From assembly GCA_006383075.2 (NCBI GenBank), contig SMNH02000004.1, positions 186,001-250,000 on the forward strand: a stretch of DNA of 64,000 nucleotides. The letters run 5' to 3'. The translations under genes and the position numbers were made by a program. Shown one piece after another: positions 1 through 64,000 of the stretch (positions are counted from its first letter, which is position 1; every line of letters begins with the position of its first letter). A model generated the notes under the pieces. The model was not told the DNA's origin and made no database searches. It saw only the letters and a program-made list of their open reading frames with translations. Origin of the DNA: Kordia sp. TARA_039_SRF (GTDB lineage: Bacteria > Bacteroidota > Bacteroidia > Flavobacteriales > Flavobacteriaceae).

Positions 1-200
1 TCTAGGCTTTCTAATAAAAATAGAGTAAAACCTCTCTTACACTATTAAAGCATGATAGTTTCATATATGAATTGCAAGATTTATTTTTCATTCTCAATAG
101 AGAAAGAAATCATCAAGTAATTTCATCATAATTTGTAAGTTTGCATATATGTATTATATACTCTTTAAACAATAATTTTCAATATTTTAAACTCTTTTAC

Positions 201-1073
201 ATGTCAATAAAAAGAACAAGTCTCCTAATTTTAATTTCAATTCTATTTTCTTGTACTAACTCTGATGATTCCGATACTGTTGTGCAAGTATCTAACTTTT
301 TAAAAGTTTCTGATATTTACCTGATAAACTCCTTTGAATTAGTAATGAATCAAGGAATTAGTTATGATATAAATCAATTAGATGATGATACCTATGTTCA
401 AAATTTAATTACAACTATAACTCAACTTTCTGATTACGATTTTGATGAAGTTTGCCATATAGAATATGATAGCAATGGCTTGGTAAGTAATTATAAAATT
501 GGAACAAATCAAATTGCTTCTTGGCGATATGATTTTGGAGGAACTATACAAAGAGACGACAATGGAAATATAATTTCTATCAATGATAATCCAATAACCG
601 TTACTGGTAATAGTATTATTTTTGACGAAAGTAATGGTTGGGCCTCTTCCACTGGATCTGTTCATGAAGTAAATTTTAGTGGAAATAAATTAACCAAAAC
701 TTTTTACAGAGACAATTCAGGCGCTGAAGTTGCAGAAAGTTCATATACCTATCAATATAGCGGAAATGATTTCATAAGAAAGCAAAAAACGTCGAACGGT
801 TTTACATTTTATGAAGTTTCAGATTATCATAATGAGGATTTTTACCTGCCCTGGATTATGCATCATTCTCAAGAAAGATTAGCGCTCGAAATAGCTTTTA
901 ATTTACGATTGATGGGTAAAATTCCGAAGACAATGATCAATTCACAACATGCCAATCAAGATGTTGAAATCACAAAAATAATTAAGGATGCATCAAATAG
1001 ACCTATTTTTATTTTAGGTAGAAATGCCGAATCTGGAATTGATCGTATTGCAATATACACATATGCCGACTAA
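201..1073 (+). CDS. lipoprotein of unknown function
   Basis: I do not recognise the family. The ATG at 201 is preferred over an in-frame upstream start at 141 because it begins directly with a short lipoprotein signal peptide: basic start (MSIKR), hydrophobic stretch, and lipobox LFSC with the lipidated cysteine at residue 18. After a Ser/Asp-rich linker (TNSDDSD) the roughly 270-residue domain is polar and rich in Asn, Asp and Tyr, with no enzyme motif I can name. Phrases such as YDSNGLVSNYKI and RDDNGNIISIND recall the repetitive beta-rich YD/RHS-like strands of many flavobacterial surface lipoproteins, which is resemblance only. It stands alone, convergent with aconitase across a shared terminator. 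Confidence 0.75.
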   Translation: MSIKRTSLLILISILFSCTNSDDSDTVVQVSNFLKVSDIYLINSFELVMNQGISYDINQLDDDTYVQNLITTITQLSDYDFDEVCHIEYDSNGLVSNYKIGTNQIASWRYDFGGTIQRDDNGNIISINDNPITVTGNSIIFDESNGWASSTGSVHEVNFSGNKLTKTFYRDNSGAEVAESSYTYQYSGNDFIRKQKTSNGFTFYEVSDYHNEDFYLPWIMHHSQERLALEIAFNLRLMGKIPKTMINSQHANQDVEITKIIKDASNRPIFILGRNAESGIDRIAIYTYAD

Positions 1074-1147
1074 AAATAATATTCATTATAGTTTCAGGTT
1101 GTAAATTGTGTAAATGATTAATCTTTATAAAATAACATCATTATAAA

Positions 1148-1178
1148 AAAAGCTCCAAACTTTGCATTTGGAGCTTTT
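1148..1178. terminator. bidirectional intrinsic terminator
   Basis: The arms AAAAGCTCCAAA (1148-1159) and TTTGGAGCTTTT (1167-1178) are perfect complements around a 7-base loop. A-runs and T-runs lie on both sides. It sits between two convergent genes and can end both transcripts. Confidence 0.85.
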
Positions 1179-1213
1179 CCTTTTGTATTTTTTATTTAAA
1201 ACTGTTTCGCTTG

Positions 1214-3481
<2,268 letters not shown>

Positions 3482-3629
3482 ATATTTGTTTTTTAGTGTT
3501 TTGAAAGTCCTGCGAAATTACGAAATATTATGCATTTTTAAAAATCCACAGCATACCTTTATTTTAAGTGAATTATTTTTATCGAATTTTTATTTTTGTT
3601 AGATAAAATTCAAAATTACACATAAAAAA

Positions 3630-3662
3630 AGCTTCAAATTACGAAATTCATAATTTGAAGCT
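3630..3662. terminator. bidirectional intrinsic terminator
   Basis: The arms AGCTTCAAATTA (3630-3641) and TAATTTGAAGCT (3651-3662) pair perfectly. An A-run lies on the left (a T-run on the minus strand) and a T-run on the right. It ends the leftward PPIase-moxR operon ahead of the aconitase gene. The remainder of 3482-3725 is AT-rich and holds the presumed aconitase promoter. Confidence 0.8.
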
Positions 3663-3725
3663 GTGTTTTTTTAGATAGTCGTAAAATTGTAGAATTTTAC
3701 ATGATTTTATTTGAACAGAAAAGTT

Positions 3726-4679
3726 TTAGAATAAACTCTCAATAATCTTTTCAATTGTAATTCCTTCTGCTTCTGCTTTGTAGTTTCGAATAACTCTGTG
3801 CGATAGAATTCCAATGGCAACTGCTTGCACATCTTCAATGTCTGGAGAAAATTTTCCGTTGATAGCCGCATGTGCTTTGGCTGCCAAAATTAGGTTTTGT
3901 GAAGCTCTTGGCCCTGCGCCCCAATCTACATATTGTTTTACGATGTCAATGGCGCTAGCTTCTTTTGGACGTGTTTTAGAAACCAATCGAACGGCGTATT
4001 CTATAACATTGTCAGCTACAGGAATTTTGCGAATGAGTTGCTGAATTTTGATGATTTCTTGTGCCGAAAATAGTGCTTTTACGGAAGTTTCAACATCAGT
4101 CGTTGTTGCTTTAACCACTTGCACTTCTTCGTCAAACGTTGGATAAGTTAAACGAATGGCAAACATAAAACGGTCTAATTGCGCTTCTGGTAACGGATAC
4201 GTTCCTTCTTGCTCAATTGGGTTTTGCGTTGCCAATACAAAGTAAGGTAAATCAAGCTTGTAATGATGTCCCGCAACCGTCACGGCACGTTCTTGCATTG
4301 CTTCTAACAATGCAGCTTGTGTTTTTGGCGGCGTACGGTTGATTTCATCTGCCAAGATAATGTTTGCAAAAATAGGTCCTTTGATGAATTTGAACGTACG
4401 CGATTCATCCAAAATTTCACTTCCTAAGATATCACTCGGCATTAAATCGGGCGTAAATTGAATACGCTTAAAGTTGAGCCCTAACGTTGTTGCAATGGTA
4501 TTAACCATTAATGTTTTTGCCAATCCGGGAACACCGATTAATAACGCATGTCCACCAGAAAATATAGAGAGTAATATTTGATCAATTACTTCTTCCTGAC
4601 CTACAATTATTTTAGCAATTTCATTTTTGAGTTCCTTGTGTTTTTGCACAAGATTTTCAATAGCAGCAACGTCTGACAT
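3726..4679 (-). CDS. moxR: MoxR family AAA+ ATPase
   Basis: This is a chaperone-like AAA+ ATPase of the MoxR subfamily, thought to remodel or activate partner proteins, often ones with VWA domains. In 317 residues it shows Walker A (GVPGLAKT, 49-56), Walker B (IILADEIN, Asp111-Glu112), sensor 1 (LATQNPIEQ) and the family-typical LPEAQLDRFM. It is the last gene of the leftward folding-factor operon, 3 bases after the SurA-like gene. The Bat-type VWA partners usually found beside moxR are absent here; the nearest VWA protein (24508-26544) is 20 kb away. The link to envelope protein folding is inferred from the operon. Confidence 0.93.
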   Translation of the reverse strand: MSDVAAIENLVQKHKELKNEIAKIIVGQEEVIDQILLSIFSGGHALLIGVPGLAKTLMVNTIATTLGLNFKRIQFTPDLMPSDILGSEILDESRTFKFIKGPIFANIILADEINRTPPKTQAALLEAMQERAVTVAGHHYKLDLPYFVLATQNPIEQEGTYPLPEAQLDRFMFAIRLTYPTFDEEVQVVKATTTDVETSVKALFSAQEIIKIQQLIRKIPVADNVIEYAVRLVSKTRPKEASAIDIVKQYVDWGAGPRASQNLILAAKAHAAINGKFSPDIEDVQAVAIGILSHRVIRNYKAEAEGITIEKIIESLF

Positions 4680-4682
4680 ATA

Positions 4683-6113
4683 TTATTCTTTTTCTTCTTT
4701 TAACCAATTGTTTGTAAACTCGCAGTCACGATTGTCCGAATTCACATTGATGTAGGTGTCTTTTATTTTTTGTGAAATCCATTTTTGCACTTCTTTTAAC
4801 TGCTTTTCTTTGAGCGCTAAGTTTTTGATTTTGATGTAATCTTTAGAATAGTCTGCAATATGCTCGTTAAAACGATTGGTTACTTTGAGTATTTTAAATC
4901 TTTTTTGTCCTGTGCGAGTTTCGTCAATTAATGGAATGGATATTTCTCCTTCTTTCAACGGCTCTATTTGTGAGTATTGCTCAGGATCCATTTTTGTCAA
5001 TTCGAAGTGTGTATCGAAAGTTGCTGGATTGATTAATTTCCCTCCATTGTTACGAGTTTCTTTGTCATCTGAGAATGAACGTGCCGCTTCTTCAAACGTC
5101 AATTCACCATCCATGATACGCGTACGTAAGGTATCAATTTCTTTACGTGCTTCTTCTAATTTTTCGTTTGTTATTTCTGGAATTAGTAGAATGTGTCGCA
5201 CATCGCGTTCCTGTCCACGGATTTTATCTATCATCACAATGTGCCATCCAAAGTCAGTTTCAAACGGATCTGAAATCTCTCCTAATTGTAACGAGAAAGC
5301 TACATCTTTAAATTCTTTTGCTAGCGGACTTCTTTTGTTTATAGGAATTAAACCTCCTTGTCGTCCCGAAGCTCTATCTTTCGAGTATAAAATGGCTTTC
5401 GTACCAAAACTAGAACCTGCTTCTACTTCTGATTTGATTTGTTTTAGTTTTTCAACTACTTTTTCTACTGCTTCTTCAGATGGTTCAGGTTCAATAACGA
5501 TTTGAGAAACCTCCAACTCTACTCCTATTACAGGACGTTGTTCTTGTGGAATTTTTTCAAAAAACTGACGCACTTCCTCTGGCGTAATTTCTACATCGCG
5601 TACAACTTTTGATTGCATACGCTGCGTTAAGATGTTTATTTTAACTATTTCTGTTAAACGCTTGCGAAGTGTTAATTCATCCTCCATTGCGTAAAACTTC
5701 AATAGCTTGTCCATTCCGCCAATTTGCTCACGAAAATACTCTATTTGTTGATTTACACGATCGCTCACTTCACCTGGAGAAACTTCAATACTATCTTGAA
5801 TGGCATGATGCGCATACAACTTATCTTCCATCAATTTTCCAAGCAATTTACAACGTGTAAATCCTTCCATATTTACTCCTTGCTGCTGAAAATCTAAAAG
5901 CGTTTTGTCTACATCTGATTCTAAAATGACGAAATCGCCCACAACAGCGGCAACACCGTCAATTTTTACACGTTTTGTGTTTGAGTTTACAGAATCCTTT
6001 ACTTGTGCTTTTGCTTCTGTCATGGTTTCAGAAACCATGGTTGCATCATCATTTTCCTGTGCTTGCATTCCAAATGCTACAAGCAGCATCAGTACAAATA
6101 TACCTTGCTTCAT
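4683..6113 (-). CDS. surA: SurA-like periplasmic peptidyl-prolyl isomerase
   Basis: This is a probable periplasmic chaperone and cis-trans prolyl isomerase for outer-membrane proteins. The ATG at 6113 is chosen over the frame's first start (6152) because it gives a clean signal peptide (MKQGIFVLMLLVAFGMQAQ). The mature protein has a SurA N-terminal helical domain (VDGVAAVVGDFVILESDVDK) followed by two parvulin/PpiC domains: one from about residue 200 containing DFGWHIVMID, and one beginning DVRHILLIP. The 476-residue length fits SurA. The start lies 1 base after the stop of the upstream gene, so the two are almost certainly translationally coupled. Confidence 0.93.
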   Translation of the reverse strand: MKQGIFVLMLLVAFGMQAQENDDATMVSETMTEAKAQVKDSVNSNTKRVKIDGVAAVVGDFVILESDVDKTLLDFQQQGVNMEGFTRCKLLGKLMEDKLYAHHAIQDSIEVSPGEVSDRVNQQIEYFREQIGGMDKLLKFYAMEDELTLRKRLTEIVKINILTQRMQSKVVRDVEITPEEVRQFFEKIPQEQRPVIGVELEVSQIVIEPEPSEEAVEKVVEKLKQIKSEVEAGSSFGTKAILYSKDRASGRQGGLIPINKRSPLAKEFKDVAFSLQLGEISDPFETDFGWHIVMIDKIRGQERDVRHILLIPEITNEKLEEARKEIDTLRTRIMDGELTFEEAARSFSDDKETRNNGGKLINPATFDTHFELTKMDPEQYSQIEPLKEGEISIPLIDETRTGQKRFKILKVTNRFNEHIADYSKDYIKIKNLALKEKQLKEVQKWISQKIKDTYINVNSDNRDCEFTNNWLKEEKE

Positions 6114-6114
6114 G

Positions 6115-6963
6115 TTATTTATATGTTTCAAACTGTTTTTGCTTAATGGCATCTTTTGTGATGTCTTTTTCTAATTTTCTGATAAATTCAAGCTTGCGCT
6201 TGTTGAGAATGATTTGTCGAACTGTGGGGCGAACATACGCGAGTGGCGCAATATCATTCCTACCTATTTTGTCTACAATTTGCACCAAATATACTCCTAA
6301 TGAATCTTCTATCTGAGAAAATTGTGATTTTTTTAAGTATTTCTCTTTGTTTTCGTTGGTTATGACAGGGATTTTGTTGAAAATCTGTGTTTGTTTTACC
6401 CAAATGGAATCGTTGAGTGAGTAATTGTTGAATTGAATCGCTAGAGAATCCAACGCTGTTTTGTCCGCCGTCTCAAAACGCTTGAACCGTTCTGCTATTT
6501 TGTCTATGTTAGAGTTGTCTTTGGCAATGTTGATGTAACGCAACTTGAGCAATTCTTCATTAAGCTTAAAGTTTTCTTTGTTAGCATCGTAATATTTTGC
6601 TTCGTCAAACGCTGTTACAACAGTATCAATCGATTGTTTTACCAACGCTTCTTTGTACGCTTCAATGTATAAATCGTTGCGATATTCTTCGACCAATTCT
6701 TCAAAAGCATCTTGTTTTTCTTGCGGAAGATTTAACTTGGCACCTTGTATGAATAATTCCTGCGTTGCCCAACGATCAATATAGTTATTGACAACAATGG
6801 CACTATCTTGCGCAGACATATTATCGGAAAGCAATGGTTCAATATCACTTTTATACAGATAACTTTCGCCTACTCTCGCCACAGGATCGCCAACATTGGT
6901 CGATTGAAAATATTCGCACGAAATGCACAAAAAAACAACTAGTATGACAATTAATTTTTTCAA
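6115..6963 (-). CDS. SurA-N-like lipoprotein, partner of neighbouring PPIases
   Basis: This 282-residue lipoprotein (signal MKKLIVILVVFLCISC, lipidated Cys16) lies between two PpiC-type isomerases. Residues about 25-130 (ARVGESYLYKSDIEPL...NNYIDRWATQELFIQGAK) resemble the helical SurA N-terminal chaperone domain. I see no parvulin domain, so it is probably a chaperone-like accessory subunit and not an isomerase. The start codon is TTG, 5 bases after the stop of the upstream gene; no ATG fits the signal peptide, so initiation probably depends on coupling to the upstream gene. Role inferred from context. Confidence 0.8.
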   Translation of the reverse strand: MKKLIVILVVFLCISCEYFQSTNVGDPVARVGESYLYKSDIEPLLSDNMSAQDSAIVVNNYIDRWATQELFIQGAKLNLPQEKQDAFEELVEEYRNDLYIEAYKEALVKQSIDTVVTAFDEAKYYDANKENFKLNEELLKLRYINIAKDNSNIDKIAERFKRFETADKTALDSLAIQFNNYSLNDSIWVKQTQIFNKIPVITNENKEKYLKKSQFSQIEDSLGVYLVQIVDKIGRNDIAPLAYVRPTVRQIILNKRKLEFIRKLEKDITKDAIKQKQFETYK

Positions 6964-6968
6964 AGAGA

Positions 6969-8954
6969 TTACTTAATGAGTTTTTTTAGTTTTCTATACG
7001 TGCGTTTGTTGATATCGACTTCGTATTTTTCTTTGAGCGTTTTTATCCACTCTTTTTCAAGATATACTTGATAATCGCTAATGACTTTTCCTTTGATTTC
7101 CGAAAGCTCTTTGTAGCTTTCTGGCAATATGTCGTTTACTTTAACGATGGTAAAATCGGTCGTTCCATCTTTAAAAATATCAGAAACACCTTTGGAAAAT
7201 TTAAAATCTTCTGGGAGATTTCGGTGTCCTTCTTCGTACACGCCGGGCGAAAAGATTACGTTTACAGTTCCTTCTTTGTTAATCGCATCCTTAATATCAT
7301 CTAACGATTTTCCTTCTTTTAAAAGTTGCTGAACTTTTTTCGCCGCATCTTCTTTAGAACATGAAGCAATCACGCCTTCTACGCGCTTATTCCATTTGTA
7401 ATTTTCCTTATTCGCGTTGAAAAATGTTTCCAATCCGATAGTATCTGTTTTGGCTTTTTCCCAGATTTCTGTTTCCATCAAATCAAATAAAAGCAATCCA
7501 TCACGGTATTCTCCATAAATTGCGGCAAACTCTTCGTTGATGTTCTCTAAATCACTTTCGTAAAAAGCCAATAATTTACTATTGAAAAACTCTTGATAGG
7601 TACGTTTGATAAAACTTTTAGCATCAAGATTTTTCGCCATGACACGCGATCTATTTTTTAATAAATATATAGCGAACTCTCTGTATGGAATCTTTGTGTC
7701 GTTAATTTGAAACAACGTTTTGCTTAAAAATGCATCGTCAGTAGGAAGTTGCCAGCTTTTTGTAAAGAACGTTCCATCTGCAATTGCAAAGAAATCGTTT
7801 TTAGCAACTTCATTTTCGCTGATGTCATATAACTTCTTAATCTTTTTCAACACTGACGAATTAATCACGCCTGCACGCTTGTCGTTCTTGATTTTTCGTT
7901 CCAAATTCAGTTTTTCTTCTTCAAAACTTCGCATGGAATGTTTGGAAATCAATTTGACAATATGCCAACCGAATTCCGATTGAAACGGCTTGGAGATTTC
8001 ATTTGGTTCTTTGAGTGAAAACGCCACTTCTTCAAACGCTTTTGAGCTTAATCGCCCACGACCAAATCGCGGTAATTGTCCTTCGTTTACGCCTGAACTT
8101 CTATCGTCTGAAAAACGTTTTGCCAATGTTCCAAAATCGGCTCCCGACTGTATTTGCGAATAAATATCTTGAATTTTTTGCGCAGGATCTTCCTTGTTTT
8201 CTCCTTCTTTTTTATCCAACAATAAAATATGTGCTACTGTAATTTCTCCCGCATTATCGCGAATATCTTCTGTTTTGATGATGTGATATCCAAACTGGGT
8301 TCGAACTGGCATGGAAACCTGCCCAACTTTCGTATTAAAAGCAGCCGATTCAAAAGGATAAACCATTCGGAATGCTGAAAAATAGCCCAAATTCCCTAAG
8401 TTTCCTTTCATATTTTTATTGCCCATCGCAGAAGGATCGTCGGATTGCTCCATTGCCATTTGCCCAAAATCAGCACCGTGTGTTACAATCGTATCACGAA
8501 TTTTCATGATAGCGTTGTATGCTTTCAGTGTATCTTCTGGCGAAGCATCTTGCGAAACTTTAATTAAAATATGACTCGCTTTCACTTCTTTCTTTAAACG
8601 TTCATACGCTTCTTTTAGCAGTTTTTCTGTGGCTTGTTCATCTGTTAGATAATTTCTAGACAATTGTTTTCGATATCCTGCCAATTCTTTCTTATACGAA
8701 TCCTTTTCGTCTAACTTTAGTTGTTCAGCTTCTTTCAGTTTCAACTTATATTCAAGAAATAAATCGAAATATTCTTCAATCTCTTTTTGGTCTTTTTTAT
8801 CAATAATATCAAGATTCTTTTTGTAGACTCTTGAAAATTCGGAAACATACGTTGGCTCTCCTTCAATTGTAAATAATACTTTGTCTTTTTTTGACTGTCC
8901 AAAACTTGCAAAGCTTACCAAAAGGAGTAAAAATAATGGAATGTTCTTTTTCAT
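6969..8954 (-). CDS. double-parvulin peptidyl-prolyl isomerase
   Basis: A periplasmic folding factor of 661 residues counted from the ATG at 8954, which gives the signal peptide MKKNIPLFLLLLVSFASFGQ; an in-frame start at 9056 would add 34 residues of no signal character. An N-terminal helical domain rich in Lys and Glu is followed by two PpiC/parvulin domains, the first starting VKASHILIKV and ending FGYHIIKTED, the second starting ITVAHILLLD and ending FGWHIVKLI. A long C-terminal region has no motif I recognise. It is the first gene of the four-gene operon (this gene, the SurA-N-like lipoprotein, surA, moxR). Confidence 0.9.
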   Translation of the reverse strand: MKKNIPLFLLLLVSFASFGQSKKDKVLFTIEGEPTYVSEFSRVYKKNLDIIDKKDQKEIEEYFDLFLEYKLKLKEAEQLKLDEKDSYKKELAGYRKQLSRNYLTDEQATEKLLKEAYERLKKEVKASHILIKVSQDASPEDTLKAYNAIMKIRDTIVTHGADFGQMAMEQSDDPSAMGNKNMKGNLGNLGYFSAFRMVYPFESAAFNTKVGQVSMPVRTQFGYHIIKTEDIRDNAGEITVAHILLLDKKEGENKEDPAQKIQDIYSQIQSGADFGTLAKRFSDDRSSGVNEGQLPRFGRGRLSSKAFEEVAFSLKEPNEISKPFQSEFGWHIVKLISKHSMRSFEEEKLNLERKIKNDKRAGVINSSVLKKIKKLYDISENEVAKNDFFAIADGTFFTKSWQLPTDDAFLSKTLFQINDTKIPYREFAIYLLKNRSRVMAKNLDAKSFIKRTYQEFFNSKLLAFYESDLENINEEFAAIYGEYRDGLLLFDLMETEIWEKAKTDTIGLETFFNANKENYKWNKRVEGVIASCSKEDAAKKVQQLLKEGKSLDDIKDAINKEGTVNVIFSPGVYEEGHRNLPEDFKFSKGVSDIFKDGTTDFTIVKVNDILPESYKELSEIKGKVISDYQVYLEKEWIKTLKEKYEVDINKRTYRKLKKLIK

Positions 8955-9201
8955 TGATGTTTTATTTATTTCTGTCAGATGCAATTCGCTCATAAAATAA
9001 TGTATCATGAACGCACATTTTATTAGAATGTTTTTTGAGAAAGACAAAAATAACAATTCAGCAATATTTCACAACTAATTGGAATGTTGATTATACAGAC
9101 TTTTTGGTTTTTGGCGTAATTATTGTAATTTTTATAGAAAATAAGACTATTCACCTTTGAAATATTTTAGAGATAACTTAATTTTACCTAAAATTGAATC
9201 T

Positions 9202-9942
9202 ATGAGAAAAAATTACTTGATATTATTATGTTTGTTTTTAACGGTTGCAAGTTACGCACAAGAAGTACTTAGTATTTCTGGATACAATGGCGCGGGAAGC
9301 ACAATAACAGCGACCACTTCTACCATTAACGACGAAATTACGGTTCGTTTTGAAGACAGTGATATTATTAACAACTTCTACACTGAAAATCAAACATTTA
9401 TCCACATGTATTTGGGATTAGACACTAGCAGTGGAAGTTTTCAGGCTGTTCCAGGAACGTTTAACGATTTGTCATGGCAACCTGTATTAAATTTAACGGA
9501 TGGAGATGCTTCTACAGCTACAAACACGTATGAAATCACGTTTACGCCAGGACAATTGTTTCCTTCGTTAGAAAATGAAACTATTTTTGGAATCAACTTT
9601 TTATTCCAAAATCAATTTGGCGGCGGCGGAAATAACCAAACGGTTGATTTCTACATTGATTTAGTAGATGCTACACTCAATAGCAGTACGTTAAGCGTAG
9701 GTGACGCAACGAAAGCGCAAATTCAAACAACTTATAACGGCGGACGATTAGAAATTTCGGGAATCAACACGACTTCTAACATTTCAATTTACAACCTATT
9801 GGGTCGTAAAGTAGTTGATTTAAAAAACGTAGCCATCAACGGAACGTTTAGTAAATATTTAGATTTACCAAGAAACAACATTTACATCGTAAAAATTTCA
9901 GCAGCTAATTTTTCAAAAACGTTTAAAATTGTTGCGAAATAA
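9202..9942 (+). CDS. secreted protein with type IX sorting domain
   Basis: This 246-residue exported protein starts with the Sec signal MRKNYLILLCLFLTVASYAQ; the ATG at 9202 is preferred to an upstream in-frame start at 9157. The middle is a beta-rich domain with many Thr, Asn and Asp (DLSWQPVLNLTDGDAS) of unknown role. The last 75 residues form a type A T9SS C-terminal domain: ISIYNLLGRKV, a spacer, then YIVKISAANFSKTFKIVAK. Such domains direct proteins across the outer membrane by the T9SS, consistent with porX at 41.9 kb. The central domain could bind carbohydrate, but I cannot show this. Confidence 0.85.
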   Translation: MRKNYLILLCLFLTVASYAQEVLSISGYNGAGSTITATTSTINDEITVRFEDSDIINNFYTENQTFIHMYLGLDTSSGSFQAVPGTFNDLSWQPVLNLTDGDASTATNTYEITFTPGQLFPSLENETIFGINFLFQNQFGGGGNNQTVDFYIDLVDATLNSSTLSVGDATKAQIQTTYNGGRLEISGINTTSNISIYNLLGRKVVDLKNVAINGTFSKYLDLPRNNIYIVKISAANFSKTFKIVAK

Positions 9943-9964
9943 AGCAAAACATACACTTATATTG

Positions 9965-9992
9965 AAAAGCTTTCAGGAAACTGGAAGCTTTT
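9965..9992 (+). terminator. intrinsic terminator
   Basis: A 12-bp stem, AAAAGCTTTCAG (9965-9976) with CTGGAAGCTTTT (9981-9992), has one G-T wobble and closes on a GAAA tetraloop. A T-run follows on the plus strand. It ends the T9SS-sorted gene. Confidence 0.85.
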
Positions 9993-10046
9993 TTAGTTTG
10001 AAATACCGCAAATTTGAAATTGTGACGCAAAAATCAAAAATTTGAA

Positions 10047-10054
10047 TATCTTTG
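10047..10054 (+). promoter_or_regulatory. candidate -7 box (TATCTTTG)
   Basis: This is an exact match to the Bacteroidota -7 consensus TAnnTTTG, 33 bases before the M20 amidohydrolase ATG. A TTG lies 24 bases upstream, slightly farther than the usual -33 spacing, so the match is only moderate. Confidence 0.4.
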
Positions 10055-10087
10055 AGAATACTATAATTTCCAACCATAACAATTACA

Positions 10088-11356
10088 ATGAAAAAACTAC
10101 TTTTCTACACATTCCTTTTGTCTGCTGGTTTTGCCACAGCGCAACACGGACTCGAAAAAGATATTGATGCTATTGAAGCAAAAGTCATCGAATGGCGCCG
10201 CGATTTCCATGAAAACCCAGAACTATCCAACCGAGAATTTAAAACTGCTGAAAAAATTGCAGCACACTTACAATCGCTCGGAATGGAAGTAAAAACGGGC
10301 GTTGCACATACGGGAGTTGTTGGGATTTTAAAAGGTGATTTGCCTGGAAAAGTGGTGGCATTGCGCGCCGATATTGACGCACTTCCTGTAACAGAGCGTA
10401 CCGATGTTACGTTTAAATCCAAAGTTAGAACTACGTTTAACGGCGTGGAAACTGGCGTGATGCATGCGTGCGGACATGATACGCATACGGCAATTTTAAT
10501 GGGCGTTGCTGAAATTTTCTCCAATCATAAAGACAAAATAAAAGGAACGATTGTTTTTATATTTCAACCTGCAGAAGAAGGCGCGCCAAAAGGCGAAGAA
10601 GGCGGCGCAGAACTCATGGTGAGAGAAGGTGTGTTAAAAAACCCTGATGTAGATGCTATCTTTGGATTGCACATCAGCGCAGGATTTGATGTTGGAACTA
10701 TTAGCTACAAGCCTGGTGGCATTATGGCAGCTTCGCAAAGCTTTGAAATCAACGTAAAAGGTAAACAAAGTCACGGTTCGCGTCCGTGGACAAGTATTGA
10801 CCCGATTGTGGCAAGTGCTAAAATTATTGACGGATTGCAAACCATCATCAGTAGAGAATCTGAATTGACCAAAGAAGGCGCTGTAATTACGGTTGGAAAA
10901 ATTACCAGTGGCGTGCGAAGCAATATCATTCCTGAAAAAGCGCAACTTATCGGAACTATTCGTACACTCGATTATGACATGCAAGCCTTTATCAATAAGC
11001 GAATGAAAGAAATGGTGCCTGCCATTGCCAAAGCCTACAGAGCGGAAGCTACCATTGAAATTGAAAAAGGTTATCCAATTACTTATAATGACCCAAAATT
11101 AACGGCACAAATGCTTCCATCTTTACAAAAAGTTGCAGGAAATGAAAATGTTATCGAAATAAAAGCAATTACAGGTGCGGAAGATTTTTCATTCTTCCAA
11201 AAAGAAGTGCCAGGCTTGTATTTCTTTTTAGGTGGAAAACCTGTTGACCAAGAAGCAACTTCACATCATACGCCAGACTTTTATATTGACGAAAGCGGCA
11301 TGAAGCTTGGCGTGAAAACTTTTGTACAACTTACGTTAGATTATCTCAATAACTAA
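10088..11356 (+). CDS. M20 family amidohydrolase (N-acyl amino acid hydrolase type)
   Basis: A zinc-dependent M20D-type peptidase or amidohydrolase of 422 residues, probably releasing amino acids from N-acyl conjugates. An N-terminal signal peptide (MKKLLFYTFLLSAGFATAQ) places it in the periplasm or outside the cell. Metal-site motifs are in order: MHACGHDTHTAILMG, FQPAEEGAPKGEEGG, and TGAEDFSFF near the C-terminus, with a dimerisation domain between (GKQSHGSRPW). The next gene follows after 6 bases. The exact substrate cannot be told from sequence; hippurate-, indole-3-acetyl-amino-acid- and N-acetyl-hydrolases share these motifs. Confidence 0.92.
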   Translation: MKKLLFYTFLLSAGFATAQHGLEKDIDAIEAKVIEWRRDFHENPELSNREFKTAEKIAAHLQSLGMEVKTGVAHTGVVGILKGDLPGKVVALRADIDALPVTERTDVTFKSKVRTTFNGVETGVMHACGHDTHTAILMGVAEIFSNHKDKIKGTIVFIFQPAEEGAPKGEEGGAELMVREGVLKNPDVDAIFGLHISAGFDVGTISYKPGGIMAASQSFEINVKGKQSHGSRPWTSIDPIVASAKIIDGLQTIISRESELTKEGAVITVGKITSGVRSNIIPEKAQLIGTIRTLDYDMQAFINKRMKEMVPAIAKAYRAEATIEIEKGYPITYNDPKLTAQMLPSLQKVAGNENVIEIKAITGAEDFSFFQKEVPGLYFFLGGKPVDQEATSHHTPDFYIDESGMKLGVKTFVQLTLDYLNN

Positions 11357-11362
11357 AACCTT

Positions 11363-12913
11363 ATGGACGCAGTTTTAGACTTTTTAGGAAACATTTCTTG
11401 GTGGATGTGGATTTTGATTGTATTACTCATCATCGCCATTAGAGACATTTTACAACGAAAACACACCATTAGTCATAATTATCCTATTGTGGGACACATT
11501 CGGTACATGTTTGAAAGTATTGGTCCTGAAATTCGACAATATTTTGTAGCGAACAATCGTGAAGAATTACCCTTTAACCGAATCGAGCGCGGCTGGATTT
11601 ACGCTTCTGCAAAAAAGCAAAACAATTATGAAGGTTTCGGAACCGATAGAGATATTTACGCGCATCATCACATGTTTATCAACAACGCCATGATGCCGTA
11701 CAAAGTTCCTGAAAATCATCCAAATGCAACAGATACGTCATTTTTGCCTTGTGCCAAAGTCATGGGCGAATTCAACAAAAGAAAACGTCCGTATCGTCCA
11801 GCTTCAATCATTAATGTATCTGCTATGAGTTTCGGTTCGCTTTCCGCCAAAGCGATAGAATCGTTAAACAAAGGTGTCAAATTAGCACACGCTTATCACA
11901 ACACAGGCGAAGGTGGTTTATCGCCGTATCACAGTTACGGTGGCGATGTCATTTTTCATTTTGGAACAGGATATTTTGGCGTACGTGCGGAAGATGGCGG
12001 TTTTTCCATGGAGAAAATGGTGAAATTGGTAGAAGAAAATCCATTCATTAGAGCCATCGAAGTAAAGTTATCACAAGGCGCTAAACCAGGAAAAGGTGGT
12101 GTGTTGCCTGGAAAAAAGATTACACCTGAAATTGCAAAAATTCGCGGTGTAGAAGTTGGAAAAGATGTATTATCTCCTCCAAATCATAAAGCATTTTCCA
12201 CTGTGCCAGAATTGGTCGATTTTGTAGAAGCCATCGCAGAAGCAACGGGATTGCCTGTCGGAATTAAAGCGGCGATTGGAAAACTAGACCAATGGGAAGA
12301 ATTGGCAAACATCATGAAACAAACAGGTAAAGGACCTGACTTTATTGCTGTAGATGGCGGTGAAGGCGGAACGGGCGCAGCGCCACCGAGTTTTGCCGAT
12401 CATGTATCGTTGCCTTGGGTATACGGTTTTGCCGATTTGTACAAATTGTTTCAAGAAAAAGGATTGACAGAGCGTATTGTTTTTATAGGAAGTGGAAAAT
12501 TAGGCTTTCCAGCCAAAGCGGCAATGGCGTTTGCTATGGGCGTCGATTGTATCAATGTCGCACGCGAAGCCATGATGAGTATTGGTTGTATTCAAGCGCA
12601 AGTTTGTCATACCAATCGTTGTCCGGCTGGTGTAGCAACACAAAGCAAATGGTTGCAAAACGGGATTGATCCTACGTTAAAATCAGAGCGTTTGGCGCAG
12701 TATTTTAGAACTTTCCGAAAGGAATTTATCGAAATCACACATGCGGCAGGTTACGAACATCCGTGTCAATTTACTATGAAAGATGTGGTGATGAATGTTG
12801 ACGACCATCATTTGTCAAAAGATTTAGACCTAGCATATGATTATCAAAAAACACCTGTACCTTTTCACGGAATGCAGTCTTTAAAGGATTGTTCCTTTTT
12901 GGGTGGAAAGTAG
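11363..12913 (+). CDS. FMN-binding glutamate synthase-like protein
   Basis: This 516-residue protein matches the central FMN/iron-sulphur domain of the glutamate synthase large chain, without the glutaminase domain. An N-terminal membrane segment (WWMWILIVLLIIAI, residues about 13-26) suggests membrane attachment. The barrel shows FMN-phosphate motifs (IAVDGGEGGTGAAP, FIGSGKLGFPAKAA) and the cluster cysteines in CIQAQVCHTNRCPAGVA. It is common in Bacteroidota, and whether it makes glutamate is not established to my knowledge. It is probably cotranscribed with the amidohydrolase 6 bases upstream. Confidence 0.9.
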   Translation: MDAVLDFLGNISWWMWILIVLLIIAIRDILQRKHTISHNYPIVGHIRYMFESIGPEIRQYFVANNREELPFNRIERGWIYASAKKQNNYEGFGTDRDIYAHHHMFINNAMMPYKVPENHPNATDTSFLPCAKVMGEFNKRKRPYRPASIINVSAMSFGSLSAKAIESLNKGVKLAHAYHNTGEGGLSPYHSYGGDVIFHFGTGYFGVRAEDGGFSMEKMVKLVEENPFIRAIEVKLSQGAKPGKGGVLPGKKITPEIAKIRGVEVGKDVLSPPNHKAFSTVPELVDFVEAIAEATGLPVGIKAAIGKLDQWEELANIMKQTGKGPDFIAVDGGEGGTGAAPPSFADHVSLPWVYGFADLYKLFQEKGLTERIVFIGSGKLGFPAKAAMAFAMGVDCINVAREAMMSIGCIQAQVCHTNRCPAGVATQSKWLQNGIDPTLKSERLAQYFRTFRKEFIEITHAAGYEHPCQFTMKDVVMNVDDHHLSKDLDLAYDYQKTPVPFHGMQSLKDCSFLGGK

Positions 12914-12919
12914 TTTTTT

Positions 12920-13055
12920 GGGTGTTGGATGTTTGTTGTTTTGAATGTTGAATTTTAAATGCGTTCTTTCAAAAAACAAAACAAAAAAACACATATTAAA
13001 ACACTTACACATTTAAAATTGAATAATATTTCTGAAGATTGCACATCTAATACCC
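12920..13055. repeat. imperfect long inverted repeat
   Basis: The gap between the GltB-like and DCC genes is largely self-complementary. AATTTTAAATG (12951-12961) pairs perfectly with CATTTAAAATT (13010-13020). Farther out, GGGTGTTGGATGT (12920-12932) pairs with ACATCTAATACCC (13043-13055) through two G-U wobbles. It is probably a degenerate intergenic repeat, with possible terminator or RNA-stability function. Confidence 0.55.
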
Positions 13056-13120
13056 AAAACCCAATACCTAAAACCATTTCAATATCGTATCTTTGTAAAA
13101 CAGTTTGAAAAGACTTAAAA

Positions 13121-13540
13121 ATGATAGATTCCTTACCAAAAGATAAAAAGATTGTGCTGTTTGACGGAGTTTGCAACTTGTGCAACGGTTTTGTTGATAA
13201 AATCATTGCGAAAGACAAAAATGATGTGTTTCGTTTTGCATCGTTGCAATCAGACATTGGTGTGGAAATTCAGAAGCATTTGCAGCTCAATCCCGAACAA
13301 TTGGATTCTGTGATTTTGTATGAACCTGGTGTTGCGTATTATCACAAATCGCAAGCGGCGTTACGTATTTTAAACGAATTTGGCGGCGCTTGGAAATTGA
13401 TGCAAATCTTTCGTGTGTTGCCAAAATTCCTAAATGATGCTGTCTATAATTTCGTTGCCAAATACCGTTATAAATGGTTTGGGCAAAAGGAAACCTGCAG
13501 AATGCCGACGCCTGAGGAGCGTGCGAAGTTTTTGGGGTAG
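13121..13540 (+). CDS. DCC family thiol-disulfide oxidoreductase (DUF393)
   Basis: This is a small cytoplasmic thioredoxin-like protein of the DCC family. The 139 residues begin MIDSLPKDKKIVLFDGVCNL, and the family motif DGVCNLCN carries the paired cysteines. The family's substrate is not firmly known. An exact TAnnTTTG box (TATCTTTG, 13088-13095) lies 25 bases before the ATG. The stop codon abuts the stop of hisIE on the other strand with no bases between, so the two genes converge without room for a terminator. Confidence 0.9.
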   Translation: MIDSLPKDKKIVLFDGVCNLCNGFVDKIIAKDKNDVFRFASLQSDIGVEIQKHLQLNPEQLDSVILYEPGVAYYHKSQAALRILNEFGGAWKLMQIFRVLPKFLNDAVYNFVAKYRYKWFGQKETCRMPTPEERAKFLG

Positions 13541-14140
13541 TTACTTCTCCCGACTCTTTAAAACCTTCACAATATCATTCAACGTAAATCCTTTTGCTTG
13601 CAGTAGAATTAGGTAATGAAACAACAAATCCGCACTTTCGTTCAAGAATAAATCGTCGTTGTCATCTTTGGCTTCAATCACGGTTTCTATGGCTTCTTCG
13701 CCTACTTTTTGCGCGATTTTATTAATGCCTTTTCGGAACAAAGATGCTACATAACTTTTTTCATCTTCCTGATTTTCTTTACGGTTTTGAATGGTGCTTT
13801 CTAACTGTGATAAAAATCCAAACGTTTGCGTGTTTTCTTCATTCCAACACGTATCGGAACCTTTGTGACACGTTGGTCCAACAGGTTGCACTTTGATGAG
13901 TAAGGTATCTTCATCACAATCGTTTTGAATACTGACAAGATTTAAAAAGTTACCACTTTCCTCTCCTTTTGTCCACAAACGTTGCTTGGTTCTACTGAAA
14001 AACGTTACTTTTTTGGTTTCCACCGTTTTGTTGTAGGCTTCTTCATTCATAAAACCCAGCATCAGCACGTTTTTCGTTTCACTATCTTGAATAATCGCAG
14101 GGACTAATCCGTCGTTATTTTTGTTGAAGTTAATAGTCAT
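13541..14140 (-). CDS. hisI: bifunctional phosphoribosyl-AMP cyclohydrolase / phosphoribosyl-ATP pyrophosphatase
   Basis: This gene catalyses the second and third steps of histidine synthesis. The 199 residues hold an N-terminal HisI cyclohydrolase domain (LVPAIIQDSETKNVLMLGFM; zinc-site motifs NDCDEDTLL and GPTCHKGSDTCW) fused to a C-terminal HisE domain (SYVASLFRKGINKIAQKVGE, EAIETVIEAKDDN). It is the last gene of the leftward his operon. The HisI-HisE fusion is usual in this phylum. Confidence 0.96.
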   Translation of the reverse strand: MTINFNKNNDGLVPAIIQDSETKNVLMLGFMNEEAYNKTVETKKVTFFSRTKQRLWTKGEESGNFLNLVSIQNDCDEDTLLIKVQPVGPTCHKGSDTCWNEENTQTFGFLSQLESTIQNRKENQEDEKSYVASLFRKGINKIAQKVGEEAIETVIEAKDDNDDLFLNESADLLFHYLILLQAKGFTLNDIVKVLKSREK

Positions 14141-14289
14141 TATAGTATTGAGATATTAGTAGTGAGTATTAGGATATAACTCGCTCTTTATGTGTTTATA
14201 TACTTATATTTTACTGTAAAATTTATTAGAATTCTCTTAATTTTCTTTGATAGTATCTAAATACTAATATCTCAGTACTCAATACTATA
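14141..14289. repeat. self-complementary intergenic repeat between hisF and hisI
   Basis: TATAGTATTGAG (14141-14152) is the perfect reverse complement of CTCAATACTATA (14278-14289). The inner flanks (ATATTAGTAGTGAGTATT and AATACTAATATCTCAG) are also largely complementary. The same wording, TAGTATTGAG-AT-TTAGTA-TGAGTATT, recurs at 15920-15950 and 16799-16867 in this operon, so it is a local repeat family. Confidence 0.7.
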
Positions 14290-14294
14290 TTATT

Positions 14295-15050
14295 TTAGAT
14301 TCTCACATCAATTCCATTTGTCTTCAGATATTGTTTGAGTGCTGGAATTGGAATTTCTTTAAAATGAAATACGCTTGCAGCCAAAGCAGCATCTGCTTTT
14401 CCTTCTACAAACGTGTCTTTAAAGTGTTCCATATTTCCTGCACCGCCAGAGGCAATAATCGGGATGTTGACGATTTCTGAAAGTGTAGCCAACGCTTCAT
14501 TAGCAAAACCATTTTTTGTTCCGTCGTGATTCATGGATGTAAATAGAATTTCTCCCGCGCCACGCTGTTCCACTTCTTTTGCCCAATCGAACAATTTGAT
14601 GTCTGTGGGTACTTTTCCTCCTACCAAATGCACCATCCATTCGCCATCAATTTGCTTTGCGTCAATCGCAATCACAATACACTGATTTCCAAATTTGGAC
14701 GCCAATTCGTTGATTAATGCTGGACGTTTTACAGCGGCAGAGTTGATAGAAACTTTGTCCGCGCCCGCTTGCAACATTCTATCCACATCTTCTACAGAGG
14801 AAATTCCACCACCAACCGTAAATGGAATATCTACTTGCACTGCCACGTCTAAGACTAATTTTTGCAAGGTTTTCCTGCGTTCTTCCGTTGCGGAAATGTC
14901 TAAAAACACCAATTCGTCCGCGCCTTCGTCGGCGTAAATTTTCGCTAATTCCACAGGATCTCCCGCATCACGGAGATTGACAAAATTGACACCTTTTACG
15001 GTGCGTCCGTTTTTGATATCTAAACAAGGAATAATTCTTTTTGTGAGCAT
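14295..15050 (-). CDS. hisF: imidazole glycerol phosphate synthase, cyclase subunit
   Basis: HisF uses ammonia from HisH to close the imidazole ring, giving imidazole glycerol phosphate and AICAR. The ATG at 15050 gives the canonical start [20 protein letters not shown]; the longer reading from 15104 adds 18 residues encoded by an upstream repeat and is rejected. The (beta-alpha)8 barrel shows the catalytic Asp of CLDIKNG, the phosphate-binding VGGGISS and IIASGGAGN, and [10 protein letters not shown]. Length is 251 residues, as usual. Confidence 0.96.
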
Positions 15051-15066
15051 TTTTTTTGTCTTTATT

Positions 15067-15149
15067 ACGTCTTTGCGATCTCCAACTTGATTGGAGAGAA
15101 GCAATCTGTTACTATGAGATTACTTCGTCATACTTCCTCGTAATGACGT
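15067..15149. repeat. REP-like cruciform element (GTCTTTGCGA...TCGTAATGAC type)
   Basis: This element, about 83 bases long, lies between hisA and hisF. The outer arms ACGTCTTTGCGA and TCGTAATGACGT pair with one mismatch. Inside are two hairpins: CTCCAA/TTGGAG (15080-15096), and GAAGCAATCT with AGATTACTTC (15098-15126). The arrangement matches a dispersed intergenic repeat known from many bacterial genomes; other copies should exist outside the window. Confidence 0.7.
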
Positions 15150-15157
15150 TTCTTATG

Positions 15158-15913
15158 TTACAGTAATACTTCTAGTTGTTTTAGTGATATTTTGTTTTCG
15201 TAAATCGCTTTTCCGATGATAACGCCTTCGCAGCCTAATACTTTTAATTTTGGCAATTCGTCAAAGGTTGAAATTCCGCCAGAAGCTATTAACTTTATTG
15301 GTTTCAAAGACTTCTCAACTGCGTTCGATGTGACATTTTGATTACATTCTTTTAGTATTTTTTCATAGAGTTCAAACGAAGGACCTTCTAGCATTCCGTC
15401 TTTGGCGATGTCTGTGCAAATCACGTATTCGATGCCTTTTTGTTGGTATTTTTGGATGAAAGGAATGAGTTCTTCTTCGCTTTCTTCCTGCCAGCCACTA
15501 ATTGCGATTTTTTCATTGTTGGCATCTGCGCCCAAAATAATACGTTCACTACCGTATTTTTGAATCCAATTGCTAAAAAGTTTAGGATTTTTTACCGCAA
15601 TGCTTCCGCCCGTGATTTGTTTTGCACCACTTTCAAAAGCAATCTTTAAATCTTCATCCGATTTCAATCCGCCACCAAAATCGATTTGCAAATTGGTTTT
15701 CGAAGCGACTTTTTCTAAAATCTTGTAATTAACAATATGTTTTGCCTTCGCGCCGTCTAAATCGACCATGTGTAGGTATTTAATGCCCGCGTCTTCAAAC
15801 TGTTTCGCGACTTCTAATGGACGTTCGTTGTATATTTTTTTCGTATCATAATCACCTTTGGACAGTCGCACACACTTTCCGTCAATGATGTCTATAGCTG
15901 GGATGATTCGCAT
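15158..15913 (-). CDS. hisA: ProFAR isomerase
   Basis: HisA isomerises the aminoaldose ProFAR to the aminoketose PRFAR, the fourth step of the pathway. The 251-residue (beta-alpha)8 barrel begins [20 protein letters not shown], with the catalytic Asp in PAIDIIDG. It also shows [21 protein letters not shown] and [12 protein letters not shown]. It lies between hisH and hisF as in other Bacteroidota. A Lys/Asn-rich insert near residues 195-205 ([14 protein letters not shown]) is slightly longer than in typical HisA, but the fold motifs are intact. Confidence 0.96.
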
Positions 15914-16210
15914 TTTTTTAGTATTGAGATGTTAGTATTGAGTATTCAGATTTGCTCGTTTTACTCGCTTTTTTTACGCTGAGCTTGTCGAAGCGTTTGT
16001 TTTTTTGTCGATTTGTCTTAACTCTTGGTTCTTGATTCTAGGCTTTACTTTTTGTCGATTTGTTAATTTGTCTTGATTCTAAAATTTACTTTCAATAACA
16101 TTCTCCAAACGTCTGTTCGAGTGGAATTCTGAAAGAATTTTGTATCGAGAACAACTTTGAAGTTCATGACATAACTAATTGCTATTGCCTATTCCCTAAT
16201 TCCTAAAACA
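15914..16210. other. 297-base repeat-rich gap between hisH and hisA
   Basis: No gene is seen. It begins with a copy of the his-operon repeat (TAGTATTGAGATGTTAGTATTG, about 15920-15941). Next is a small palindrome, ACGCT-GAGCTTGTCGA-AGCGT (15976-15996), whose core recurs at 54.5, 61.36 and 62.04 kb. Then come degenerate stretches of the TTTGTCGATTTGTCTTGACTC type, also seen at 24.4 and 61.5 kb. Confidence 0.6.
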
Positions 16211-16792
16211 TCAAAGCTTCAAAAAGTTTTCTAAAATTCTGCTTCCTGCTTTGCTGCTTTTTTCAGGATGAAATTGCACGCCGTAAAAATTATCTTTTTG
16301 CAAGGCTGATGCATACTTAATATCGTATTCACTTTCCGCTATCATTTCACTTGATTTTTTCGCGTAATAGCTGTGCACCAAGTACATATATTCGTTTTCG
16401 CGAATACCATTAAACAAGTCACTTTTTAAATTTTGAACCGTATTCCAACCGATTTGCGGTACTTTTACATTTTCGGAAAAACGCACCACTTCCGTATCAA
16501 AAATGCCCAAACCCTGCGTATTTCCTTCTTCCGATGAATTGCACATCAATTGCATTCCTAAACAAATTCCCAACACAGGTTGTGAGAGTGTCGAAATTAC
16601 CTTGTCTAACTGCGTTTCTTGCAATTTTCTCATGGCACTACTCGCCTCGCCTACACCTGGAAATATGACTTTGTCAGCGTTTCGTATTTCGTCAGTATCA
16701 TGACTCAACACGGCTTCTACACCCAATCGCTGCAACGCAAATTTGATACTTTGGATGTTCCCTGCACCGTAATTTATGATGATTGTTTTCAT
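16211..16792 (-). CDS. hisH: imidazole glycerol phosphate synthase, glutaminase subunit
   Basis: HisH hydrolyses glutamine and channels ammonia to HisF. The 193-residue class I amidotransferase shows the oxyanion strand (FPGVGEASSAM), the nucleophile elbow VLGICLGMQLMCNSSEE with the catalytic Cys, and the His/Glu pair in YGVQFHPEKSS. It lies in the his operon between hisB and hisA. Confidence 0.96.
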   Translation of the reverse strand: MKTIIINYGAGNIQSIKFALQRLGVEAVLSHDTDEIRNADKVIFPGVGEASSAMRKLQETQLDKVISTLSQPVLGICLGMQLMCNSSEEGNTQGLGIFDTEVVRFSENVKVPQIGWNTVQNLKSDLFNGIRENEYMYLVHSYYAKKSSEMIAESEYDIKYASALQKDNFYGVQFHPEKSSKAGSRILENFLKL

Positions 16793-16798
16793 TTATCT

Positions 16799-16867
16799 TA
16801 GTATTGAGATTTTAGTAGTGAGTATTGAGATTTCTTTGAAACGTCTCAATACTAATCTCTCACTACT
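16799..16867. repeat. self-complementary repeat between hisB and hisH
   Basis: TAGTATTGAGA (16799-16809) pairs perfectly with TCTCAATACTA (16844-16854), and AGTAGTGAG (16814-16822) with CTCACTACT (16859-16867). The two pairings cross, so the RNA must choose between them. It belongs to the same family as the hisF-hisI repeat. Confidence 0.7.
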
Positions 16868-16875
16868 CATTACTT

Positions 16876-18009
16876 TTAGAGCATTCCTTTGGTTGATGGT
16901 AAAATCATTTTTTCAACATCGCGTTTTACGGCGGCTTTGATGGCTTTGGCAAACGCTTTAAAGATTGCCTCAATTTTGTGATGCTCATTGAATCCTGTGG
17001 CTTTGATGTTTAGATTTGCTTTGGCGCCGTCGGAAAACGATTTGAAAAAGTGGAAAAACATTTCTGTTGGCATTTTTCCAATCATTTCTCGGTTGAATTT
17101 CGCATCCCACATGAGCCAGTTTCTTCCTCCAAAATCTATCGCGACTTGTGCTAAACAATCGTCCATTGGCAAACAGAAACCGTAACGCTCAATTCCTAAT
17201 TTGTTTCCTAAGGCTTTCGCAAATACTTCTCCCAAAGCAATTGCTGTGTCTTCAATAGTGTGATGCTCGTCAACTTCCAAATCACCATCCACTTTGATGT
17301 CTAAATCCATTTGTCCGTGACGCGCAATTTGGTCCAACATGTGGTCGAAAAAAGCAATTCCTGTATCAATATTCGATGTTCCTGTTCCGTCAAGGTTCAA
17401 ATCGATTTGAATGTTGGTTTCGTTGGTGTTTCGCGTTAACGAAGCTGTGCGTTCTTTGGCTTTTAAATACGCATAAATTTCATCCCAATCATTCGATTCT
17501 AATCCTATAAAAGCATCCAATTCTGAACGTTTTACCGTGATTTCGTCCGTTCCCAAGAAGGTTTCATCGTTGATGTAAATGCCTTTTGCATCTAAGTTTT
17601 TCGCCAATTCAATATCCGTCAAACGATCACCAATGACAAACGAGTTTTTTAAATCGTAGGCTTCCGAAAAATATTCGGTTAATAAACCTGTGTTCGGTTT
17701 ACGTGTTGGTGCGTTGTCTTTGGCGAATGTTCTATCGATTACAATCTTATCAAACACAATTCCTTCGCCTTTTAAGGTTTGTAAGATAAAATTGTGGACT
17801 GGCCAAAAGGTATCTTCTGGATATACGTCCGTTCCCAAACCATCTTGATTGGTAATCATCACCAATTCAAAATCGAGTTCGCTGGCAATTTTTCGCAGTG
17901 CTGACAAGGCTTTTGGATAGAATTCAAGTTTTTTAAAACTGTCTATCTGCTCGTCTGCTGGTTCTTTGATGATCGTTCCGTCACGATCTATGAATAGTAC
18001 TCGTTTCAT
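16876..18009 (-). CDS. hisB: bifunctional histidinol-phosphatase / imidazoleglycerol-phosphate dehydratase
   Basis: The 377-residue protein catalyses the dehydratase step and the later histidinol-phosphate phosphatase step. The N-terminal HAD domain starts [20 protein letters not shown] with the nucleophile motif DRDGT and the later [15 protein letters not shown]. The C-terminal dehydratase domain starts about residue 188 and shows the metal-binding repeats [28 protein letters not shown] and [13 protein letters not shown]. The fused form is as in enterobacteria and many Bacteroidota. The 362 bases upstream, up to hisC, hold the GIY-YIG element. Confidence 0.97.
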
Positions 18010-18020
18010 AGCTTTAGTAA

Positions 18021-18377
18021 ATGCTGAACTTGTTTCAGCATCTTTTTATTTTATTTGTAATGTTTTTAATAATTCATTTTTACTTTTAACTAAATTCCAT
18101 TTCCAGTCTTTATGCCAATTTTTCAATTGTTTTTCTCTCCTCTTCGCCAATTTCATATCATCGAAAACTTCAAAGTAAATCAAATCACAAACACTATACT
18201 TTTTCGTAAATAAAGTAGCAGTTCCTTTTTTATGCTCATTCAATCTTCTTTTTAAATTATTAGTGTATCCAATATATAATACACTTCGATTTTTATTTGA
18301 AAGAATGTAACAATAAAATTTTTGATTTGATTTAAGCATCTGGTTTCATTTAAAAAGTTCCTGAAACAAGTTCAGGA
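18021..18377. mobile_element. candidate GIY-YIG element bounded by inverted palindromes
   Basis: A 19-base palindrome, TGCTGAACTTGTTTCAGCA (18022-18040), and its counterpart CCTGAAACAAGTTCAGG (18360-18376) bracket the GIY-YIG gene. Their 15-base cores CTGAACTTGTTTCAG and CTGAAACAAGTTCAG are exact reverse complements, so they act as terminal inverted repeats. The right palindrome overlaps the hisC stop codon (18372-18374). Related palindromes without a nuclease gene stand at 30254 and 36578. Mobility is inferred; no target-site duplication was identified. Confidence 0.55.
18046..18339 (-). CDS. GIY-YIG nuclease family protein (UPF0213-like)
   Basis: A small stand-alone GIY-YIG domain of 97 residues. 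The GIY and YIG elements appear as YCYILSNK and LYIGYTNNLKRR (catalytic Arg in LKRRLNEH), with Glu in YFEVFDD and the C-terminal REKQLKNWHKDWK. There is no extra DNA-binding domain. It interrupts the his operon between hisC and hisB and is bounded by inverted palindromes. Nothing links it to histidine synthesis; it is probably a selfish or repeat-associated gene read through with the operon. Confidence 0.88.
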   Translation of the reverse strand: MLKSNQKFYCYILSNKNRSVLYIGYTNNLKRRLNEHKKGTATLFTKKYSVCDLIYFEVFDDMKLAKRREKQLKNWHKDWKWNLVKSKNELLKTLQIK

Positions 18378-19424
18378 TTTCGAAATTGATAAAAGTGTTT
18401 TTATCAATTTCTCATTCTCATCATCAGTTCCAACCGTAAATCGCAAACAATTTTCACATAACGGTTGCGTAGTACGGTTTCGAATAACGATTCCTTTGTC
18501 AACCAATTGATTATATCGAGCATTTGCATCATCTACTTTTGTCAAAATAAAGTTAGCGTCTGATGGAAATATTTTTTGAATAAAATCTATATTTTTCAAT
18601 GCTTCCGCTAGTTGCAACTTGTTTCGTTGAATTTTGTCAATTTCCTGTTGTACGCGTTCTTGATTTTCAATTCGCTCCAACGCTTTTTCTTGTGTGAGCA
18701 AATTTACGTTATATGGTGGTTTTATCCGATTTAAAACATCCACAATAGTGAGCGAAGCATAACAGACTCCGAGCCTAATACCCGCCATTCCATACGCTTT
18801 TGACAGCGTTTGGGTAATGACTAAGTTCGGAAATTCCTCTAGCCTATTCAACCAACTTTTTTGACTAGAAAAGTCTATATATGCTTCGTCAATCACTATA
18901 ATTCCGTTAAATTCTTTGAGTAATTTTTCTACTGCTTCCTCAGAAAAACTGTTTCCTGTGGGATTGTTTGGTGAGCAGAGAAAAAGTAGTTTGCTATTAT
19001 CGTCTGCCACATTTAAAATTTCAGCTACATTGGGTTGAAATGCGTTGGTTAAATACACTTCTTTTACAGCAATATTGTTGATATCCGCCAATACTTTGTA
19101 CATTCCGTAAGTTGGCGGTAATGTGATGATGTTGTCTTGTTTAGGTTCGCAAAAAGCCCTGAAAATCAAATCGAGAATTTCGTCACTTCCATTTCCTAAG
19201 ACCATGTTTTCTGGATTGCACTTTTTGACTGCTGCCAACGCTGATTTCACCTCTTTTTGTTTCGGGTCGGGATAACGATTCACGCCATTTTCAAACGGAT
19301 TTTCGTTGGCATCCAAAAATACCATATCGCTTCCGGAAGCTTTGTATTCGTCTCTTGCCGAAGAATACGGTTTGAGGGTTTTGATGTTTTCTCTGATGAG
19401 AGATTGTATGTTGAATGTGTTCAT
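18372..19424 (-). CDS. hisC: histidinol-phosphate aminotransferase
   Basis: HisC is a PLP-dependent class I/II aminotransferase forming histidinol phosphate from imidazole acetol phosphate and glutamate. The 350 residues show FLDANENPFENGVNRYPDP, the PLP-contact CSPNNPTGN, VIDEAYIDF, and the PLP lysine in TLSKAYGMAGIRLG. The last residues (SISKS) and stop overlap the palindrome at the edge of the GIY-YIG element, so the C-terminus may have been altered by insertion. Confidence 0.96.
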   Translation of the reverse strand: MNTFNIQSLIRENIKTLKPYSSARDEYKASGSDMVFLDANENPFENGVNRYPDPKQKEVKSALAAVKKCNPENMVLGNGSDEILDLIFRAFCEPKQDNIITLPPTYGMYKVLADINNIAVKEVYLTNAFQPNVAEILNVADDNSKLLFLCSPNNPTGNSFSEEAVEKLLKEFNGIIVIDEAYIDFSSQKSWLNRLEEFPNLVITQTLSKAYGMAGIRLGVCYASLTIVDVLNRIKPPYNVNLLTQEKALERIENQERVQQEIDKIQRNKLQLAEALKNIDFIQKIFPSDANFILTKVDDANARYNQLVDKGIVIRNRTTQPLCENCLRFTVGTDDENEKLIKTLLSISKS

Positions 19425-19465
19425 TTTTTTAGTTTTCGCTATTGACTTTTACTTCAATTATTAGA

Positions 19466-19483
19466 TTCCTGCCTTCGCAGGAA
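19466..19483. repeat. small palindrome between hisD and hisC
   Basis: TTCCTGC-CTTC-GCAGGAA is a 7-bp hairpin with a tetraloop. Its outer sequence ATTCCTG...CAGGAA recurs around the palindrome at 54491-54533. Confidence 0.6.
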
Positions 19484-19496
19484 AGACAAGCCGTTT

Positions 19497-20780
19497 TTAT
19501 TTTAAACTTTCTAATCGTAAGGTTACTGCGTTTTTGTGTGCTTGCAAACCTTCTGCTTCCGCCATGAGTTCAATAGCGTTTCCAATGTTTTGAATTCCTT
19601 GTTGAGTAATTTTTTGAAACGTGACACTTTTTTGAAAACTTGCTAAATTGACACCTGAATAGTTTTTTGCATATCCGTTTGTAGGCAACGTGTGATTGGT
19701 TCCAGAAGCATAGTCGCCTGCACTTTCTGGCGTGTAATTCCCCACAAATACCGAACCTGCGTTTTGAATGTTTGTGGTGTAAAAGTCTTCATCTTTAACG
19801 CAGACAATAAAGTGTTCTGGACCGTATTCGTTGATTAAATCCAGCGCAATTTGATTGTTTTCTACATAAATGAGTTTAGAATTGTCAATGGCTTTTGTCG
19901 CGATTTCTTTTCGTGGCAAGTCTTCCAATTGTGTTTCTATCGCTGTTTCCACTTCCATGAGAAAGTTCTTTGAGGTTGTTACTAAGATAACCTGACTGTC
20001 CGTTCCGTGTTCTGCCTGACTTAATAAGTCGGAAGCGACAAAGGAAGCATTGGCACTTTCGTCGGCAACTACCAACAATTCACTTGGTCCCGCAGGCATG
20101 TCGATGGCAACTCCGTATTTGGTCGCCAATTGTTTGGCTACTGTCACAAATTGATTTCCTGGCCCGAAAATTTTGTACACTTTCGAAATGGTTTCCGTTC
20201 CAAAGGTCATTCCAGCCACAGCTTGAATACCGCCTACTTTATATATTTTAGTAATTCCACAGAGTTGCGCTGTATATAATATCGCTGGATTTACTTTGCC
20301 TTCTTTGTTTGGCGGAGTACACAATACAATTTCTTCACAACCTGCAAGTTTCGCTGGAATTGCAAGCATGAGAATGGTAGAAAACAAAGGAGCTGTTCCG
20401 CCAGGAATGTACAATCCGACTTTTTGAATGGCTCTTTTTTCTTGCCAACAGTGTACGCCCTGAGTCGTTTCTACCGAAACTGTATCGGTTTTTTGTACCT
20501 TGTGAAAGGAAGTAATATTTGCCTTTGCGAGAGCGATGGCGTCTTTTAATTTTGCAGAAACATTTTTTGCTGCAGCGTCTATTTCAGCTTGACTGATAAC
20601 AAAATCGTCCAACTGAACATTGTCAAAGAACGATGTGTATTTTTTGATGGCGATATCACCGTTTTTTTGGACTTCAGAGAATATTTGCGAAACCGTTTCT
20701 TCGATGTCGTCAACAGTTTGCGTTGGACGCTCCAAAATAGCTGCCCAAGTGTTCGGTTGTGGATTGAATATTTTGTTCAT
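19497..20780 (-). CDS. hisD: histidinol dehydrogenase
   Basis: HisD oxidises histidinol to histidine in two NAD-dependent steps with a zinc ion. The ATG at 20780 (MNKIFNPQPNTWAAIL) is preferred to the in-frame start at 20807: it forms a one-base TAATG overlap with the hisG stop, a sign of translational coupling. Family signatures include IQKVGLYIPGGTAPLFST, KVGGIQAVAGMTFGTETI, DMPAGPSELLVVAD, SQAEHGTDSQVI and SAGDYASGTNHTLPT. Length is 427 residues. Confidence 0.97.
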   Translation of the reverse strand: MNKIFNPQPNTWAAILERPTQTVDDIEETVSQIFSEVQKNGDIAIKKYTSFFDNVQLDDFVISQAEIDAAAKNVSAKLKDAIALAKANITSFHKVQKTDTVSVETTQGVHCWQEKRAIQKVGLYIPGGTAPLFSTILMLAIPAKLAGCEEIVLCTPPNKEGKVNPAILYTAQLCGITKIYKVGGIQAVAGMTFGTETISKVYKIFGPGNQFVTVAKQLATKYGVAIDMPAGPSELLVVADESANASFVASDLLSQAEHGTDSQVILVTTSKNFLMEVETAIETQLEDLPRKEIATKAIDNSKLIYVENNQIALDLINEYGPEHFIVCVKDEDFYTTNIQNAGSVFVGNYTPESAGDYASGTNHTLPTNGYAKNYSGVNLASFQKSVTFQKITQQGIQNIGNAIELMAEAEGLQAHKNAVTLRLESLK

Positions 20781-21637
20781 TATAAGACCATTTTTTCGAT
20801 TGGACATACTAAAATTCCTTCGGCTCCATTGGCTTTGAGTTCGTCGATGACTTCCCAGAAATCCTCTTTTTTAATCACCGAGTGCAGTGAACTCCAGCCT
20901 TTTTCTGCGAGTGGCAATACGGTTGGACTTTTGAGTACGGGTAATATTTTACTGATGGCTTCTATTTTTTCGTTTGGCGCGTTGAGAAGAATGTATTTGG
21001 ATTCGCGAGCTGTGAGTACCGATTGAATTCTAAAGCGTAGTTTTTGGAGAATTTCTTTTCGTGTATCGTCAATTTTCGGAGAAACGGCCAATACCGCTTC
21101 ACTTTTGAGCATGACTTCCACTTCTTTGAGATTGTTTTTGAAAAGCGTGCTTCCACTAGAAACAATGTCACAAATAGCATCGGCGAGTCCGATGTTTGGC
21201 GCAATTTCTACAGAACCATTGATGATGTGCAAATCGGCGTTGACACCTTTTTTGTTGAGATATGCTTTTACGGTTTCTGGATAGGAAGTCGCGATGCGCT
21301 TGCCTTCAAAGTCTTTTACCGAATTGTAAGCTTCTCCTTTTGGAATGGCAAGTGAGACTTTGCATTTGGAGAATCCTAATTTTTCAGCAATAGTAATGTT
21401 TTCGCCTTTTTCCACCAATACATTTTCGCCAATAATGGCAATATCTACCACGCCATCACGCAGGTATTGAGGAATGTCTCCGTTTCTGAGATAAAATACT
21501 TCTAATGGAAAGTTTCGTGCGGCGGCTTTGAGTTGATCTTTTCCGTTATCGATGGAAATTCCGCAGTCTTTTAAGATTTTGAGCGAATCTTCGTTGAGTC
21601 GTCCCGATTTTTGAATGGCAATTTTTAACTTTTTCAT
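20780..21637 (-). CDS. hisG: ATP phosphoribosyltransferase (long form)
   Basis: HisG makes phosphoribosyl-ATP, the committed step of histidine synthesis. The 285-residue length marks the long form with a C-terminal regulatory domain (KEDFWEVIDELKANGAEGILV) that in this family senses histidine. The N-terminal part starts MKKLKIAIQKSGRLNEDSL and contains the PRPP-binding region around DAICDIVSSGSTLFKNNLKE. It is the first structural gene of the operon and lies directly downstream of the attenuator. Confidence 0.97.
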   Translation of the reverse strand: MKKLKIAIQKSGRLNEDSLKILKDCGISIDNGKDQLKAAARNFPLEVFYLRNGDIPQYLRDGVVDIAIIGENVLVEKGENITIAEKLGFSKCKVSLAIPKGEAYNSVKDFEGKRIATSYPETVKAYLNKKGVNADLHIINGSVEIAPNIGLADAICDIVSSGSTLFKNNLKEVEVMLKSEAVLAVSPKIDDTRKEILQKLRFRIQSVLTARESKYILLNAPNEKIEAISKILPVLKSPTVLPLAEKGWSSLHSVIKKEDFWEVIDELKANGAEGILVCPIEKMVL

Positions 21638-21675
21638 AGTTGTTTGATTGCGTTCGAATACAAAAATTGGGCACT

Positions 21676-21709
21676 AAAAAACCCGCTTGATGTACTCAAA
21701 CGGGTTTTT
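21676..21709 (-). terminator. his attenuator terminator with competing antiterminator
   Basis: On the minus strand a stem forms between CCCGTTTGA (5' arm) and TCAAGCGGG (3' arm), followed by TTTTTT, just upstream of hisG. The 5' arm segment CGTTTGAG can pair instead with CTCAAGCG inside the leader peptide gene (plus 21747-21754), eight pairs with one G-U, which would prevent the terminator. A further small hairpin CTTG-CCCT-CAAG masks the leader segment. This is the four-segment plan of amino-acid attenuation. Confidence 0.85.
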
Positions 21710-21737
21710 AATATATTTTTTAAATTACTTCAATACA

Positions 21738-21797
21738 TTAACAGCTCGCTTGAGGGCAAGTATGAAAATGATGATGATGTAATTGTGTAAAAGACAT
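21738..21797 (-). CDS. hisL: his operon leader peptide
   Basis: A 19-codon frame reads MSFTQLHHHHFHTCPQASC, with five histidines in six residues. It lies 100 bases upstream of hisG between a promoter and an intrinsic terminator. As in the enteric his leader, a ribosome stalled at the His codons under histidine shortage would free the downstream segment CTCAAGCG to form the antiterminator. The peptide itself needs no function. It is too short for ordinary gene calling. Confidence 0.88.
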   Translation of the reverse strand: MSFTQLHHHHFHTCPQASC

Positions 21798-21815
21798 GTT
21801 TATTTTTTGTTGGTA

Positions 21816-21847
21816 CAAATGTAACTAATTATTTTTATTGCTTGCAA
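21816..21847 (-). promoter_or_regulatory. his operon promoter
   Basis: On the minus strand TTG (21847-21845), a 21-base spacer and TACATTTG (21823-21816) match the Bacteroidota sigma-ABfr promoter (TTG, then TAnnTTTG). The predicted start is about 10-12 bases before the leader peptide ATG. Confidence 0.7.
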
Positions 21848-21973
21848 CTATTTTTTAAAATTATTTTTCTGCATTTTATCGAAAATTTACGATTAATAGC
21901 ATTTTTTTGACTGTTTCATTGTGATATGAAAAAATGAATTCCTACTTTTAAACCATTAATAGCCAGCCCACCT

Positions 21974-22816
21974 ATGAAACATTTTTTGATTGCTTTTGTA
22001 CTTTTTTGTACATGGCTTTACTTTGGTGTTCGTTACTACGAATGCTCTGTAAAAAACCTTTGTGAGGTTCCTACAACTCCTGTTGTGGATACTATAAAGG
22101 TTATCAAAGAAATTCCTGCAAAAAAACCACTTACTTTTTTACCATTTTTAATTACTAAGAATACGGCAAACGTGTCCTTGATTGACGCTGCTTCGAATCC
22201 GTTGCAGCCTTATTATGAGTATTTAAATTCGCATCAACAGGAAGAATTGGTGGTGACTTCATTTTTTAGTAAATCGGAAAGTAGCTCCATTGCTCTTGAA
22301 CGAAATGACAGCATTCAAAAGCGCTTAGCTGATTTTGGACTGAACACAGACCGCGTGGTTTTTCAAACAAAACAAGAAGATTTTACATTTGGCGCGAATA
22401 ATCAATATGCAAAAGGATTTGCCTACGAATATCAAAAAATGTCCGAAGAACGCATGAATGCTATTGATAAAGGAATTGCTTCTAAAATTTTGTATGCAGG
22501 TTTTGGTTCAGAAACATTTAAACCAGATAATACCTTGAATGCATACGCCATTGAGTTAAAGAATTATTTGGCAAAACATCCAACTAAAAAGGTAGAAATT
22601 ATAGGACATACAGACAGTAGCGGAGAAACAGAAGCCAATATGTGGTTTGGAAAAAAACGTGCTAATAGCGTGATGGAATATTTTGTTTCACAAGGTATTG
22701 AGGCTGAAAAATTGACAATTTCGTCGAAAGGAGAAACCGCTCCAATTGCTACAAATGCTACAATAGAAGGAAGACGATTGAACCGAAGAATTGAAATTAA
22801 TATTACTAATAATTGA
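21974..22816 (+). CDS. OmpA family protein
   Basis: This is an envelope protein with a C-terminal OmpA/MotB-like peptidoglycan-binding domain (residues about 165-280). The domain shows YAGFGSETFKPDN, VEIIGHTDSSGETEANMWFG and GRRLNRRIEINI, typical for binding diaminopimelate in the wall. The N-terminus (MKHFLIAFVLFCTWLYFGVRYYEC) is a single membrane anchor or uncleaved signal. The middle, about 130 residues, has no motif I recognise. A gene with a membrane anchor follows 46 bases later and may be cotranscribed. Confidence 0.88.
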   Translation: MKHFLIAFVLFCTWLYFGVRYYECSVKNLCEVPTTPVVDTIKVIKEIPAKKPLTFLPFLITKNTANVSLIDAASNPLQPYYEYLNSHQQEELVVTSFFSKSESSSIALERNDSIQKRLADFGLNTDRVVFQTKQEDFTFGANNQYAKGFAYEYQKMSEERMNAIDKGIASKILYAGFGSETFKPDNTLNAYAIELKNYLAKHPTKKVEIIGHTDSSGETEANMWFGKKRANSVMEYFVSQGIEAEKLTISSKGETAPIATNATIEGRRLNRRIEINITNN

Positions 22817-22862
22817 CAAAATATAACGGAACTAACACTAACGAAACCAACGAACTAAACTT

Positions 22863-23429
22863 ATGTCATTTTTATTTTTAGAAAATCTTGTGCCGACAAC
22901 TGGTTGGGAATATTTTGTAGTATTCTTTATTGGATTTGGTTGTTTTTTGATTGGCTGGATTTTTGGAAAACGTAATTCAAAACGGAAGTTTGAAAAGTTA
23001 CTTGCGGCTGAAAAATCCAAAAAGAAAGAGGAGTTTATCAATACCAATTATGCACCTTCTAAAGGTGTTCGTGCTAGAAAAACGCGTGAACGTTCAGGAA
23101 AAGCAGTGGATTCAGATGCTACAACCGAAGTTGATACTGAAAATTCACCTTTGAATTTTGATAGTTTTGGTGCGGCAGATGCTTCTCAGAAAGATGATTT
23201 GAAGCGTATTAAAGGTGTTGGTCCTTATATTGAAGAAAAATTGAACGCTATCGGAATTTATACTTTTGAGCAGATTAGCAAGTTTTCTCCAGAAGATATT
23301 CAAACGGTGACGGAGTTGATTTCCTTTTTCCCAGGACGCATTGAACGCGATGATTGGAAAGGACAAGCCTCTGTTTTGAAAAAAGGTAGCGATACTGATT
23401 TTAGTAAACGATTGAGTTCTAAGAAGTAG
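22863..23429 (+). CDS. membrane-anchored helix-hairpin-helix-like domain protein
   Basis: This 188-residue protein has one membrane segment near the N-terminus (YFVVFFIGFGCFLIGWIFG, about residues 17-35), a basic Lys/Arg-rich linker, and a C-terminal domain LKRIKGVGPYIEEKLNAIGI followed by YTFEQISKFSPEDIQ. This HhH-like unit resembles the predicted flap-endonuclease-like or ribosomal L21-associated domains in many bacterial membrane proteins. DNA binding is suggested but not shown. No nuclease catalytic site is visible. Confidence 0.82.
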   Translation: MSFLFLENLVPTTGWEYFVVFFIGFGCFLIGWIFGKRNSKRKFEKLLAAEKSKKKEEFINTNYAPSKGVRARKTRERSGKAVDSDATTEVDTENSPLNFDSFGAADASQKDDLKRIKGVGPYIEEKLNAIGIYTFEQISKFSPEDIQTVTELISFFPGRIERDDWKGQASVLKKGSDTDFSKRLSSKK

Positions 23430-23510
23430 CTTTTTAGACTTTAAAATATTTAAGATTATAGTTAGCTAATTGAATGATAGCTTACTCCTTACCTAAAATT
23501 ACTTACAAAT

Positions 23511-23543
23511 AAAAAGGGAAACTTTAAGCCAGTTTCCCTTTTT
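23511..23543. terminator. bidirectional intrinsic terminator
   Basis: AAAAAGGGAAACT (23511-23523) pairs perfectly with AGTTTCCCTTTTT (23531-23543). It separates the convergent HhH-domain and prohibitin genes and serves both. Confidence 0.88.
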
Positions 23544-23561
23544 TACTATGGTTTTGTTTTT

Positions 23562-24377
23562 TTATTGATTTCCCAGAATGATTGGCAATCCGCTATCTCC
23601 TGAGCCAATTACAATAACTTTGCTGTTTGGCGATTCAGACATTTTTAGTGTTGCTTCAATTCCTTTGTCTTGCAGAATTTTATCCGTTAGTGACGCACTT
23701 AAAATTCGGTTTGCATCTGCTTTACCTTGCGCTTCAATACGTACTTTTTCTGCTTCTTTTTGTGCTGTTACCAATCTAAATTCATATTCCAACGACTCTT
23801 GCTCTTGCTTCAATTTACGCTCAATCGCCTGCTTGATGGTTGGAGGTAATTTTACATCACGAATTAAAACTCTTTCTAAAATGATATATTGATCTCCAAC
23901 AATTTTCTTCGTTTCTTCAAAAATTTCATTTTGAATGGCATCACGTTTGCTTGAGTATAATTGTTCTGGTGTGTAACGTCCCACAACACTTCTTGCCGCA
24001 CTTCGCACAGCAGGTTGTAATACTCGAGTTAGATAACTTTCCCCTTTTTCGTTGTGTAATTTTCCAAGATTGTCAATGTCTGGCATGTATTGTACAGAGG
24101 CATCCAATTTAATATCTAAACCGTTTGATGATAATACTGACATGGTTTCTGGTACTTCTTGTAAACGTGTTTCATAGTCAATCACGCGATTCCAAGGAGC
24201 AATTAGGTGAAATCCTGGGCGCAGAGCTTCTTCTTCAGAGTCTACACCATTCCCTAGCGTTTCATATAATACTGCTGCGTGACCTGCATCAATAGTAACC
24301 GCAGATTTTGCTATCGCAATAATTGCTATGATGATGATAATTAATACGGGAATTCCAATTTTGGGTAATTTGTCCAT
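23562..24377 (-). CDS. prohibitin family SPFH-domain membrane protein
   Basis: A scaffold-type membrane protein of 271 residues. One N-terminal membrane segment (IGIPVLIIIIIAIIAIAKSA) is followed by the SPFH/band-7 domain, with the prohibitin-like start AVLYETLGNGVDSEEEALRPG and RYTPEQLYSSKRDAIQNEI. A coiled coil rich in Glu, Gln and Ala follows (RKLKQEQESLEYEFRLVTAQ). Relatives form large rings in membranes and often restrain FtsH-type proteases. It appears monocistronic. Confidence 0.93.
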   Translation of the reverse strand: MDKLPKIGIPVLIIIIIAIIAIAKSAVTIDAGHAAVLYETLGNGVDSEEEALRPGFHLIAPWNRVIDYETRLQEVPETMSVLSSNGLDIKLDASVQYMPDIDNLGKLHNEKGESYLTRVLQPAVRSAARSVVGRYTPEQLYSSKRDAIQNEIFEETKKIVGDQYIILERVLIRDVKLPPTIKQAIERKLKQEQESLEYEFRLVTAQKEAEKVRIEAQGKADANRILSASLTDKILQDKGIEATLKMSESPNSKVIVIGSGDSGLPIILGNQ

Positions 24378-24507
24378 TTTTCTTTTAGTTTTTTTGTTAT
24401 TTGTTTTTTTTGTTTGTCGATTCGTTTATTCGTTGATTTGTTTGTTGTTTTGTCTATTTGTCTTGACTCATGATTCTATATTCTTGACTCTTAAATCTAG
24501 ATTCTAA

Positions 24508-26544
24508 TTAGATAAGTCCGTAATATTTTCTTAAAAACCACTCCAACGACAAGAATATCGCTATAAAAGCCAGCAAATATTTCCAATCTATCAAAGATAC
24601 GACCTTTTCGTTACTTTTTTCGATTGTTTTGAAGCGTTGATCGTTTAGTAAGATATTTATAAGGTTTTCTGGATTGTCATCAATGTGAAATGCTTTTCCG
24701 TCAGTTTTAGTTGCAATTGCTTTTAAACGCTGTGTATCTGCGTTTAAGAATTGCTTTTCAATGTCAAATTCTAAAATCTTGAAACTACCTGATTTACTGA
24801 TGTTTTTCCCTTCTGCGCGAACCGTAAATGTGTACGATGCTGGCGGCAAATTGTTTAAATCGACCGTATAAAAACCTACATTGAGCAACATGGGATAGGT
24901 TGTCGTTTCGCTTGTTTCTGTATTTTTAATGATTGCGGTGAGATTGGCATTTGCATCAAACTCATACGACGGATTGAAATATTGTGCTGTCAATTGAATT
25001 TCTCTATTCCCGTAATAGAATGATTCATAGCCTACTGTTAAGCGTTCTCTTTTTTTGTTGGATACTAAATATTGTACCAATTTCCCCAGAAACGTGTCAA
25101 ATTCTACAAAGTTTTCTTGTGCCAAAAAGCTGTTTGCGCGCCATTTCCAAATGTTTTCTCCTGCTAAAATCGCCGCACGTTTGGAATCTTCTGTATACGT
25201 TGCCAATAAAGCCGAATTCGTGGAAACTCCTGAAATGATTTGTGTCAAAATGATTTCATGCGCGACATTAAACTCCACTTCTCCAAAAGCATTTTCTAAT
25301 GGCGGATAATCCGTAAAATCTATATTTTCTATTAAAAAGTTCGTATAGTTTGGATTGAGTTGTCCTTGTACTTCTTCCGTTTCTGCTAAATCGTCTTTTC
25401 GAAAACTGGATTGTACATCGTTTAGAAAATACCAATCGGTTTGCGTTCCGGTAATAGTAAAGGTGTTTTTTTCTAAGCGTTTGATATTGTCATACACTTC
25501 TTGAAACTTCGTTGTTGGCTGATAGAGAATAACTAGCTGATAATCATTAAGTTTTCCAGAAGCTTCATTTGTTTTTAGAATATCAACACCACGTAATTCG
25601 TTGCTTTCCAAACTTTTCTTGATTGCACCTAAATCGGGATGAATGATGTCGGAAACTAAGGCAATTTTCACCTTTTGGTCAATGACTTCCACCGCGAAAT
25701 AGCGTGCATTGTTTTGGGTGTTTTTTTCGTCATCTAACGGAGTTAACGTTGCACGCAAGGTTTGCACGCCAATTTTAGTCGCGGAAATGTTGAGATTGAC
25801 TACTTTAGAATTGTCTGTCGGCGAAAATGTAAGTGTCTGACTCGCCACGCGTTTTCCATCGGCAGTTAAGACTAAATTTGTTTGCACCGTTTCGTTTCCA
25901 GTGTACGTCGCGATGACTTCTACTGGAAATTTGTTTTTTAAGTAGGCATATTTATTCGCGTTGAGCTGATCAATTTTTAAATCCACAAAAGTGGTCGTAT
26001 CGCCTGCAATGACAGGAAAAATAGGTTGTTTTATTTTGGATGATACAAATTGATAATCGTTCCCATAGGTTTGATTCCCGTCTGTAATAAGGATTGTGGG
26101 TGCAATCGCGTTTTTGTATAGTTTGTTTAGGTCTTTGAGCGCTTTGCTAATGTTCGTTTGTGCGCCCGAAAAGTCAATCGTATCACTTTCTTGTAGCGTT
26201 GATGAAAATGTGTACGAATCAATCTCGAATTTATCGTTTAATTCTTGAGAATTTTTAAGCGTTGTAATAATGTCATTTACTTTCGCATCATAGCCTAATT
26301 CTGCAATGGAAGAAGAATTATCGACGGCAATTGTTAAAATCGGTTTTTCTGTGTAATAACTTGTTTGCTTAAATTTCGGATTGATGATTAATAGCAATAA
26401 TGCAAACACACTTAAAAAACGTAAAAATGAAAAAAGCACTAATTTTTTAGTGCGTTTTTTTGTTTTGTAATAGTAATGAAATATCGCGACAAGCGCCGAT
26501 ATTACTACTGCTATACAGATATATACGATAGTTATTGTTTGCAA
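24508..26544 (-). CDS. VWA-like membrane protein
   Basis: A 678-residue protein with two N-terminal membrane segments (VYICIAVVISALVAIFHYYY and FSFLRFLSVFALLLLIINP), a von Willebrand A-type domain, beta-rich regions, and a C-terminal membrane segment (WKYLLAFIAIFLSLEWFLRK). The VWA metal site reads LTIAVDNSSSIAELG, with DNSSS where the MIDAS usually has DxSxS. The architecture resembles flavobacterial aerotolerance (Bat)-related proteins. The start is TTG, 4 bases after the upstream stop; no ATG precedes the first membrane segment. Function unknown. Confidence 0.82.
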   Translation of the reverse strand: MQTITIVYICIAVVISALVAIFHYYYKTKKRTKKLVLFSFLRFLSVFALLLLIINPKFKQTSYYTEKPILTIAVDNSSSIAELGYDAKVNDIITTLKNSQELNDKFEIDSYTFSSTLQESDTIDFSGAQTNISKALKDLNKLYKNAIAPTILITDGNQTYGNDYQFVSSKIKQPIFPVIAGDTTTFVDLKIDQLNANKYAYLKNKFPVEVIATYTGNETVQTNLVLTADGKRVASQTLTFSPTDNSKVVNLNISATKIGVQTLRATLTPLDDEKNTQNNARYFAVEVIDQKVKIALVSDIIHPDLGAIKKSLESNELRGVDILKTNEASGKLNDYQLVILYQPTTKFQEVYDNIKRLEKNTFTITGTQTDWYFLNDVQSSFRKDDLAETEEVQGQLNPNYTNFLIENIDFTDYPPLENAFGEVEFNVAHEIILTQIISGVSTNSALLATYTEDSKRAAILAGENIWKWRANSFLAQENFVEFDTFLGKLVQYLVSNKKRERLTVGYESFYYGNREIQLTAQYFNPSYEFDANANLTAIIKNTETSETTTYPMLLNVGFYTVDLNNLPPASYTFTVRAEGKNISKSGSFKILEFDIEKQFLNADTQRLKAIATKTDGKAFHIDDNPENLINILLNDQRFKTIEKSNEKVVSLIDWKYLLAFIAIFLSLEWFLRKYYGLI

Positions 26545-26548
26545 TCGC

Positions 26549-27085
26549 TTATTTTGTTTTTATCAGTTCAAAAGAGTTTAAAAAACGGTAAATACTATCA
26601 TTTCTATCTTTATCTTCTAAGCAAATTACCTGTGTTATAAACATTGAGTTTTCAACCAAATAGGCATTAATATAAATATAACCGCCTTGCATTTTTATTT
26701 TGATACTTCTGCCAGGATATCCGTTAAATTTCACCTCATGGTCAAAAACCAGAAAGCCTTTTACATTTGATACTGCACCTTTTACAGCTCCGTCCAATAC
26801 CGTTTTGTTGTATTCGTCATCCGCATCTTTGAATTGTTCTTTTGGATAATCGGAGCGAATTACAGAATATACCGCGTTGTCATCTCCAGAAGTTGGCGAA
26901 TACATAATCATGTGCATGTCCAATTCGCCCACAGCAGTTTTTACTTTTTGCACAGTTCTTTTAGGCTCTTTTGGATAGTAGGCTACAAATTCTAAGTCTT
27001 CCGCTTTGTACTTTTCCCAATTTTGTGCTTGTACTGCGCTAAAAGACAGAAAGCATACTACGATTGCTACTACAGTTTGTTTCAT
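26549..27085 (-). CDS. secreted protein of unknown function
   Basis: A periplasmic or secreted protein of 178 residues with a Sec signal (MKQTVVAIVVCFLSFSAVQAQ). The mature part starts NWEKYKAEDLEFVAYYPKEP and is a compact alpha/beta domain with YPGRSIKIKMQGGYIYINAY. The pattern (YYPKEPKRTVQKVKTAVGEL...MIMYSP) resembles small PsbP/SRPBCC-sized domains in flavobacterial exported proteins, but I cannot assign a family. It precedes the VWA-like gene by 4 bases, so the pair is one operon. Confidence 0.8.
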   Translation of the reverse strand: MKQTVVAIVVCFLSFSAVQAQNWEKYKAEDLEFVAYYPKEPKRTVQKVKTAVGELDMHMIMYSPTSGDDNAVYSVIRSDYPKEQFKDADDEYNKTVLDGAVKGAVSNVKGFLVFDHEVKFNGYPGRSIKIKMQGGYIYINAYLVENSMFITQVICLEDKDRNDSIYRFLNSFELIKTK

Positions 27086-27173
27086 CTTGTATATGTTAAG
27101 TGTTATGTTTAAAGATGTAATTCGCCTAAAATCATTCTAAACTCATTTAAAAAATGCTAGTGGCGTTGTTTTT

Positions 27174-27920
27174 TTATGTCAACATTCCTCCGTCTACGTT
27201 CAGCACTTGTCCTGTAACATAGGCTGATAAATCGCTGGCAAGGAATACACATGCATTGGCAACATCTTCTGGCGTTCCTCCTCTTTTGAGTGGAATGGCT
27301 TCTCTCCAACCTTTTACCACATCTTCTGGTAATTTACCTGTCATTTCAGTTTCTATAAAACCTGGCGCAATGACATTGCTACGAATGTTTCGAGACCCTA
27401 ATTCCAACGCTACAGACTTTGAAAATCCAATAATTCCTGCTTTGGAAGCGGCATAATTGGTTTGTCCCGCATTTCCTTTCACTCCAACCACAGAACTCAT
27501 ATTAATGATAGAACCTTTGCGTTGTTTTAGCATGGTACGTTGCACAGCTTTCGTCATGTTGAACACTGATTTTAGGTTGACTTCGATTACTTTGTCGAAA
27601 TCTTCCTCAGAAATACGCATCAATAAATTGTCTTTTGTAATTCCTGCGTTATTTATCAATACATCAATCGAGCCAAACTCTTTTAATACTTCCGCAGCTA
27701 AGTCTTGTGCTTGTTGATAATCGGCTGCGTTACTCTGATATCCTTTGGCTTTGATGCCTAATTCGTTTAATTCTTTTTCTAATGCATTTGCAGCTTCTAC
27801 AGATGAACTGTATGTAAATGCTACATTGGCTCCGTGCGCTGCAAATACTTCTGCAATTCCTTTTCCTATTCCTCTACTCGCGCCTGTAATGATGGCTGTT
27901 TTGCCTTCTAGTAATTTCAT
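27174..27920 (-). CDS. fabG: 3-oxoacyl-[ACP] reductase
   Basis: FabG performs the NADPH-dependent reduction of 3-oxoacyl-ACP in fatty acid elongation. The 248-residue short-chain dehydrogenase shows the nucleotide motif TGASRGIGKGIAE, NNAGITKDNLLMR, the catalytic Ser in INMSSVVGV, YAASKAG (Tyr and Lys) and the C-terminal FLASDLSAYVTGQVLNVDGG. These are the details of FabG rather than a generic SDR. It stands alone, away from other fatty acid genes except fabZ in the lpxC fusion at 38 kb. Confidence 0.95.
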   Translation of the reverse strand: MKLLEGKTAIITGASRGIGKGIAEVFAAHGANVAFTYSSSVEAANALEKELNELGIKAKGYQSNAADYQQAQDLAAEVLKEFGSIDVLINNAGITKDNLLMRISEEDFDKVIEVNLKSVFNMTKAVQRTMLKQRKGSIINMSSVVGVKGNAGQTNYAASKAGIIGFSKSVALELGSRNIRSNVIAPGFIETEMTGKLPEDVVKGWREAIPLKRGGTPEDVANACVFLASDLSAYVTGQVLNVDGGMLT

Positions 27921-28162
27921 ACGTATGTAATGGTTGATTTTATATAATTCAAATATACTGAGAATAGTTAGGTTTGCAATACTTCATTTTGGGATTATTC
28001 GTCATTATCAAGGGAATCGCTGCTAATAAATTCATATCGAATAGATTATAAATGTATCATAAAAATTAAGAGTTTCCAATAATTTCAAAAAAATATCTAA
28101 AATCCTGTAACAACCGCCTTGATTTCTCGTCGTATGAGACAAATCAAACAAAAAATAAAAAC

Positions 28163-30088
28163 ATGAAAAAACTACTGCTTTTTTCCTTAGTGATGCTTTT
28201 TATCGCTTGTAAAGAGGAAACCAAAAAACAACCCGAACTTTCTAAAATGAAACCCGCACCAAAAGTCTCCGTTGAAGATTTCTTTAAAAATTCTGAAAAA
28301 ACATCTTTCCGTTTGTCTCCAAATGGAGAATTTTTATCCTATTTAGCTCCTTACAAAGACCGTATGAACATTCATGTTCAGAAAATTGGCAGTGACGATG
28401 TTAAAAGAGTGACAAGTGTAGAAGACCGTGATTTGTCTGGCTATTTTTGGGCAAGTAATGATCGTTTGGTGTATGTAAGAGATAAGGGCGGAAATGAAAA
28501 TTTTCATCTTTTTGCTGTCAATAAAGACGGAAGCAACGAAAAAGATTTAACGCCGTTTGATGGTGTAAGAGCACAAATTATTGATGCGTTGCAAGATAAT
28601 GAAGCGGAATTGATTGTTGGACTAAACAAACGAATTCCACAAGTATTTGACCCATATCGCTTGAATATTAATACGGGTGAGATGGAGTTGTTATATGAAA
28701 ATCCTGGAAATATTACAGGTTGGCAAACGGACCACGACGGAAAATTGCGTTTGGCATTTGTTACGAATGGTGTGGACAACACAATTATGTACAGAGCAAC
28801 GGAAGACGAGCCTTTTAAAGAAGTTATTACTACAAACTTTAAACAAACACTGTCGCCACAATTCTTTGATTTTGATAATGGCGATGTCGTGTATGCTGCT
28901 TCTAACTTGGGAAGAGACAAAGCTGCTATCGTAAAGTATGACTTGAAAGAAAATAAGGAGATTGAAGAAATTTTCATGGACACCGAAGTTGATGTAGATG
29001 GTATTTCGTATTCTCCAAAACGAGAAGTGCCAACGTTTATCAATTACACCAGAGCAAAATTGAACCGTAAGTTTTTAGACAAAGACGCTGAAAATTTATT
29101 TGCAATGTTGGAAGAGAAACTTGGTGCCGATAATGAATATTACATCACTTCTAGCAATAAAGAGGAAGACAAGTTTTTAATTTATGCTGGAAACGATAAA
29201 ACAAGAGGTTCATACTATTTTTATGATACTGCTACTGAAAATTTAAAGCATTTGGCAGATTTGAGTCCTTGGATCAATTCTGAACACATGGCAAGTATGA
29301 AGCCTATCTCCTACACGTCTAGAGATGGTTTAACGATTCACGGATATTTGACATTGCCAGTTGGTGTAAAAGCTGAAAATTTACCTGTTGTGGTGAATCC
29401 ACACGGTGGACCTTGGGCGCGTGATAATTGGGGATTCAATCCTGAAGTACAATTTTTAGCGAATAGAGGTTTTGCCGTATTACAGATGAATTTTAGAGGT
29501 TCTACAGGTTATGGAAAGAAATTCTGGGAAAGTTCCTTTAAAAAATGGGGACAGGAAATGCAAAACGATATCACCGACGGCGTACAATGGTTGATTAAAG
29601 AAGGCATTGCCGACAAAGACCGCATAGCGATTTACGGTGGAAGTTATGGTGGTTATGCAACGTTAGCAGGAATTACCAATACGCCAGATTTATATGCAGC
29701 AGCGGTGGATTATGTGGGCGTTTCTAACTTGTTTACGTTTATGGAAACCATTCCGCCATATTGGGAACCGTACAAGAAAATGTTGTACGAAATGGTAGGT
29801 GATCCAAACACGAAAGATAGCATTATGATGAAGCAAAACAGCCCAGTTTTTCATGTAGATAAGATTAAAGCGGCGTTGTTTATTGCGCAAGGAGCGAACG
29901 ATCCGCGTGTGGTACAAGCGGAATCTGACCAAATGGTAAAAGCATTGCGTGATAATGGCGTAACGGTAGAATATATGCTGAAAGAAAACGAAGGTCACGG
30001 ATTTAGAAACCAAGAAAACCGTTTTGATTTTTATAATTCTATGATTAAATTTTTAAATACAAACATGCAAACGAAGGTAAAAGGATGA
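28163..30088 (+). CDS. S9 family (prolyl oligopeptidase-type) peptidase, lipoprotein
   Basis: A serine peptidase that trims peptides, likely in the periplasm or on the outer membrane. The 641 residues start with a lipoprotein signal (MKKLLLFSLVMLFIAC, Cys16). A seven-bladed propeller (for example FRLSPNGEFLSYLAP) precedes the alpha/beta hydrolase domain. The catalytic triad is visible: Ser494 in YGGSYGGYA, Asp580 in GANDPRV and His612 in NEGHGFRN. It is monocistronic and followed by a strong terminator. Confidence 0.95.
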   Translation: MKKLLLFSLVMLFIACKEETKKQPELSKMKPAPKVSVEDFFKNSEKTSFRLSPNGEFLSYLAPYKDRMNIHVQKIGSDDVKRVTSVEDRDLSGYFWASNDRLVYVRDKGGNENFHLFAVNKDGSNEKDLTPFDGVRAQIIDALQDNEAELIVGLNKRIPQVFDPYRLNINTGEMELLYENPGNITGWQTDHDGKLRLAFVTNGVDNTIMYRATEDEPFKEVITTNFKQTLSPQFFDFDNGDVVYAASNLGRDKAAIVKYDLKENKEIEEIFMDTEVDVDGISYSPKREVPTFINYTRAKLNRKFLDKDAENLFAMLEEKLGADNEYYITSSNKEEDKFLIYAGNDKTRGSYYFYDTATENLKHLADLSPWINSEHMASMKPISYTSRDGLTIHGYLTLPVGVKAENLPVVVNPHGGPWARDNWGFNPEVQFLANRGFAVLQMNFRGSTGYGKKFWESSFKKWGQEMQNDITDGVQWLIKEGIADKDRIAIYGGSYGGYATLAGITNTPDLYAAAVDYVGVSNLFTFMETIPPYWEPYKKMLYEMVGDPNTKDSIMMKQNSPVFHVDKIKAALFIAQGANDPRVVQAESDQMVKALRDNGVTVEYMLKENEGHGFRNQENRFDFYNSMIKFLNTNMQTKVKG

Positions 30089-30147
30089 TTTTTAATGTGT
30101 CAATTTGACAATTTGAAAATGTATCAATTTATTTTTTGAGTATATAT

Positions 30148-30177
30148 AAAAAGTGCTTCCTGTTGGAAGCACTTTTT
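30148..30177 (+). terminator. intrinsic terminator
   Basis: AAAAAGTGCTTCC (30148-30160) and GGAAGCACTTTTT (30165-30177) pair perfectly around TGTT. The same 13-base arms occur in the terminator at 30583-30612. Confidence 0.88.
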
Positions 30178-30253
30178 GGTTTTTATTTTTTAAATTTTAA
30201 CTCATTAAGCCAAATCTACTTTAGTTCACATAAGATTGCCTTTACTTAATGAG

Positions 30254-30274
30254 ATTCTGAGTCAAGCTCAGAAT
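30254..30274. repeat. REP-like palindrome (CTGAG-TCAAG-CTCAG)
   Basis: The arms ATTCTGAG and CTCAGAAT flank TCAAG. This is the family that borders the GIY-YIG gene and stands at 36578. It lies in the gap between the S9 peptidase and a small basic gene. Confidence 0.7.
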
Positions 30275-30325
30275 GACGCTATTAGTTTTTCAGACAACTT
30301 TTATTTGTCATTTTGAAACTTCCTT

Positions 30326-30460
30326 TTACTTGTTTGTTGATTTACTTGGTTTTAAGCTAGGTTTATTACCTGGAGTATTTTTATTGTCTCTTCTTCTTTT
30401 ATCAAGAGTTCCATCTTTCTTTTTTGGTTTAGGTCCCGGTTTTATAGCTTGAATATTCAT
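30326..30460 (-). CDS. small basic protein, 44 residues
   Basis: An ATG frame of 44 codons encodes a lysine/arginine- and proline-rich peptide starting MNIQAIKPGPKPKKKDGTLD. It has no hydrophobic segment. Small flavobacterial proteins containing PGPKPKKKDGT-like text exist as far as I remember, but I cannot confirm a family. An A/T-rich leader precedes the ATG. The gene lies between two terminators with identical stems, so it is probably a separate transcription unit. Coding status is moderately likely. Confidence 0.45.
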   Translation of the reverse strand: MNIQAIKPGPKPKKKDGTLDKRRRDNKNTPGNKPSLKPSKSTNK

Positions 30461-30582
30461 AATATTATAGTTAAATTTTAATTGTTGATTTAATATTTTC
30501 AAAGATAAATTATGCTACAGTCAATACTTTACGGAAACCCATAATCAGTAAAAAATTAATCAATACTCATTTTTATTACCAA

Positions 30583-30612
30583 AAAAAGTGCTTCCAATCG
30601 GAAGCACTTTTT
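30583..30612 (-). terminator. intrinsic terminator of the M16 peptidase gene
   Basis: AAAAAGTGCTTCC (30583-30595) and GGAAGCACTTTTT (30600-30612) form a perfect 13-bp stem around AATC, with T-runs on both strands. It lies 20 bases past the stop of the leftward M16 gene. Confidence 0.88.
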
Positions 30613-30631
30613 GTTTGTATGTAATTCAAAT

Positions 30632-33592
30632 TTACTGCTTAATATCCTGCGCCTTTTCGTAGTTAAATAAATAATCTACGTCCATTTCTTGAATTTTACC
30701 AAGCTTGGATAAGGCTTTCATGTCTACGTCTTTTTTGTTTCCAATAACCATGACGTTGTATTCTTCTCCTTTGATGTTTTTGTTGAAGAATTCTTTTAAG
30801 TCTGCAATCGTCATGTTTTCAATGGCTTTGTACATTTCTTCACGGTGATCTTTGTCAATTCCAAGCTTTTGTAATCGCTCGTACGTCCAAAAGATATTTG
30901 ACTTTGTGATACGTTGCGCCGCGAGTTTTTTCAATGTTGCTTCTTTGGCTGCGTTGAATTGCTCCTCAGCTTCTGGCATGTCGTTCATCAACGTCATCAT
31001 TGCTTCTACCGCTTGCTCCATTTTGTTCGCTTGCGTTCCAATATACGCCATTACATAGTTAGAATCATCCTTGTCAGAAGCTTCTGCGTAATATGAATAT
31101 GCTGAATAGGCTAAAGATTTCGATTCTCTGATTTCTTGAAATACAATGGAAGATAATCCCGCACCAAAATAGGTGTTAAATAACGAAGAAGCTGCCATAT
31201 TTTCTGGTGCGAACGGACTTCCTTTTGCTAAAAACATCATTTCCGCTTGTACCATGTCATAATCCACAAAATATACATTTCCGCCCGTTTCTTGCTCTGT
31301 GTATTCTGTAGCATCTGGATATGGTTTTAATTCGTCTGCTACTTTGTGATGTGTGTTTAAAGCTGTAACTGCAGCTCCTACATCTTTTCCGTAGTAGAAT
31401 ATACGCTGGTCGTAGTTTTTAAATTCTTTTACAATGTCTACCAATTCTTGCGGATTCATGTTTTGCAATTCACTTCTGCTAAAAATATTACGCAAACGTG
31501 AGTTTTCACCGTATTTCGCATAATTCATCAAACCACTTTGTAAAATAGCGCCTTTTCGTGTTTTGTTGTCTTGTCTTCCTTTTAAAATCTGCGCTACATA
31601 TTTGTCATATGCTTCTTGATTTGGCACCGCGTTGTTCCATAAATGAGATAATAATTTTAATCCTTCTGATAGATTTTCTTTTAAACCTCTCAATCCTACA
31701 TACGATTTTTCAGCACCTGTGCTTACATAGTAATCAATTCCTAATTTGTAGAATTCTTTCTTTAGTTCTTCTGCCGAATATGTATCGGTTCCTAAATATT
31801 CCATGTAACCAACACCCAAACCAAGTTTTTTGTCATTATCTGTTCCCATATCAAAAATGATATTCAAATCGAACAAGTCGTTTTGCTGATTTTCAATATA
31901 GGAAACCTTGATGCCGTTGGTGAGTTGTGTTTCTTTGATTTCAGATTGGAAATCAACGTATTTTGGTGTCAATGGTGCAGCTTCCATTTTATTGAATGCT
32001 TGCATATACGTTGAACTCTTATCACGGTTCAAGTTTACAGGCGTAATTCCTGGATTTTCCACTTTAACGATAGACGTATCTTCTCCTTTACGCTTATAGG
32101 TAACTACATAATTGTCTTTGTAGAATTCGTTTGCAAAATCTACCAATTCTTGTTTTGTGATGTTGCGCAATTCGTCTAAGAATTGTAGTCTTTCCGACCA
32201 ATCTTCTTGATGGATAAACGCATCAACATACGTACTAGCCAAAGCTGTACTGTTTTCATATTGGCGTATTTGACTTAGTTTTAAATCGTTTACAACGGCT
32301 TCAATCATCCAATCTTCAAACGCTCCTTTTTTGAGTTTTTCAATCTGTTCTAATAATAGATTTTTCACTTCGTCGAGTGTTTGTCCAGCTTTTGGATATC
32401 CAATTAATCTATGAAATCCATAGTCAATTAAGAAATTTGTTCCACTTCCTGCATATTGTACTAATTGTTGTTGGTTCAAATTCAAATCAATCAAACCAGC
32501 GTTTCCATTGGCTAAAATCATATCTGCCAATGTCACTAATTTTTCATCTTTAGAATTAATACCTTCCGTACGGAATGCAATAGATATATTTTCAGTAGTT
32601 GGTCCAAATACTTCTTTTACTACAGGAGATGTAATTGGTTCTTCTTTAGGTAATGTTGGATGTGTAACTTTCTCTTTTTCAAGTTTCCCAAAAGTATTAG
32701 CTACTTTTTGAATAGTTTCTTCAAAATCAATATCTCCCACCAATATCATTGCCATATTGTTTGGCACATAATATTTATCAAAATAGTTATGAATTGACAC
32801 CATGGAAGGATTCTTTAAATGCTCTCCAGTACCAATCGTTGTTTGTTGCCCATATGGATGATTTGGAAATAAGCCATCTAACATAGCAAAGTAACTTTTC
32901 CAACCATCATTGTCCTGTCCTCTGTTGAATTCTTCAAAAACAGCTTCTAATTCGGTGTGAAACAAGCGTAACACCAATTGGCTAAAACGCTCACTTTCCA
33001 ACGTTAACCATTTGTCTAATTCGTTTGCTGGAATTTTATTTGTATACACTGTACGCTCAAAAGAAGTATACGCGTTCGTTCCTGTTGCACCAAGTGAACT
33101 TGTCATTTTATCATATTCATTCGCAACACTGTAGTTTGACGCGATTAAAGAAACGCTATCAATTTTTTGATATAATGCTTTCTTTTTCTCTGTATCTGTT
33201 TCAGCTTTGTGTTGCTCGTAAAGGTCAGAGATTTGGTCTAAATATTCTTTCTCTTTTTCCCAATCGAGCGTTCCTATTTCGTCAGTTCCTTTAAACACCA
33301 TGTGCTCTAAGTAGTGTGCTAATCCTGTCGCTTCCTTAGGATCATACGTAGAACCTGCACGCACTGCGATATAGGTTTGAATTTTAGGCTCGTCTGTATT
33401 TTTGCTTAAATATACTTTTAAACCATTGTCTAAGGTATACAAACGCAATCCTGTTGGATCGTTTGAAACCATTTCGTACGAAAAGCCATTGGCGTCTTTT
33501 TGTGTTGCAGCTTCAACACCGTCATTTGTTTGTTTACAACTGAACAGTGTGCAAGCAAACACAAATAACAGTAGCAGATTGATTTTTTTCAT
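30632..33592 (-). CDS. M16 family zinc metallopeptidase, lipoprotein
   Basis: A large insulinase/pitrilysin-type peptidase of 986 residues carrying two M16 halves in one chain. The lipoprotein signal is MKKINLLLLFVFACTLFSC with Cys19. The inverted zinc motif HxxEH is at residues 93-97 (HYLEH) in the active N-terminal half, with the downstream Glu region FHTELEAVFEEFNRG. The second half (from about residue 560) keeps the fold but not the zinc site. It probably degrades peptides at the periplasmic face. A second M16 lipoprotein is encoded at 48018-50858. Confidence 0.94.
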   Translation of the reverse strand: MKKINLLLLFVFACTLFSCKQTNDGVEAATQKDANGFSYEMVSNDPTGLRLYTLDNGLKVYLSKNTDEPKIQTYIAVRAGSTYDPKEATGLAHYLEHMVFKGTDEIGTLDWEKEKEYLDQISDLYEQHKAETDTEKKKALYQKIDSVSLIASNYSVANEYDKMTSSLGATGTNAYTSFERTVYTNKIPANELDKWLTLESERFSQLVLRLFHTELEAVFEEFNRGQDNDGWKSYFAMLDGLFPNHPYGQQTTIGTGEHLKNPSMVSIHNYFDKYYVPNNMAMILVGDIDFEETIQKVANTFGKLEKEKVTHPTLPKEEPITSPVVKEVFGPTTENISIAFRTEGINSKDEKLVTLADMILANGNAGLIDLNLNQQQLVQYAGSGTNFLIDYGFHRLIGYPKAGQTLDEVKNLLLEQIEKLKKGAFEDWMIEAVVNDLKLSQIRQYENSTALASTYVDAFIHQEDWSERLQFLDELRNITKQELVDFANEFYKDNYVVTYKRKGEDTSIVKVENPGITPVNLNRDKSSTYMQAFNKMEAAPLTPKYVDFQSEIKETQLTNGIKVSYIENQQNDLFDLNIIFDMGTDNDKKLGLGVGYMEYLGTDTYSAEELKKEFYKLGIDYYVSTGAEKSYVGLRGLKENLSEGLKLLSHLWNNAVPNQEAYDKYVAQILKGRQDNKTRKGAILQSGLMNYAKYGENSRLRNIFSRSELQNMNPQELVDIVKEFKNYDQRIFYYGKDVGAAVTALNTHHKVADELKPYPDATEYTEQETGGNVYFVDYDMVQAEMMFLAKGSPFAPENMAASSLFNTYFGAGLSSIVFQEIRESKSLAYSAYSYYAEASDKDDSNYVMAYIGTQANKMEQAVEAMMTLMNDMPEAEEQFNAAKEATLKKLAAQRITKSNIFWTYERLQKLGIDKDHREEMYKAIENMTIADLKEFFNKNIKGEEYNVMVIGNKKDVDMKALSKLGKIQEMDVDYLFNYEKAQDIKQ

Positions 33593-33796
33593 TGTAATTT
33601 TTTGAGTGATTATTTTATTTAATAAACGCTAACATCTGTCTTTTATGATGTAGCATATGGCAATATATTACTTTTTTGTATATAATATATTGAAAGACAA
33701 ACCTATATTTTAAGAATCAACACTTTAGCTGTATTCTAGTAAGAAAAGTAACTACACATCAACAATTTATGATGAAATTTCGTGTAAAGAAAAAAA

Positions 33797-33876
33797 GCGA
33801 GTCTCTCAACTCGCTTCTACTTTTTTTCATGATTGTTATTTCTCTGATAAAAAAACCTACCAACGAAATAACAATC
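33797..33876 (-). other. structured non-coding stretch with terminator, 433-base gap
   Basis: The gap 33593-34025 has no convincing gene. On the minus strand a 12-bp stem with a 22-base loop (GATTGTTATTTC at 33831-33842 with GAAATAACAATC at 33865-33876) is followed by a terminator hairpin, GCGAGT-CTCTCA-ACTCGC (33797-33814), then a T-run. A 10-codon frame, MRTFRLLFRW, ends inside the first stem. It could be the 3' end of the precursor peptide mRNA, a small RNA, or a leader for the M16 gene. Confidence 0.5.
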
Positions 33877-34025
33877 TAAATGTACGCATCATAACACTTG
33901 CCTAAAAACCATATTGCTTCATTTTTATAAATTATAAGTAATAAAACAAAGCACAACTATTTGTTTGTTAGTTTTTTACATAGTTTTCTACAAGACAAGG
34001 CTATTTTTTATTTTTTTCCGCCGAA

Positions 34026-34277
34026 TTAGCAAATACCTACTGGCTGGCATGAAATACTTGGCTGACAATTGGCTGTTTGAGGACAAGAGTTTGTAGGATT
34101 ACATCCAACTTGAGTACCGCAATTTTGTGTTCCACAATCATCTGTTTCAATACCACAAATACCTACTGGTTGACAAGAAATAGTTCTTCTTGTTCCTCCT
34201 TTTATACTATTTTCTTGACCTAGATTGGAAATTGATTTTTTGTTTAGTGACAGGTTTGTAAGATTTCTTTTTTTCAT
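34026..34277 (-). CDS. RiPP-like precursor peptide with hexad cysteines
   Basis: The 83-residue peptide has a leader of the Bacteroidota natural-product type: MKKRNLTNLSLNKKSISNL, then IKGG at 25-28, a plausible double-Gly cleavage site. The remaining 55 residues hold nine cysteines at 35, 41, 48, 53, 59, 65, 71, 77 and 83, almost exactly every six residues. SCQPVGIC occurs at both ends. The leader resembles class I lanthipeptide precursors annotated in flavobacteria. No lanthionine synthetase, radical SAM enzyme, transporter or peptidase gene lies within the window nearby, so any maturation enzymes would act in trans. RiPP status is inferred from leader and composition. Confidence 0.75.
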   Translation of the reverse strand: MKKRNLTNLSLNKKSISNLGQENSIKGGTRRTISCQPVGICGIETDDCGTQNCGTQVGCNPTNSCPQTANCQPSISCQPVGIC

Positions 34278-34379
34278 GATTTAATAGTTTAAATTAATTT
34301 TTCTATCAAAAGTTATCAATCTTTTTGCAGAAAAAAAAGAGTCTTTTCTTTAAATTCATAAATCATAAGCATAAAAAAA

Positions 34380-34405
34380 CGCATCATCCATAATTAGACA
34401 ATGCG
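34380..34405 (-). terminator. weak terminator after sucD
   Basis: On the minus strand CGCAT (34405-34401) and ATGCG (34384-34380) form a short stem, followed by TTTTTTT. It lies 24 bases beyond the sucD stop codon. Confidence 0.5.
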
Positions 34406-34428
34406 CTTTATATATCATAGAAATGAGG

Positions 34429-35301
34429 TTATGCCATCACTTCTGCTACTTTTTTACCAATTTCTGCTGGCGAATCTACTACGTGAATTCCACACTCGCG
34501 CATGATTCTTTTCTTAGCTTCTGCAGTATCATCTGCACCTCCAACAATAGCTCCTGCATGTCCCATCGTTCTTCCTTTTGGAGCTGTTTCTCCAGCGATG
34601 AAACCAACTACTGGTTTGTTGCTTCCGCTTTCTTTGTACCATTTTGCAGCGTCAGCTTCTAACTGTCCACCAATTTCACCAATCATTACTACACATTCCG
34701 TTTCGTCATCGTTGATGAGTAATTCTACTGCTTCTTTAGTAGTAGTTCCGATAATTGGATCACCACCAATTCCAATAGCGGTTGTAATTCCTAATCCTTG
34801 TTTTACTACTTGGTCAGCAGCTTCATAGGTTAACGTTCCTGATTTTGACACGATTCCTACTTTTCCTTCTTTGAAAACAAATCCTGGCATGATTCCTACT
34901 TTTGCTTCTCCTGGCGTAATAACTCCTGGACAGTTAGGACCTACCAAACGACAGTCTTTGTCGCTAATGTATGCCGCTACTTTTGTCATGTCGGCAACAG
35001 GAATTCCTTCCGTAATTGTGATAATTACTTTAATTCCAGCATTGGCTGCTTCCATAATGGCATCTGCTGCAAAAGCTGGCGGAACAAAAATGATTGTAGT
35101 ATCAGCTCCTACTTGCGCAACAGCTTCAGAAACGGTGTTAAAAACAGGTTTATCTAAGTGTGTTTGTCCACCTTTTCCTGGAGTTACACCACCAACTATG
35201 TTGGTTCCGTACTCAATCATTTGACTTGCATGGAAAGTTCCTTCACTTCCTGTAAATCCTTGAACAATTATTTTTGAATCTTTGTTTACTAAAACGCTCA
35301 T
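34429..35301 (-). CDS. sucD: succinyl-CoA synthetase alpha subunit
   Basis: SucD is the nucleotide/CoA-binding subunit that makes succinate and ATP (or GTP) from succinyl-CoA in the TCA cycle. The 290 residues begin MSVLVNKDSKIIVQGFTGSE. They show the CoA-binding GGVTPGKGGQ, CPGVITPGEAKVGIMPG, IGGDPIIGTTTKEAVE and the phosphohistidine loop GHAGAIVGG. The beta subunit gene sucC is not in the window, although it is often adjacent in other bacteria. A TATTTTTG box (35332-35325) lies just upstream. Confidence 0.96.
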   Translation of the reverse strand: MSVLVNKDSKIIVQGFTGSEGTFHASQMIEYGTNIVGGVTPGKGGQTHLDKPVFNTVSEAVAQVGADTTIIFVPPAFAADAIMEAANAGIKVIITITEGIPVADMTKVAAYISDKDCRLVGPNCPGVITPGEAKVGIMPGFVFKEGKVGIVSKSGTLTYEAADQVVKQGLGITTAIGIGGDPIIGTTTKEAVELLINDDETECVVMIGEIGGQLEADAAKWYKESGSNKPVVGFIAGETAPKGRTMGHAGAIVGGADDTAEAKKRIMRECGIHVVDSPAEIGKKVAEVMA

Positions 35302-35439
35302 GTGATATTTGTTTTTTGGCTAAACAAAAATAGTTTTTTCTACAGTATTAGTAAAGTATTTTAAGAGATTTATTAAACTAAATTGAGTTAACGTAAAAAA
35401 TGATTATACTAATTATTATCTACTAAAAAATTAACTCTT

Positions 35440-35513
35440 GTCAGTTCGAGCGCAGTCGAGAACCACTAGGAAAGCTAAAAGTTCTATAGAATCTCGACTG
35501 CGCTCGATTTGAC
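35440..35513. repeat. intergenic inverted repeat (TCGAGCGCAGTCGAGA)
   Basis: TCGAGCGCAGTCGAGA (35446-35461) is the exact reverse complement of TCTCGACTGCGCTCGA (35492-35507), with a 30-base loop. GTCA...TGAC extends it outwards. It looks like a dispersed flavobacterial intergenic repeat. Confidence 0.75.
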
Positions 35514-35580
35514 ACTAATATTAATCACCTAACAATCAGGTATATAAAAATTTTTAATGTGACAAACTCTAATCGAATTA

Positions 35581-36522
35581 CTATTCTTCTAACTTTTCTA
35601 TTCGTTTGATGAGTTCTGGTATTTGACGAATGGAAGCGATTTCTTTGTATTTTTTTCTAAAATCGTCTGCTGGTGTTCCAAAATAGCTTTTTCCACCTTC
35701 TAAACCTTTACTAACGCCAGATTGTGCCGAAATAACCGTTTTGGCACCAATGGTAATGCCACTTGTAATTCCTACTTGTCCCCAAATAGTGACTTCATCT
35801 TCAATGATTACACAACCTGCAATGCCCGTTTGTGACGCAATCAAACATTTTTTTCCAATGACAGTATCATGTCCAACATGTACTTGGTTGTCAATTTTTG
35901 TGCCTTCTTTGATGGTGGTATCGCCTGTAACGCCTTTGTCAATCGTACAGGAAGCGCCTAAATCTACATTGTCTTCAATGACAACTCGCCCGCCTGATAA
36001 CAATTTATCAAAGCCTTCTGGACGTTTTTTGTAATAGAAAGCATCTGCTCCTAAAACCGTTCCTGAGTGAATGGTCACATTGTTTCCTATAACGGTATTG
36101 TCATAAATTGCCACGTTGGCGTGAATTAAACAATCGTCGCCAATAGTGACATTGTTTCCAATAAAACAGTTTGGCTGAATCAACGTGCGTTCTCCAATGT
36201 TTGCAGAAGGCGCAATGGATGAAGACGCGTTTCTAAACGGTCTGAAATGTTTGGTCAACTTGTTAAAATCCCGAAAAGGATCATCTGAGATTAACAACGC
36301 TTTTCCTTCTGGACATTCCACTTCCTTGTTAATCAATACAATCGTCGCTTTCGACTCCAACGCTTTGTCGTAGTATTTTGGATGATCTACAAAAACGATA
36401 TCCCCAGCTTCTACGACGTGAATTTCGTTCATTCCAAGTACAGGAAATGATTCATCACCAACATATGTTGTGTCAATAATTTCAGCGATTTCTTTAAGCG
36501 TGTATTTTCTTGGAAATTTCAT
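35581..36522 (-). CDS. LpxD-like left-handed beta-helix acyltransferase (second paralogue)
   Basis: A hexapeptide-repeat protein of 313 residues related to UDP-3-O-acyl-glucosamine N-acyltransferase. The N-terminal domain (FPRKYTLKEIAEIIDTTYVG) is followed by long left-handed helix repeats (for example IGNNVTIGDDCLIHANVAIY) and a C-terminal helix. It differs from the canonical LpxD at 39522-40550: it lacks that gene's standard start and opens MKFPRKYTL. The operon context suggests lipid A or surface-glycan acylation, but the acceptor is unknown. Flavobacteria commonly carry such a pair. Confidence 0.85.
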   Translation of the reverse strand: MKFPRKYTLKEIAEIIDTTYVGDESFPVLGMNEIHVVEAGDIVFVDHPKYYDKALESKATIVLINKEVECPEGKALLISDDPFRDFNKLTKHFRPFRNASSSIAPSANIGERTLIQPNCFIGNNVTIGDDCLIHANVAIYDNTVIGNNVTIHSGTVLGADAFYYKKRPEGFDKLLSGGRVVIEDNVDLGASCTIDKGVTGDTTIKEGTKIDNQVHVGHDTVIGKKCLIASQTGIAGCVIIEDEVTIWGQVGITSGITIGAKTVISAQSGVSKGLEGGKSYFGTPADDFRKKYKEIASIRQIPELIKRIEKLEE

Positions 36523-36573
36523 GCCTTTTAGGTTTTTTCATAAAAAAGAGCTTGTTTTAAAATTTTTCAGATA

Positions 36574-36655
36574 CGTCATTCTGAACTTGATTCAGAATCA
36601 CATAAAACTGATTTTTCACTGTTATGTGAAGTCAAATCAAGTTTGACTTGACACG
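36574..36655. repeat. compound REP-like element
   Basis: It contains ATTCTGAA-CTTGA-TTCAGAAT (36578-36598), a CACATAA/TTATGTG pair and GTCAAA-TCAAG-TTTGAC (36631-36647), with outer ends ACGTCA and TGACACGT. The core CTTGA/TCAAG matches the palindromes around the GIY-YIG gene. Confidence 0.7.
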
Positions 36656-36687
36656 TTTTAGATTTAAAACAACCTCTTTTAAACGAC

Positions 36688-37254
36688 TTATTCTTTAATA
36701 CGTTCCATGTAGGAACCTTTTTCTGTCTCTATTTTTATTTTGTCACCTTCGTTGATGAATAAAGGAACATTGACACGTGCGCCAGTTTCCACCGTTGCTG
36801 GTTTGGTAGCGTTGGTTGCTGTGTTTCCTTTTACGCCAGGCTCGGTATGTGTTACTTCTAAAATAACACTTGCAGGCATGTCTACTGACAACGGTAAATT
36901 GTCTTCCGAATTGATTAATACCGTTACAATTTCGCCTTCTTTTAGTAAATCTGGTGCATCTAGTGCAGATTCTTGCAATCGGATTTGCGTATAATCTTCT
37001 GTGTTCATAAAGTGATACGCATCTGTATCTTTGTACAAGTACTGGAATTTATGCGTTTCTACACGAACATCGTCTATTTTATGTCCTGCCGAAAAAGTGT
37101 TATCAATTACTTTTCCTGTCGTCACGCTTTTTAATTTTGTACGAACGAATGCAGGACCTTTTCCTGGTTTTACGTGTAAAAATTCTACAATTTTGTAAAT
37201 GTCATGATTGTAACGAATGCACAATCCTTTGCGAATATCTGAAGTATTTGCCAT
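36688..37254 (-). CDS. efp: elongation factor P
   Basis: EF-P enters the ribosomal E site and relieves stalling at polyproline stretches. The 188 residues form the usual three barrels. The tip-loop segment KPGKGPAFVRTKL carries Lys32 at the position that is modified in many bacteria. No modification enzyme is visible in the window. It lies 9 bases downstream of lpxA in the lipid A operon, an arrangement seen in related genomes. Confidence 0.96.
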   Translation of the reverse strand: MANTSDIRKGLCIRYNHDIYKIVEFLHVKPGKGPAFVRTKLKSVTTGKVIDNTFSAGHKIDDVRVETHKFQYLYKDTDAYHFMNTEDYTQIRLQESALDAPDLLKEGEIVTVLINSEDNLPLSVDMPASVILEVTHTEPGVKGNTATNATKPATVETGARVNVPLFINEGDKIKIETEKGSYMERIKE

Positions 37255-37263
37255 GTTTTGTTT

Positions 37264-38049
37264 TTAATTTGATGTAATATATCCTTTCATGATTCCTCTA
37301 TGCGAGTTTTTGATGAATTGTAAAATTTCATCGCGCTCGGTAGTGGCTTCCATTTCTGCTTCAATAATTTCAGCAGCTTGTGTGTTGTTGTAATTTTTTT
37401 GATAGAGAATTCGGAAGATGTTTTGAATTTCTCGAATTTTTTCCGTCGTGAATCCGCGTCTACGCAATCCAACCGAGTTGATTCCCACATACGATAACGG
37501 TTCTCGCGCCGCTTTTACGTATGGTGGTACATCTTTTCGCACCAACGAACCACCCGTGACAAAGGCGTGATTTCCAATGGAACAAAACTGATGTACAGCC
37601 GTCATTCCCGCAAGAATAACATAATCGCCCACCGTGATATGTCCTGCCAACGTGCTATTGTTTGAGAAAATACAATTATCACCCACAATACAATCGTGTG
37701 CTACGTGGCAATACGCCATGATCAAACAGTTTTTCCCGATAACCGTTTTCATTCGGTCGGAAGTTCCTTTATTGATGGTTACGCATTCGCGAATGGTAGT
37801 ATTATCTCCTATTTCGGCAATGGTATCTTCTCCTTGATATTTTAAATCTTGTGGTGGCGCTGAAATGACAGCTCCTGGAAAGATGTTACAGTTTTTTCCA
37901 ATACGCGCACCTTCCATGATGGTTACATTAGAGCCAATCCAAGTTCCTTCTCCAATGATGACATTGTTATGAATGGTTGTAAACGGTTCTACGACGACAT
38001 TTTTTGCAATTTTTGCTCCTGGATGAACATAAGCTAATGGTTGATTCAT
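37264..38049 (-). CDS. lpxA: UDP-N-acetylglucosamine acyltransferase
   Basis: LpxA transfers the first 3-hydroxyacyl chain from ACP to UDP-GlcNAc, opening lipid A synthesis. The 261 residues begin MNQPLAYVHPGAKIAKNVVV, followed by hexapeptide repeats. The catalytic His is in CHVAHDCIVG, and VHQFCSIGNHAFVTGGS and the C-terminal KNSHRGIMKGY are typical. It lies between the lpxC-fabZ fusion and efp. Confidence 0.96.
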   Translation of the reverse strand: MNQPLAYVHPGAKIAKNVVVEPFTTIHNNVIIGEGTWIGSNVTIMEGARIGKNCNIFPGAVISAPPQDLKYQGEDTIAEIGDNTTIRECVTINKGTSDRMKTVIGKNCLIMAYCHVAHDCIVGDNCIFSNNSTLAGHITVGDYVILAGMTAVHQFCSIGNHAFVTGGSLVRKDVPPYVKAAREPLSYVGINSVGLRRRGFTTEKIREIQNIFRILYQKNYNNTQAAEIIEAEMEATTERDEILQFIKNSHRGIMKGYITSN

Positions 38050-38107
38050 CGACTACATTTTAGTTTATACTTTGAAATTTGATAGAAAATATACGTTTTT
38101 GATACGT

Positions 38108-39529
38108 TTATTTCTTTTCAATTTCCTCTTCTTTTTTACGTGCGATTTGCGCCATCAATTCTGCTTCTGCCACTAGTTTTCCATTGGCATACGCGTAGGC
38201 TTGCATGTGGCAAATTCCTCTACGAATTGGCGTTATTAAATCGGCTTTGAATATGAGTGTGTCTCCTGGTACTACTTTTTGTTTGAATTTTACTTTGTCA
38301 ATCTTCATAAAGAATGTCAAGTAATTTTCAGGGTCAGGAACCGTACTTAATACTAAGATTCCTCCTGTTTGTGCCATGGCTTCTATTTGTAAAACACCTG
38401 GCATCACTGGCGCTCCTGGAAAATGTCCAACGAAAAACGGTTCGTTCATCGTTACATTTTTTACACCAACTACATGCTTATCAGAGAGCTCTAAAATTTT
38501 ATCTACCAATAAAAATGGCGGTCTGTGCGGTAACATCGCCATGATTTGATTGACGTCCATTAACGGCTCTTGATGCAAATCATAACTTGGTACTTTGTTG
38601 CGCTTTTCTATTTTGATGATTTTAGATAGTTTCTTCGCAAATTGTGTGTTTACGAAATGTCCTGGCTTGTTTGCAATGACTTTTCCACGAATGCGAGTTC
38701 CTACCAAAGCTAAATCACCAATAACATCTAAGAGTTTGTGACGTGCCGCTTCGTTTGGATGATGCAGCGTTAAGTTATCTAAAATTCCATTCGGTTTTAC
38801 CGCGATGTTTTCTTTTCCAAAGGCAACACGCAATTTATCCATCGTTGCTGGCGATAGTTCTTTGTCAACATATACAATGGCATTGTTTAAATCACCTCCT
38901 TTGATGAGTCCGTGTTCTAACAACATTTCCAATTCGTGCAAGAAACTAAACGTTCTGGAGTCTGCAATGTCACGTTTAAAGTCAGAAATATGCTTTAGCG
39001 TTGCGTTTTGCGTTCCCAAAACTTTTGTACCGAAGTCTACCATCGTAGTTACTTGGTATTCATCAGAAGGAATGATTGTGATTTCACTTCCTGTTTCTTC
39101 ATCGAGATAAGAAATAACATCTTTCACAATGTATTCTTCTCTTGGTTGCTCTTGCTCAACGATGCCTGCTTCTTCAAGAGATTCTAAGAAAAACTTGGCA
39201 GAACCATCCATAATTGGTGGTTCAGAAGCATCTAATTCTATGATGATGTTGTCAATTTCCAATCCTACCAAAGCCGCTAATACATGCTCGCAGGTTTGAA
39301 TTTTGACTCCGTGTTTTTCTAAAACGGTTCCACGCTGTGTATTGACTACGTAATTAGCATCTGCTTCTATGACTGGATTTCCTTCCAAGTCTACTCGCAC
39401 AAATGTATAACCATGATTTTCTGGTGCAGGTTTAAAAGTTAGCGTTACTTCTTTTCCTGTATGTAATCCAACGCCTTTTAAGGAAACTTCTTTGGCGATG
39501 GTCGTTTGTTTAACAATAATTTCACTCAT
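38108..39529 (-). CDS. lpxC-fabZ: bifunctional LpxC deacetylase / FabZ dehydratase
   Basis: The 473-residue fusion joins UDP-3-O-acyl-GlcNAc deacetylase (residues about 1-310) to 3-hydroxyacyl-ACP dehydratase (about 325-473). The LpxC part shows the zinc ligands in CEHVLAALVG and in LHHPNEAARHKLLDVIGD. The FabZ part shows MAMLPHRPPFLLVD, with the catalytic His in GHFPGAPVMPGVLQIEAM. The same fused gene is standard in Bacteroidota. Both halves look intact, so it couples lipid A deacylation with acyl-chain dehydration. It overlaps lpxD by 8 bases. Confidence 0.97.
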   Translation of the reverse strand: MSEIIVKQTTIAKEVSLKGVGLHTGKEVTLTFKPAPENHGYTFVRVDLEGNPVIEADANYVVNTQRGTVLEKHGVKIQTCEHVLAALVGLEIDNIIIELDASEPPIMDGSAKFFLESLEEAGIVEQEQPREEYIVKDVISYLDEETGSEITIIPSDEYQVTTMVDFGTKVLGTQNATLKHISDFKRDIADSRTFSFLHELEMLLEHGLIKGGDLNNAIVYVDKELSPATMDKLRVAFGKENIAVKPNGILDNLTLHHPNEAARHKLLDVIGDLALVGTRIRGKVIANKPGHFVNTQFAKKLSKIIKIEKRNKVPSYDLHQEPLMDVNQIMAMLPHRPPFLLVDKILELSDKHVVGVKNVTMNEPFFVGHFPGAPVMPGVLQIEAMAQTGGILVLSTVPDPENYLTFFMKIDKVKFKQKVVPGDTLIFKADLITPIRRGICHMQAYAYANGKLVAEAELMAQIARKKEEEIEKK

Positions 39530-40550
39530 TGTCGTTTATTTTTTTTTCGATTTGATTGACTGTTTTTGCAAGTTTTGGTAAGTTTTTAAAATATACATAC
39601 GATTTGTTGTAATCGCCGTAATTCAACGCTGGAGAACCTTGCAATGTTTCTCCATCTTTTACATTTCGTCCAATTCCAGATTGTGCTTGGATGCGTACAT
39701 TGTCACCAATAGTAATGTGTCCTACAATTCCAACTTGTCCTCCAATCATGCAGTTTTTGCCAATTTTGGTAGAACCTGCAATTCCTGTTTGTGCCGCAAT
39801 AACGGTATTTTCGCCAATTTCAACATTGTGCGCAATTTGAATCTGATTGTCAAGCTTCACTCCTTTTCTAATGATGGTAGAACCTAACGTTGCTCTATCA
39901 ATCGTAGTTCCGGCACCAATATCTACATTGGCTTCTAGAATGACGTTTCCTGTTTGTGGTACTTTTTGATATTCACCTCGTTCATTCGGCGCAAAGCCAA
40001 ATCCGTCTGCTCCTACAATCGCGCCACTGTGAATCACGCAATTATCGCCAATTACAGATTCCGAATAGATTTTAGCGCCTGCAAAAATGATGACATTGTT
40101 TCCAATTATTACATTGTCGCCAATATATGCGTTTGGATATACTTTTACGTAATCGCCAATTTTTACATTTTCGCCCATATATGAGAACGCTCCAAAATAC
40201 AATTCTTCACCATACGTGGCAGAATCTGAAATAAATGTCGGTTGCTCAACACCTATTTTATTCATTTTCACTTTATTGTAATATTCCAACAATTTTGAAA
40301 ATGATTTGTATGCGTCTTCTACTTTTATAAGTGTGGTGTGCACTTCTTCTTCGGGTGTAAACTCTTTGTTTACTATAGTTATGGATGCGCGTGTACTGTA
40401 TATGTACTGCGTGTATTTCGGATTTGCCAAGAACGTTAACGAACCTTCCGTACCTTCTTCTATTTTAGAAAGTTTCGATACTTCCGCTTCTGGATTGCCA
40501 ACAATATCGCCTTCTAAAATGCCTGCTATTTGTGTCGCTGTAAACTTCAT
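39522..40550 (-). CDS. lpxD: UDP-3-O-(3-hydroxyacyl)glucosamine N-acyltransferase
   Basis: LpxD adds the second 3-hydroxyacyl chain to the UDP-glucosamine intermediate. The 342 residues begin MKFTATQIAGILEGDIVGNP. A uridine-binding N-terminal domain precedes left-handed helix repeats with the catalytic region GADGFGFAPNERGEYQKVP and IAHNVEIGENTVIAAQTGIA (His). It is the first of the lipid A genes read leftwards, and its 3' end overlaps lpxC-fabZ by 8 bases. Confidence 0.96.
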   Translation of the reverse strand: MKFTATQIAGILEGDIVGNPEAEVSKLSKIEEGTEGSLTFLANPKYTQYIYSTRASITIVNKEFTPEEEVHTTLIKVEDAYKSFSKLLEYYNKVKMNKIGVEQPTFISDSATYGEELYFGAFSYMGENVKIGDYVKVYPNAYIGDNVIIGNNVIIFAGAKIYSESVIGDNCVIHSGAIVGADGFGFAPNERGEYQKVPQTGNVILEANVDIGAGTTIDRATLGSTIIRKGVKLDNQIQIAHNVEIGENTVIAAQTGIAGSTKIGKNCMIGGQVGIVGHITIGDNVRIQAQSGIGRNVKDGETLQGSPALNYGDYNKSYVYFKNLPKLAKTVNQIEKKINDNE

Positions 40551-40574
40551 TCCCGCAAAAGTATAAAAAAAGTC

Positions 40575-41804
40575 CTAAAGTTTATCCTTTGGATAACATA
40601 TATAATATTTTGTCACAGGTTTTGAAAGCGCTTTTAAGTTTAATTGGTCGGAAGCTTTGACAACATCTTGAATTTTTCCTGTTTTCATTAAAATGTTGAT
40701 ATTTTGGCTGGTTGTTTTGTATGCCTGATTGGAAATTTCGCCCGAAAATACAAAGTATGATGCTTCGTGTTTGCTGATGTTGTAGGTGTTCATCAAGTTT
40801 TCGGTTTCGTTGTGAATTTTCTTTGGCGCTATTTTTTTGTTTTTGATTTTGATGCGAAGTAAATCGCGATTGATAATCATTTTACAGAGGTTGGATAAGA
40901 CAAAATCATCTTCGTTCATCCATTCTTTCATCGCAGAAACCACATCGTAATCGTCCAGTTTTGCAAAACGATCTAAGACTTCTTCGTTAAAATCTTCAAT
41001 AGAGATTTCATTTTTTATAAAAAAAGATAAAGCTGCACTTGCTTGTAAATTTGCTCCTTGCAAGGTTAATTCTTTAGCTCTTTGCAATACTCGGATAAGC
41101 AATTGTTCCGCCACCAAACTTGTTTTATGGAGATACACTTGCCAATACATCAATCGGCGCGCGACTAGAAACTTTTCTACCGAATAGATACCTTTTTCTT
41201 CAATTACCAATTCGTCATTCACCACATTTAACATCGTAATGATGCGTTCGGAATTTATATTTCCTTCAGCAACTCCTGTGTAGAAGCTATCCCGCTTTAA
41301 ATAATCGGCTCTGTCCATATCTATTTGACCAGAAATGAGCTGATACATAAATTTTCGCGGATAGTTTCCTTTGAAGATTTCGATGGCAAGCGTTAAACTT
41401 CCGTTAAATTCGGCGTTCAATCGCTCCATCAATAGTAAGGAAATTTCTTCATGATGCACGCTGTTTACAATACTATGTTCCATGGCATGCGAAAACGGTC
41501 CGTGACCAATATCGTGCAACAAGATAGCAATTAACAACGCGTCTTTTTCTTCTTCCGAAATGTCAACACCTTTAAAACAAAGCACTTGTATGGCTTTTTG
41601 CATTAAATGCATACAGCCCAACGCATGATGAAAACGTGTGTGATGCGCGCCTGGATATACCAAATAGGACATGCCCATTTGTGAAATTCTGCGTAAGCGC
41701 TGAAAATATTTGTGTTCAATAAGGTCGAAAATGAGCGGATTGGGTATTGTAATAAATCCGTAAATTGGGTCGTTTAATATTTTGAGCTTGTTTCTAGTAT
41801 TCAA
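40575..41804 (-). CDS. HD-domain phosphohydrolase
   Basis: An HD-superfamily protein resembling dGTP triphosphohydrolase-like and (p)ppGpp-related enzymes. The metal site shows HHTRFHHALGCMHL and LLHDIGHGPFSHAMEH (His-Asp). The start is uncertain: the longest frame begins with GTG at 41837, whereas a TTG at 41804 gives 409 residues starting NTRNKLKILNDPIYGFITI, which fits the family's usual N-terminus and leaves room for the divergent porX promoter. The substrate is probably a nucleotide, but this cannot be read from sequence. Confidence 0.85.
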   Translation of the reverse strand: MNTRNKLKILNDPIYGFITIPNPLIFDLIEHKYFQRLRRISQMGMSYLVYPGAHHTRFHHALGCMHLMQKAIQVLCFKGVDISEEEKDALLIAILLHDIGHGPFSHAMEHSIVNSVHHEEISLLLMERLNAEFNGSLTLAIEIFKGNYPRKFMYQLISGQIDMDRADYLKRDSFYTGVAEGNINSERIITMLNVVNDELVIEEKGIYSVEKFLVARRLMYWQVYLHKTSLVAEQLLIRVLQRAKELTLQGANLQASAALSFFIKNEISIEDFNEEVLDRFAKLDDYDVVSAMKEWMNEDDFVLSNLCKMIINRDLLRIKIKNKKIAPKKIHNETENLMNTYNISKHEASYFVFSGEISNQAYKTTSQNINILMKTGKIQDVVKASDQLNLKALSKPVTKYYICYPKDKL

Positions 41805-41868
41805 AAGTTTGTTTTTAGAATCAGCACAAATATACACCTTACTAATAAATTACTAAATAAAGATTTAC

Positions 41869-43416
41869 ATGAGCGCATTCAAGATTCTTTGGGTTGATGA
41901 TGAGATTGATTTATTGAAACCACATATCCTCTTTTTACAGAAAAAAAATTATGACGTAACTACTTGCACTAGCGGAACCGAAGCTATTGATATGATTGAC
42001 GAAGAAAGCTTCGATATTGTTTTTTTAGACGAAAATATGCCAGGTTTGACGGGAATTGAAACACTTTCGGAATTGAAAGCCAAGCAAAATAATCTTCCTG
42101 TGGTGATGATTACCAAAAGTGAGGAAGAGTATATTATGGAAGAAGCCATTGGCTCTAAGATTGCTGATTATTTGATAAAACCTGTGAATCCGAATCAGAT
42201 TTTGTTGAGTTTGAAGAAGAATTTAGACCATTCGCGATTGGTTTCTGAAAAAACGACTTCAAACTATCAACAAGAATTTAGAAAGATTGCAATGGATATG
42301 GCAATGGTGAATTCGATTGAAGAATGGATAGAGCTGTATCAAAAGTTGATTTATTGGGAATTGCAGTTGGAAGATATTGAAGACACTGGCATGTTTGAAA
42401 TTTTAGAATCGCAGAAAAACGAAGCAAATGTACAGTTTGGGAAGTTTATTGATAAGAATTATCCGGATTGGTTTGGCACACAAGAAGCGCCAATTATGTC
42501 GCACACCATGTTTCGTGAGTTGGTTGTTCCTGAAATTAGCAAAGCCCAACCAACCTTGTTAGTTGTGATTGATAATTTACGTTACGATCAATGGAAAGCG
42601 TTTGAACCTTTTGTCAATACTCATTATAAAAAGGAAAAAGAAGTGCCGTTTGTCAGCATATTACCTACTGCGACACAATATGCGCGTAATGCCATCTTTT
42701 CAGGCTTAATGCCCTCTGATATGGAGAAATTACATCCAGATTTATGGAAAAATGATACCGATGATGGCGGAAAGAATCTCCACGAGGACGATTTTTTAAA
42801 AGCGCAATTGAAACGTTTGGGACTTAATATTAAACATGAGTATCATAAAATTACCAGTTTAAAAGGCGGAAAAAAGCTCGCAGACAACTTTAAGTCGCAA
42901 AAAGATAATGATTTAACGGTGGTGGTATATAATTTCGTAGACATGCTCTCACATGCAAAAACCGAAATGGAAGTGGTGAAAGAGTTGGCTTCTAATGATA
43001 AAGCCTATCGTTCGTTGACGCAAAGTTGGTTTAAAAATTCACCATTGTTGGATATTATCCAGCAATCGCAGCGTTTGGGATTTAAATTGATTATCACAAC
43101 CGATCATGGAACTATTAATGTAAAACATCCTTCTAAAGTAGTTGGTGATAAAAATACAAGTTTGAACTTGCGTTATAAAACAGGTAGAAGTCTTACATAC
43201 GAGGAAAAAGACGTGTTGGCAGCAAAAGATCCGAGCACGATTCACTTGCCAGCCATAAACATGAGTAGTTCCTTTATTTTTGCCAAAACGGACTTATTCT
43301 TCGCGTATCCAAACAATTACAATCACTATGTAAGTTATTACAGAAATACGTATCAACATGGTGGAGTTTCGCTGGAAGAAATGATTATTCCGTTTGCGGT
43401 TTTGTCACCTAGATAA
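41869..43416 (+). CDS. porX: PorX: response regulator with PglZ phosphodiesterase domain
   Basis: PorX controls the type IX secretion system. The receiver domain (residues 1-120) has the phosphoacceptor Asp54 (FLDENMPGL), acidic residues Asp10-Asp11, Thr82 and Lys104. The remaining 390 residues are a PglZ/alkaline-phosphatase-superfamily domain with metal ligands in VVIDNLRYDQ, NFVDMLSHAKTEM and TTDHGTINVKHP. There is no DNA-binding domain. Its presence fits the T9SS-sorted protein at 9.2 kb. The cognate kinase PorY is not in the window. Confidence 0.96.
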   Translation: MSAFKILWVDDEIDLLKPHILFLQKKNYDVTTCTSGTEAIDMIDEESFDIVFLDENMPGLTGIETLSELKAKQNNLPVVMITKSEEEYIMEEAIGSKIADYLIKPVNPNQILLSLKKNLDHSRLVSEKTTSNYQQEFRKIAMDMAMVNSIEEWIELYQKLIYWELQLEDIEDTGMFEILESQKNEANVQFGKFIDKNYPDWFGTQEAPIMSHTMFRELVVPEISKAQPTLLVVIDNLRYDQWKAFEPFVNTHYKKEKEVPFVSILPTATQYARNAIFSGLMPSDMEKLHPDLWKNDTDDGGKNLHEDDFLKAQLKRLGLNIKHEYHKITSLKGGKKLADNFKSQKDNDLTVVVYNFVDMLSHAKTEMEVVKELASNDKAYRSLTQSWFKNSPLLDIIQQSQRLGFKLIITTDHGTINVKHPSKVVGDKNTSLNLRYKTGRSLTYEEKDVLAAKDPSTIHLPAINMSSSFIFAKTDLFFAYPNNYNHYVSYYRNTYQHGGVSLEEMIIPFAVLSPR

Positions 43417-43503
43417 GCTACAAATGACGTCTCAGCAAGTGATTTTATGCACTATTAGCATTTTTTTAGTATTTTTGAATAATGCCTCAAAACAAACATT
43501 CTA

Positions 43504-43911
43504 GTGAAAAAGGAATACCATCTTTCTCAAATTGATGAGATTGCAAAAGCTATTTTAGCAGAGACTAAGCATAAAATTATAGCCTTTCAAGGAGAAATGG
43601 GTGTTGGAAAAACCACACTCATTAAAGTTTTAGCCAAGCAACTTGGTGTCAATGAATTAACTAGCAGTCCAACATTCTCCATTGTGAACGAATATCACAC
43701 ACCAACTGATATTTTATATCATTTTGATTGTTACCGAATGGAAAACGAGGTTGAAGCCTATGATATTGGTATTGAAGATTACTTGTATAGTAACGCTTGG
43801 TGTTTTATTGAATGGCCAGAACGTATTAAAAATTTACTACCAAATGACATCACAAAGATTAACATTAAAAAAATAAACGAAGAATTGCGTTCAATTCATC
43901 TGAAAAATTGA
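43504..43911 (+). CDS. tsaE: tRNA threonylcarbamoyladenosine biosynthesis protein TsaE
   Basis: TsaE is the small ATPase that, with TsaB and TsaD, makes the t6A modification at position 37 of ANN-decoding tRNAs. The 135 residues show Walker A GEMGVGKTT (30-38), SSPTFSIVNEY, and the family hallmark FDCYRMENEVEAYDIGIEDY. The start codon is GTG. It follows porX by 87 bases, a neighbourhood typical of flavobacteria. Confidence 0.95.
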   Translation: MKKEYHLSQIDEIAKAILAETKHKIIAFQGEMGVGKTTLIKVLAKQLGVNELTSSPTFSIVNEYHTPTDILYHFDCYRMENEVEAYDIGIEDYLYSNAWCFIEWPERIKNLLPNDITKINIKKINEELRSIHLKN

Positions 43912-44087
43912 ACACTTTACCGAAAATAAGAGACTATAACCGAAAATTAAACCTAAAAAGACTGACAAATAGCTGACTTTTGTAGTATATTGAATGAAAA
44001 TTCTGATACAGTTCAAAAGTGAAAAATTGATAAAAATACGTAGAAAATAAAATATGATAATTTTCTGAAAATCATTTGGTTATTAGA

Positions 44088-44095
44088 TAAGTTTG
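44088..44095 (+). promoter_or_regulatory. -7 box of unit 1 (TAAGTTTG)
   Basis: Exact TAnnTTTG match 29 bases before the lipoprotein ATG, conserved in all three units. I do not see a convincing -33 TTG at the usual distance. Confidence 0.6.
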
Positions 44096-44124
44096 CTCAT
44101 CGTAAAACTAAAACCTAAAACAAA

Positions 44125-44280
44125 ATGAAATTAAGAAATTATTTATTCGCAGCAGTAGTATTGGCATCAGTAACATTTGTGTCTTGTAACCCAGATAGCA
44201 TTGCAGACGAAGACAACCCATACCAAACAGAGCAAACAATCGATAAAGGAACGTTCAAAAAACTCCCTAGTAACGGGTAG
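44125..44280 (+). CDS. small lipoprotein, unit 1
   Basis: A 51-residue lipoprotein, MKLRNYLFAAVVLASVTFVS followed by CNPDSIADEDNPYQTE. The lipidated cysteine is residue 21; the mature peptide has about 31 residues, acidic first and basic later, ending KLPSNG. Aspartate at +4 after Cys and the acidic tail are compatible with surface export, but this is speculative. All base differences from units 2 and 3 within the CNPD...QTE stretch are silent in this frame, so it is under protein-level selection. Its 3' half overlaps the membrane gene in another frame. The gene is too short for most gene callers. Confidence 0.85.
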   Translation: MKLRNYLFAAVVLASVTFVSCNPDSIADEDNPYQTEQTIDKGTFKKLPSNG

Positions 44281-44746
44281 TATTATTGCTTTTATACTTG
44301 TAATATCTCCATATTTATTTTATTTCTATGAAGGAGTTCCAAGTGATAAAATATGGGAAACAAGATTTTTTACTTATCATAGTAACTACTTTGAAAATGC
44401 TCAAGTAGCAATATGGCATATAATAAATAAATTTGTTCCTCTTTTACTACTAATATTATGGTTTTTCACCTGTAAAAATTGGTGGTATCATGCAATATTA
44501 GTTCCAATTGCAATTCTTTCATTTCAATTACTTAGTGTTCTCAATGATGATATGAAGTATTTTGATGAGTTTGAAATATATTACACAATCCCAATCATGA
44601 TGGTTGTTGTCCCTCTTGTTTATTTGATAAGAATTAAATTATTTGACAAATTAATTCATGGTATAGATTTAAGGAAAATTGAAGCTGAGCTAGAAGAATA
44701 TGAACGTAAAGAAAAAGAGCAGCAAAACGTAACAACAAAAAATTAA
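44177..44746 (+). CDS. multi-span membrane protein, unit 1 (start uncertain)
   Basis: Family unknown to me. The frame runs from a TTG at 44177. The part conserved between units starts near 44255 (NSLVTGSIIAFILVISPYLF). Four hydrophobic segments are seen: SIIAFILVISPYLFYFY, FVPLLLLILWFF, WYHAILVPIAILSFQLL and IPIMMVVVPLVYLIRI. Shared features are TCKNWWYH and a charged C-terminal helix, IEAELEEYERKEKE. Unlike units 2 and 3 there is no in-frame ATG (ACG replaces it), so initiation must use TTG, another codon, or a +1 shift from the lipoprotein frame. Confidence 0.75.
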   Translation: MCLVTQIALQTKTTHTKQSKQSIKERSKNSLVTGSIIAFILVISPYLFYFYEGVPSDKIWETRFFTYHSNYFENAQVAIWHIINKFVPLLLLILWFFTCKNWWYHAILVPIAILSFQLLSVLNDDMKYFDEFEIYYTIPIMMVVVPLVYLIRIKLFDKLIHGIDLRKIEAELEEYERKEKEQQNVTTKN

Positions 44747-44779
44747 AAACAAGAAGTTCATTGACATACATTAATATAC

Positions 44780-44836
44780 TATTTTCTACGTATTTCGTTA
44801 ATTTTAAAGCAAACTAGCAAAAATACGTAGAAAATA
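44780..44836. repeat. long hairpin between units 1 and 2
   Basis: TATTTTCTACGTATTT (44780-44795) and AAATACGTAGAAAATA (44821-44836) are perfect 16-base complements around a 25-base loop. It separates the end of unit 1 from the promoter of unit 2. It lacks a T-run, so it is not a standard terminator. Confidence 0.85.
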
Positions 44837-44874
44837 TATTATGCTTATTTTAAAGGAAGCGTTTGGTTATTCAA

Positions 44875-44882
44875 TAAGTTTG
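44875..44882 (+). promoter_or_regulatory. -7 box of unit 2 (TAAGTTTG)
   Basis: Exact TAnnTTTG match 30 bases before the lipoprotein ATG, in the same position as in units 1 and 3. Confidence 0.6.
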
Positions 44883-44912
44883 GCACATCGTTAAACTAAA
44901 TAATTTATAAAA

Positions 44913-45065
44913 ATGAAAACTAAATTCTACCTTTACCTATTAGCAGCCGTATCATCAATTTTATTTGTATCTTGTAATCCAGATAGCATTGCTGATGAAG
45001 ACAACCCATACCAAACAGAAGAAGGAGTTAGAAAAGACGAAATTACAAGAGGGAACGTTGGTTAG
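44913..45065 (+). CDS. small lipoprotein, unit 2
   Basis: The 50-residue lipoprotein MKTKFYLYLLAAVSSILFVS then CNPDSIADEDNPYQTE has its lipidated cysteine at residue 21. The segment after Cys is identical in protein to the other two units for 16 residues. The tail (EGVRKDEITRGNVG) differs, and the stop falls earlier relative to the membrane gene than in units 1 and 3. Confidence 0.85.
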   Translation: MKTKFYLYLLAAVSSILFVSCNPDSIADEDNPYQTEEGVRKDEITRGNVG

Positions 45066-45552
45066 AAAAAAATTACTGACTGACTCCTTAATAATTTTTT
45101 TGATATTTATATCTCCTTTTCTTTATTACTTGTATGAATATTCTCCTGACGGAGATGTGTGGAAAACTAATTGGTTTACCATAACCAGCAATGGTTATCA
45201 AGACTTATATATATCCTTTTGGATGTATTTAAGTAAAACAATTCCTTTGTTATTGTTAATACTTTGGTTTTTAACTTGTAAACATTGGTGGTACCATATT
45301 ATATTAGTTCCAATTGCAATGTATGCTTTTCAACTAGCCAATGCATTATATAAAAACTCTTTAAAGGTCGATGAAATTGAGATTTATTGGTTAATACCTA
45401 TCATGATGGTAGTAGTTCCGATAGTTTATTTAATAAGAATTAAATTATTTGACAAACTAGTTTTAGGCATTGACCTCAAAAAAATAGAAGCGGAATTAGA
45501 CGAATACGAACGTAAAGAAAAAGAAGACTCCGAAACAGATATTATAAAATAA
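44995..45552 (+). CDS. multi-span membrane protein, unit 2
   Basis: The ATG at 44995 lies inside the lipoprotein gene in the +1 frame (the GATGAA of codons Asp-Glu) and gives 185 residues. A basic N-terminal stretch precedes four hydrophobic segments: LLTDSLIIFLIFISPFLYYL, TIPLLLLILWFL, WYHIILVPIAMYAFQLANAL and IPIMMVVVPIVYLIRI. It shares LTCKHWWYH, RIKLFDKLVLGIDLKKIEAE and the acidic-basic C-terminal helix with its paralogues. Expected in the inner membrane; the function is unknown. Confidence 0.8.
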   Translation: MKTTHTKQKKELEKTKLQEGTLVRKKLLTDSLIIFLIFISPFLYYLYEYSPDGDVWKTNWFTITSNGYQDLYISFWMYLSKTIPLLLLILWFLTCKHWWYHIILVPIAMYAFQLANALYKNSLKVDEIEIYWLIPIMMVVVPIVYLIRIKLFDKLVLGIDLKKIEAELDEYERKEKEDSETDIIK

Positions 45553-45590
45553 TTTGTATTTTTACGAAAATACTTACTTAAAACAAACAA

Positions 45591-45658
45591 AATATAAATT
45601 TTCTACGACTTTTGTTAATTTTAGATTAACTAGCAAAAGTACGTAGAAAATTTATATT
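45591..45658. repeat. long hairpin between units 2 and 3
   Basis: AATATAAATTTTCTACG (45591-45607) pairs perfectly with CGTAGAAAATTTATATT (45642-45658). After one bulged base, ACTTTTG (45608-45614) pairs with CAAAAGT (45634-45640), and TTAA with TTAA inside. The counterpart between units 1 and 2 has different outer and inner bases that also pair, which suggests conservation of structure. Confidence 0.85.
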
Positions 45659-45690
45659 GCTATTTTTCTGATAATTACTTGGTTATTATA

Positions 45691-45698
45691 TAAGTTTG
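45691..45698 (+). promoter_or_regulatory. -7 box of unit 3 (TAAGTTTG)
   Basis: Exact TAnnTTTG match 33 bases before the lipoprotein ATG, in the same context (TTGGTTATTATA upstream, CATCGTTAAACTAAA downstream) as in units 1 and 2. Confidence 0.6.
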
Positions 45699-45731
45699 AC
45701 CCATCGTTAAACTAAATACCTAATTAATCAG

Positions 45732-45887
45732 ATGAAAACTAAATTTTACTTTTATTTACTAGCCGCTTTTTCAACAATATTATTTGTATCTTGTAACCCA
45801 GACAGTATTGCTGATGAAGACAACCCATACCAAACAGAACAAGCAGTCGACAGGAAGACTAAAATCAAAATCCCTTCTAACGAGTAG
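45732..45887 (+). CDS. small lipoprotein, unit 3
   Basis: The 51-residue lipoprotein MKTKFYFYLLAAFSTILFVS then CNPDSIADEDNPYQTE has its lipidated cysteine at 21. The tail AVDRKTKIKIPSNE resembles that of unit 1 (KLPSNG), and the stop codon is at the homologous position. It overlaps the membrane-protein frame by about 74 bases counted from that gene's ATG. Confidence 0.85.
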   Translation: MKTKFYFYLLAAFSTILFVSCNPDSIADEDNPYQTEQAVDRKTKIKIPSNE

Positions 45888-46350
45888 CATAGTAGCTATA
45901 TTTATAGCTATATCTCCTTACATATTTTATTTATATCAGGGTCTTCCAAAAGAAAGTACTTGGGAGACTTCTTTTTTTACTTTTGTTAGCCCTTATCAAG
46001 AAAATGTATATATTTTCGGCTGGTTGTTAATGCAAAAAGTTGTCCCTTTCTTCTTACTCATTCTTTGGTTTTTTACCTGTAGAGATTGGTGGTATCATGT
46101 AATTTTGATACCAATTGCAATGTATTCTTTTCAAATACTCAACGTTATCAATGATGAAGCACAAACTTTTGATGAAGTGGAAATTTATTATGTGATTCCT
46201 ATAATGATGATTATTATTCCGATAGTTTATTTTATCAGAATTAAACTATTCGACAAACATGTATACGGAATTGATTTAGAAAAAATAGATGCTGAACTCG
46301 CTGAATACGAACGAAAAGAAAAAGAATTGCTAGAAGAAAACAATAAGTAG
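45814..46350 (+). CDS. multi-span membrane protein, unit 3
   Basis: An ATG at 45814, inside the lipoprotein gene and in the +1 frame, gives 178 residues. Four hydrophobic segments are seen: SLLTSSIVAIFIAISPYIFYL, VVPFFLLILWFF, WYHVILIPIAMYSFQIL and IPIMMIIIPIVYFIRI. TCRDWWYH and the C-terminal charged helix (KIDAELAEYERKEKEL) match the other units. No catalytic motif is seen. The unit is followed directly by an unrelated alanine dehydrogenase-family gene. Confidence 0.8.
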   Translation: MKTTHTKQNKQSTGRLKSKSLLTSSIVAIFIAISPYIFYLYQGLPKESTWETSFFTFVSPYQENVYIFGWLLMQKVVPFFLLILWFFTCRDWWYHVILIPIAMYSFQILNVINDEAQTFDEVEIYYVIPIMMIIIPIVYFIRIKLFDKHVYGIDLEKIDAELAEYERKEKELLEENNK

Positions 46351-46405
46351 TTTTATAACTTCATTTTTATTTGTAACTTCATGTGTTAACCAATTGTATC
46401 GCTTC

Positions 46406-47605
46406 ATGCCTGAGTCTTTATCACCTTTTACCAAACAACAATTACTTCCGCAAGAAGAAACACTCGAAATTTTAAAGCACAAAAAGGAATTGTTTATCGG
46501 AATTCCTAAAGAAACTTCGTATCAAGAGAAACGGGTTTGTTTAACTCCTGATGCTGTCGCTGCGATTGTGGCGCACGGACATCGCGTACTTATTGAAAGT
46601 TGCGCTGGAAAAGAAGCAAATTTTTCTAATAAAGAATACACAGAAGCTGGCGCAGAAATTACAAACGATACGCAAAAAGTATTCTCCTGCCCTATTGTCC
46701 TAAAAGTTGAACCGCCAACGCTGGACGAGTTACAGCTACTGAATCCGCATACGATTTTAATTTCTGCCTTACAGATAAAAACACGTTCCAAAAAATATTT
46801 TGAAATTTTAGCCAGTAAGCGCATTACCGCACTCGCCTTTGAATATATCCGCGATGAAGACGGTACGTATCCTGCAGTACGCTCATTGAGTGAAATTGCT
46901 GGTACTTCTTCCGTATTAATTGCTTCTGAAATTATGGCTAATGTCAACAGTGGAAATGGCTTAATGCTAGGAAACATCAGTGGTGTGCCGCCAGCAGAAG
47001 TCGTGATTCTCGGTGCTGGAACTGTTGGAGAATTCGCAGCGCGTTCTGCCTTGGGACTTGGAGCTAACATTAAAGTGTTTGACAATTCTATTACGAAATT
47101 GCGTCGTATTCAGGCAAATTTAGGTCGCCCTGTGTACACGTGTACGGTTCAGCCAAAAAACTTATTGAAAGCATTAAAACGTTGCGATGTGTTTATTGGC
47201 GCCGTACGCGGAAAAAACCGATCGCCGATTTTAGTTACAGAAACTATGGTAGAACACATGAAAAAAGGTTCTGTAATTATTGATGTAAGTATTGATATGG
47301 GCGGTTGTGTAGAAACGAGCGAAGTCACTTCTCACGATAAACCTACGTTTGAAAAACACGGTGTCATTCATTATTGCGTCCCAAATATTCCTGCACGATA
47401 CTCTCGAACTGCTTCAGTATCAATTAGTAACATGTTTACACCGTATTTATTGCAAATTGCTGATGATGGCGGATTGGAAAATTCGTTGCGTTTTAATAAA
47501 GGTTTAAAAAATGGTTTGTACTTTTACCACGGAGTTCTGACGAATAAATCGGTAGCCGAATGGTTCGATTTACCGTACAGAGACATTAATCTATTAATTT
47601 TTTAA
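46406..47605 (+). CDS. ald: alanine dehydrogenase family protein
   Basis: A member of the alanine dehydrogenase / pyridine nucleotide transhydrogenase-alpha family, 399 residues from the ATG at 46406 (MPESLSPFTKQQL); an upstream in-frame TTG at 46394 is less likely. The N-terminal part has FIGIPKETSYQEKRV and VLKVEPPT. The Rossmann motif is VVILGAGTVGEFAA. The segment ILISALQIKTR replaces the usual TYLHLA that holds the substrate histidine, so alanine as substrate should be treated with caution. Confidence 0.82.
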   Translation: MPESLSPFTKQQLLPQEETLEILKHKKELFIGIPKETSYQEKRVCLTPDAVAAIVAHGHRVLIESCAGKEANFSNKEYTEAGAEITNDTQKVFSCPIVLKVEPPTLDELQLLNPHTILISALQIKTRSKKYFEILASKRITALAFEYIRDEDGTYPAVRSLSEIAGTSSVLIASEIMANVNSGNGLMLGNISGVPPAEVVILGAGTVGEFAARSALGLGANIKVFDNSITKLRRIQANLGRPVYTCTVQPKNLLKALKRCDVFIGAVRGKNRSPILVTETMVEHMKKGSVIIDVSIDMGGCVETSEVTSHDKPTFEKHGVIHYCVPNIPARYSRTASVSISNMFTPYLLQIADDGGLENSLRFNKGLKNGLYFYHGVLTNKSVAEWFDLPYRDINLLIF

Positions 47606-47609
47606 TTAC

Positions 47610-48002
47610 ATGAATTCTAGTCTTTTAAGACGTTTTGGCTTTTACTTTGGAGGATTAGCCATTGGCTTGATACTATTTGCTTTTTTCGTAAAAGGTCGTG
47701 GTGTAAAATGTGAGTTTGCATATTTACCAAATGCACGAACTTTGAAAAATATTCGTATCAAAGAACGTCGTTTTTCACCTGAAATCCGTCAGTTGATTGA
47801 TAATAACGAAATTGATTCTACCGAAATTTCAAATATTCTTAGAGATGGCGATGTCGATTTTTCTCGTAGCAAAGCCAAAGTAGATGCAGATACCTGTAAA
47901 GTATATATCATTGAAGGAACACTTCGCAATAAAAACATTGAATTAACCGTTCACAATTGCGACAGTACCGCATTGATGAAAACTATTAAAATTGTTGATT
48001 AA
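47610..48002 (+). CDS. membrane-anchored protein of unknown function
   Basis: A 130-residue protein with one N-terminal membrane segment (FGFYFGGLAIGLILFAFFVKG, about 10-30) and a soluble domain. The domain begins CEFAYLPNARTLKNIRIKER, continues FSPEIRQLIDNNEIDSTEIS, and ends TVHNCDSTALMKTIKIVD. It may belong to the DUF4258 group annotated in flavobacteria, but I am not certain. It follows the alanine dehydrogenase-family gene by 4 bases and is probably cotranscribed with it. Confidence 0.8.
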   Translation: MNSSLLRRFGFYFGGLAIGLILFAFFVKGRGVKCEFAYLPNARTLKNIRIKERRFSPEIRQLIDNNEIDSTEISNILRDGDVDFSRSKAKVDADTCKVYIIEGTLRNKNIELTVHNCDSTALMKTIKIVD

Positions 48003-48017
48003 TCCTTTAAAATACAA

Positions 48018-50858
48018 TCACTTAACAATATTTCCATAAATATCTAACTCAATAGCTTCACCTTTTCCGAAGTTGTTGACTTCTTGCAATTGCGTTTCTT
48101 TATCACCTACAATTAAATAGAATAAGTCTTCTTCTTGCATGTGTGTTTGAATTATATTTTGAAAGTCGTCCAAAGACATATTCACAAGTTCTTGTTGTTC
48201 TTTTTCAAGAAAATTATCTGCTTTTTCGTATCTGCTGATTTGCATCAAAATTCCCAATTTAGCACCTAACTCTTCATAATCTTTCGCACTACTTTTTAAG
48301 ATTTTATTCTTGGTGATTTCTACTTCTTTGGCTGTAAATTGATTCGAATAATTACTCACTAAACTGTCAATAATTTTCAGCGAAGGCAACGTAGCATTGG
48401 CGCGAACACTAGTTTGAATAACAAAAGGCGCTTTTTCTTCTAAACTTTGTAAATAAGAATAGGCACCATATGTATATCCTTTTTCTATACGCAATGTTTG
48501 GAACAAACGACCACTCGATCCGCCTCCTAAAATTTGATTGGTATACTCCAAATTATTATACATCGGATTAGCTTCAGACAAGGCTAATTTTCCAGCATAA
48601 ATAACAGATTGTTTTGCGCCAGGAAAATCAATAAAATATACGTTTCCAGCTTTACTTTTAGCAGGTAATTCGTACGTTGAAAATGTCACTTCCGTAGATT
48701 TCCAGTTTTTTCCGAGGTTTTCCAACGAATTCATCGCGACAGTTTTATCAATTGCTCCTGCAATATGAATATTTGCAACACTTGCAGAAATATTTTTTTG
48801 ATAAAATTCTTTTAAATCGTCTAGCGTAATATGTGAAATTGTTTCTGTAGTTCCAATCACTGGAATTCCTAAAATATGTTCATTTCCATAAATCTGCTTG
48901 CGGAAGGATTGATACGCAATTGTACGCGGACTGGCTTCTCTTCCTTTCAGTGCTGTCAACACATCCTTTTTAATGCGTTCAAATTCAGACGCATCCCAGC
49001 GTGGTTGTAACAAAATTTCTTCCACCAAAGCGATTGTTTTATCAAAGTTTTTAGCCAAACAACTACCGCTGATAAACATTTCTTCATCACCACTACTTAT
49101 ACTTATAGAAGCGCCTAATAATTCGATGGCTTCTTCCAATTCATACGTTGTTTTAGAAGCTGTTCCTTCCATCATCAAATCTGCCAAAAGATTTGCTACA
49201 CCAGCTTTATCTTTCGCTTCCAAATAATGTCCACCGTCAAGCGTGATGATAAATGAAACCAAAGGAACTTCATTATTTTCTATTCCATAAACCTGTACAT
49301 CATTTGCCAATTTGCCTTTCCAAACTTCGGGTGATTTGAATAATGGCAACTCACCAAATTCAGGTTCTGAACGATCGTGCTTGGTGACTGTTTTTTCATA
49401 CTGTGCTTCTGCTCCTTGCCCAACTTCTTCATTCGCTTTTCCTTGCACAATTTCTTCTTGATATACTTCTGCTTCTGCCGCACCAGTAACCGCCAAATCA
49501 GTTTGACCTTTTGGCACGAAAGAAGTCATCACATAATTTTTTCCTTTAATGTATTTGTTATAAACACGAATGACATCTTCTTTGGTTACTTTTTTGGTCA
49601 ATTCGGCTTCTTGGATGACTTGCGCAGGATTATTTGCATATTCATTTCCACTTGCCAATGCAAAAGCTTTGTCCATCACAGATTCCGTACTTCTATACAA
49701 TTGCACTTCTTGTTGCGCTTTGATGCGTTCTAGTTGCGATTCGTCAAAATTTGCTTCAAAATCCTGCAAACCTTTGTCTATAGCTGTTTTCACATCGTTT
49801 AAATCCGTACCAGCATTGGCTCGTACTCTGAATGTAAATTCTCCCGCCAATTCACTACTACTATTATATGTAGATACTCTCGGCGCTAAGTTTTTTGACA
49901 CAACAATTTCTTGATATAACGGCGATTTTTTGCTTCCGCTCAACATTTCTCCTAAAATATCCAACGCATATTGATCTTCATGAAACATTTCTACTGTTGG
50001 AAATACCATTTGTAATTCTGGAAGTTTTGCAAAATTATCTTCAAAATAAAATGATTTTGTTTCTGAAAGCGTTACAGGCATTGGTTGCAAATCTGCAACA
50101 TCTTTTCCTTTTTTAATTTCTCCAAACCATTTTTCAACCGATTTTTTGGTTTCTTCAATATCAATATCACCCGCAATTACTAAAGTTGCATTGTTAGGAC
50201 CGTAATAGGTATTATAAAATTCTTTCACGTCTTCTAAAGTTGCCGCTTGTAAATCTGGAAGCGAGCCAATCACTGTCCAATGATACGGATGATTTTCAGG
50301 ATATAAATTGGCACGAATAATTTCAGAGGTAAAACCATACGGCACATTATCATAGTTTTGACGTTTTTCGTTTTTTACTACTTGCTTTTCACGCTCTAAT
50401 GCTTCTTTCGTTACCGTATTAATCATATATCCCAAACGGTCAGAGTCTATCCATAAGATTTTTTCAAAAGCATCTTTGGGCACTGTTTCGTAATAAATGG
50501 TTCCATCAGACCACGTTCCACCATTACGACTTCCGCCCCATTCTGGAATCACTTTTCTGTTAGAACCTCGCGGAACATTTTCAGAATCGTTAAACGCCAT
50601 GTGCTCAAAAAAGTGTGCAAATCCTGTTTTCCCTGGCTTTTCTCGGTTAGAACCTACATGCATCAAGGTTGCCACTGCCACCATTGGATCGGAATGATCT
50701 TCATGCAATACTACTTCCAAACCATTGTCTAACGTAAATTTCTCATACGTAAGTGTAAATCCTTTGTCTGCTGTTTTGGTATTCTCTTTTTGTTCACAAG
50801 AAGTGATACTGAGGATACAGAATAGGTATAAAACGGCGTGTAAGCTATTGATTTTCAT
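48018..50858 (-). CDS. M16 family zinc metallopeptidase, lipoprotein
   Basis: A second two-half insulinase-type peptidase, 946 residues. The lipoprotein signal MKINSLHAVLYLFCILSITSC places Cys21 at the mature end. The zinc motif HFFEH is at residues 82-86, with the distal Glu region EALEREKQVVKNEKRQNYDN. The C-terminal half (from about residue 500) retains the fold, including LGGGSSGRLFQTLRIEKGY. It differs strongly from the M16 protein at 30632-33592, so the two are distinct paralogues. The stop lies 15 bases from the converging gene at 47610. Confidence 0.94.
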   Translation of the reverse strand: MKINSLHAVLYLFCILSITSCEQKENTKTADKGFTLTYEKFTLDNGLEVVLHEDHSDPMVAVATLMHVGSNREKPGKTGFAHFFEHMAFNDSENVPRGSNRKVIPEWGGSRNGGTWSDGTIYYETVPKDAFEKILWIDSDRLGYMINTVTKEALEREKQVVKNEKRQNYDNVPYGFTSEIIRANLYPENHPYHWTVIGSLPDLQAATLEDVKEFYNTYYGPNNATLVIAGDIDIEETKKSVEKWFGEIKKGKDVADLQPMPVTLSETKSFYFEDNFAKLPELQMVFPTVEMFHEDQYALDILGEMLSGSKKSPLYQEIVVSKNLAPRVSTYNSSSELAGEFTFRVRANAGTDLNDVKTAIDKGLQDFEANFDESQLERIKAQQEVQLYRSTESVMDKAFALASGNEYANNPAQVIQEAELTKKVTKEDVIRVYNKYIKGKNYVMTSFVPKGQTDLAVTGAAEAEVYQEEIVQGKANEEVGQGAEAQYEKTVTKHDRSEPEFGELPLFKSPEVWKGKLANDVQVYGIENNEVPLVSFIITLDGGHYLEAKDKAGVANLLADLMMEGTASKTTYELEEAIELLGASISISSGDEEMFISGSCLAKNFDKTIALVEEILLQPRWDASEFERIKKDVLTALKGREASPRTIAYQSFRKQIYGNEHILGIPVIGTTETISHITLDDLKEFYQKNISASVANIHIAGAIDKTVAMNSLENLGKNWKSTEVTFSTYELPAKSKAGNVYFIDFPGAKQSVIYAGKLALSEANPMYNNLEYTNQILGGGSSGRLFQTLRIEKGYTYGAYSYLQSLEEKAPFVIQTSVRANATLPSLKIIDSLVSNYSNQFTAKEVEITKNKILKSSAKDYEELGAKLGILMQISRYEKADNFLEKEQQELVNMSLDDFQNIIQTHMQEEDLFYLIVGDKETQLQEVNNFGKGEAIELDIYGNIVK

Positions 50859-50999
50859 GGTGAAAATGGTAATTTTGATTGTTCGTTTAAAATAGTCAAT
50901 TACTTCGGTGCAAACCCACGAAGCATTCAGTAAAAACTACGATAAGATTTCGACGCAAGCGTCGGTCATTATAAATCTCGATTATCGAGGAAAACTGGT

Positions 51000-52166
51000 T
51001 TATATTTTTCTTCTTTTGCGTTCTTGTTTTAAGAGACTTAACTCACGTGATGTTTGTCCTGCAACCGAAGTATTTTCTTCTGCGCGTCGTATCAAATACG
51101 GCATTACGTCTCTTACAGGGCCAAAAGGTAAGTATTTTGCTACATTATATCCATGTTTTGCCAAATTAAAACTGATATGATCACTCATTCCATACAATTG
51201 ACCAAACCAAACACGCGAATCATTATTAGAAATTCCTTTCGCTTTCATGAGTTCCATAAGCTTATACGAGCTTTCTTCATTATGTGTTCCCGCAAAAACT
51301 TCCATACAATCCAAATTGTCTAGCATATACTCTACAGCAGTATCAAAATTTGCATCAGTTGCTTCTTTTGAAACACAAATTGGCGATTTGTAACCTTCGT
51401 CTTTTGCTCGCTTGTTTTCTTTTTCCATATACGCGCCGCGCACCAATTTCATCCCAATATGAAATCCTTGTGCTTTGGCATCCATGTGAAGCTGCTTCAA
51501 ATAATCCATGCGATCCCAGCGATACATTTGTAGCGTATTGTAAATAATTGCTTTTTCTTTGTTATACTTTCGCATCATATCTGCTACAATATCGTCTGCA
51601 GCATCTTGCATCCAGCTTTCTTCGCCGTCAATTAATAGTGCCACGTCCATTTCATGGGCTTTTTGACATAAGATATCAAAACGATTGAGCACACGCTCCC
51701 ACTCGGTTTCTTCTTCTTCTGTTAGCTCTTCCTTCTTTCCTATTTTTTCATATAAATCAATTCTTCCAAAAGCTGTTGGTTTGAAAACAGCAAACGGAAT
51801 CGCTTCTTTTTCTTGAACGAAATGTAGAATGTTTAAAATTTTGCCCAACGTAGCATCAAATTGTTCTTCTTCTTCTTTTCCTTCTACAGAATAATCTAAT
51901 ACGCTACAGACACCTTTTTCAAACATTTTATCGACGACAGGTAAACATTCTTCCTCAGTAGTTCCGCCACAAAAGTGATCAAAAACAGTAGCTCTGATAA
52001 GGTTTTCGACAGGCAAGTGTGCTTTAATAGCAAAGTTGGTAACAGCAGTCCCGATACGGACTAAAGGTTGATTAGAGATTAATTTGAATAGAAAGTAGGC
52101 TCTATCAAGTTGAGAATCTGTTTTTAACGCAAACGCATTCTCTGTGTTATCAAAAATAGGATTCAT
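51000..52166 (-). CDS. proline dehydrogenase
   Basis: A monofunctional FAD-dependent enzyme oxidising proline to pyrroline-5-carboxylate, 388 residues. The (beta-alpha)8 barrel shows CSVLDYSVEGKE, LLIDGEESWMQDAADD, MKLVRGAYMEKENKRAKDEG and the C-terminal AKYLPFGPVRDVMPYLIRRA, where paired arginines bind the proline carboxylate. The pyrroline-5-carboxylate dehydrogenase partner is not in the window. Confidence 0.94.
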   Translation of the reverse strand: MNPIFDNTENAFALKTDSQLDRAYFLFKLISNQPLVRIGTAVTNFAIKAHLPVENLIRATVFDHFCGGTTEEECLPVVDKMFEKGVCSVLDYSVEGKEEEEQFDATLGKILNILHFVQEKEAIPFAVFKPTAFGRIDLYEKIGKKEELTEEEETEWERVLNRFDILCQKAHEMDVALLIDGEESWMQDAADDIVADMMRKYNKEKAIIYNTLQMYRWDRMDYLKQLHMDAKAQGFHIGMKLVRGAYMEKENKRAKDEGYKSPICVSKEATDANFDTAVEYMLDNLDCMEVFAGTHNEESSYKLMELMKAKGISNNDSRVWFGQLYGMSDHISFNLAKHGYNVAKYLPFGPVRDVMPYLIRRAEENTSVAGQTSRELSLLKQERKRRKI

Positions 52167-52266
52167 TTACAAATAATTACTTTCACAAATATAGTTATTG
52201 AATTATTATTTTTTTGTTTAAAAAAGGCTTTATTTTGCTGTAAATACTACTTTTTTTTAACAGATT

Positions 52267-53334
52267 ATGAATTCTATTCAAGCCGCAAATTATTTCGTTC
52301 ATTTTAATGCTAATTGTTATACACAACTTCACAAGCATCTTACTGAAAATGATTATTCTAAAATTTTTATTTTGGTGGATGAGCATACGCACGAGTTCTG
52401 TTTACCGCATTTCATGAGCAATTTACAAACAGAAACTCCTGTGGAAGTGATTGAAATTTTAGCAGGAGAAATTTATAAGAATATTGAAACCTGCGTCGGT
52501 GTTTGGAATGTACTTTCTGAGCTAGATGGTGATCGCAAAAGTCTGTTAATCAATGTTGGCGGCGGCGTAGTGACGGATTTGGGCGGATTTGTCGCTTCAA
52601 CATTTAAACGTGGAATTTCATATATCAATGTACCAACTTCCTTACTATCTATGGTTGATGCTTCTGTTGGAGGAAAAACAGGCGTGGATTTAGGAACCTT
52701 AAAAAACCAAATTGGCGTGATTAATACGCCAGAAATGGTGTTGGTTGATACTTCATTTTTAAACACCTTGCCCGCGAACGAAATGCGCAGTGGCTTGGCA
52801 GAAATGCTGAAACACGGACTGATTTACGACGAAACATACTGGAAAAAAATGATTAACCTTTCCAACTTCACCATTGAAGATTTGGACAACTTGATTTATG
52901 ATTCCGTTCTGATTAAAAATAAAGTCGTGACGGAAGATCCGAAAGAGCTAGGTTTGCGCAAAATTTTAAATTACGGACACACACTCGGTCACGCCATAGA
53001 ATCCTATTTGTTAACACACGAAAGCAAAGAAGCCTTGTTACACGGAGAAGCAATTGCAGTGGGAATGGTGCTTGAATCGTATATTTCCGCTCAACAAGAA
53101 GGTTTTCCCGAAAAGAAATTAACCGAAATTAAACGTGTGATTCTCGATATGTACGGCAAAGTTGCTTTTGAAGCTTCTGATTACAAAGACATTATCGAAT
53201 TGATGAAATACGATAAGAAAAACTCGCACGGAAACATCAATTTTGTATTACTCAAAGATATCGGAGCGCCAGTGTTAGACAAAACTGTTCCGAACGAAAC
53301 GATTGTCGCAGCGTTTGAGTATTACAATTCGTAA
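52267..53334 (+). CDS. aroB: 3-dehydroquinate synthase
   Basis: AroB makes 3-dehydroquinate from DAHP with NAD and a metal ion, the second step of the shikimate pathway. The 355 residues show the NAD site GGGVVTDLGGFVAST, the substrate/metal region MVDASVGGKTGVDLG, NYGHTLGHAIES and HGEAIAVGMV. It is divergent from proline dehydrogenase, with 100 bases between; no other shikimate gene is adjacent. Confidence 0.96.
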   Translation: MNSIQAANYFVHFNANCYTQLHKHLTENDYSKIFILVDEHTHEFCLPHFMSNLQTETPVEVIEILAGEIYKNIETCVGVWNVLSELDGDRKSLLINVGGGVVTDLGGFVASTFKRGISYINVPTSLLSMVDASVGGKTGVDLGTLKNQIGVINTPEMVLVDTSFLNTLPANEMRSGLAEMLKHGLIYDETYWKKMINLSNFTIEDLDNLIYDSVLIKNKVVTEDPKELGLRKILNYGHTLGHAIESYLLTHESKEALLHGEAIAVGMVLESYISAQQEGFPEKKLTEIKRVILDMYGKVAFEASDYKDIIELMKYDKKNSHGNINFVLLKDIGAPVLDKTVPNETIVAAFEYYNS

Positions 53335-53467
53335 CATAAAAAATACAGCTAACTGACAGTATTTTTTTCTTTTCATAAAAAATAGTCGTATTTTTAAGAG
53401 TAGCTAAGTGGCTAAAATTCTCCCTATTTTACCAAGACCGTAGTATTAATTCTTAAACGATTATTCT

Positions 53468-53743
53468 ATGAGAAAAGCGATTATTGACCACAGAAAGGTA
53501 ACACCTGAGTTATTTCAGTTGTTGCAAGAGCGATATCCTGGCGGCTACTCTGACAAGGATATTATCAAATTTGACGATCATCGAAATAACACCATTGAAG
53601 CTGTAGAAGTACGCACTGATGATACTATTTATTTAGTAAAAGTCAGTAGCAAATTACATTACACAATGGCAAATGTAGATGCGGATGATTTTGAGGAAAT
53701 TACGCCTGACGAAACTTTTATGAATGATTTTTCGGAAGAGTAA
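53468..53743 (+). CDS. conserved small protein of unknown function
   Basis: A 91-residue acidic cytoplasmic protein starting MRKAIIDHRKVTPELFQLLQ, with RYPGGYSDKDIIKFDDH and ending in an acidic tail (DADDFEEITPDETFMNDFSEE). No signal, membrane segment or catalytic motif is visible. It follows aroB by 133 bases and converges with a DinB gene 2 bases away. I recognise its kind as a flavobacterial conserved hypothetical and can go no further. Confidence 0.8.
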   Translation: MRKAIIDHRKVTPELFQLLQERYPGGYSDKDIIKFDDHRNNTIEAVEVRTDDTIYLVKVSSKLHYTMANVDADDFEEITPDETFMNDFSEE

Positions 53744-53745
53744 GC

Positions 53746-54258
53746 CTATAAATATCGCTCATTAATGACATTTATATGATGCTTTTCGTGTCCCGCGGTC
53801 AAATACACCAAAGCACGAACCGATATTTCATGTCCACTTGCCACACCTATTCTTTCCAACATTTCTTCCGTAAAGCTTTTAAATAACATAATCGTCGCTT
53901 GTCTGATAGCGTTGTATTCTTGAAACATATCCATGCTGTTTCGCTCGTTGGCGCCAGAATACGGCACATACTCATTTTGTTCAAAGCCAGGCAAGTTGGT
54001 TTTATCATTTCGAGCAATGCGCAATGCTCTGTTGCAAAATATACGTTCCGTATCCATAATGTGTTGCAACACTTCTTTGATAGTCCATTTTCCTTCAGCA
54101 TACGCACTTTGCAATTGTTCCTCTGTAAGTGACGTCATCAATTCGGTAACATCTTCTGCACCGTCTGAAAGCGCTGCTAAAATGTCTTCTCCTTTCAATT
54201 GTTGAATATAGGTGTCAAAATACGAATGGTATTCGTTGGTTTCTGGAAATGGAATCAT
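53746..54258 (-). CDS. DinB family protein
   Basis: A four-helix-bundle DinB/YfiT-like protein of 170 residues. Metal-type histidines appear in IKEVLQHIMDTERIF and YLTAGHEKHHINVINERYL, the usual DinB positions. Relatives include thiol S-transferases (BshA/MshC-type pathways) and proteins of unknown role. It is single, in front of a repeat-rich gap. Confidence 0.9.
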   Translation of the reverse strand: MIPFPETNEYHSYFDTYIQQLKGEDILAALSDGAEDVTELMTSLTEEQLQSAYAEGKWTIKEVLQHIMDTERIFCNRALRIARNDKTNLPGFEQNEYVPYSGANERNSMDMFQEYNAIRQATIMLFKSFTEEMLERIGVASGHEISVRALVYLTAGHEKHHINVINERYL

Positions 54259-54776
54259 GGTGATTTTTGATTTACGGTTTGAGATGTACGATTGTTGATT
54301 TTTTTAAGTGGTTGAAGATACTGTTTTTTAGATGAATTTAATTTTTAGATTTTGTTAGATTGTTAGATCACTTAGAAACACTTCGCTTTAGACTTGTTTC
54401 GCTTTTAGAGGCGCTTTTTACTAAGACTTGTTAGCGTTTGAAATTTTAGAGTTTACAATCAGAAACTTTATTCTTTCAAACCAAAAATAGATTCCTGCCT
54501 TACTTCGACAAGCTCAGTACAAGTGACAGGAATGACATTTTTTAATGTAACAATTTTAAAATGTAATAATAAACGAACGCATCCCAAAAACATCAAAAGC
54601 AAAACGACGCCAAAATACAAAGAGCGAAAGCGTTATTAACATACTAAAAGCAAAGCGACACTAAAATACAAAGAGCGAAGCGATACCAACATACTAAAGT
54701 ACTAAGAGCGCCAGCGATTCCAACAAGTCTAAAAATCTAAGAGCAAAGCGCATCTAAAAGCGCAGCGTTTCTAACA
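54259..54776. repeat. repeat-rich gap with AGCGAAGCG-type array
   Basis: No gene is seen in this 518-base gap. From 54590 to 54770 runs a degenerate array whose units read like AAAGAGCGAAGCGATACCAA or ATCTAAGAGCAAAGCGCATC. The inverted counterpart (CTTCGCTTTAGACTTGTTTC) is at about 54379-54440. Between them a palindrome TACT-TCGACAAGCTC-AGTA (54501-54519) is framed by ATTCCTG/CAGGAAT (54491-54533). A similar AGCGAAGCGAGTCTAAAA stretch occurs at about 62115-62180. Confidence 0.65.
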
Positions 54777-57365
54777 TCACGCCGAATTACGACTCGCATT
54801 GATATTTCCAAACAGCGAACGTGTCACCATTTTTTCATACACTTCTAACTCCTTTTCGTCTGCATTTTCATCTTTTTGCAATTCGTGAATCTTGCGTAAC
54901 GCGTATTGTTGAATCGTAAGTAACGGCAACACAATCTTTTCGCGGGCATGAATTGAAGCTTTTCCTGCTTGCTCGTTTTCCATCAAGGTTTTGTAACCTG
55001 TTAATTGCAAGAGCATTCGCTTGGTGCGATTGAATTCTTCAAAAATCAACGCCCAAAATTCGCCAAACTCCTCATTATCTTTCATATATGCGGTTAACTT
55101 AAAGAAAGACTTCGTTAAACTCATCATACTATTGGCGAGCAATGTTCGGAAGAAAGACGAGTTTTTGTAGAGTTGTTCCACAGCTTCAAACTGTCCGTTT
55201 TTTTCCATGTATTCCAACGCAGTTCCGACACCGTAAAATCCTGGAACATTTTGTTTAAGCTGACTCCAACTTCCCACAAAAGGAATCGCGCGTAAGTCTG
55301 AAAAATTGAATTCTTTTGATTGCGAACGTTTTGATGGACGACTTCCAATATTGGTCTTTGCATAAAATTTTAAGGTACTCATTCGCTCTAAATACGTTAA
55401 GAATCGCGGATGCTTTTTAAAGGCTACATACGTATCATAACTTACCGAAGCGAGCGTTTCCATTGTCTTTTTATCTTCTTCTGAAAATTCTGGCTTAGCA
55501 CCTGAAAATATTTCATTTGAGATACCTGAGCTCAACAATTGCTCTAAGTTATATTGACACGAATCTAACGTACCAAAATTTGAACTAATCGTTTGTCCTT
55601 GAATCGTCAATTGGATTTCTTCATCTTCAATAGTATTACCCAAGGACGCATAAAACTGATGCGTTTTTCCGCCTCCACGTGCTGGCGGTCCGCCTCTACC
55701 GTCAAAAAAGATAACTTTAATGCCGAATTCACGCGAAATTGCCGTAAGCTCTTCTTTTGCTTTGAAAATACTCCAATTCGCCATTAAATAACCACCATCT
55801 TTGGTTCCGTCGGAGAATCCTAACATGATGTATTGCTTGTTTCCTCTTCGTTTTAAATGTGCCGCATACGCTTCATTCGTGTACAACGTTCGCATCACAG
55901 CTTGCGCTGCTTGTAAATCGGGAACAGTTTCAAATAGCGGTGAAACATCTACATTTGGTACTTTCCAATCGCACAAACGCAACATCGTAAACGCTTCCAT
56001 CACGTGCAATGCCGATTGATTGTTACTGATGATATAACGATTAGCACCACGCTCACCGTTTCGCTCCTGAATGGTTTTCATCGCATAAATGGACGAGATG
56101 GTTGCATTGGTAATTTCATTATCGAAATAATCCGCTTCTACAGTTGCATTAATATGTGTCAGTACTTTTATTTTTTCTGCTTCCGAAGCATTCGCATAAT
56201 CAATTGAAAATAAAGCTTCTCCTCTATTTTTCATGGTGTCTACAATGTTCTCAAACACACCTTGATGCACTCTCGAATCTTGACGAATGTCCAACATCGC
56301 AAAGTGATAACCAAAAAGTTTTACTTTATTGATTACATCATCCAACTCTGTCACAAAAAGCGATTGATGTTCAGCAATAACGACTTCTCGAATAGAATTT
56401 AACTCCGCTTCAAATTCTGGCAAGGACAACATGCCTTCCGTTTTTTGAAAATACACATTGTTGTACAACATGTGTTCTAGGCGTTCCAAACGTTGCTCCA
56501 CGCCTTTAAACGTGAGTCGACGCTTTAGTTTTCGCAGATCTCTGTAATAGTTGATTAAAATTGTATTGCGGAGTCTGTCAGCCACTTTTAAGGTAATTTC
56601 TGTGGTTACAAACGGATTTCCATCACGATCACCACCAGGCCAAAAACCTAAATCAATCACTTGATTATCAACTTCTTCACCTTCAAATATGTTTTTCTGA
56701 ATGTAATCGTATATTTTGCTCGCGGAATGATAGAATACATTTTGCAAGTACCAAATTAAACTTACCGCTTCATCATACGGCGTTGGTTTTTCTTTTTTGA
56801 AAAATGGCGTCTTTCCTAACTGTGCTAATAGTTTTTTGATGGTTAATAAGTCATCTTTTTTGATAGCTTCGGACAAATCGGTAATGATTCCCAAAACTTG
56901 TCCTGGGTAAAACTGTGTTGGATGTGCCGTAAGCACTGGACGCACTTTAAAGCGTTGTAAATGCTCTTTTAAGTTGTCAATTTTATCTTTTTCCTCTGCT
57001 TCTTCCTTTATGTTTCTAAGTGTTCCGCGTCCGTCCATATTATTAACAATGGAAAAAGCAGCATCTTCAACCGCATCAAAAAGTACCACTTGACGTTCAA
57101 TGTATTGAATGAAACGAAATAGCAAATTATTCTTTTCCGTACGCGTTTTGTTGTGATTAACATAACGCTCAAAGAACTTTTCAACGATTTGCGTTGGATT
57201 TTTATCTAGTTCATACCCTTCTGCGCACACATCGCTAAATAAAGGCAACAACGCGCCAGTATTGCTAATGCCGTCAAAAGGTAATGTCATGAAAATACTG
57301 TTATAGATTTGATATTTAGCAGAAACATTTTCTTGAAAACGTTCTAATTTGGGCTTGCGAGACAT
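54777..57365 (-). CDS. ppc: phosphoenolpyruvate carboxylase
   Basis: This enzyme carboxylates PEP to oxaloacetate to refill the TCA cycle. The 862-residue protein has the catalytic His motif in VLTAHPTQFYPGQVL, LGFWPGGDRDGNPFVT, and the glycine-rich loop FFDGRGGPPARGGGKTH. It also shows GFSDGTKDGGYL. The allosteric C-terminus ends NINASRNSA where the family usually has RNTG. It is monocistronic. Confidence 0.96.
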   Translation of the reverse strand: MSRKPKLERFQENVSAKYQIYNSIFMTLPFDGISNTGALLPLFSDVCAEGYELDKNPTQIVEKFFERYVNHNKTRTEKNNLLFRFIQYIERQVVLFDAVEDAAFSIVNNMDGRGTLRNIKEEAEEKDKIDNLKEHLQRFKVRPVLTAHPTQFYPGQVLGIITDLSEAIKKDDLLTIKKLLAQLGKTPFFKKEKPTPYDEAVSLIWYLQNVFYHSASKIYDYIQKNIFEGEEVDNQVIDLGFWPGGDRDGNPFVTTEITLKVADRLRNTILINYYRDLRKLKRRLTFKGVEQRLERLEHMLYNNVYFQKTEGMLSLPEFEAELNSIREVVIAEHQSLFVTELDDVINKVKLFGYHFAMLDIRQDSRVHQGVFENIVDTMKNRGEALFSIDYANASEAEKIKVLTHINATVEADYFDNEITNATISSIYAMKTIQERNGERGANRYIISNNQSALHVMEAFTMLRLCDWKVPNVDVSPLFETVPDLQAAQAVMRTLYTNEAYAAHLKRRGNKQYIMLGFSDGTKDGGYLMANWSIFKAKEELTAISREFGIKVIFFDGRGGPPARGGGKTHQFYASLGNTIEDEEIQLTIQGQTISSNFGTLDSCQYNLEQLLSSGISNEIFSGAKPEFSEEDKKTMETLASVSYDTYVAFKKHPRFLTYLERMSTLKFYAKTNIGSRPSKRSQSKEFNFSDLRAIPFVGSWSQLKQNVPGFYGVGTALEYMEKNGQFEAVEQLYKNSSFFRTLLANSMMSLTKSFFKLTAYMKDNEEFGEFWALIFEEFNRTKRMLLQLTGYKTLMENEQAGKASIHAREKIVLPLLTIQQYALRKIHELQKDENADEKELEVYEKMVTRSLFGNINASRNSA

Positions 57366-57486
57366 ATATTTTTGAAGTTTTGTTTTGATTTTTTATCAAG
57401 AGTCATAAAAATACAATTTTTTCAGCTGAACATAGCTTACAAATTGTAACCGAATTATGATTATATACCAGATTTCCAAACGAAAA

Positions 57487-57513
57487 AACCCTTACACGAA
57501 CAGCGCAAGGGTT
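57487..57513 (-). terminator. intrinsic terminator of the Lrp gene
   Basis: On the minus strand AACCCTT (57513-57507) and AAGGGTT (57493-57487) form a 7-bp stem with a 13-base loop, followed by TTTTTTCG. It lies 31 bases beyond the Lrp-type gene's stop. Confidence 0.75.
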
Positions 57514-57543
57514 ATAAACGTATACTTTTTTCGGTTTTTTTTC

Positions 57544-58023
57544 TTATAAATCGTTAAAAATTGAGTGCATTAAGCGGTTTTTGTCGTTAATGCTTTCTTC
57601 CAACGAAATCATTGTTTCTGTGCGAGATACACCGTCAATATCATCAATCATAAAGATGATGTCTTTTGCGTGTTTCGTGTTTTTGGCACGTACTTTACAG
57701 AAAATATTGAATTTTCCTGTGGTGATGTGCGCTACAGTGATGTATGGAATGGAATGTATTCTTTCTAATACAAACTTTGTTTGCGAAGTCTTTTCCAAGA
57801 AAATACCCACATAAGCAATGAAAGAATATCCTAATTTTTGATAGTCTAACGTTAACGAAGAGCCTTTGATGATGCCTGCTTCTTCTAATTTTTTTACACG
57901 AACGTGAACCGTTCCTGCAGAGATTAATAATTTTTTTGCGATGTCTGTAAATGGAATTCTCGTATTCTCAATCAGCATGTCTAATATCTGATGATCCACC
58001 TCATCTAACCTAAATTTTGCCAT
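57544..58023 (-). CDS. Lrp/AsnC family transcriptional regulator
   Basis: A 159-residue feast/famine regulator. An N-terminal winged helix (LDEVDHQILDMLIENTRIPF, with the recognition helix in ISAGTVHVRVKKLEEAGII) precedes the ligand-binding RAM domain (residues about 70-150; VAHITTGKFNIFCKVRAKNT). Relatives sense amino acids and often bind next to their own genes. The effector cannot be told. The ppc and M14 peptidase genes flank it, each with its own direction and terminator or promoter space. Confidence 0.93.
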   Translation of the reverse strand: MAKFRLDEVDHQILDMLIENTRIPFTDIAKKLLISAGTVHVRVKKLEEAGIIKGSSLTLDYQKLGYSFIAYVGIFLEKTSQTKFVLERIHSIPYITVAHITTGKFNIFCKVRAKNTKHAKDIIFMIDDIDGVSRTETMISLEESINDKNRLMHSIFNDL

Positions 58024-58110
58024 GATTATCTTATATTATTTTTTAAAGATAATGCAAAAAAACCAAAAAAATTCGAATAATAATGCATAAAAACACCTAA
58101 GATATGTTAA

Positions 58111-59250
58111 CTAATTGTCAATTTTATTGAATTTTCTTAAATATTCAACAACTTCATCTTCCAGCGAAAACGATTGAAATATATACTTCTGAGCGATTGC
58201 GTCCTGAAAATCAATTATTTTGTGTGCGAATGATTTTTTTAAGATTTTTTTATCCTCAATGTACGGCTCAAAGTGAATTTTTCCATTTTTAAGCACTTCT
58301 TTGTACATAATTCCCAAATCGAATGGCTCGTTTTGCTCCGTTTGAATGTTTTTTAGAATGATATCGTAATGCTGTTTTTCATTTTCTGGAATTTGAAAAT
58401 AAGCGTCTGTAAACGCGCCTGTAATTTCAGTGGATGAAATGTATTGAATCGACTCCATTAATGCGTAAAAAATCAATTCTCGTGTCTTTTCACGTTGGTA
58501 ATCATCTGGAAAATGTCCTGCTTCAAACAAAACTGTCGGAATTCCGAGCGATTGAAAGGTGTCGCCAACACAATTCAAATTAAAACCATCATCATAACGC
58601 CCTACGTGATTTGGAATGAGTTTTTGCAGCATTTCATTCATCTTCACGATGATTTCCATACTTTTTTTCCGATTCGACGTTACAGAGCGCTGTTCATCTT
58701 CAGAAGGCGTTAAAAAAGATACTATTGCCGATTTATCACGATTTCCTGCACTGAAAATAGTACGCTGTCCGTGTAAATTGAAACAATAATCAGGCTGAAA
58801 TTCATCAAAAACCGTTTTTAAAGCAACACTTTCCGGCTGCGAAAGCGCTTGTGCATCACGATTTAGGTCAATTTCATTCGCGTTGACACGTGTATACGCT
58901 TCCGCACCATCAGGATTTAACAGCGGAATGATACATAAGGTACAATTCGATAGGATTTTTTTAGAAGCTTCTGAATCGTTATTTAAAAAATGTAGCAAAT
59001 CAAAAATAGCCTTTGTTGTTGTCGATTCGTTTCCGTGCATTTGTGACCACATCAATATTTTTTTTTCACCATTTCCAATCGCTAGGGAATGAATAGGACG
59101 ATGTAAAACAGACGTTCCAATTTGTTGCACGCTGACATGAGAAGGCAACTTTTTTAGTAACGGAGAAATTGCATCAAGTGTAATGTACCTGCCGTGTAAT
59201 TGTGTTTCGAAATGTGAGCGATACCAATTCGCTAATGGATGTGTATGCAT
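58111..59250 (-). CDS. M14 family zinc carboxypeptidase
   Basis: A zinc carboxypeptidase-like protein of 379 residues, likely cytoplasmic as no signal is visible. The ATG at 59250 (MHTHPLANWYRSHFETQLHG) is preferred; the frame extends to 59313 but that part overlaps the operator array. Zinc ligands appear in MWSQMHGNESTTT (HGNE), with substrate Asn/Arg in DLNRDAQ and the later GRYDDGFNL. LFEAGHFPDDY holds the catalytic Glu. It is divergent from an XRE regulator, and both are probably regulated from the shared palindrome cluster. Confidence 0.9.
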   Translation of the reverse strand: MHTHPLANWYRSHFETQLHGRYITLDAISPLLKKLPSHVSVQQIGTSVLHRPIHSLAIGNGEKKILMWSQMHGNESTTTKAIFDLLHFLNNDSEASKKILSNCTLCIIPLLNPDGAEAYTRVNANEIDLNRDAQALSQPESVALKTVFDEFQPDYCFNLHGQRTIFSAGNRDKSAIVSFLTPSEDEQRSVTSNRKKSMEIIVKMNEMLQKLIPNHVGRYDDGFNLNCVGDTFQSLGIPTVLFEAGHFPDDYQREKTRELIFYALMESIQYISSTEITGAFTDAYFQIPENEKQHYDIILKNIQTEQNEPFDLGIMYKEVLKNGKIHFEPYIEDKKILKKSFAHKIIDFQDAIAQKYIFQSFSLEDEVVEYLRKFNKIDN

Positions 59251-59269
59251 GAGTATGTGTAAATAAGCG

Positions 59270-59568
59270 TTACAAATGTAAACATTGTATATTTTACAAT
59301 TGTAAACAGTCAAATCAAACCAAAGTGTTTATTGTTGTAAACAGATGTGTTTCGTGATTGTATTACAATAGTATTCATATTCACAAAATTACACTATTCA
59401 ATAGTTTAAATATTTAAAATTATTGTATTTCAAATAGTTAACACCATTTACTTAAAGTGTTAATTAGTAATATTTTATTGTTTACGATTGTAATCTTGTA
59501 CAATTCAAACTTTATATTTACATTTGTAAACATCATTATTCTAAAACTACTGTTTACAATGATAAACA
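59270..59568. promoter_or_regulatory. cluster of TGTTTACA-nn-TGTAAACA palindromes
   Basis: The divergent control region holds five good palindromic sites and one imperfect site: TTACA-AA-TGTAA (59270-59281), TTTACAATTGTAAA (59293-59306), TGTTTA-TTGTTG-TAAACA (59326-59343), GTTTACGATTGTAATC (59480-59495, imperfect), TTTACATTTGTAAA (59517-59530) and TGTTTA-CAATGA-TAAACA (59551-59568), the last overlapping the XRE start codon. This is the layout of an autoregulated repressor. The region between 59345 and 59480 is AT-rich spacer. Confidence 0.8.
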
Positions 59569-59981
59569 CTGACGATTTTACCAAAAGACTCAAAAAAGTC
59601 ATCGATTATTACGACTTATCTGCCTCTGCATTCGCCGATCAATTGGGCGTACAGCGCTCTAGTATTTCACATATTTTATCGGGAAGAAACAAACCGAGTT
59701 TGGAGTTTGTCATGAAGATTTTAAGTAATTTTCCCGAAGTCGAATTGTATTGGTTGTTGAACGGAAAAGGAAATTTTCCAGCGACAGACGAAAACAAAAT
59801 CGCAGCTGCTTCTGCTCCAATTTCCAAACCCAAAACTGAAGAAACTTCTGTACAACAATCATTGTCTTTGGAAGAAAAAGTTATATCCACTATTCCGTCA
59901 CAAACAACTTCTTCAGAAAAGACCATTGATAAAATTGTCATTTTTTACACCGACGGAACTTTTGAAGCGTATCAGAAGTGA
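59559..59981 (+). CDS. XRE family transcriptional regulator
   Basis: A 140-residue DNA-binding protein. The helix-turn-helix is in residues 5-65: FTKRLKKVIDYYDLSASAF, then ADQLGVQRSSISHILSGRNK (recognition helix) and PSLEFVMKILSNFPEVELYW. The C-terminal half (SAPISKPKTEETSVQQS) is polar and low in structure. The ATG at 59559 is chosen; the longer frame from 59457 would start with a hydrophobic stretch translated from the operator region. It is divergent from the M14 peptidase and sits on a palindrome cluster. Confidence 0.9.
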   Translation: MINTDDFTKRLKKVIDYYDLSASAFADQLGVQRSSISHILSGRNKPSLEFVMKILSNFPEVELYWLLNGKGNFPATDENKIAAASAPISKPKTEETSVQQSLSLEEKVISTIPSQTTSSEKTIDKIVIFYTDGTFEAYQK

Positions 59982-60135
59982 TTTCTTTTTTGTTCTTTGT
60001 TCTTTGTTGATTTATTTTTTTAAATGATAGAGTTTTTCATCAAACAACTAATAACTCACAACCGGCAACCAAAATAAAAACAACCAATAACTATTTTACC
60101 TAACTTTGCACAACGCATACAAAAAACGCATTCTA

Positions 60136-60513
60136 GTGAAAAACTACATTTTTAGTATTTGTCTCGCTTTGTTATGTTTCTCTTGCTATGAAACGGAACT
60201 TAATTGCAAAGATTTTAAAACGGGAACTTTTGAATTTACCTATGAAATTGACGGTGTTACCAAAACAGGAAAATCTGTTCGTACAGATACATTGAGCATT
60301 GATTATTACGACAACAAAATTGATACGTTTACGATTCGTTGGGTGAATGAGTGTGAATTTATTGGTAGAAAATTGCGTCCGTTGAATTATCCTGATAGCA
60401 AACCTATTCAGATGAAAATTCTTTCCACCACGGAAAACTCGTATTTGTTAGAATATAATTTGCTAGAAGATCCATCGACAAAAAAACGCGGAACCGTGAT
60501 AAAAATTGACTAA
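60136..60513 (+). CDS. lipoprotein of unknown function
   Basis: A 125-residue lipoprotein starting with GTG at 60136: MKNYIFSICLALLCFSC with the lipidated Cys17. The mature part, ETELNCKDFKTGTFEFTYEI and following, is a small beta-rich domain; I cannot name a family. A TAACTTTG box lies at 60101-60108, an exact TAnnTTTG match. The gene precedes terC by only 2 bases and is probably cotranscribed. Confidence 0.8.
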   Translation: MKNYIFSICLALLCFSCYETELNCKDFKTGTFEFTYEIDGVTKTGKSVRTDTLSIDYYDNKIDTFTIRWVNECEFIGRKLRPLNYPDSKPIQMKILSTTENSYLLEYNLLEDPSTKKRGTVIKID

Positions 60514-60515
60514 TT

Positions 60516-61304
60516 ATGGTAGAATTATTTTCAAATCCAGATGTTTGGGCGGCGATTGTAACGCTGACATTGCTAGAAATTGTATTGGGAATTGACAATA
60601 TTATCTTTATTTCGATTGCCGCAGGAAAATTGCCTGACCAATTACGCAAACGCGCTACCAATATCGGATTAGTACTCGCCATGGCAATGCGAATTCTGTT
60701 ATTGTTCGGAATTTCGTTGTTAGTCGCGATGAAAGCGCCATTTTGGATTATTAACAAATCGTGGATTTCGGGCGGAATTAGTTGGCAAGCTGTGATTTTA
60801 TTTTTTGGGGGAATTTTTCTCTTGTATAAAAGTACCAAGGAAATTCACGAAAAAGTAGTCGATCGCGAACATGATGAACGTGAAGTGAAAAAACAACGTG
60901 CTACTACTCTCTCCAAAGCCATTTTACAAATCACGATGATTAACATTGTGTTTTCTTTCGATTCTATTTTAACTGCGATTGGAATGACCAACGGAATTTC
61001 TTCCAATCCAACTGATGCGTTGATTGTCATGATTATTGCTGTCGTGGCGTCTGTGATTATTATGATGCTGTTTGCAAATCCTGTAGGAACTTTTGTTACT
61101 AAAAATCCGTCGATACAAATTTTAGGATTGTCATTTTTAATTTTGATAGGATTCATGCTGATTGCAGAAGCAGCGCATATTTCACATTTAAAAGTCTTCG
61201 GGCAAACCGTTGGCGCGATTCCAAAAGGGTATTTATACTTCGCTATTGCGTTTTCATTGATGGTAGAGTTCTTGAATTTACGCGCGGTACGAAAGAGTTC
61301 TTGA
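60516..61304 (+). CDS. TerC family integral membrane protein
   Basis: A membrane protein of 262 residues with about seven membrane segments. The TerC signatures are LLEIVLGIDNIIFISIAAGK with its acidic pair, and FSFDSILTAIGMT with a further membrane Asp. A charged loop (EIHEKVVDREHDEREVKK) lies between segments. Relatives affect tellurium resistance, manganese export and protein secretion, so the substrate is not fixed by sequence. Confidence 0.93.
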   Translation: MVELFSNPDVWAAIVTLTLLEIVLGIDNIIFISIAAGKLPDQLRKRATNIGLVLAMAMRILLLFGISLLVAMKAPFWIINKSWISGGISWQAVILFFGGIFLLYKSTKEIHEKVVDREHDEREVKKQRATTLSKAILQITMINIVFSFDSILTAIGMTNGISSNPTDALIVMIIAVVASVIIMMLFANPVGTFVTKNPSIQILGLSFLILIGFMLIAEAAHISHLKVFGQTVGAIPKGYLYFAIAFSLMVEFLNLRAVRKSS

Positions 61305-61708
61305 TTTTTTGTTATTTGTTTTTCGTCATTTGTCTATATGCTCATTTCTTTACACTGAGCTTGTCGAAGTGTTTTTCGGTTTTTGTTTATTCGTGTATTT
61401 GTCACTCTTAACTCATCACTTTTTAGCTTGGTTGCTGATTGCTGATTGCTGATTGCTGGTAAAAGTGTTTTTTCATTTTATATTTTGCGGTTTTACATTT
61501 TAAATTTCGTTATTCGTTATTCGTTATTCGTTATTTGTTTTTTGTCGATTTGTCTTGACTCTTGATTCTTAATTCTTGGCTCTTTGGCGATTTGTCTTTT
61601 GTCTTGGTAATTGATAGTTTTCAACTTATAAATAGTTTTTGAGATTTTTTAGATTGTTTTAAGTGACAAATCGTATTTTTAGGAAAACTTCTATTCAATT
61701 ACACATTT
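61305..61708. repeat. repeat-rich gap with palindrome and short tandem repeats
   Basis: No gene is seen in 404 bases. A palindrome ACACT-GAGCTTGTCGA-AGTGT (61352-61372) matches those at 15976, 54501 and 62029. Two short tandem arrays follow: GCTGATT units (about 61433-61458) and CGTTATT units (about 61508-61540). The rest is degenerate GTCTTGACTCTTGATTCTT-like text shared with 15.9-16.1 and 24.4 kb. Confidence 0.65.
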
Positions 61709-61990
61709 ATGGAAATCACTCGTGAAGATTTTGGCAATAAAGGGCAATTTGTTATTCGAAAGGACAATCAAGAAATTGGAAAAATGACCTATTCTTGGTC
61801 TGGAGAAGACAAATTCATCATTGACCATACGGAAGTCAACGACAATCATGAAGGAAACGGTTACGGAAAACAAATGGTGATGGAAGCCGTGAAATTCGCC
61901 CGAGAAAATAATGTCAAAATTCTACCTTTATGTCCATTCGCAAAACATATCTTCGATAAAAATCGCGATTTAGAAGATGTGAGGTTTTAG
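61709..61990 (+). CDS. GNAT family N-acetyltransferase (YjdJ type)
   Basis: A single-domain 93-residue acetyltransferase of the small GNAT group. The acetyl-CoA loop is in DNHEGNGYGKQMVMEAVKF, and the group's hallmark CPFAKHIFDKN closes the domain. No partner gene is adjacent; the acceptor is unknown. The gene is bracketed by repeat-rich gaps on both sides. Confidence 0.88.
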   Translation: MEITREDFGNKGQFVIRKDNQEIGKMTYSWSGEDKFIIDHTEVNDNHEGNGYGKQMVMEAVKFARENNVKILPLCPFAKHIFDKNRDLEDVRF

Positions 61991-62287
61991 TGTTCTTCGT
62001 TTTTGTCAATTTGTCTGTTCATTTGTTTACACTGAGCTTGCCGAAGTGTTCTTCGTTATTTGTTTTTTGTCGATTTGTTGATTTGTCAAGTTGATTAGCT
62101 TAACATTTATAAAATCTAATAGCAAAGCGGTCTAGATTCTAACAGCGAAGCGAGTCTAAAAGCGTCAGCGAGTCTAAAAACCACGTCTCAAATCGTACAA
62201 TAAGCCTTCTTTACACGTTTTAAGTCGTGCAGCGGCGTTTGATGTTGCAAATTTGTATCCAACAAAACGAAACAAATTTTACGCATC
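61991..62287. repeat. repeat-rich gap with palindrome and AGCGAAGCG repeats
   Basis: No gene is seen in 297 bases. A palindrome ACACT-GAGCTTGCCGA-AGTGT lies at 62029-62049. From 62115 to 62180 run units like AGCAAAGCGGTCTAGATTCT and AGCGAAGCGAGTCTAAAAGC, matching the array at 54.6-54.77 kb. Confidence 0.6.
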
Positions 62288-62776
62288 ATGAAAACGCTCA
62301 AAAAGTATTTCCTAAAAATTACAACTCCCGTTACGCAAAAAGATTGGTTTGCCGATTTGATTTTTGCAAGCATCCGAATTATTGCAGGTGTGATTCTCGC
62401 ATTAGACTTTGGTGCTAGCAAATTTGGAATGCCTTGGACAGAAGAAGGTCAACACCTCAACTTATTTGAAGTTTCCGCATGGTTTCCTGAAGATGTTGCC
62501 AATTATGGCGGAATTTTCGCTGCATTCCCAGTATTCTTTGCGTGGATGGGCGCATTTAGCGAAGCCGTTGGCGGATTGCTACTCGCTATCGGATTTCAAA
62601 CACGCATCGCTTCGTTCCTAATTATGTGTACCATGTTGGTCGCTATTTTTATGCAAAAATGGGGAGAAGGAACGTGGGCAATGCTTCCTGCCATGAGTTT
62701 CTTGTGGATTGCTATTTACAATCTCTATTTAGGTTCTGGTCGTTTCGGAATTGATTATCTCATCAGTAAAAAATAA
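62288..62776 (+). CDS. DoxX family membrane protein
   Basis: A 162-residue protein with four hydrophobic segments typical of the DoxX/DoxD group: FASIRIIAGVILALDFGASK, GGIFAAFPVFFAWMGAFSEA, FLIMCTMLVAIFMQ and the C-terminal AMLPAMSFLWIAIYNLYL. The family is linked to thiol or quinone redox chemistry in the membrane; the exact substrate is unknown. It probably forms a unit with the two following secreted proteins. Confidence 0.9.
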   Translation: MKTLKKYFLKITTPVTQKDWFADLIFASIRIIAGVILALDFGASKFGMPWTEEGQHLNLFEVSAWFPEDVANYGGIFAAFPVFFAWMGAFSEAVGGLLLAIGFQTRIASFLIMCTMLVAIFMQKWGEGTWAMLPAMSFLWIAIYNLYLGSGRFGIDYLISKK

Positions 62777-62819
62777 GCGCATAAACCATCATCCTTCAAT
62801 CTTTTAAATCTCAAAAAAA

Positions 62820-63206
62820 ATGAAACAACTCAAAATCATAGTTGCAACGCTTGTACTGTTCAGTATTGCAAGTTGCGTACAGGAAACGCACGAAAAAAGC
62901 ATCACTTTTAAAGTGGATATGAATGCTATTGATAATGCACAAAATGTTGGTATGAAAGGAAATTTCACAAATCCGTCATGGCAAAAAATGATTCCGCTTA
63001 CGGACGAAAACAACGACGGAATTTACGAAGTAACTATTCGCAGAAAAACAGCTTCAAATGCTATTCAATTCAAATTTGTCAATCAAAATGAGCACTATGA
63101 GTTGAGAGACCAACCGAATCGTTCACTAAAATTGGAATACAAACCGCAAACTATTACCTACGAAACGATTTTTGACGTAAAAGAAGCTACCATCACCACA
63201 AAATAA
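62820..63206 (+). CDS. lipoprotein with glycogen-binding-like fold
   Basis: A 128-residue lipoprotein with signal MKQLKIIVATLVLFSIASC (Cys19). The mature domain resembles an immunoglobulin-like starch/glycogen-binding (CBM48/CBM20-type) fold: VGMKGNFTNPSWQKMIPLTD, ENNDGIYEVTIRR and AIQFKFVNQNEHYEL. The pattern 'GxFt.....W....L.d...dGiyev...' is typical, but the aromatic binding residues cannot be judged without a model. It lies 43 bases after doxX and 24 before the next gene. Confidence 0.78.
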   Translation: MKQLKIIVATLVLFSIASCVQETHEKSITFKVDMNAIDNAQNVGMKGNFTNPSWQKMIPLTDENNDGIYEVTIRRKTASNAIQFKFVNQNEHYELRDQPNRSLKLEYKPQTITYETIFDVKEATITTK

Positions 63207-63230
63207 ATCAACAATTTAACACATACACAA

Positions 63231-64000
63231 ATGAAAAAGATACTGACTACCTTGCTCCTATTAGGAAACTTCGCTTTTGCGCAAGTAAACGGAAATAAAA
63301 ACATCATCACGCGTACGTTTGCGCTTGAAAATGTGGAACGAATTAATATTAATTTTTATGCGAAAGTCACGATTGACCTTTCTGCTGAAGAAGGCATGAC
63401 CATTACTACGGATGAAAATGTGATGAACCTTATCGCGAAAGACGTCGTAAATAACACACTGCATTTAGACCAAAAAGAATGGATTGAACCATCGCAAGCT
63501 ACTATTATAATTGGCGCACCAAATCTTCGTCATGTGCAAACGGGAACACACGATGTGACTAAAATTATCAATATTGATAACGATTACATGAAACTTACGG
63601 CGCCAGTCGGGACGATTATTTTAGAAGGAAAAACCACCGAATTCCGCTTGGGCGTTGAACTTGCCAACGTAGATGCTTCTAATTTGGTGGCTGAAAATGC
63701 TTTTATAAATATTTGGAGTTGGGGAAATGCCAAAGTCAATGTGACAAATACGCTGAATGCAGAAGTAAAAGATGGTGGAAAATTGGTATATGTAATTACT
63801 CCTAAAAAGATTCAAAAGAAAACGCGAAACAATGGGCAAATTGTCAGTTTAGAAACTTCAAAAACCCTTAAAAATCCAGAAGCTGAGTGGATTCATTTCA
63901 ATATCAAAAACAATAATTCCAATCGAAATAACTTTTTTGTTGTCGGTCCAAAAAAAGACGGTTCAAAATTTGGTTATGGCTTTCCCATGATGCCAAATGC
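63231..64000 (+). CDS. DUF2807-like (GIN domain) secreted protein, cut by window end
   Basis: The frame starts at ATG 63231 and stays open to the window edge (256 codons seen). A Sec signal (MKKILTTLLLLGNFAFAQ) is followed by a right-handed beta-helix-like region starting NIITRTFALENVERININFY, with LRHVQTGTHDVTKI and VEITNL-like rungs typical of DUF2807 auto-transported or surface beta-helix proteins. The C-terminal part (NNFFVVGPKKDGSKFGYGFP) reaches the edge. Downstream sequence is needed for the true length. Confidence 0.75.
   Translation, partial: MKKILTTLLLLGNFAFAQVNGNKNIITRTFALENVERININFYAKVTIDLSAEEGMTITTDENVMNLIAKDVVNNTLHLDQKEWIEPSQATIIIGAPNLRHVQTGTHDVTKIINIDNDYMKLTAPVGTIILEGKTTEFRLGVELANVDASNLVAENAFINIWSWGNAKVNVTNTLNAEVKDGGKLVYVITPKKIQKKTRNNGQIVSLETSKTLKNPEAEWIHFNIKNNNSNRNNFFVVGPKKDGSKFGYGFPMMPN

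What the first reader, a model, noticed from the sequence alone, without database searches (positions are those of the whole stretch)
44034..46350. Tandem triplication of an overlapping lipoprotein / membrane-protein pair
Three diverged copies of the same unit follow each other, each with its own TAAGTTTG box, a 50-51 residue lipoprotein with an invariant CNPDSIADEDNPYQTE, and a four-span membrane protein starting inside it in the +1 frame. In the overlap, base differences between the copies (AAC/AAT, GAT/GAC, AGC/AGT, GCA/GCT, GAC/GAT, GAG/GAA) are all silent in the lipoprotein frame, showing selection on the small protein. The membrane proteins share TC-WWYH, a DEIEIYW/FEIYY loop, four spans and a charged C-terminal helix (AELxEYERKEKE). 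I know no described system with this plan. A surface or periplasmic lipoprotein paired with an inner-membrane partner, kept in several variants, suggests variant recognition, immunity or sensing, but this is inference.
Basis: partly seen in the sequence, partly recalled or inferred. Interest (0 to 1): 0.85.

Follow-up and report, generated by a model that had tools for sequence, protein, structure and literature searches.

The report
Polymorphic peptide and receptor-like gene pairs
A marine bacterium carries three side-by-side pairs of genes, each a tiny secreted lipoprotein and a membrane protein, and in related species the variable parts of both proteins are exchanged together between rival versions, which looks like an undescribed peptide-signalling or self-recognition system whose function is still untested.

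Summary
The window (Kordia, Flavobacteriaceae) holds three small-lipoprotein/4-TM pairs between tsaE and ald; 11 of 11 Kordia genomes held here have three. The 4-TM family matches 277 of 397 sampled Flavobacteriaceae genomes. In 62 of 62 related loci read, a short signal-peptide ORF precedes the 4-TM gene; the genes overlap in 9 and are separate in 53. No Pfam, NCBIfam, PADLOC or PDB-sequence family was found.

Main new result: flanking genes, promoter block, signal peptide and cytosolic C-terminus follow the species, while the mature peptide tail and TM1-TM4 switch together between divergent allele classes, with sharp boundaries. Zobellia (separate genes) shows it best: 9 genomes, 4 classes, tail and core concordant in 9 of 9, and two pairs of sister genomes holding different classes. 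Some classes recur in other genera. Periplasmic loops vary; the cytosolic loop is nearly invariant. Tails are often tandem repeats, up to six.

Best reading: a pherotype-like ligand/receptor locus, working like agr or ComQXP but not homologous to them. Processing, binding and output are inferred. Linkage alone could explain part of the tail/core concordance. One 4-TM/histidine-kinase fusion in the same genome hints at signalling.

The parts
44088..44095 (+). TAAGTTTG, -7 promoter element of unit 1
   Evidence: consensus from passages of PMC6847099/PMC9723704; 81 of 89 distinct loci
44875..44882 (+). TAAGTTTG, -7 promoter element of unit 2
45691..45698 (+). TAAGTTTG, -7 promoter element of unit 3
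44037..44048 (+). TACGTAGAAAAT upstream box of unit 1 (conserved in the 24 Kordia units aligned as TACGN(A)GAAAAT-like, one with ATAAAAT)
44824..44835 (+). TACGTAGAAAAT upstream box of unit 2; inverted partner TTTTCTACGTA at 44782
45640..45651 (+). TACGTAGAAAAT upstream box of unit 3; inverted partner TTTTCTACG at 45599
44125..44280 (+). small lipoprotein (peptide precursor) unit 1, tail TIDKGTFKKLPSNG
44201..44746 (+). 4-TM protein unit 1; start (TTG 44201) inferred, no ATG in frame before TM1
44913..45065 (+). small lipoprotein unit 2, tail GVRKDEITRGNVG
44995..45552 (+). 4-TM protein unit 2 from internal ATG
45732..45887 (+). small lipoprotein unit 3, tail AVDRKTKIKIPSNE
45814..46350 (+). 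4-TM protein unit 3 from internal ATG; AlphaFold2 model mean pLDDT 74.8, pTM 0.58
44245..44604 (+). hypervariable island of unit 1 (peptide tail to TM4): 48-68% nt identity to K. periserrulae, flanks 79-96%
44965..45414 (+). hypervariable island of unit 2: 46-79% nt identity to K. periserrulae
45955..46224 (+). milder variable stretch of unit 3: 61-84% nt identity to K. periserrulae
43504..43911 (+). tsaE, conserved upstream neighbour
46394..47605 (+). ald (alanine dehydrogenase/PNT family), conserved downstream neighbour

Best explanation
Each pair encodes a ligand and its receptor-like partner. Shown: the small gene encodes a signal peptide (mostly with a lipobox) followed by a short tail; the partner is a 4-TM protein with variable periplasmic loops and a nearly invariant cytosolic loop and C-terminal helix (topology from positive-inside reasoning); the tail and TM1-TM4 change together between a few divergent allele classes at a fixed chromosomal locus, while the signal peptide, promoter and cytosolic end do not. 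Inferred: the tail, presented in the periplasm or released from its anchor, is bound by the periplasmic face of the cognate 4-TM protein, which passes the state to the cytosol through the TC-xWWYH loop and the C-terminal helix; class differences keep signalling within a group, as pherotypes do in agr and ComQXP. In Kordia three such channels run side by side under one kind of promoter, with the receptor start inside the ligand gene. The cytosolic output partner is unknown.
For: Pairing: small ORF upstream in 62 of 62 loci; in the wider set (with duplicates) 116 of 121 copies by script, four of the five missed (L028, L032, L065, L092) seen, L085 not checked, and 9 of 9 further overlapping copies. 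Island with sharp edges: Kordia; Zobellia sisters L160/L165: upstream 90%, signal 87%, rest of small gene 35%, core 57%, after core 85%, ald 91%. Cores contradict the species: of 12 Kordia sister-pair x position cases, 8 rejected by AU test at p<0.05 (5 after Bonferroni for 11 tests), 3 not rejected, 1 a clade. Window unit 1 core is 77% identical to L150 and 42% to its sister genome. Zobellia: tail and core classes concordant by eye in 9 of 9, two starred sister pairs with different classes, L164 and L165 sharing a class against the flank tree. Across genera: partial Mantel tail-core given tsaE and ald r=0.27, 0 of 2000 permutations; 22 typed loci, 0 of 5000. Receptor polarity: periplasmic loops 2.07 and 2.21 bits, cytosolic loop 0.25, cytosolic C-term 0.83, 78 sequences. 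Tandem tails: two or more motif copies in 23 of 91 distinct small proteins. Fusion of the 4-TM domain to a PF06580/HATPase kinase in the same genome, 47 bits.
Against: No binding, processing, secretion or output is shown. The genes are adjacent, so exchange of one DNA block explains joint switching without co-selection; in overlapping genomes the tail and the receptor N-terminus share DNA. The Mantel effect is moderate and tail-tsaE given core and ald is also above chance (r=0.14, 61 of 2000); the tail types were defined after seeing the data. dN/dS above 1 was not found (pN/pS up to about 0.58 with pS near saturation), so positive selection is not shown. No kinase or regulator is conserved beside the pair; the kinase fusion was seen in 1 of 80 genomes and has no regulator next to it. 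Lipid anchoring argues against free diffusion. Exchange between the three Kordia positions was not shown (AU p 0.39 and 0.42).
Confidence: 0.5

Rival explanations
1. Stable two-subunit envelope complex: the lipoprotein tail is a structural or regulatory subunit of the 4-TM protein in the same cell (an RcsF/IgaA-like envelope sensor, comparison recalled), and diversity comes from drift plus occasional block exchange, not from recognition between cells.
For: Lipid anchor in 38 of 55 non-Kordia loci; fixed synteny with housekeeping genes; one copy in most genera; strong purifying selection on the cytosolic parts.
Against: Sharply bounded divergence with elevated pS inside the islands (WIN-L011: 0.68-0.78 in u1, 0.69-0.72 in u2, against 0.29-0.46 in flanks) and classes shared between genera are more than drift; tandem repetition of the tail is odd for a subunit.
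Confidence: 0.22
2. Toxin-immunity pair: the tail is a small antibacterial peptide and the 4-TM protein its immunity protein; double-4TM arrays are spare immunity genes.
For: Linked variation of a secreted peptide and a membrane protein; tandem arrays of related double-4TM genes in six loci examined for them (L097-L102).
Against: Tails are short, hydrophilic and lysine-rich; the locus is at one place in a large part of a family, unlike patchy bacteriocin loci (recalled); PADLOC none; the most conserved receptor parts are cytosolic; one copy is fused to a kinase.
Confidence: 0.12
3. The 4-TM protein is an entry point for a phage or contact-dependent toxin, and its periplasmic face diversifies to escape; the lipoprotein is a shield or chaperone.
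For: Variable periplasmic loops and allele replacement.
Against: Does not by itself explain why the small tail switches with it across genera, or the repeats.
Confidence: 0.08
4. The membrane frame in Kordia is made by +1 frameshifting as a fusion to the lipoprotein, not from an internal start.
For: Unit 1 has no in-frame ATG in 11 of 11 Kordia genomes.
Against: Units 2 and 3 keep an internal ATG in 11 of 11; overlapping genera have one in 10 of 11 listed copies (L112 not resolved by the script, though its ORF shows M before TM1); separate genes elsewhere have their own start.
Confidence: 0.05

Closest known systems
agr (agrBDCA) of staphylococci (passages of PMC10482373)
   Same: Small signal precursor beside a membrane receptor; allelic groups; a hypervariable region covering the peptide and the receptor sensor part inside a conserved locus.
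   Different: No AgrB-like protease, no thiolactone cysteine motif sought or seen, no kinase or AgrA beside the pair, Sec/lipoprotein signal instead, Gram-negative family, no sequence relation found.
ComQXPA pherotype system of Bacillus (search listing and abstract starts only)
   Same: Communication groups defined by linked peptide and receptor diversity.
   Different: No ComQ-like modifying enzyme or ComP kinase in the locus.
LytS-type histidine kinases (PF06580)
   Same: One kinase in the window's genome (L166:3573-4679) has the same 4-TM domain as its N-terminus.
   Different: The unit proteins have no kinase part.
PG1828 family lipoprotein (NF050142)
   Same: Weak similarity of the signal-peptide half, best 22.4 bits.
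   Different: Below the curated cut-off of 50 in every case; the tail is not matched.

Membership tests
agr quorum-sensing locus | peptide precursor next to a polytopic membrane receptor, with allelic groups | tested here: met
agr quorum-sensing locus | receptor is a histidine kinase (AgrC) | tested here: not met
   no Pfam domain in the unit 4-TM proteins
agr quorum-sensing locus | AgrB protease and AgrA regulator in the locus | tested here: not met
   neighbours are tsaE and ald
agr quorum-sensing locus | peptide released, cyclised and sensed | not testable with these tools
   needs chemistry
Bacterial lipoprotein (signal peptidase II) | signal peptide with lipobox cysteine | tested here: met
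   three window copies (FVSC); 38 of 55 non-Kordia loci, 17 lack it
Toxin-immunity pair | toxicity neutralised by the partner | not testable with these tools
   needs an assay; no PADLOC match
PG1828 family lipoprotein (NF050142) | score above the curated cut-off of 50 bits | tested here: not met
   22.4 bits at best
LytS-type histidine kinase | His_kinase/HATPase domains | tested here: not met
   units: none; only the separate gene L004/L166

The most novel reading that the evidence does not exclude
A family-wide self/non-self signalling locus of Gram-negative Flavobacteriaceae: lipoprotein-borne peptide ligands, often encoded as tandem repeats like an alpha-factor precursor, paired with 4-TM receptors in trans-genus allele classes (pherotypes), triplicated in Kordia into three parallel channels with ligand and receptor read from overlapping frames.
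Probability: 0.4. Interest if true: 0.92.

Novelty: new variant of a known kind. Interest (0 to 1): 0.8.

Why it matters
Pherotype-type peptide/receptor polymorphism is known to me from Gram-positive bacteria (agr, ComQXP, ComCD). An analogous locus, built from protein families that the libraries searched here do not contain, in a large and ecologically important Gram-negative family would open peptide signalling or kin recognition in Flavobacteriaceae to direct test. It also gives ready-made experiments: sister Zobellia species that differ in class at an otherwise near-identical locus.

Tried and rejected
Histidine-kinase neighbours: I first took the 400-430 aa ORFs beside several loci for kinases (note); one search gave no Pfam match and one search showed two 4-TM domains each. 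Corrected in note 5.

Cross-position shuffling in Kordia: the first tree put window unit 1 with K. periserrulae unit 2 (SH-aLRT 85), but holding the positions together was not rejected and with three more genomes window unit 1 pairs with unit 1 of L150. Not claimed.

Second kinase fusions: three kinase-size ORFs were fetched and do not match the 4-TM profile at E<=10. The 950-1040 aa kinases match only from query residue 76 or later and were not examined.

Structure: the unit 3 model (pLDDT 74.8) has no PDB match below E 4.2; the model of the longer receptors was poor (pLDDT 61.0, pTM 0.31) and was not searched. The 'pdb_via' library was not available.

Weak database leads set aside: prolipoprotein diacylglyceryl transferase NF000780 at 18.2 bits against a cut-off of 547, Dicty_CAD and MASE6 below cut-off.

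dN/dS: synonymous sites are close to saturation in the islands, so no value above 1 could be expected or was found. An RNA structure in the conserved 5' block was aligned but not folded.

Replicates: genus searches around G104 (6 of 10 genomes matched) and G108 (2 of 2) were run but their loci were not analysed. Rows dropped: one search used only loci with a gap over 50 nt, a distinct core, tsaE and an ald match of at least 380 aa (61 loci), so L031, L041, L044, L045, L046, L065 and others fell out; some of these (L044, L046, L031) look by eye like members of the NGD or KGD classes.
Full report
What is there. Three units lie between tsaE (43504-43911) and ald (46394-47605). Each has a sigmaA-type -7 element, a 50-51 codon lipoprotein gene and, in the +1 frame, a 4-TM ORF. 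The window lies in a Kordia genome (G000:C4:186001-250000); by porX, tsaE and ald its nearest relative among 11 is K. periserrulae, 90% over 3150 columns.

Who else has it. A scan of GTDB contigs gave 62 loci, all from Flavobacteriaceae by record title apart from two titled Bacteroidia/Bacteroidetes bacterium, one Flavobacteriales bacterium and one titled Cytophaga sp.. In 397 sampled genomes of the family, 277 match the profile of 78 receptors at E<=1e-3 (this count includes double-4TM relatives). In a phylum sample 11 of 395 match, all in the same family; the listing does not say how many of the rest lie outside it. One distant 4-TM protein was seen in another family of the order (G420, E 7e-10). 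The order porX/tsaE - small gene - 4-TM - ald recurs widely; in some genera other genes lie between.

The pair. In 62 of 62 loci a short ORF with a signal peptide lies just upstream. In 53 the genes are separate, by 21-196 nt in 52 and 526 nt in L065; in 9 they overlap. Overlap also occurs in L103-L112 and L116. The mature part of the small protein is an acidic linker and a tail such as GVDKTKI-x. In 38 of 55 non-Kordia loci there is a lipobox-like Cys; 17 lack it. The tail is repeated in tandem in many: by a regular expression 23 of 91 distinct small proteins have two or more copies, the most six (L059). The expression misses some forms, such as the three IDKFQKPPKHG units of L021.

Constraint on the small gene in Kordia. 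Over 8 genomes, among codons whose residue never varies, the codon itself never varies in 24 of 29 (unit 1), 24 of 31 (unit 2) and 22 of 28 (unit 3) in codons 1-36, against 93 of 435 in porX, 22 of 82 in tsaE and 74 of 329 in ald. So the DNA of this block is held beyond the protein, by high expression, the hidden start, or an RNA or DNA element; I did not separate these. The 150 nt upstream plus the small gene's first part groups by position, unit 1 with full support, units 2 and 3 with weaker support.

The islands. Against K. periserrulae, flanks are 79-96% identical in 90-nt windows, but windows from the lipoprotein tail to TM4 fall to 48-68% in unit 1 and 46-79% in unit 2; unit 3 is milder. 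pS is higher inside (0.68-0.78 in unit 1, 0.69-0.72 in unit 2) than in porX, tsaE and ald (0.46, 0.29, 0.44), which means old alleles were exchanged or kept, not just fast change of residues. In the core tree of 33 receptors, of 12 sister-genome x position cases, 8 are rejected as sisters at p<0.05, 3 are not (p 0.38, 0.07, 0.65), and 1 is a clade; five survive a Bonferroni correction. Unit 2 of the window has a core 98% identical to K. zhangzhouensis but 57% to its sister genome.

Independent replicate in Zobellia. Nine genomes, one pair each, genes separate. The tails fall in four classes by eye (PSQ 3, TSN 2, NGD 1, IDKK 3), and the cores follow: IDKK 100/100, TSN 93/91, NGD with four loci of other genera 99/99; the PSQ cores lie together with PSQ loci of other genera but not as a supported clade. 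Flank sisters L160+L165 (100/99) and L162+L164 (100/100) hold different classes. Between L160 and L165 identity runs 90% upstream, 87% in the signal, 35% in the rest of the small gene, 43% in the gap, 57% in the core, 85% after it, 91% in ald. By residues, the cytosolic C-terminal 30 agree in 27, loop 2 in 2 of 9; in the same-class pair L164/L165 loop 2 agrees in 8 of 9 while the far C-terminus agrees in only 22 of 58. So core and tail follow the class, and the cytosolic end follows the species.

Across genera. In 61 loci with separate genes, tail and core distances correlate after removing tsaE and ald (partial r 0.27, 0 of 2000 permutations); the control tail-tsaE given core and ald is 0.14 (61 of 2000) and tail-ald 0.11 (158 of 2000). 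For 22 loci with one of four tail types, defined after seeing the data, same-type cores are closer than expected from the flanks in 5000 of 5000 permutations. Permutation tests of this kind are liberal with related sequences.

Receptor. AlphaFold2 gives four TM helices and a C-terminal helix (pLDDT 74.8, pTM 0.58). With N and C inside, from the positive-inside rule, periplasmic loops have 2.07 and 2.21 bits of entropy, the cytosolic loop 0.25, the cytosolic C-terminus 0.83. No PDB sequence or fold matches. One kinase in the same genome carries the domain (47 bits to the profile; PF06580); in 80 genomes searched no second one was found (three kinase-size candidates checked). It has no regulator beside it.

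Mechanism. I think the tail is the ligand and the 4-TM protein its class-specific receptor. The location of variation on both partners, the joint switching with sharp ends at the signal cleavage region and after TM4, the repeated tails and the kinase fusion all fit. What is not shown: binding, release, range (own cell or neighbours), output. Because the genes are adjacent, block exchange alone gives joint switching; the trans-genus classes make co-selection likelier but do not prove it.

Literature. Ten searches of the held library listed nothing on this locus; subscription papers and preprints are not held. Passages were read of PMC9723704, PMC10482373, PMC6847099 and PMC11885536; the others were seen as listings only.

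Noticed in passing
L097-L102 (e.g. L099:1613-2836 and 2846-4138, minus strand): Tandem genes of 400-430 aa, each with two copies of the 4-TM domain, lie beyond ald on the opposite strand; no Pfam match in the 9 tested, two domains each.
   Followed up: partly
L166:3573-4679: LytS-type histidine kinase with the 4-TM domain at its N-terminus, between cdd and a pyruvate dehydrogenase-like gene, no regulator beside it.
   Followed up: partly
window 44782-44834 and 45599-45650: Inverted repeat TTTTCTACG(TA)/TACGTAGAAAA between units; the right arm is the upstream box present before all three units, the left arm only before units 2 and 3. Operator, terminator or RNA hairpin not decided.
   Followed up: partly
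window 44207: Unit 1 has ACG where units 2 and 3 have the internal ATG, in 11 of 11 Kordia genomes; how its membrane protein starts is open.
   Followed up: partly
L021:4664-4867: Sinomicrobium-titled MAG: small protein without Cys whose tail is three copies of IDKFQKPPKHGLAF-like units.
   Followed up: no
L050-L053, L056-L058, L061, L022-L025, L030, L034, L049: Small proteins that have lost the lipobox Cys but keep signal peptide and tail; suggests release or another anchor.
   Followed up: partly
window 47610-48002: DUF4258 protein behind ald, also next to ald in most related loci.
   Followed up: no
G128-genus genomes: Many genomes of one large genus (code g128) of the same family show no match to the 4-TM profile in the rows listed.
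   Followed up: no
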